A stretch of 13,046 nt of DNA, taken from Peptococcaceae bacterium. GTDB taxonomy: Bacteria > Bacillota > Peptococcia > Peptococcales > Peptococcaceae. This document shows positions 1-13,046 of the stretch, piece after piece; within the stretch, counting starts at the first letter, position 1, and every line of letters starts with the position of its first letter. A model generated the notes under the pieces. That model was not told the DNA's origin. It did no database searches and worked only from the letters and a program-made list of their open reading frames with translations. The DNA is taken from assembly GCA_017622155.1 (NCBI GenBank), contig JAGARS010000132.1:1-13046 (forward strand). The letters are read 5' to 3'. Position numbers and translations under genes: made by a program.

Positions 1-2
1 CT

Positions 3-83
3 TCTGTGTATAAAGAATTTGATGATGTACAGACCTTTATCCGCGAAATAGAGGTTATGAAGGAGCTTAATAATAATGGATGA
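3..83 (+). CDS. C-terminal end of an unidentified protein (partial)
   Basis: An open frame enters from the left edge and ends at TGA 81-83. Only 26 residues are visible, ending in VMKELNNNG. They are charged and probably helical (EFDD, FIREIEVMKEL), with no recognisable domain. The stop overlaps the ATG of the next gene by 8 bases, and the AAGGAG ribosome site of that gene (60-65) lies inside this frame. The two genes are therefore probably co-transcribed and translationally coupled. The function cannot be inferred from this remnant. Confidence 0.6.
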   Translation, partial: SVYKEFDDVQTFIREIEVMKELNNNG

Positions 84-570
84 ACAGGTAGTGAAATATC
101 GGGAAGCCAAAATTATGGAACCGATTTATCGGATGTATAAAGTAATTGAGGAGGAAGATGTGCTAAAGGCGCAGACACTGATGTCTGTCACGATGCAGTA
201 TATCATTGAGCATTACAGCGGAAAACCATTGCGCCCTGCAGATGTACAGCAGATTTTACGTGCGGTGTTGTTGCGTGAAGATGACGGGAAATATTATGCA
301 TTGTATGTTCACAACGAGCTGCAGGTAAAAGTTGCCGAATGGCTGACACTGCTTTGTGTGGATTTGCCGGTTACTTTGGAACAGCTAGGCGATATGGTAA
401 ATCGTTTTGCAGATGAACTGAATGGACAAGACTACATCACTTTAAAAGCCAGTGGCGTAATTGGAATCCTAAAAGAAATTGCGGCAGATGTGAATCTGTT
501 GTTGTTAGAACGTCTGACATTAAATGAATCAATTTATCTTACAGAACTGCAAACTTTTTTGGTGCAATAA
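76..570 (+). CDS. Unknown 164-aa cytoplasmic protein
   Basis: I do not recognise this protein. It is 164 residues, rich in Leu, Glu and Val, and probably largely helical, with no signal peptide, membrane segment or cysteine cluster. The start ATG at 76 has AAGGAG (60-65) ten bases upstream and overlaps the end of the preceding frame, which supports coupled translation. It has normal codon use and clean read-through to TAA 568-570. The next gene starts about 70 bases downstream with no hairpin terminator between, so it may share a transcript with the LytR-type gene. The location next to a cell-wall ligase hints at an envelope or growth context, but that is only neighbourhood inference. Confidence 0.75.
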   Translation: MDEQVVKYREAKIMEPIYRMYKVIEEEDVLKAQTLMSVTMQYIIEHYSGKPLRPADVQQILRAVLLREDDGKYYALYVHNELQVKVAEWLTLLCVDLPVTLEQLGDMVNRFADELNGQDYITLKASGVIGILKEIAADVNLLLLERLTLNESIYLTELQTFLVQ

Positions 571-642
571 ACGTCTAAATAATAAGCGTTTACTGAAAAA
601 TGTACAAAGTATATAGCAGTGTTGGAAGAAGGAGCGTTTATT

Positions 643-2142
643 GTGGATACTGAAACAGAAAATAAAAAAGAAAAACAAAAAAAGAAAAAAAGTCTTGGTC
701 GAATTATCTTAATGATTATTGGATTTGTTCTTTTGTTTGCGGTTACTGTAGCCCTTACGATTGGCTTTCTAACTATTCGCCCGCCGGATGTTTCTGGAAA
801 AAATACAAATTCGGATAAAACTACCCAAGTAGAAGAACGTACAGATGGACGATATAGTGTGCTTGTGGTGGGCACTGACGATGCAGGACTGAATACGGAT
901 ACGATTCTGGTAGCATCTCTGGATAGTAAGCATAACACAGCCAGTGTCATGAGTATTCCACGTGATACGATGTCTAATGTGACACGCAATGTGAAAAAAA
1001 TCAATGCTGCATATGCTGCCGGAGCGAAAGACGGGGTTGGGAATATTGATAACCTGAAGAAAGAAATATCCTATTTGGTTGGCTTTCCGGTAGACAATTA
1101 TGTAGTAATTGACTTGACAGCTTTTGAAGAGCTAATTGATGCATTGGGCGGTGTCACCATTGATGTACCACGCAATATGCATTATGATGATCCATATCAG
1201 GATTTGCATATCCATATAGATAAGGGATTACAGACGCTAAATGGGAAAGATGCCATTGGTTTTGTAAGATTTCGCAGTGATTATGCTGAAGGTGACCTTG
1301 GCCGTGTAAAAGCGCAGCAGATGTTTATTGAAGCATTAGCCAAACAGGTAGCAACACCGGCCACGGTAACAAAACTGCCACAGCTGACAGATATCGTTTT
1401 GGACAATATGCGTACTGACTTGACTTATGGTGAACTGGTGTGGTTTGTAAAAGAAGCAGTTAGTGTAGATATGTCTACCAATTTGCATATGTTCACTTTA
1501 CCGGGTATTGCAGAGACTGTGAAGCCAAATGGGTCTTATCAAGCGTTGTCGTACTATCTACCGTATGAAGACGAAATTCTGGAAATCGTGAATGCATATT
1601 TTAATCCATATTCCAAGGATTTAGTTGATTTGAATGTGGTAGATACCGAAGCGCTATTAGCGCAGGCGGGAAAACAGCGTGCAGAACGGGAACAGCAAAA
1701 AGAAGAAACTGAAAATGCAGAAGGTGTAGAAGACGAGAGCAATGCCGGTGCGTTAGATGAAAACGGAAATCCAATTGAAAAGAATGACAATACATCTGTA
1801 AATGAAGAAAATCATGCTGGCAATGATACCAGCAACCGTGAAGAAGATTCGACAGATATTAGTATCGATGAAAATAATGGAGATACATCTGCGATAGAAC
1901 CAGAGCAAAATCCTGACAACACTACAGAACCGACCAATCCAAATACACAGGCACCTGATGAAGTGCTGAAAAGTGAGGCAGAGCAGGAATTTAATCCTGT
2001 TGAAGAGCTTGAAGATATAACGGATGCCGGAGCACAATTACCGGAAACACCGGAAGGCTCTGCTGAACAACTGCCTGAAACAGAAGAACCTGTACAATCG
2101 GGCGGTATTCCGGGTGAAGTACTGAAATCGGATGTAGAATAA
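643..2142 (+). CDS. LytR-CpsA-Psr (LCP) family cell-wall glycopolymer ligase with acidic tail
   Basis: This is a membrane-anchored LCP-family phosphotransferase. The family attaches undecaprenyl-linked glycopolymers to peptidoglycan on the outer face of the membrane. I prefer the GTG at 643 (499 aa) because GAAGGAG (628-634) sits 8 bases before it; an in-frame GTG at 619 has no such site. The order is a Lys-rich cytoplasmic head (about residues 8-16), one membrane helix (about 20-44), and the LCP domain (about 72-232). Hallmarks include TDTILVASLD, SIPRDT (Arg107/Asp108) and the Arg-rich stretch FVRFRSD...GDLGRVKAQQ (Arg209, Arg211, Asp218, Arg221). About 100 further residues follow. The last ~160 residues are low-complexity Glu/Asn/Asp/Pro/Thr, presumably disordered and extracellular, with a near-repeated EVLKS(E/D) element. 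A weak TATATA box near 610 could be a promoter, but I do not call it. The DUF3775-like gene follows 21 bases later. Confidence 0.93.
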   Translation: MDTETENKKEKQKKKKSLGRIILMIIGFVLLFAVTVALTIGFLTIRPPDVSGKNTNSDKTTQVEERTDGRYSVLVVGTDDAGLNTDTILVASLDSKHNTASVMSIPRDTMSNVTRNVKKINAAYAAGAKDGVGNIDNLKKEISYLVGFPVDNYVVIDLTAFEELIDALGGVTIDVPRNMHYDDPYQDLHIHIDKGLQTLNGKDAIGFVRFRSDYAEGDLGRVKAQQMFIEALAKQVATPATVTKLPQLTDIVLDNMRTDLTYGELVWFVKEAVSVDMSTNLHMFTLPGIAETVKPNGSYQALSYYLPYEDEILEIVNAYFNPYSKDLVDLNVVDTEALLAQAGKQRAEREQQKEETENAEGVEDESNAGALDENGNPIEKNDNTSVNEENHAGNDTSNREEDSTDISIDENNGDTSAIEPEQNPDNTTEPTNPNTQAPDEVLKSEAEQEFNPVEELEDITDAGAQLPETPEGSAEQLPETEEPVQSGGIPGEVLKSDVE

Positions 2143-2163
2143 TTTCCTGAGGAGGAATAGATT

Positions 2164-2541
2164 ATGTTTACCAATGAAAAAGATGTAATTTTAGAAACTA
2201 TTCGCTTAGCTAGTGAACGTGAACAGGCAAGAGCCGACTATGAAGCGGTTAACGGTGCAAAAAAATGGGGCGTATATTTGCCGGAAGAAAAAGCGTTGAA
2301 TGATTATCTGATGACATTAGAACGCGATGTAGTGGAAACATTAGAAGCACTGATGCTTATTGGCCGTGACGACGAATATCGCGCGGAAGGTGTGTCTCCG
2401 GAACAGAACTATTTGAATCTGAAAGAAAAACGTTATCACCATCATCCGGACCAGCAGGCAGCTGTATATTACCTGACCGGCAAAAAACCTCTTGCGCAGT
2501 TCATGGAAGATGGTTTGAGCTATCTGGGGATTATTCTATAA
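2164..2541 (+). CDS. Small DUF3775-like protein of unknown function
   Basis: A 125-aa soluble protein with no signal peptide or membrane helix. The second half resembles the DUF3775 pattern as I remember it: a helix ending in EALMLIGRDD, then a segment ending in AAVYYLTGKKPLAQFMEDGLSYLG, which recalls the 'YLlg.P.Lad.LeeGL' ending of that family. The match is from memory and moderate. A His-rich patch (YHHHPDQ) lies in between. GGAGG at 2151-2155 is 8 bases before the ATG. It starts 21 bases after the LCP gene, so the two are probably one operon, closed by the terminator at 2571-2604. The function is unknown. Confidence 0.8.
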   Translation: MFTNEKDVILETIRLASEREQARADYEAVNGAKKWGVYLPEEKALNDYLMTLERDVVETLEALMLIGRDDEYRAEGVSPEQNYLNLKEKRYHHHPDQQAAVYYLTGKKPLAQFMEDGLSYLGIIL

Positions 2542-2570
2542 AATATATATTGTGTCGCAAAGAACTTATG

Positions 2571-2604
2571 CAGTCAGTCACAGCGTTGTGGCTGACTGTT
2601 TTTT
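2571..2604 (+). terminator. Intrinsic terminator after the LCP/DUF3775-like operon
   Basis: A 12-bp stem (2571-2582 with 2587-2598, one G-T wobble) closes a GCGT loop and is followed immediately by six T residues (2599-2604). This is a textbook rho-independent terminator 30 bases after the stop at 2541. Confidence 0.93.
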
Positions 2605-2622
2605 GCATTGTACGGTAAGTAC

Positions 2623-2637
2623 TCCACGCAGCGTGGA
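2623..2637. repeat. Perfect inverted repeat upstream of the XRE-desulfoferrodoxin gene
   Basis: TCCACGC and GCGTGGA flank a single A, making a 15-base dyad 51 bases before the ATG at 2688. It lies between the upstream terminator and the regulator gene, where an autoregulatory operator would be expected. There is no T-run directly after it, so it is a poor terminator. An operator role is inferred only. Confidence 0.5.
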
Positions 2638-2687
2638 TTGCTTTTCTTGCTGCAATACGTTATGCTTTTATGTGAGGGGGCGATGGC

Positions 2688-3272
2688 ATGGATAATCAAA
2701 AAACGGGTGCGCTGATTCGTGTATTGCGTATGGAAAAAGGATATACTCAGCAGCAGTTGGCGGAGCAGCTGAATGTCAGTGCAAAGACGATTTCTAAATG
2801 GGAAACAGCGGCAGGATACCCGGATATCTCATTGATCACACAGCTAGCGCAGATACTAGATACGACAAGTGAAGAATTATTACTGGGGAATATGCCGAAT
2901 GACAGGCAAAACGGAGGAAATATGAAGCGAATAAAATTCTATCAGTGCGAATTATGTGGAAATGTCTTAACTAGTACCGGAAATGCGACAATTAGCTGCT
3001 GTGGGCATAAATTGCTGCCATTGAAAGCACGGATAATGGATGAGGCGCACACGATACATATAGAAGAACTTGACGATGATTTTTTTATTACTTTTACCCA
3101 TGATATGACGAAAGAACATCATATCTGCTTTGCTGCGTGGGTCAGCTATGATCGTGTTATGCTTGTACGCATGTATCCGGAGCAGAATGCAGAACTGCAT
3201 ATGAATCTGCCGCGCAGAGGAGATTTTTATGTTTGCTGCAGCAAAGATGGATTATTTCATATGAAGCTGTAA
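2688..3272 (+). CDS. XRE-family HTH regulator fused to a desulfoferrodoxin-like iron domain
   Basis: The protein has 194 aa. Residues 6-66 are a Cro/CI-type helix-turn-helix (YTQQQLAEQLNVSAKTISKWE). After a short linker, residues 80-194 match desulfoferrodoxin. Cys87 and Cys90 (CELC) with Cys104-Cys105 form the desulforedoxin-type FeS4 site. A neelaredoxin-like superoxide reductase fold follows, with HDMTKEH (His138, His144) in place of HPMTxEH and His121/His124 in the region of the first histidine ligand. The final ligand pair, normally C-x-x-H-G in YCNxHGLW, reads CSKDGLF here, so Cys184 is kept but the histidine is Asp187. Such fusions are known in anaerobic Firmicutes and suggest sensing of oxygen, superoxide or iron state; the regulated genes are unknown. 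GAGGGGG (2674-2680) is 7 bases before the ATG. The gene is monocistronic, with terminators on both sides. Confidence 0.9.
   Translation: MDNQKTGALIRVLRMEKGYTQQQLAEQLNVSAKTISKWETAAGYPDISLITQLAQILDTTSEELLLGNMPNDRQNGGNMKRIKFYQCELCGNVLTSTGNATISCCGHKLLPLKARIMDEAHTIHIEELDDDFFITFTHDMTKEHHICFAAWVSYDRVMLVRMYPEQNAELHMNLPRRGDFYVCCSKDGLFHMKL
2913..2924 (+). promoter_or_regulatory. Internal Shine-Dalgarno and ATG before the iron domain
   Basis: Within the XRE-desulfoferrodoxin gene, GGAGG (2913-2917) stands four bases before an in-frame ATG (2922-2924, residue 79). That ATG is exactly where the desulfoferrodoxin domain begins (MKRIKFYQC). Initiation here would give a free 116-aa iron protein lacking the DNA-binding domain. 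The spacing is slightly short. Use of this site is inferred. Confidence 0.4.
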
Positions 3273-3284
3273 AGAATTTTTACG

Positions 3285-3324
3285 AACCATGCAAAGGAAA
3301 AGCATTTGCATGGTTTATTTTTTT
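3285..3324 (+). terminator. Intrinsic terminator after the XRE-desulfoferrodoxin gene
   Basis: A perfect 11-bp stem (AACCATGCAAA 3285-3295 with TTTGCATGGTT 3305-3315) encloses a 9-base loop, then TATTTTTTT. It begins 12 bases after the stop codon. Confidence 0.92.
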
Positions 3325-3434
3325 GCTTAAATAGAGTAAAATAATTTTTATAGTTTTACAAATTGAAAAAAATAGTGACGTTTTGGGTGAAGCATATAAC
3401 GTTTGAAATAAATATACAAGGTGGTTGAAGAGGT

Positions 3435-4190
3435 ATGTGTGAAGCGACTCAAAATCAGAAAAAGGTAGTGCTGGTGACCGGTGCATCTCGTGGTATCGGT
3501 AAAGCTGTAGCAGAGCGGTTTGCCCGGGAAGGTTATGCAGTGGCATTGCATTACAACACAGGTAAAGCGGAAGCAGAAGCGGCTGTACAGAAATTGACAT
3601 CGGCCGGATATACGGCTATGGCCGTACAGGCTGATGTGCGGGACAGCGCACAGGTACAGCAAATGGTGGATACAGTGTCACATGCGTTGGGGAATATAGG
3701 TATTTTAATTAATAATGCCGGTATAGCTCAGCAGAAACTATTCACTGACATTACTGATGAAGAATGGCACAACATGTTTGCGGTACATGTAGATGGCACA
3801 TTTTATTGTACTAGAGCAGTATTGCCGGTGATGATTCGTCAAAAACAGGGCTGTATTGTGAATATTTCTTCAATGTGGGGTCAGGTGGGAGGCTCCTGTG
3901 AAGTGCATTATTCTGCAGCCAAAGGGGCCATTCAGGCTATGACAAAAGCACTGGCCAAAGAAGTTGGTCCATCGGGTGTGCGGGTAAACTGTGTAGCGCC
4001 CGGCGTGATTCAGACAGAGATGAACAAACTGCTGGACGCAGAGACACTGGAAGCACTGCGTGAGGATACACCGCTTGAAATGTTAGGCACAGCAGAGCAT
4101 GTAGCGGATTTGGTATACTTTTTATGCAGCGAACAGGCGACATTTATTACCGGACAGATTATGGGTATAAACGGCGGTATGGTTATCTGA
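3435..4190 (+). CDS. ymfI: FabG-like short-chain reductase, YmfI / EF-P 5-aminopentanone reductase type
   Basis: A classical NAD(P)H-dependent short-chain dehydrogenase of 251 aa. Visible motifs are the cofactor loop TGASRGIG (15-22), ADVRD (66-70), NNAG (93-96), and the catalytic Ser146, Tyr159 and Lys163 (YSAAK). Several stretches match the YmfI subfamily better than fatty-acid FabG as I recall them: FTDITDEEW, NISSMWG, GGSCEVHYSA, and the C-terminus FITGQIMGINGGMVI. In Bacillus subtilis YmfI reduces 5-aminopentanone on a lysine of elongation factor P to 5-aminopentanol. Substrate assignment here is by resemblance only; 3-oxoacyl-ACP reductase is the alternative. The gene stands alone, not in a fab cluster, which favours YmfI. 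A possible ribosome site is AAGGTGG (3419-3425), 9 bases before the ATG. Confidence 0.85.
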   Translation: MCEATQNQKKVVLVTGASRGIGKAVAERFAREGYAVALHYNTGKAEAEAAVQKLTSAGYTAMAVQADVRDSAQVQQMVDTVSHALGNIGILINNAGIAQQKLFTDITDEEWHNMFAVHVDGTFYCTRAVLPVMIRQKQGCIVNISSMWGQVGGSCEVHYSAAKGAIQAMTKALAKEVGPSGVRVNCVAPGVIQTEMNKLLDAETLEALREDTPLEMLGTAEHVADLVYFLCSEQATFITGQIMGINGGMVI

Positions 4191-4278
4191 TACGGACAAG
4201 TATCCGCTTGTGAAGGATTTTGTATACAAGCAAATTGATAGAATTAGATTGACTTATTACAAAATACAGAAAAAAGAC

Positions 4279-4307
4279 TTGCATTTCTAGAAAAAGTATA
4301 GTATCAT
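4279..4307 (+). promoter_or_regulatory. Sigma-A type promoter for the amino-acid symporter
   Basis: TTGCAT (4279-4284), a 17-base spacer and TATCAT (4302-4307) lie 61 bases before the symporter ATG. The transcript would carry a leader of about 50 bases containing only a weak A/T hairpin (AAAAAGA/TCTTTTT near 4320-4337). That is too short for the glycine riboswitch sometimes found before such transporters. Confidence 0.65.
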
Positions 4308-4367
4308 TGTCCACATGAAAAAGAATGATGTCTTTTTACAAAGGACACAGATTAGGGGGACAACAAC

Positions 4368-5759
4368 ATGGTACAAACAATTGAAAGCGTAAATGGTATT
4401 ATTAATGGCTTTGTGTGGGGCCCGGTAATGCTGCTTCTGCTGGTAGGCACAGGGATTTTACTGACAGTCCGTGCTGGTTTTCCGCAGATTCTGAAACTTG
4501 GAACAATTATGAAAAACACAGTCGGGACATTATTTGGTCCTGATGCACACAAAAAAGACGAAGCAGGGATTTCTCCTTATCAGGCAGTAGCAACTGCGCT
4601 GGCTTCCACTGTAGGTACCGGTAATATCACCGGGGTTGCAACTGCAATTGTTGCAGGGGGTCCTGGTGCAGTATTCTGGATGTGGATTAGTGCTCTGTTC
4701 GGCACCATGACCAAATTCGCCGAAGTTACTCTGGCAGTAAAATATCGTCAGAAAAATGAACGCGGTGAATGGGTAGGGGGCCCGATGTACTACATGGAAA
4801 ACGGCCTGAATATGAAATGGTTAGGCGTGATTTTTGCAATATTAGCTACATTAGCTTCTTTCGGGATTGGGAACATGACTCAGTCCAACTCTATCGCAAG
4901 TGCATTAAACACTACAGTAGGTATTCCAACCTGGATTACTGGTGTAGTGATTGCAGCAATCGTTGGTATTGTTATTTTGGGCGGTATCAAACGTATCGCA
5001 CAGGTTACTGAAAAATTAGTGCCTGCTATGGGTGCTCTGTATGTAATTCTGGGTATTGTTACAATTGTTATGAACATTGATAAACTGCCGGGTGCATTCG
5101 CAATCATCTTTGAATGTGCGTTCAACCCACAGGCAGCTATGGGTGGGGTATTAGGTTACACCATTATGAATGCAATTCGCTTCGGTTTTGCCCGCGGCGT
5201 ATTCTCCAATGAAGCCGGTTTAGGTAGTGCACCTATCGCTCACGCAGCAGCAAACACAGACAATCCTGTAAAACAGGGTATGTGGGGTGCATTTGAAGTT
5301 ATCTTCGATACATTTATCATTTGTACCATTACCTCTCTGGTAGTAGTAATGAGCGGTATGTGGATGCCTGGCGTAGGGTTAGACGGTGCAGCATTATCCA
5401 TCGCAGCATTCCAGGCTTCTCTGGGCGGTGTTGGTGCAGCTGGTGTTACTGTTGGTACAGTACTGTTTGCATTATCCACCTTATTGGGCTGGTCCTACTA
5501 TGGTGAAAAAGCTATTGAATATCTGTTCAAAACAAAATCTTGGGTTGGTTATGTAAAACTGGGTTACAAAGTAGTATTTATCGTTGCAGCATTTATCGGT
5601 TCTATCGGTGGTCTGCAGCTGATTTGGGCAATTGCCGATACATTAAACGGCTTGATGGCAATCCCGAACTTGATTGCTCTGGTACTGCTGAGCGGTACAG
5701 TAACCAAACTGGTAAAAGATTATTTCAAAGAAGAAAAAGCGAAAAAATCTGCCAACTAA
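4368..5759 (+). CDS. Alanine/glycine:cation symporter family (AGCS) transporter
   Basis: A 463-aa polytopic membrane protein, full length for the AGCS (sodium:alanine symporter) family. The family couples uptake of alanine or glycine to Na+ or H+. Family motifs are TGNITGVATAI (84-94), GGPGAVFWMW (97-106), GGPMYYMENG (137-146), and the signature around 272-294 (RFGFARGVFSNEAGLGSAP, then IAHAA). About ten or more hydrophobic helices are apparent, and the C-terminus is short and lysine-rich. An AGGGGG ribosome site (about 4353-4358) precedes the ATG. Codon choice is more C-ending (ATC, ACC, TTC, AAC) than in most neighbours, suggesting high expression. It is monocistronic, with a promoter at 4279-4307 and a hairpin at 5789-5826. 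The exact substrate and coupling ion are not readable from the sequence. Confidence 0.95.
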   Translation: MVQTIESVNGIINGFVWGPVMLLLLVGTGILLTVRAGFPQILKLGTIMKNTVGTLFGPDAHKKDEAGISPYQAVATALASTVGTGNITGVATAIVAGGPGAVFWMWISALFGTMTKFAEVTLAVKYRQKNERGEWVGGPMYYMENGLNMKWLGVIFAILATLASFGIGNMTQSNSIASALNTTVGIPTWITGVVIAAIVGIVILGGIKRIAQVTEKLVPAMGALYVILGIVTIVMNIDKLPGAFAIIFECAFNPQAAMGGVLGYTIMNAIRFGFARGVFSNEAGLGSAPIAHAAANTDNPVKQGMWGAFEVIFDTFIICTITSLVVVMSGMWMPGVGLDGAALSIAAFQASLGGVGAAGVTVGTVLFALSTLLGWSYYGEKAIEYLFKTKSWVGYVKLGYKVVFIVAAFIGSIGGLQLIWAIADTLNGLMAIPNLIALVLLSGTVTKLVKDYFKEEKAKKSAN

Positions 5760-5788
5760 TTTAGCCCACACAATTTTTATATCATAAA

Positions 5789-5826
5789 GAAACAGGAGCT
5801 TGCGCCTTTGGTGCGGCTCCTGTTTC
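5789..5826 (+). terminator. Hairpin terminator after the symporter gene
   Basis: A perfect 11-bp stem (GAAACAGGAGC 5789-5799 with GCTCCTGTTTC 5816-5826) is extended inside by a GCGCC/GGTGC helix with a TTT loop. The T-tract is poor (ATGTTTCTCTT follows), so termination may be less efficient than at the other terminators here. Confidence 0.65.
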
Positions 5827-5863
5827 ATGTTTCTCTTAAAAAATGCCAATCTGAAAAATATGT

Positions 5864-5893
5864 TTCCACAACAACAGCAACCTGTGATATAAT
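5864..5893 (+). promoter_or_regulatory. Extended -10 promoter for the mrnC operon
   Basis: TGATATAAT (5885-5893) is a perfect extended -10 element. TTCCAC (5864-5869) is a weak -35 with an 18-base spacer. Transcription would start near 5900, which makes the ATG at 5902 an unlikely start and supports initiation of mrnC at 5935. Confidence 0.7.
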
Positions 5894-5934
5894 ATAACAA
5901 TATGGCCTTTTGCAGAAGGGTGAGGGGATTCGTG

Positions 5935-6339
5935 ATGTTATTAGATTTTACATATGAAGGACGGCCGGCGGAGCTTCCGGCACTGACATTGGCGTATGTA
6001 GGGGATGCAGTGTACGAGCTGTATGTACGCCAGAATATTTTGGCGCAAAGTGTAAAGGCGCATAATTTACACTATTTAGGTGTAAGTCGTGTCAACAACA
6101 ATACACAGGCTTCGCTTTTGATGAAGATTGAGCCGGAGCTGACTGAGATTGAGCAGAGCGTGGTACGGCGAGGACGCAATGCCAAAGGGATTGTGCCAAA
6201 GAATGCCGATGTGCAGACATATCGCAAAAGCACGGCATTGGAAGCACTGGTGGGTTATCTATATCTGAATGGTGAAGAAGAACGCCTGCGCTGGGTATTG
6301 GGGCAGATTGAAGAGATTGTGTCACAGGGAGGTCATTGA
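5935..6339 (+). CDS. mrnC: Mini-ribonuclease III
   Basis: This is the RNase III catalytic domain without a double-stranded-RNA-binding domain. In Bacillus subtilis it matures 23S rRNA ends as a dimer in the cytoplasm. With the ATG at 5935 the protein is 134 aa, the usual size for the family. Motifs are LTLAYVGDAVYELYVR (catalytic Asp24) and ALEALVGYLYL (catalytic Glu103), plus RRGRNAKG in the middle. GAGGGG (5922-5927) is 7 bases before the chosen ATG. An in-frame ATG at 5902 would add 11 residues but lies almost at the predicted transcription start. The stop is one base from the thyX ATG, so the two are coupled. The usual upstream partner cysS is absent; the symporter sits there instead. Confidence 0.93.
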   Translation: MLLDFTYEGRPAELPALTLAYVGDAVYELYVRQNILAQSVKAHNLHYLGVSRVNNNTQASLLMKIEPELTEIEQSVVRRGRNAKGIVPKNADVQTYRKSTALEALVGYLYLNGEEERLRWVLGQIEEIVSQGGH

Positions 6340-6340
6340 T

Positions 6341-7666
6341 ATGCGTATTACCAATTACGAAGCGGCCGATTTGCTGGTGGTGGATGCATTTTTGCAGAAG
6401 CATCCGACACTGGACAGTGCTACAGTAAAAGAGCTGTTAAAAACCTGTAATGTGTCTTTTGTGCTGGAGGAAATCAACCGCTGGCAGAGTACCATGATTT
6501 GCGAACTGAAAGATTCTTATGTACAGCAGAGTCAGCGCTATGTGACATTGACAGCTGATGGCTATACTTTGCCCTCTCAGCTGAATGAGGAAGACAAATC
6601 TCGTGCAGAAGAACTGATCGCGGAAGCATTTGCGTTATATGAGGAAATGTCGCAGCTAAAAGGTGATTTTGCAGGTCGTCCAAAACCGGAGCATTATTTA
6701 TACGGGATTCCTGTAGAGGACGCACGGTATATTCTGCCGTTGGCGGTAAAAACAAATATTACGGTAGCTGCTACCGGCGATAAGCTGTTGGATTGGTTTC
6801 GCATGATGAATCGTCCGCTGGATAAAGATATGTTTGCAGATATTCACGATGCATTGCTGGCCAAACTGCCGGAAACATTAGGCCGCTGGCTGGATGGGCA
6901 AGTATACAGTTATGAAGATACCGGAATGCTGAATCAGTATTATCGAGAAGAATTAGAGCACATTACACCGGAGCGTCCTGTAGTGCTTTTGCGTACCTTT
7001 GAAAAACCGGAGCTGAAAGCGGGGCTTGGTGCGCTTACCAGCACCAAGGCTGAGGCACCGTCTGCTGTATTGGAAGCATGGGGAGCAGAGGCAGATAGCA
7101 AGGCAAAAGGTGTTGCCAATCGTGTGATGGGTTATGGGCATACCAGTATTGCTGAGCAGTGCCGCACCACATTTGGCATGATGTTTAGTCTGGTTACTTA
7201 TCATCAGCAGGAACGGCACAGATTACCGAACACGTATCGTGAACCGTGGCTGAATATTTTACTGGAGCCGGAACGTCCACCGGTAATTCCGCAGACAGTC
7301 ATTGATGGCGGATTCGAGAGCAGATATCGCCGTCTGGTACAGGATATGCAGCGGTTTCAGCAGCGGATTGCAGGGCATTATAAAGGCGGCTTGTGGCGGT
7401 ATTTTCTGCTAAACTGCCAGCAGGTAAAAATTATTACCAGCACCAATGCCCGAATGGATTGCGGAATGCTTGCGGAGCGAATTTGCAACAATGCACAATG
7501 GGAAATTAATCGCATTGCAGTAGCCAAGCTGGAAGAGCTGCGCAAATTGTCGGATATTCTTTACAAAAATGCAGTGCCATCCTGTGTGTATGGCGCTTGT
7601 AAAGAAGGAAAAATGACCTGCGGCCATGCAGCTGAAATGCGTGAAAAATATCGTGTAGAGCTGTAA
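6341..7666 (+). CDS. thyX: Double-length ThyX-like flavin-dependent thymidylate synthase
   Basis: ThyX makes dTMP from dUMP using FAD, NADPH and methylene-tetrahydrofolate. Canonical ThyX is about 220-260 aa; with the ATG at 6341 (GGGAGG at 6328-6333) this protein is 441 aa and reads as two ThyX-like halves. The N-terminal half has SYVQQSQRYV (59-68), ARYILPL (128-134) and TNITVAATGDKLLDWFR (138-154). The C-terminal half has GHTSIAEQ (266-273), ERHRLPNTYREP (291-302), ITSTNARMD (365-373) and AQWEIN (385-390). The canonical RHRxxSxNExSxR signature is thus divided: RHR in the second half, the S..QQSQRY part in the first. A C-terminal Cys cluster (415, 420, 427) is present. Double-length relatives are annotated as ThyX in other bacteria; activity here is inferred. 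It lies between mrnC and rlmB in the operon. Confidence 0.85.
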   Translation: MRITNYEAADLLVVDAFLQKHPTLDSATVKELLKTCNVSFVLEEINRWQSTMICELKDSYVQQSQRYVTLTADGYTLPSQLNEEDKSRAEELIAEAFALYEEMSQLKGDFAGRPKPEHYLYGIPVEDARYILPLAVKTNITVAATGDKLLDWFRMMNRPLDKDMFADIHDALLAKLPETLGRWLDGQVYSYEDTGMLNQYYREELEHITPERPVVLLRTFEKPELKAGLGALTSTKAEAPSAVLEAWGAEADSKAKGVANRVMGYGHTSIAEQCRTTFGMMFSLVTYHQQERHRLPNTYREPWLNILLEPERPPVIPQTVIDGGFESRYRRLVQDMQRFQQRIAGHYKGGLWRYFLLNCQQVKIITSTNARMDCGMLAERICNNAQWEINRIAVAKLEELRKLSDILYKNAVPSCVYGACKEGKMTCGHAAEMREKYRVEL

Positions 7667-7737
7667 AAAGTGTTCTTTGATTAATCATATACTGGAAAGA
7701 ATTTAATATAGATTTTTGTATAGAAAGGAAGTATACT

Positions 7738-8472
7738 ATGGGAGATATTTTTGGACGTAATCCTGTTATGGAAGCGTTAAAAACCAATCGCACCATTAAT
7801 AAAATCTGGGTAGTCAAGGGGGAGCAGAAAGGCTCCATCCGTGAAATTGTGGCGCTTGCAAAGGAAAAGCGCATCATGGTGCAGCAAGTGGATCGCAGCA
7901 AACTGGATGCCATGTTTCCGAAGCAAAATCATCAGGGTGTGGCTGCATCTGTAGCTTCTGCTGATTATGTGGATTGGCAGGAGATCGTGGATATTGCCCG
8001 CAAAAAAGGTGAAGATCCATTTATTGTGATTCTGGATGAATTGGAAGACCCGCACAATCTGGGTGCGATTTTGCGCAGCGTGGATGCAGTAGGTGCGCAT
8101 GGTGTCATTATTCCGAAGCGCCGTGCAGTGCCATTGACAGATGGCGTGGCAAAAGCATCTGCCGGGGCTATTGAGCATGTGCCGGTTGCTCGTGTCAGCA
8201 ATATTGTACAGGTTATTGAGGAACTGAAAAAGCAAGGAATCTGGGTTGCCGGAGCGCATATGCATGGGCAGTACATGCACAAGCAGGATTTAACCGGTCC
8301 GTTAGCTATCGTTATCGGCAGTGAAGGAAAAGGTTTGGGCAAACTGGTAAGTGAAAGCTGCGATTATATCGTATCGATTCCAATGCAGGGCAAAATCAAT
8401 TCCCTGAATGCTTCGGTGGCAGCCGGGGTACTGCTGTATGAGGCATATCGCCAAAGAAACGCAGGCAAATAA
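7738..8472 (+). CDS. rlmB: 23S rRNA 2'-O-methyltransferase RlmB (TrmH/SpoU family)
   Basis: A SAM-dependent RNA ribose methyltransferase with a knotted SPOUT fold, 244 aa, the usual length. RlmB methylates G2251 in the peptidyl-transferase region of 23S rRNA (E. coli numbering). An N-terminal substrate-binding domain (about 1-75, starting GRNPVMEAL) is followed by the three SPOUT motifs: LDELEDPHNLGAILR (99-113), IVIGSEGKGL (191-200), and IPMQGKINSLNASVAAG (214-230). AAAGGAAG lies just before the ATG. It is separated from thyX by 71 bases without a clear terminator, and it ends two bases before rae1. The family also contains tRNA methyltransferases, but the position beside rae1 and sigH favours RlmB/YacO. 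Confidence 0.93.
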   Translation: MGDIFGRNPVMEALKTNRTINKIWVVKGEQKGSIREIVALAKEKRIMVQQVDRSKLDAMFPKQNHQGVAASVASADYVDWQEIVDIARKKGEDPFIVILDELEDPHNLGAILRSVDAVGAHGVIIPKRRAVPLTDGVAKASAGAIEHVPVARVSNIVQVIEELKKQGIWVAGAHMHGQYMHKQDLTGPLAIVIGSEGKGLGKLVSESCDYIVSIPMQGKINSLNASVAAGVLLYEAYRQRNAGK

Positions 8473-8474
8473 TT

Positions 8475-8984
8475 ATGAAAGAATATTTAATTGTAGACGG
8501 ATACAATATCATAGGTGCCTGGCCGGAACTGCAGGAATTAAAAGAAAACAATCTGGAGCATGCCAGAGCAAGGCTGATTGAAATTTTGGCAGTGCATGCG
8601 GCTTTGAGCAAACGCAAAGTTATCGTTGTGTTTGATGCTTATCAGGTAAAAAAGAACAATGGGTCACAGGAGATTATACAGGGGATAGAGGTAATCTATA
8701 CCAAAGAAAATGTGACGGCAGACATGGCCATTGAGCGATTGACAGCACAGATTCCAAAACACGAAAAAGTATATGTGGCCACTTCAGACCGGCTGCAGCA
8801 GGAAACCATTTGGGGCAAAGGGGCATTTCGCATTTCAGCAATGGAATTGAAACGGGAAATTGATATGACAACGCAGGAGCACAAGCCGCATTATGAGCCG
8901 AAGGTATATGTATCCAACCGTTTGGAAGATCGAATTGATCCGGAAGTACGCAGAAAGCTGGAAATGATTTCTCGAAAGCCCTAG
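8475..8984 (+). CDS. rae1: Rae1/YacP NYN-domain ribosome-associated endoribonuclease
   Basis: A 169-aa NYN (PIN-like) nuclease. In Bacillus subtilis, Rae1 (YacP) enters the ribosomal A site and cuts mRNA during translation. Acidic metal-binding positions are visible: Asp8 in IVDGYNII, Asp54 in VVFDAY, Asp83 in TADMAIE and Asp105 in ATSDRLQQ. A positively charged C-terminal segment (about 136-169) is typical of the family. It starts two bases after the rlmB stop with no strong ribosome site of its own, so translation is probably coupled. The rlmB - rae1 - sigH order matches the B. subtilis yacO-yacP-sigH order. Confidence 0.92.
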   Translation: MKEYLIVDGYNIIGAWPELQELKENNLEHARARLIEILAVHAALSKRKVIVVFDAYQVKKNNGSQEIIQGIEVIYTKENVTADMAIERLTAQIPKHEKVYVATSDRLQQETIWGKGAFRISAMELKREIDMTTQEHKPHYEPKVYVSNRLEDRIDPEVRRKLEMISRKP

Positions 8985-8990
8985 TGTTCA

Positions 8991-9019
8991 TTGCGCTGTG
9001 GGACAAGCTATATTATAAT
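8991..9019 (+). promoter_or_regulatory. Promoter for sigH
   Basis: TTGCGC (8991-8996), a 17-base spacer and a perfect TATAAT (9014-9019) lie between rae1 and sigH, about 30 bases before the sigH ATG. This would allow sigH expression independent of the mrnC operon. Confidence 0.7.
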
Positions 9020-9049
9020 ATTGGGAAACAATGGAAAGGTGGAAGGTAG

Positions 9050-9703
9050 ATGGAAATGACAGCACTAAAAATCGAAGCAGCAGATCTGGAACATCTCACA
9101 GATGAAGAAATTGTATCCCTGGCCAAAGATGGCGACACAGCAGCACTAGAGTTTCTGATTGGAAAATATAAAAACTTTGTACGTTCAAAAGCCCGGACGT
9201 ATTTTCTGATTGGAGCCGACCGTGAAGATATCATACAAGAAGGGATGATTGGTCTATACAAAGCCATTCGTGATTATCGGTATGATAAACAGGCCTCCTT
9301 TCATTCATTTGCGGAAATTTGTGTAACACGGCAGATTATTACAGCTATTAAGACAGCTACACGGCAAAAACACATGCCGCTGAATTCGTATGTATCGTTG
9401 AACAAGCCTGTATATGAAGAAGAGTCGGAACGTACCCTGTCTGATGTGATTACACAAGGCAAAGCAGGCAATCCGGAAGACCTGTTTATCGATCAGGAAG
9501 ATTTTCTGGATATTGAAAGTACCATGCAGCGTATCTTGAGCCCATTGGAGCAGGATGTGGTGAATTTGTATCTGGAGGGCAAGTCGTATGTGGAGATTGC
9601 TCAGCAGCTAGGTCGCCATGTCAAATCAGTAGACAATGCACTGCAGCGTGTGAAACGCAAACTAGAGCAATATCTGGAAAGCCGCAATATACACACCAGA
9701 TGA
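9050..9703 (+). CDS. sigH: RNA polymerase sigma-H-type (SigH/Spo0H) sigma factor
   Basis: A 217-aa sigma-70-family factor with regions 2 and 4 and no region 1.1 or 3, the SigH layout. Region 2 (about 34-105) includes DREDIIQEGMIGLYKAIRDY and SFHSFAEICVTRQIITAI. Region 4 (about 160-207) has the helix-turn-helix SYVEIAQQLGRHVKSVDNAL. In spore formers SigH drives early sporulation and stationary-phase genes; in non-sporulating relatives it can serve competence or other roles. The presence of sigH therefore does not prove sporulation. An AAGGTGG site (9036-9042) precedes the ATG. In B. subtilis rpmG, secE and nusG follow sigH; here a tRNA operon follows. Confidence 0.93.
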   Translation: MEMTALKIEAADLEHLTDEEIVSLAKDGDTAALEFLIGKYKNFVRSKARTYFLIGADREDIIQEGMIGLYKAIRDYRYDKQASFHSFAEICVTRQIITAIKTATRQKHMPLNSYVSLNKPVYEEESERTLSDVITQGKAGNPEDLFIDQEDFLDIESTMQRILSPLEQDVVNLYLEGKSYVEIAQQLGRHVKSVDNALQRVKRKLEQYLESRNIHTR

Positions 9704-9731
9704 TGTCGGTGCAGGCTGAAATCATAAAATG

Positions 9732-9759
9732 AAAAAAAGATGAAAAAAATCGAAAAAAA
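9732..9759 (+). promoter_or_regulatory. Phased A7 tracts (likely UP element / curved DNA) before the tRNA promoter
   Basis: Three runs of exactly seven A residues start at 9732, 9743 and 9753, spacings of 11 and 10 bases. This is helical phasing, and the last tract ends four bases before the -35 box at 9764. Phased A-tracts bend DNA and contact the alpha subunit C-terminal domain at strong stable-RNA promoters. The function is inferred from position. Confidence 0.6.
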
Positions 9760-9763
9760 GTTG

Positions 9764-9792
9764 TTGACAAACGCATGACGTTTGAGTATAAT
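9764..9792 (+). promoter_or_regulatory. Perfect consensus promoter of the tRNA operon
   Basis: TTGACA (9764-9769), a 17-base spacer and TATAAT (9787-9792) match the sigma-A consensus at all twelve positions. Transcription would begin near 9799, about 16 bases before tRNA-Tyr. The spacer contains an inverted repeat, CAAACG (9768-9773) / CGTTTG (9779-9784). Confidence 0.92.
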
Positions 9793-9814
9793 AATTTTTG
9801 TTGGTGACAAGTTT

Positions 9815-9896
9815 GGAGGGGTTCCCGAGCGGCCAAAGGGGACGGACTGTAAATCCGTTGGCTCTGCCTTCGAAGGTTCGAATCCTTCTCCCTCCA
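9815..9896 (+). tRNA. tRNA-Tyr (anticodon GTA)
   Basis: The acceptor GGAGGGG (9815-9821) pairs with TCCCTCC (9889-9895), with one G-T pair and discriminator A9896. The anticodon stem ACGGA/TCCGT encloses the loop CTGTAAA, so the anticodon is GTA. A long variable arm, as expected for tRNA-Tyr, precedes the T-arm GAAGG-TTCGAAT-CCTTC. CCA is not encoded. It is the first gene of the tRNA operon. Confidence 0.95.
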
Positions 9897-9906
9897 CTTT
9901 TACTGT

Positions 9907-9982
9907 CGCGGGATGGAGCAGTTGGTAGCTCGTCGGGCTCATAACCCGAAGGCCGGAGGTTCGAGTCCTTCTCCCGCAACCA
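9907..9982 (+). tRNA. Initiator tRNA-fMet (anticodon CAT)
   Basis: The sequence closely follows bacterial initiator tRNA. The first base C9907 faces A9978, the mismatch that marks initiators. The anticodon stem carries the three G-C pairs (TCGGG/CCCGA) around the loop CTCATAA. The acceptor CGCGGGA matches TCCCGCA. CCA is encoded at 9980-9982, unlike the other three tRNAs here. Confidence 0.95.
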
Positions 9983-9986
9983 TTGT

Positions 9987-10059
9987 GCTTGTATAGCTCA
10001 GTCGGTAGAGCGTTACCTTGGTAAGGTAAAGGTCACCAGTTCGATTCTGGTTACAAGCT
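9987..10059 (+). tRNA. tRNA-Thr (anticodon GGT)
   Basis: The acceptor GCTTGTA (9987-9993) pairs perfectly with TACAAGC (10052-10058), with discriminator T10059. The anticodon stem TTACC/GGTAA encloses TTGGTAA, so the anticodon is GGT. The T-arm is ACCAG-TTCGATT-CTGGT. CCA is not encoded. Confidence 0.95.
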
Positions 10060-10081
10060 CTTTTCTAACATTAATAAACCT

Positions 10082-10155
10082 GGCGGCATAGCTCAGCTGG
10101 CTAGAGCATACGGTTCATACCCGTAGTGTCCGGGGTTCAAGTCCCTGTGCCGCCA
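10082..10155 (+). tRNA. Elongator tRNA-Met (anticodon CAT)
   Basis: The acceptor GGCGGCA (10082-10088) pairs with TGCCGCC (10148-10154), with discriminator A10155. The anticodon stem TACGG/CCGTA encloses TTCATAC. The body resembles the B. subtilis elongator tRNA-Met and not tRNA-Ile2, which also has a CAT gene anticodon. CCA is not encoded. It is the last gene of the operon. Confidence 0.92.
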
Positions 10156-10160
10156 CTCTC

Positions 10161-10194
10161 AAAGACCTAAGCAATTAGGTCTTTTTTTCTTTTT
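10161..10194 (+). terminator. Terminator of the tRNA operon
   Basis: A perfect 10-bp stem (AAAGACCTAA 10161-10170 with TTAGGTCTTT 10175-10184) has a GCAA tetraloop and is followed by a T-rich run to 10194. It starts six bases after the last tRNA. Confidence 0.95.
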
Positions 10195-10274
10195 GCAACT
10201 TTTTTCATCGTTTTGTGAAATAAATGGTTAAAAAGCGGGTATATAATATAAGAAATATTGACCGGTGGGTATAA

Positions 10275-10303
10275 TTGACTTTTGCCTGTTTGGTGAGTAT
10301 ACT
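10275..10303 (+). promoter_or_regulatory. Promoter of the TM1266-ABC operon
   Basis: TTGACT (10275-10280), a 17-base spacer and TATACT (10298-10303) lie in the 310-base gap between tRNA-Met and the TM1266 gene. The rest of that gap holds the tRNA terminator, A/T-rich sequence with an isolated TATAAT at 10242-10247 lacking a -35 box, and the structured leader. Transcription would start near 10310, giving a leader of about 155 bases. Confidence 0.8.
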
Positions 10304-10343
10304 GAAATCAAATGATTCTGACATCGAAAATGAGTTTTGAGAT

Positions 10344-10434
10344 GAAAGATACGGAATAAATCAGATAATGACTGTAGCTGTGTGGCTATGGTGTGATTTG
10401 CTGTATCTTTTGTCGGAAAAGATACAGCTTTTTT
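10344..10434 (+). promoter_or_regulatory. Candidate riboswitch/attenuator leader (antiterminator versus terminator)
   Basis: Two exclusive folds are visible. In the ON fold, GAAAGATACGG (10344-10354) pairs with CTGTATCTTTT (10401-10411) over 11 bp with two G-U pairs. Inside it, AAATCA (10358-10363) pairs with TGATTT (10394-10399), and ACTGTAGC (10371-10378) pairs with GCTATGGT (10385-10392) around a TGTGTG loop. This leaves the unpaired stretch GATAATG (10364-10370) as a possible binding core. In the OFF fold the same 10400-10411 segment forms a perfect terminator hairpin. No known riboswitch consensus is recognised. A ligand-sensing role is inferred from this architecture. Confidence 0.6.
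10400..10434 (+). terminator. Leader terminator upstream of the TM1266-family gene
   Basis: A perfect 12-bp stem (GCTGTATCTTTT 10400-10411 with AAAAGATACAGC 10417-10428) has a GTCGG loop and six T residues. It lies about 90 bases downstream of the promoter and 32 bases before the first ATG. It can only serve to abort transcription of the operon it precedes, the hallmark of attenuation. Confidence 0.92.
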
Positions 10435-10465
10435 ATTGCCTGCAATATAGAAAGGAGCAGATGCT

Positions 10466-10735
10466 ATGGAAACAAGAGTAGCGGTAATCAGTATTATTGT
10501 AGAAAATCCGGAAGTAACGCCGAAAGTAAATGAAATCCTTCATGAATACAGTGACTATATTGTAGGCCGTATGGGGATTCCGTATCGCCAGAGAGGCATC
10601 AGCATTATCAGCCTTGTGGTGGATGCGCCGCAGGATGTGATTTCTGTGCAGTCTGGCAAACTAGGCCGGCTGAAGGGCGTTACAGCCAAAACAGTGTACT
10701 CCAATTATATTTTCAAAGAAGATGAATGCAGATAA
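10466..10735 (+). CDS. TM1266-family putative iron-only hydrogenase system regulator
   Basis: An 89-aa protein matching the TM1266 family along its length: METRVAVISIIVEN, ILHEYSDYIVGRMGIPYRQR, GISIISLVVDAPQDVIS, SGKLGRLKGVTAKTVYSNY. The family has a ferredoxin-like (ACT/NikR C-terminal type) fold and occurs next to [FeFe]-hydrogenase maturation genes. It has no DNA-binding domain, so its role as a regulator is presumed and not shown. AAAGGAG (10451-10457) is 8 bases before the ATG; an overlapping ATG at 10461 is out of frame. It is the first gene after the attenuator leader and is followed after 34 bases by the ABC permease, so it appears to be part of that operon. Confidence 0.9.
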   Translation: METRVAVISIIVENPEVTPKVNEILHEYSDYIVGRMGIPYRQRGISIISLVVDAPQDVISVQSGKLGRLKGVTAKTVYSNYIFKEDECR

Positions 10736-10769
10736 TTTGCAAATGATAACGGCAGAGAGGTGACAGCGT

Positions 10770-11537
10770 ATGAATCGCAGCAATCTTCATAAACGATTAA
10801 AACCATATTATATTTTTGGTGTACTGCTGTTGCTGTGGTTTGTGGCAGCTAAACTGGAAGTCTGGAATGCCTATCTGCTGCCGCCGCCGTGGAAAGTGGC
10901 TGATGCTTTTGTAACGATGTGGCAGCGTGGCGAAATCACAGCATCTGTGCTGGTGAGCCTGCGCCGTGTACTGATTGGGCTCGGCATCTCTTTTGCACTG
11001 GCGTTTTTGGCAAGTCTCCTGACAGCGTACCGGCCAAATCAGGCAGAGTATTTGCGTCAAATTATCAACTTTATGCGCAATGTACCTCCGCTGGCAGTGA
11101 TTTCACTTTTGATTCTGTGGTTCGGGATTGGCGAAACCCCAAAGATTATCGTTATTGTACTGGCGTCGTTTTTTCATATTTATATGAATATCAGCAAAGG
11201 GTTTCTGGAATGTGACCGCAAGCTGATTGAAGTAGGGCGTTCCATGGGCTTTAGTGAAAAGAAAGTGTTCTGGAAAATCTGTCTGCCGTATGCTCGTGAA
11301 GATATTCTGGTAGGGCTGCGTACCGGGCTTGGCTACAGCTGGCGTGCGCTGATTGGTGCGGAGATGATTGCTGCGTCGAGCGGTCTTGGGTATATGATAG
11401 TTTATGCGCAGCAGATGTCTCGGTCCGACAAAGTGCTCATCGGTATTTTCCTGATTGGTATTATCGGGTGTATCAGTGATATGCTGTTCTCCTTATTGAT
11501 TCGCAAAGTGTGTGTAGGGGGCGTGAAAAATGACTGA
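10770..11537 (+). CDS. ABC importer permease (SsuC/TauC/ThiX-like)
   Basis: A 255-aa inner-membrane permease of the nitrate/sulfonate/taurine/HMP-type importers. About six hydrophobic helices are visible. The conserved block RNVPPLAVISLLILWFGIGE (103-122) and the cytoplasmic EAA loop (about 154-175: EVGRSMGFS..KVFWKICLP) contact the ATPase. GAGAGG (10755-10760) precedes the ATG. It overlaps the ATPase gene by 8 bases, which implies coupled translation and one complex. Family members carry sulfonates, nitrate, taurine, pyrimidine precursors of thiamine and others; the sequence does not decide which. Confidence 0.92.
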   Translation: MNRSNLHKRLKPYYIFGVLLLLWFVAAKLEVWNAYLLPPPWKVADAFVTMWQRGEITASVLVSLRRVLIGLGISFALAFLASLLTAYRPNQAEYLRQIINFMRNVPPLAVISLLILWFGIGETPKIIVIVLASFFHIYMNISKGFLECDRKLIEVGRSMGFSEKKVFWKICLPYAREDILVGLRTGLGYSWRALIGAEMIAASSGLGYMIVYAQQMSRSDKVLIGIFLIGIIGCISDMLFSLLIRKVCVGGVKND

Positions 11538-12270
11538 TAACAACGGTGTGAACAACAATAGCAGCAATGTGATAGATATTCGAGGCCTGACCAAAACTTT
11601 TATGGTGGATGGCAGAGCGCATACAGTATTGCAGGATTTAAACCTGACGGTTCCTGCTCATAAAATTACAGTGCTTTTAGGCCGCAGCGGCTGCGGCAAA
11701 ACGACACTGCTTCGTCTGATTGGCGGGCTGGATACCGAATATTCCGGCACTATCAGCAAGCCGCAGGATGCCAAAACAGCTTTCGTATTTCAGGAAGCGC
11801 GGCTGATGCCATGGCTGACAGTATCACAGAATATCGCATTTGGGCTGCACAAAAAAGATATAAATTTCAATGAGATCAATCGTCTGATTTCGCTGACCGG
11901 GCTGGATGGCTTTGCTGATGCTTATCCGCAGCAGTTATCCGGCGGTATGAGTCAGCGTACAGCGCTGGCGCGTGCATTGGCCTTAAATCCAAAGTTTATT
12001 CTGATGGATGAGCCATTTGCCGCACTGGACCATTTTACCCGTGAAAAAATGCAGCAGGCGCTTCTGGATATTCATAAAAACAGCGGCTGCGGTGTATTGT
12101 TTGTAACACACAGTATCGATGAAGCGCTGGCTATTGGGCACCGCATCGTGATACTGGAAGATAAAAAGGTGAAAAAAGTATACCCAATCGCAGAGGCGTG
12201 GCGTAAAAACGGCAGCGAAGAAGAATGCCAGGCATTGCGGCAGGATATCCTTGATTCTATACAAAATTAA
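11530..12270 (+). CDS. ABC importer ATP-binding protein (SsuB/TauB-like)
   Basis: A 246-aa ATPase with all motifs intact: Walker A GRSGCGKTT (51-59), Q-loop Gln88 in VFQEARLMPW, signature LSGGMSQR (136-143), Walker B FILMDEP (156-162), D-loop ALD (165-167) and switch His194 (VTHSIDEAL). The LMPWL following the Q-loop is typical of the SsuB/TauB group. The first ~12 residues are an Asn-rich extension. The ATG at 11530 lies in the last codons of the permease gene. It powers uptake through that permease with the lipoprotein encoded downstream. Confidence 0.95.
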   Translation: MTDNNGVNNNSSNVIDIRGLTKTFMVDGRAHTVLQDLNLTVPAHKITVLLGRSGCGKTTLLRLIGGLDTEYSGTISKPQDAKTAFVFQEARLMPWLTVSQNIAFGLHKKDINFNEINRLISLTGLDGFADAYPQQLSGGMSQRTALARALALNPKFILMDEPFAALDHFTREKMQQALLDIHKNSGCGVLFVTHSIDEALAIGHRIVILEDKKVKKVYPIAEAWRKNGSEEECQALRQDILDSIQN

Positions 12271-12297
12271 ATTTCCAAAAAGAAAGGGAGACTAAAA

Positions 12298-13046
12298 ATG
12301 AAAAGAAGAAGATTTGCATGTGCAATTCTGGCTCTGATCCTGATTTGTTCTCTGGCAATTACAGGCTGCGGCCAGGCAAAAGCGGTGGAAGAAATCACCG
12401 TAACCTACGTAACATCCCCACTGAATGTACCATCCATCGTGGAGAAAAACCACAGTATTTTTGCTGAAACCATGAAAGAAGTTGGCGTGAAAACTGTTAA
12501 CTATTCTGAAATCACCTCCGGTGCCGATCAGACACAGGCACTGGCATCCGGCGATATTCAGTTCCTGTACGCAGTAGGTGCTACTTCTGTAATCTTATCC
12601 GCTGCCAATGATGCCGATATCAAAGTAATCTCTATGTACAGCCGTTCTCAGGAAGCATTCTGCCTGTTCTCCAACGACAGCAGTATTACCAGCCCGGAAG
12701 ATTTGCGCGGCAAAACTATCGCAGGCCCACAGGGCACTATTCTGCATGAACTTTTGGTAGCATATCTGGCAAGCGGCAACATGACACTGGCAGATGTAAA
12801 CTTTATGAACACTACTATTCCTGACGGTATGGCAGCTATGCTGGGCGGCAGCGTAGACTGTGCATTGCTGGCAGGGGCTGCAGCATACAACACCCAGGCT
12901 AGCGGCGCGCATCTGGTAACCAACGGTTTAGGCTATGTAGATGCTACTATTTGCTGTGCTACCACACAGGCATTCTATGACGAACACAAAGATATCGTAG
13001 ACAGCTTCTTAAAAGCACAGCAGAATGTACTGGACTTCATGGCTGC
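12298..13046 (+). CDS. NMT1/SsuA-like substrate-binding lipoprotein (3' end off the window)
   Basis: An open frame of 249 codons runs to the window edge without a stop. The N-terminus is a lipoprotein signal: Arg-rich KRRR, a hydrophobic core, then ITGC with lipid-modified Cys24. The mature part resembles the NMT1/THI5-SsuA-TauA class of binding proteins: ITVTYVTSPLNVPSIVEKN, TSGADQTQALASGDIQFL, SPEDLRGKTIAGPQGTILHE, AAMLGGSVDCALLAG. AAGGGAG precedes the ATG by 8 bases. It is the captured-substrate component of the importer encoded just upstream. Codons are more C-ending than in the permease and ATPase genes, fitting the greater abundance usual for binding proteins. The ligand is unknown; sulfonates, pyrimidines (HMP), nitrate-like anions and others are possible. 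Confidence 0.93.
   Translation, partial: MKRRRFACAILALILICSLAITGCGQAKAVEEITVTYVTSPLNVPSIVEKNHSIFAETMKEVGVKTVNYSEITSGADQTQALASGDIQFLYAVGATSVILSAANDADIKVISMYSRSQEAFCLFSNDSSITSPEDLRGKTIAGPQGTILHELLVAYLASGNMTLADVNFMNTTIPDGMAAMLGGSVDCALLAGAAAYNTQASGAHLVTNGLGYVDATICCATTQAFYDEHKDIVDSFLKAQQNVLDFMA

Follow-up and report, generated by a model that had tools for sequence, protein, structure and literature searches.

Comparison with described regulatory RNAs

Riboswitches that turn genes off by controlling a terminator include the TPP, FMN, and preQ1 classes. The element described here was found in the leader of a TM1266-ABC importer operon of a Peptococcaceae bacterium (assembly GCA_017622155.1, contig JAGARS010000132.1; the window is the whole stretch of 13,046 nucleotides that was analysed). 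It resembles these OFF riboswitches in having an aptamer-like hairpin at the 5' end of the mRNA, whose 3' strand is common to an antiterminator, an intrinsic terminator 5' of the genes, and import as well as biosynthesis genes under one element; unlike them, it has no Rfam match at the cut-off and its target is the assembly of the H-cluster. With PyrR-type attenuators (RF00515), as their mechanism is generally understood, it shares a hairpin set against an antiterminator and a putative regulator as first gene, but it differs from them in the absence of an Rfam match, in the sensor-like fold of TM1266, and in that no TM1266 feature tracks the presence of the element. The nifV candidate RNA (PMC11109978) is a weak riboswitch candidate that likewise lies 5' of a gene for the assembly of a complex metallocofactor; it differs from our case in having four representatives, in Geobacter only, located before nifV and with the Shine-Dalgarno sequence within the structure. 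The NMT1-motif, a xanthine riboswitch (PMC7373994), has its namesake in the domain name of the window binding protein, but cmscan in evalue mode gave no match to it in the window leader, and its gene set is different.

At the gathering cut-off, none of the 4227 families of Rfam 15 matched the leaders of the window and 17 relatives. In evalue mode, the window leader matched Atu_Ti4 best, and weakly (E 0.094, with 19.7 bits where the cut-off is 40), and all matches of three leaders were far below the cut-off (best mir-7359, E 0.017, 23.5 bits against 90). The first-pass annotation of this DNA, which could assign the leader to no known class and proposed an Rfam search, was therefore borne out, with no match at the cut-off and none credible in evalue mode. 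A published description of the element was not found in the main text of open-access PMC articles, and the passages of the GC-IGR papers retrieved by search term held nothing describing it.

Promoter, terminator and antiterminator in the window leader

The window operon, on the forward strand like all features given below, starts with a gene for a TM1266-family protein (PF21699, TIGR03959; NikR-C/ACT-like sensor fold; 10466-10735), followed by genes for an ABC importer permease (BPD_transp_1; 10770-11537), the ABC importer ATPase (11530-12270), and an NMT1/SsuA-type substrate-binding lipoprotein (SBP; 12298-13044), the last being cut by the contig end. A sigma-70-type promoter-like sequence, TTGACT-17-TATACT, was recognised by sequence match at 10275-10303, and an intrinsic terminator lies ahead of the genes at 10400-10434, with a 12-bp stem at 10400-10428 (-16.4 kcal/mol, z -6.3) and a T tract after it; both agree with the first-pass annotation. 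The antiterminator that it had predicted also held, in which the 5' arm (10344-10354) pairs with the 3' arm (10401-10411), itself the 5' arm of the terminator, over 11 bp with two G-U pairs; the fold of 10340-10412 had an MFE of -23.7 kcal/mol (z -5.35), and 0/200 shuffles equalled it. By hard-constrained folding of the full window leader, the terminated form reached -34.5 kcal/mol and the antiterminated form -34.0 kcal/mol, so the terminator hairpin, earlier described as the more stable default, is hardly that.

Upstream of the leader, a 12/12 match to the sigma-70 promoter (9764-9792) stands ahead of four tRNA genes (Tyr, Met, Thr, Met) in the region 9815-10184, and the terminator-like site after them (10161-10184) adjoins the TM1266-ABC operon.

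A conserved hairpin element in related leaders

Loci were fetched for 80 TM1266 homologues, and many of them shared an upstream motif, YCUGAC-RYN-GAAA-loop-UUGA-NRYG-AAAGR, which starts before the antiterminator. A covariance model from 39 sequences (R1) matched 46/80 loci and the window at E <= 0.001, 39 of these 47 being the sequences that built it; a few R1-matched elements sit 3' of TM1266 or several hundred bases 5' of it. Applied to 75 sources, R1 yielded 77 elements, and a second model (R2) brought 101 into one alignment; both alignments did without the near duplicates L049, L051, and L072 and without L091-L120, whose genomes were already covered. The window fits the covariance model with its CUGAC...GAAAGR core at 10314-10353, with 47.0 bits and E 2.2e-10 under R2 and with E 7.3e-9 when its own genome was scanned with R1, the window being among the sequences of both models.

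The element is about 35 nt long and consists of P1 (YCU/AGR), a GA/AA internal loop, P2 (4 bp), a purine-rich internal loop, and P3, and its conserved unpaired bases sit in the internal loops. In the window, the 5' strand of P1 is UCU at 10317-10319 (partner 10347-10349), P2 joins CAUC at 10322-10325 with GAUG at 10341-10344, and P3 is an AAA/UUU hairpin with a variable loop at 10328-10338; the MFE fold of the isolated window hairpin is the covariation structure. The first-pass annotation had overlooked this hairpin and placed an aptamer-like domain at 10344-10411, whereas the conserved one, at 10314-10353, lies 5' of the antiterminator arm and overlaps it.

Among 99 distinct sequences, 91.4% of the cells were paired versus 81.4% in shuffles, in an alignment fitted to the model, and double-change cells numbered 111 versus 26.4 (0/500), again in the model-fitted alignment and with shuffles that ignore relatedness. 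As a control, sliding the partner by 1-3 columns left pairing at <= 48.2%. A MAFFT alignment of 38 distinct sequences gave 88.3% versus 79.2% paired and 42 versus 13.4 double changes (0/500). P2 and P3 covary, with the exchanges A-U/G-C, C-G/U-A, C-G/G-C, and A-U/G-C; further pair types were no higher than in shuffles of the 99 sequences (15 versus 15.3). P1 has 3 bp only, of which two pairs are invariant and the third is paired in 56/94 rows.

Expression platform among relatives

A promoter-like site was present 4-45 nt 5' of the element in 68/121 cases, against a shuffle expectation of 12.2. The commonest spacing from the end of the -10 box to CUGA was 11 nt (14 nt in the window), and transcripts should therefore start close to the 5' end of the hairpin. 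A terminator followed 3' of the element in 108/121 (about 5% in shuffled downstream sequence), and 13/121 had none under the criteria applied. When GAAAGR and the next bases were paired with their own terminator, the mean energy was -11.45 kcal/mol, compared with -8.99 kcal/mol (sd 0.24) for permuted terminators (0/5000, n=104, without L190, in which the arm escaped recognition, and without three arm/terminator pairs that were repeats), and the preference for the own terminator persisted in each of the two subclasses, AAAGA (n=26) and AAAGG (n=72). The antiterminator thus coevolves with the terminator. The best duplex spanned all three bases of the P1 3' strand in 78/104 and not all of them in 26/104; where it covers this strand, hairpin and antiterminator compete for the same bases (in the window, the 5' arm overlaps 10347-10349 of P1 and the last P2 base, 10344). 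Terminator and antiterminator are mutually exclusive and tied to an aptamer-like hairpin, as in a terminator-type riboswitch. We are highly confident that this is a real RNA family and an attenuator, and we regard the element as a candidate new riboswitch class.

Inside the window antiterminator lies a further hairpin (10357-10400; helices 10357-10363/10394-10400 and 10371-10379/10384-10392). Both helices and the unpaired GATAATG appeared in the centroid fold of 10340-10412, as the first-pass annotation had drawn them for its inner domain of about 68 nt; as a conserved domain, this part was rejected, because the hairpin is not conserved among relatives, GATAATG occurs in 4/121 elements including the window, and the distance from element to terminator ranges from 9 to 131 nt.

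Genomic distribution and downstream genes

The covariance models found the element in many uncultured Clostridia-type genomes. Downstream genes were recognised by tblastn with 13 reference proteins, and 121/123 elements preceded TM1266, HydE, HydF, HydG, FecC, NifH-like, or SBP genes, which points to a single pathway; five context-less matches (L172/L198, L196, L197, L199; no pathway gene 3') had been left out before this count, as had the weak L073 and L042:6309, and only part of the model matches in the scans of G168 and G175 relatives was fetched. The first recognised gene was TM1266 in 105, HydE in 6, HydF in 3, FecC in 3, HydG in 2 (both about 600 nt off), NifH-like in 1, SBP in 1, and none in 2. 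Low-score matches without pathway context comprised L220 and L221 in addition to those five. The commonest gene order under the element was TM1266-HydE-HydG-HydF, that of [FeFe]-hydrogenase maturation. The first-pass view of an unassigned, riboswitch-like attenuator thus stands, now with a conserved element; what it missed is that the family mostly precedes maturation genes and that the window ABC operon is a variant target.

A single model match at E <= 0.05 was present in 35/38 genomes reached via such leaders. Four scans covered genomes not picked for their own leader, and the element was present in 5/150 relatives of the window genome (window genome counted), 47/247 relatives of G168, 19/245 relatives of G157 (four without pathway context, L196-L199), and 49/246 relatives of G175 (with a pathway gene at all 19 newly fetched loci). 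In the G168 set, TM1266 was found in 46/47 element genomes versus 144/247 overall (Fisher p 1.2e-11). Another count of element genomes gave 37/40; those without TM1266 (G426, G510, G617) carry context-less matches only, so that TM1266 was present in the checked genomes wherever the element has pathway context. TM1266 itself is more widespread: 98/144 TM1266-bearing genomes of the G168 set and 34/81 TM1266 loci first examined had no element. Among the 150 window relatives, TM1266 occurred in 81 and the element in 5, and the element is therefore uncommon there. The models found no element at the window genome's own TM1266-HydE-HydG locus (L176, G000:C103). The leader DNA, compared with 120 genomes, matched itself and three stretches of 24-34 bases.

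Two Blautia loci (L008:4670-5010, L014:4700-5010) have the orthologous TM1266-ABC operon without the element and share a different, well-conserved leader, which has a terminator-like end and no Rfam identity.

Proposed regulatory model and alternative explanations

The best explanation, in which we have moderate confidence, is that the leader is a cis-acting attenuator of a new RNA family that acts as an OFF switch, with a ligand of the hairpin that may come from H-cluster assembly. The hairpin would be transcribed from near its 5' end, and its 3' strand would be the 5' arm of the antiterminator. Without ligand, the antiterminator would form first and RNA polymerase would enter the operon; a ligand-stabilised hairpin would block the antiterminator, so that the terminator would form and the genes would be off. 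Such a ligand would be made by HydE/HydG or imported by the ABC systems. Because the 3' strand of the hairpin doubles as the 5' arm of the antiterminator, ligand-bound transcripts should end at the terminator. Hard-constrained folding of the window put the antiterminator ahead of the aptamer state by 4.6 kcal/mol at transcript end 10411, by 9.8-10.7 kcal/mol at 10415-10420, and by 7.4 kcal/mol at 10424, and from this advantage over 10415-10424 we infer the OFF polarity, which is likely and is the reverse of the earlier proposal that a ligand switches the operon on. That proposal, with the terminated form as default and a ligand stabilising the antiterminator, gains from the 0.5 kcal/mol by which the full-length terminated fold of the window is better, but the conserved bases lie in the upstream hairpin, a competitor of the antiterminator, and not in the inner antiterminator region, and RNA polymerase makes the 3' arm of the antiterminator before it completes the terminator; we consider an ON switch very unlikely. 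Attenuation by a leader peptide or by a T-box and tRNA is far less probable still. The window hairpin does fall within a short open frame (15 codons, 10312-10359, ATG at 10312), but relatives are not enriched for such frames and no conserved leader ORF was found, leader ORFs being fewer than in shuffles (77/121 versus 106/121, one shuffle each) and SD-like motifs being present in 7/121 leaders; a T-box match in Rfam was lacking as well.

The predicted model of TM1266 (pLDDT 93.9) best matched 2nzc (T. maritima TM1266), then NikR metal-binding and ACT domains. At L021:3468-4604 and L242:8225-9292, the TM1266 domain forms the C-terminal part of a FecE-type ABC ATPase, and among the 120 listed relatives of such an ATPase-fused domain, 115 have PF00005 as well as PF21699. 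Such a fold and the frequent fusion to ABC ATPases suggest ligand sensing, and TM1266 likely has a sensor role; its ligand could be the compound to which the RNA responds, or TM1266 could act on the RNA as its partner. In the latter case TM1266, or another protein, would bind the hairpin and block the antiterminator in a PyrR-like autoregulation. The position of TM1266 as first recognised gene, its annotation as 'putative regulator', its presence in all checked element genomes with context, and the conserved RNA, which is small and whose conserved unpaired bases sit in internal loops, all fit a protein effector. Against it stand the many TM1266 genomes without the element, the sensor-like fold, and the comparison of TM1266 proteins with (47) and without (34) the element, which no position separated (largest frequency distance 0.58; a weak test) and whose net charge was the same (0.43 and 0.44). 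Protein-mediated attenuation is the main rival, with a minor share of the probability, and a direct ligand is probably the effector. This ligand may be a small molecule or ion of H-cluster assembly, for the same element 5' of biosynthesis genes or importers follows the usual logic of a product-sensing riboswitch; that it is specifically an H-cluster intermediate or a HydG-related product is a tentative and rather doubtful proposal. Plain iron or another metal ion would be a version of the same explanation, with overlapping probability, and is less likely again. FecBCD-type importers commonly carry iron complexes, TM1266 resembles the nickel-binding domain of NikR, and purine-rich internal loops can bind metal; on the other hand, an iron OFF switch would put hydrogenase maturation on during iron starvation, and the elements with a recognised gene keep to H-cluster genes and their importers.

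Importer operons and the search for HydG

The tie between the window transporter and the H-cluster pathway comes from locus L009, where the same element lies 5' of TM1266-HydE-permease-ATPase-SBP-HydF. The window proteins match this set between HydE and HydF with identities of 78% (permease), 76% (ATPase), and 81% (SBP), and the ligand may accordingly belong to H-cluster assembly. G012, which belongs to the window's family and whose listed completeness is 100%, has two elements, 5' of TM1266 and of FecC in one gene run, which starts with TM1266, FecC, a FecE-TM1266 fusion, HydE, and NifH-like and ends with two nitrogenase-component-1-like proteins, a FecB-type binding protein, and HydF. The run in G372 and G351 is TM1266-FecC-FecE-TM1266-HydE-NifH-NifD-NifK. 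We infer that both kinds of importer serve the H-cluster pathway.

HydG was searched in 32 hand-chosen genomes, mostly MAGs of unstated completeness. It was present in 3/3 genomes with the plain maturation operon and in 3/14 with the NMT1-type importer (G000, which is the window genome, G633, and a partial copy in G643; three of these 14, G818, G819, and G820, lack the element), in 0/10 with FecC and/or a HydE-NifH-like module (among them G713 and G724, where TM1266-FecC-FecE and HydE-NifH, respectively, were the parts observed), and in 0/5 of the remaining genomes. In this search, we took matches of 40-66 bits as HydE-like and those of 150-161 bits with 29-31% identity (G364, G424, G822, and the second in G168) as ThiH-like. 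PF02906 hydrogenase genes were found in 30/32, all but G818 and G820, with weak matches only in G713 and G313. As the genomes were hand-chosen and mostly MAGs, the missing HydG is a lead and no test. Acetogens without an identified hydG are discussed in PMC9431212.

One reading of these genomes, speculative and on the whole unlikely, is that an H-cluster intermediate, organometallic or otherwise, is sensed by the RNA directly, the candidates being the HydG product or a compound derived from it. HydG-less gut bacteria would import this compound through the ABC systems under the same switch, so that cells would exchange or salvage building blocks of the hydrogenase cofactor, or else a FecBCD-importer/NifHDK-like module would substitute for HydG chemistry. 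If the broader explanation of an OFF switch for H-cluster assembly is right, a class of riboswitches would govern how the active site of [FeFe]-hydrogenase is built, which is an important catalyst of H2 production in anaerobes of the gut and rumen, and the little-studied TM1266 and two kinds of ABC importer would be tied to the H-cluster pathway. It would also make a puzzle accessible to testing, namely the source of the CO and cyanide ligands in hydrogenase bacteria without detectable HydG, and the RNA could serve as the assay in a search for the missing compound.

Several further loci were noted. L242:1585-10847 and L234:623-8452 contain HydE (with HydF in L242), a FecC/FecE importer, and NifH/NifD/NifK-like genes, and no HydG. 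The element is absent from L028, L032, L052, L068, and L075, where NifH-like and nitrogenase-component-1-like genes come after TM1266, and in several of them the gene 5' of TM1266 looks HypE-like by eye. SBP-ABC operons of the element family lie a few kb from PF02906 hydrogenase genes in L237, L238, L239, and L240, the hydrogenase of L237 being a group A6 HydA.
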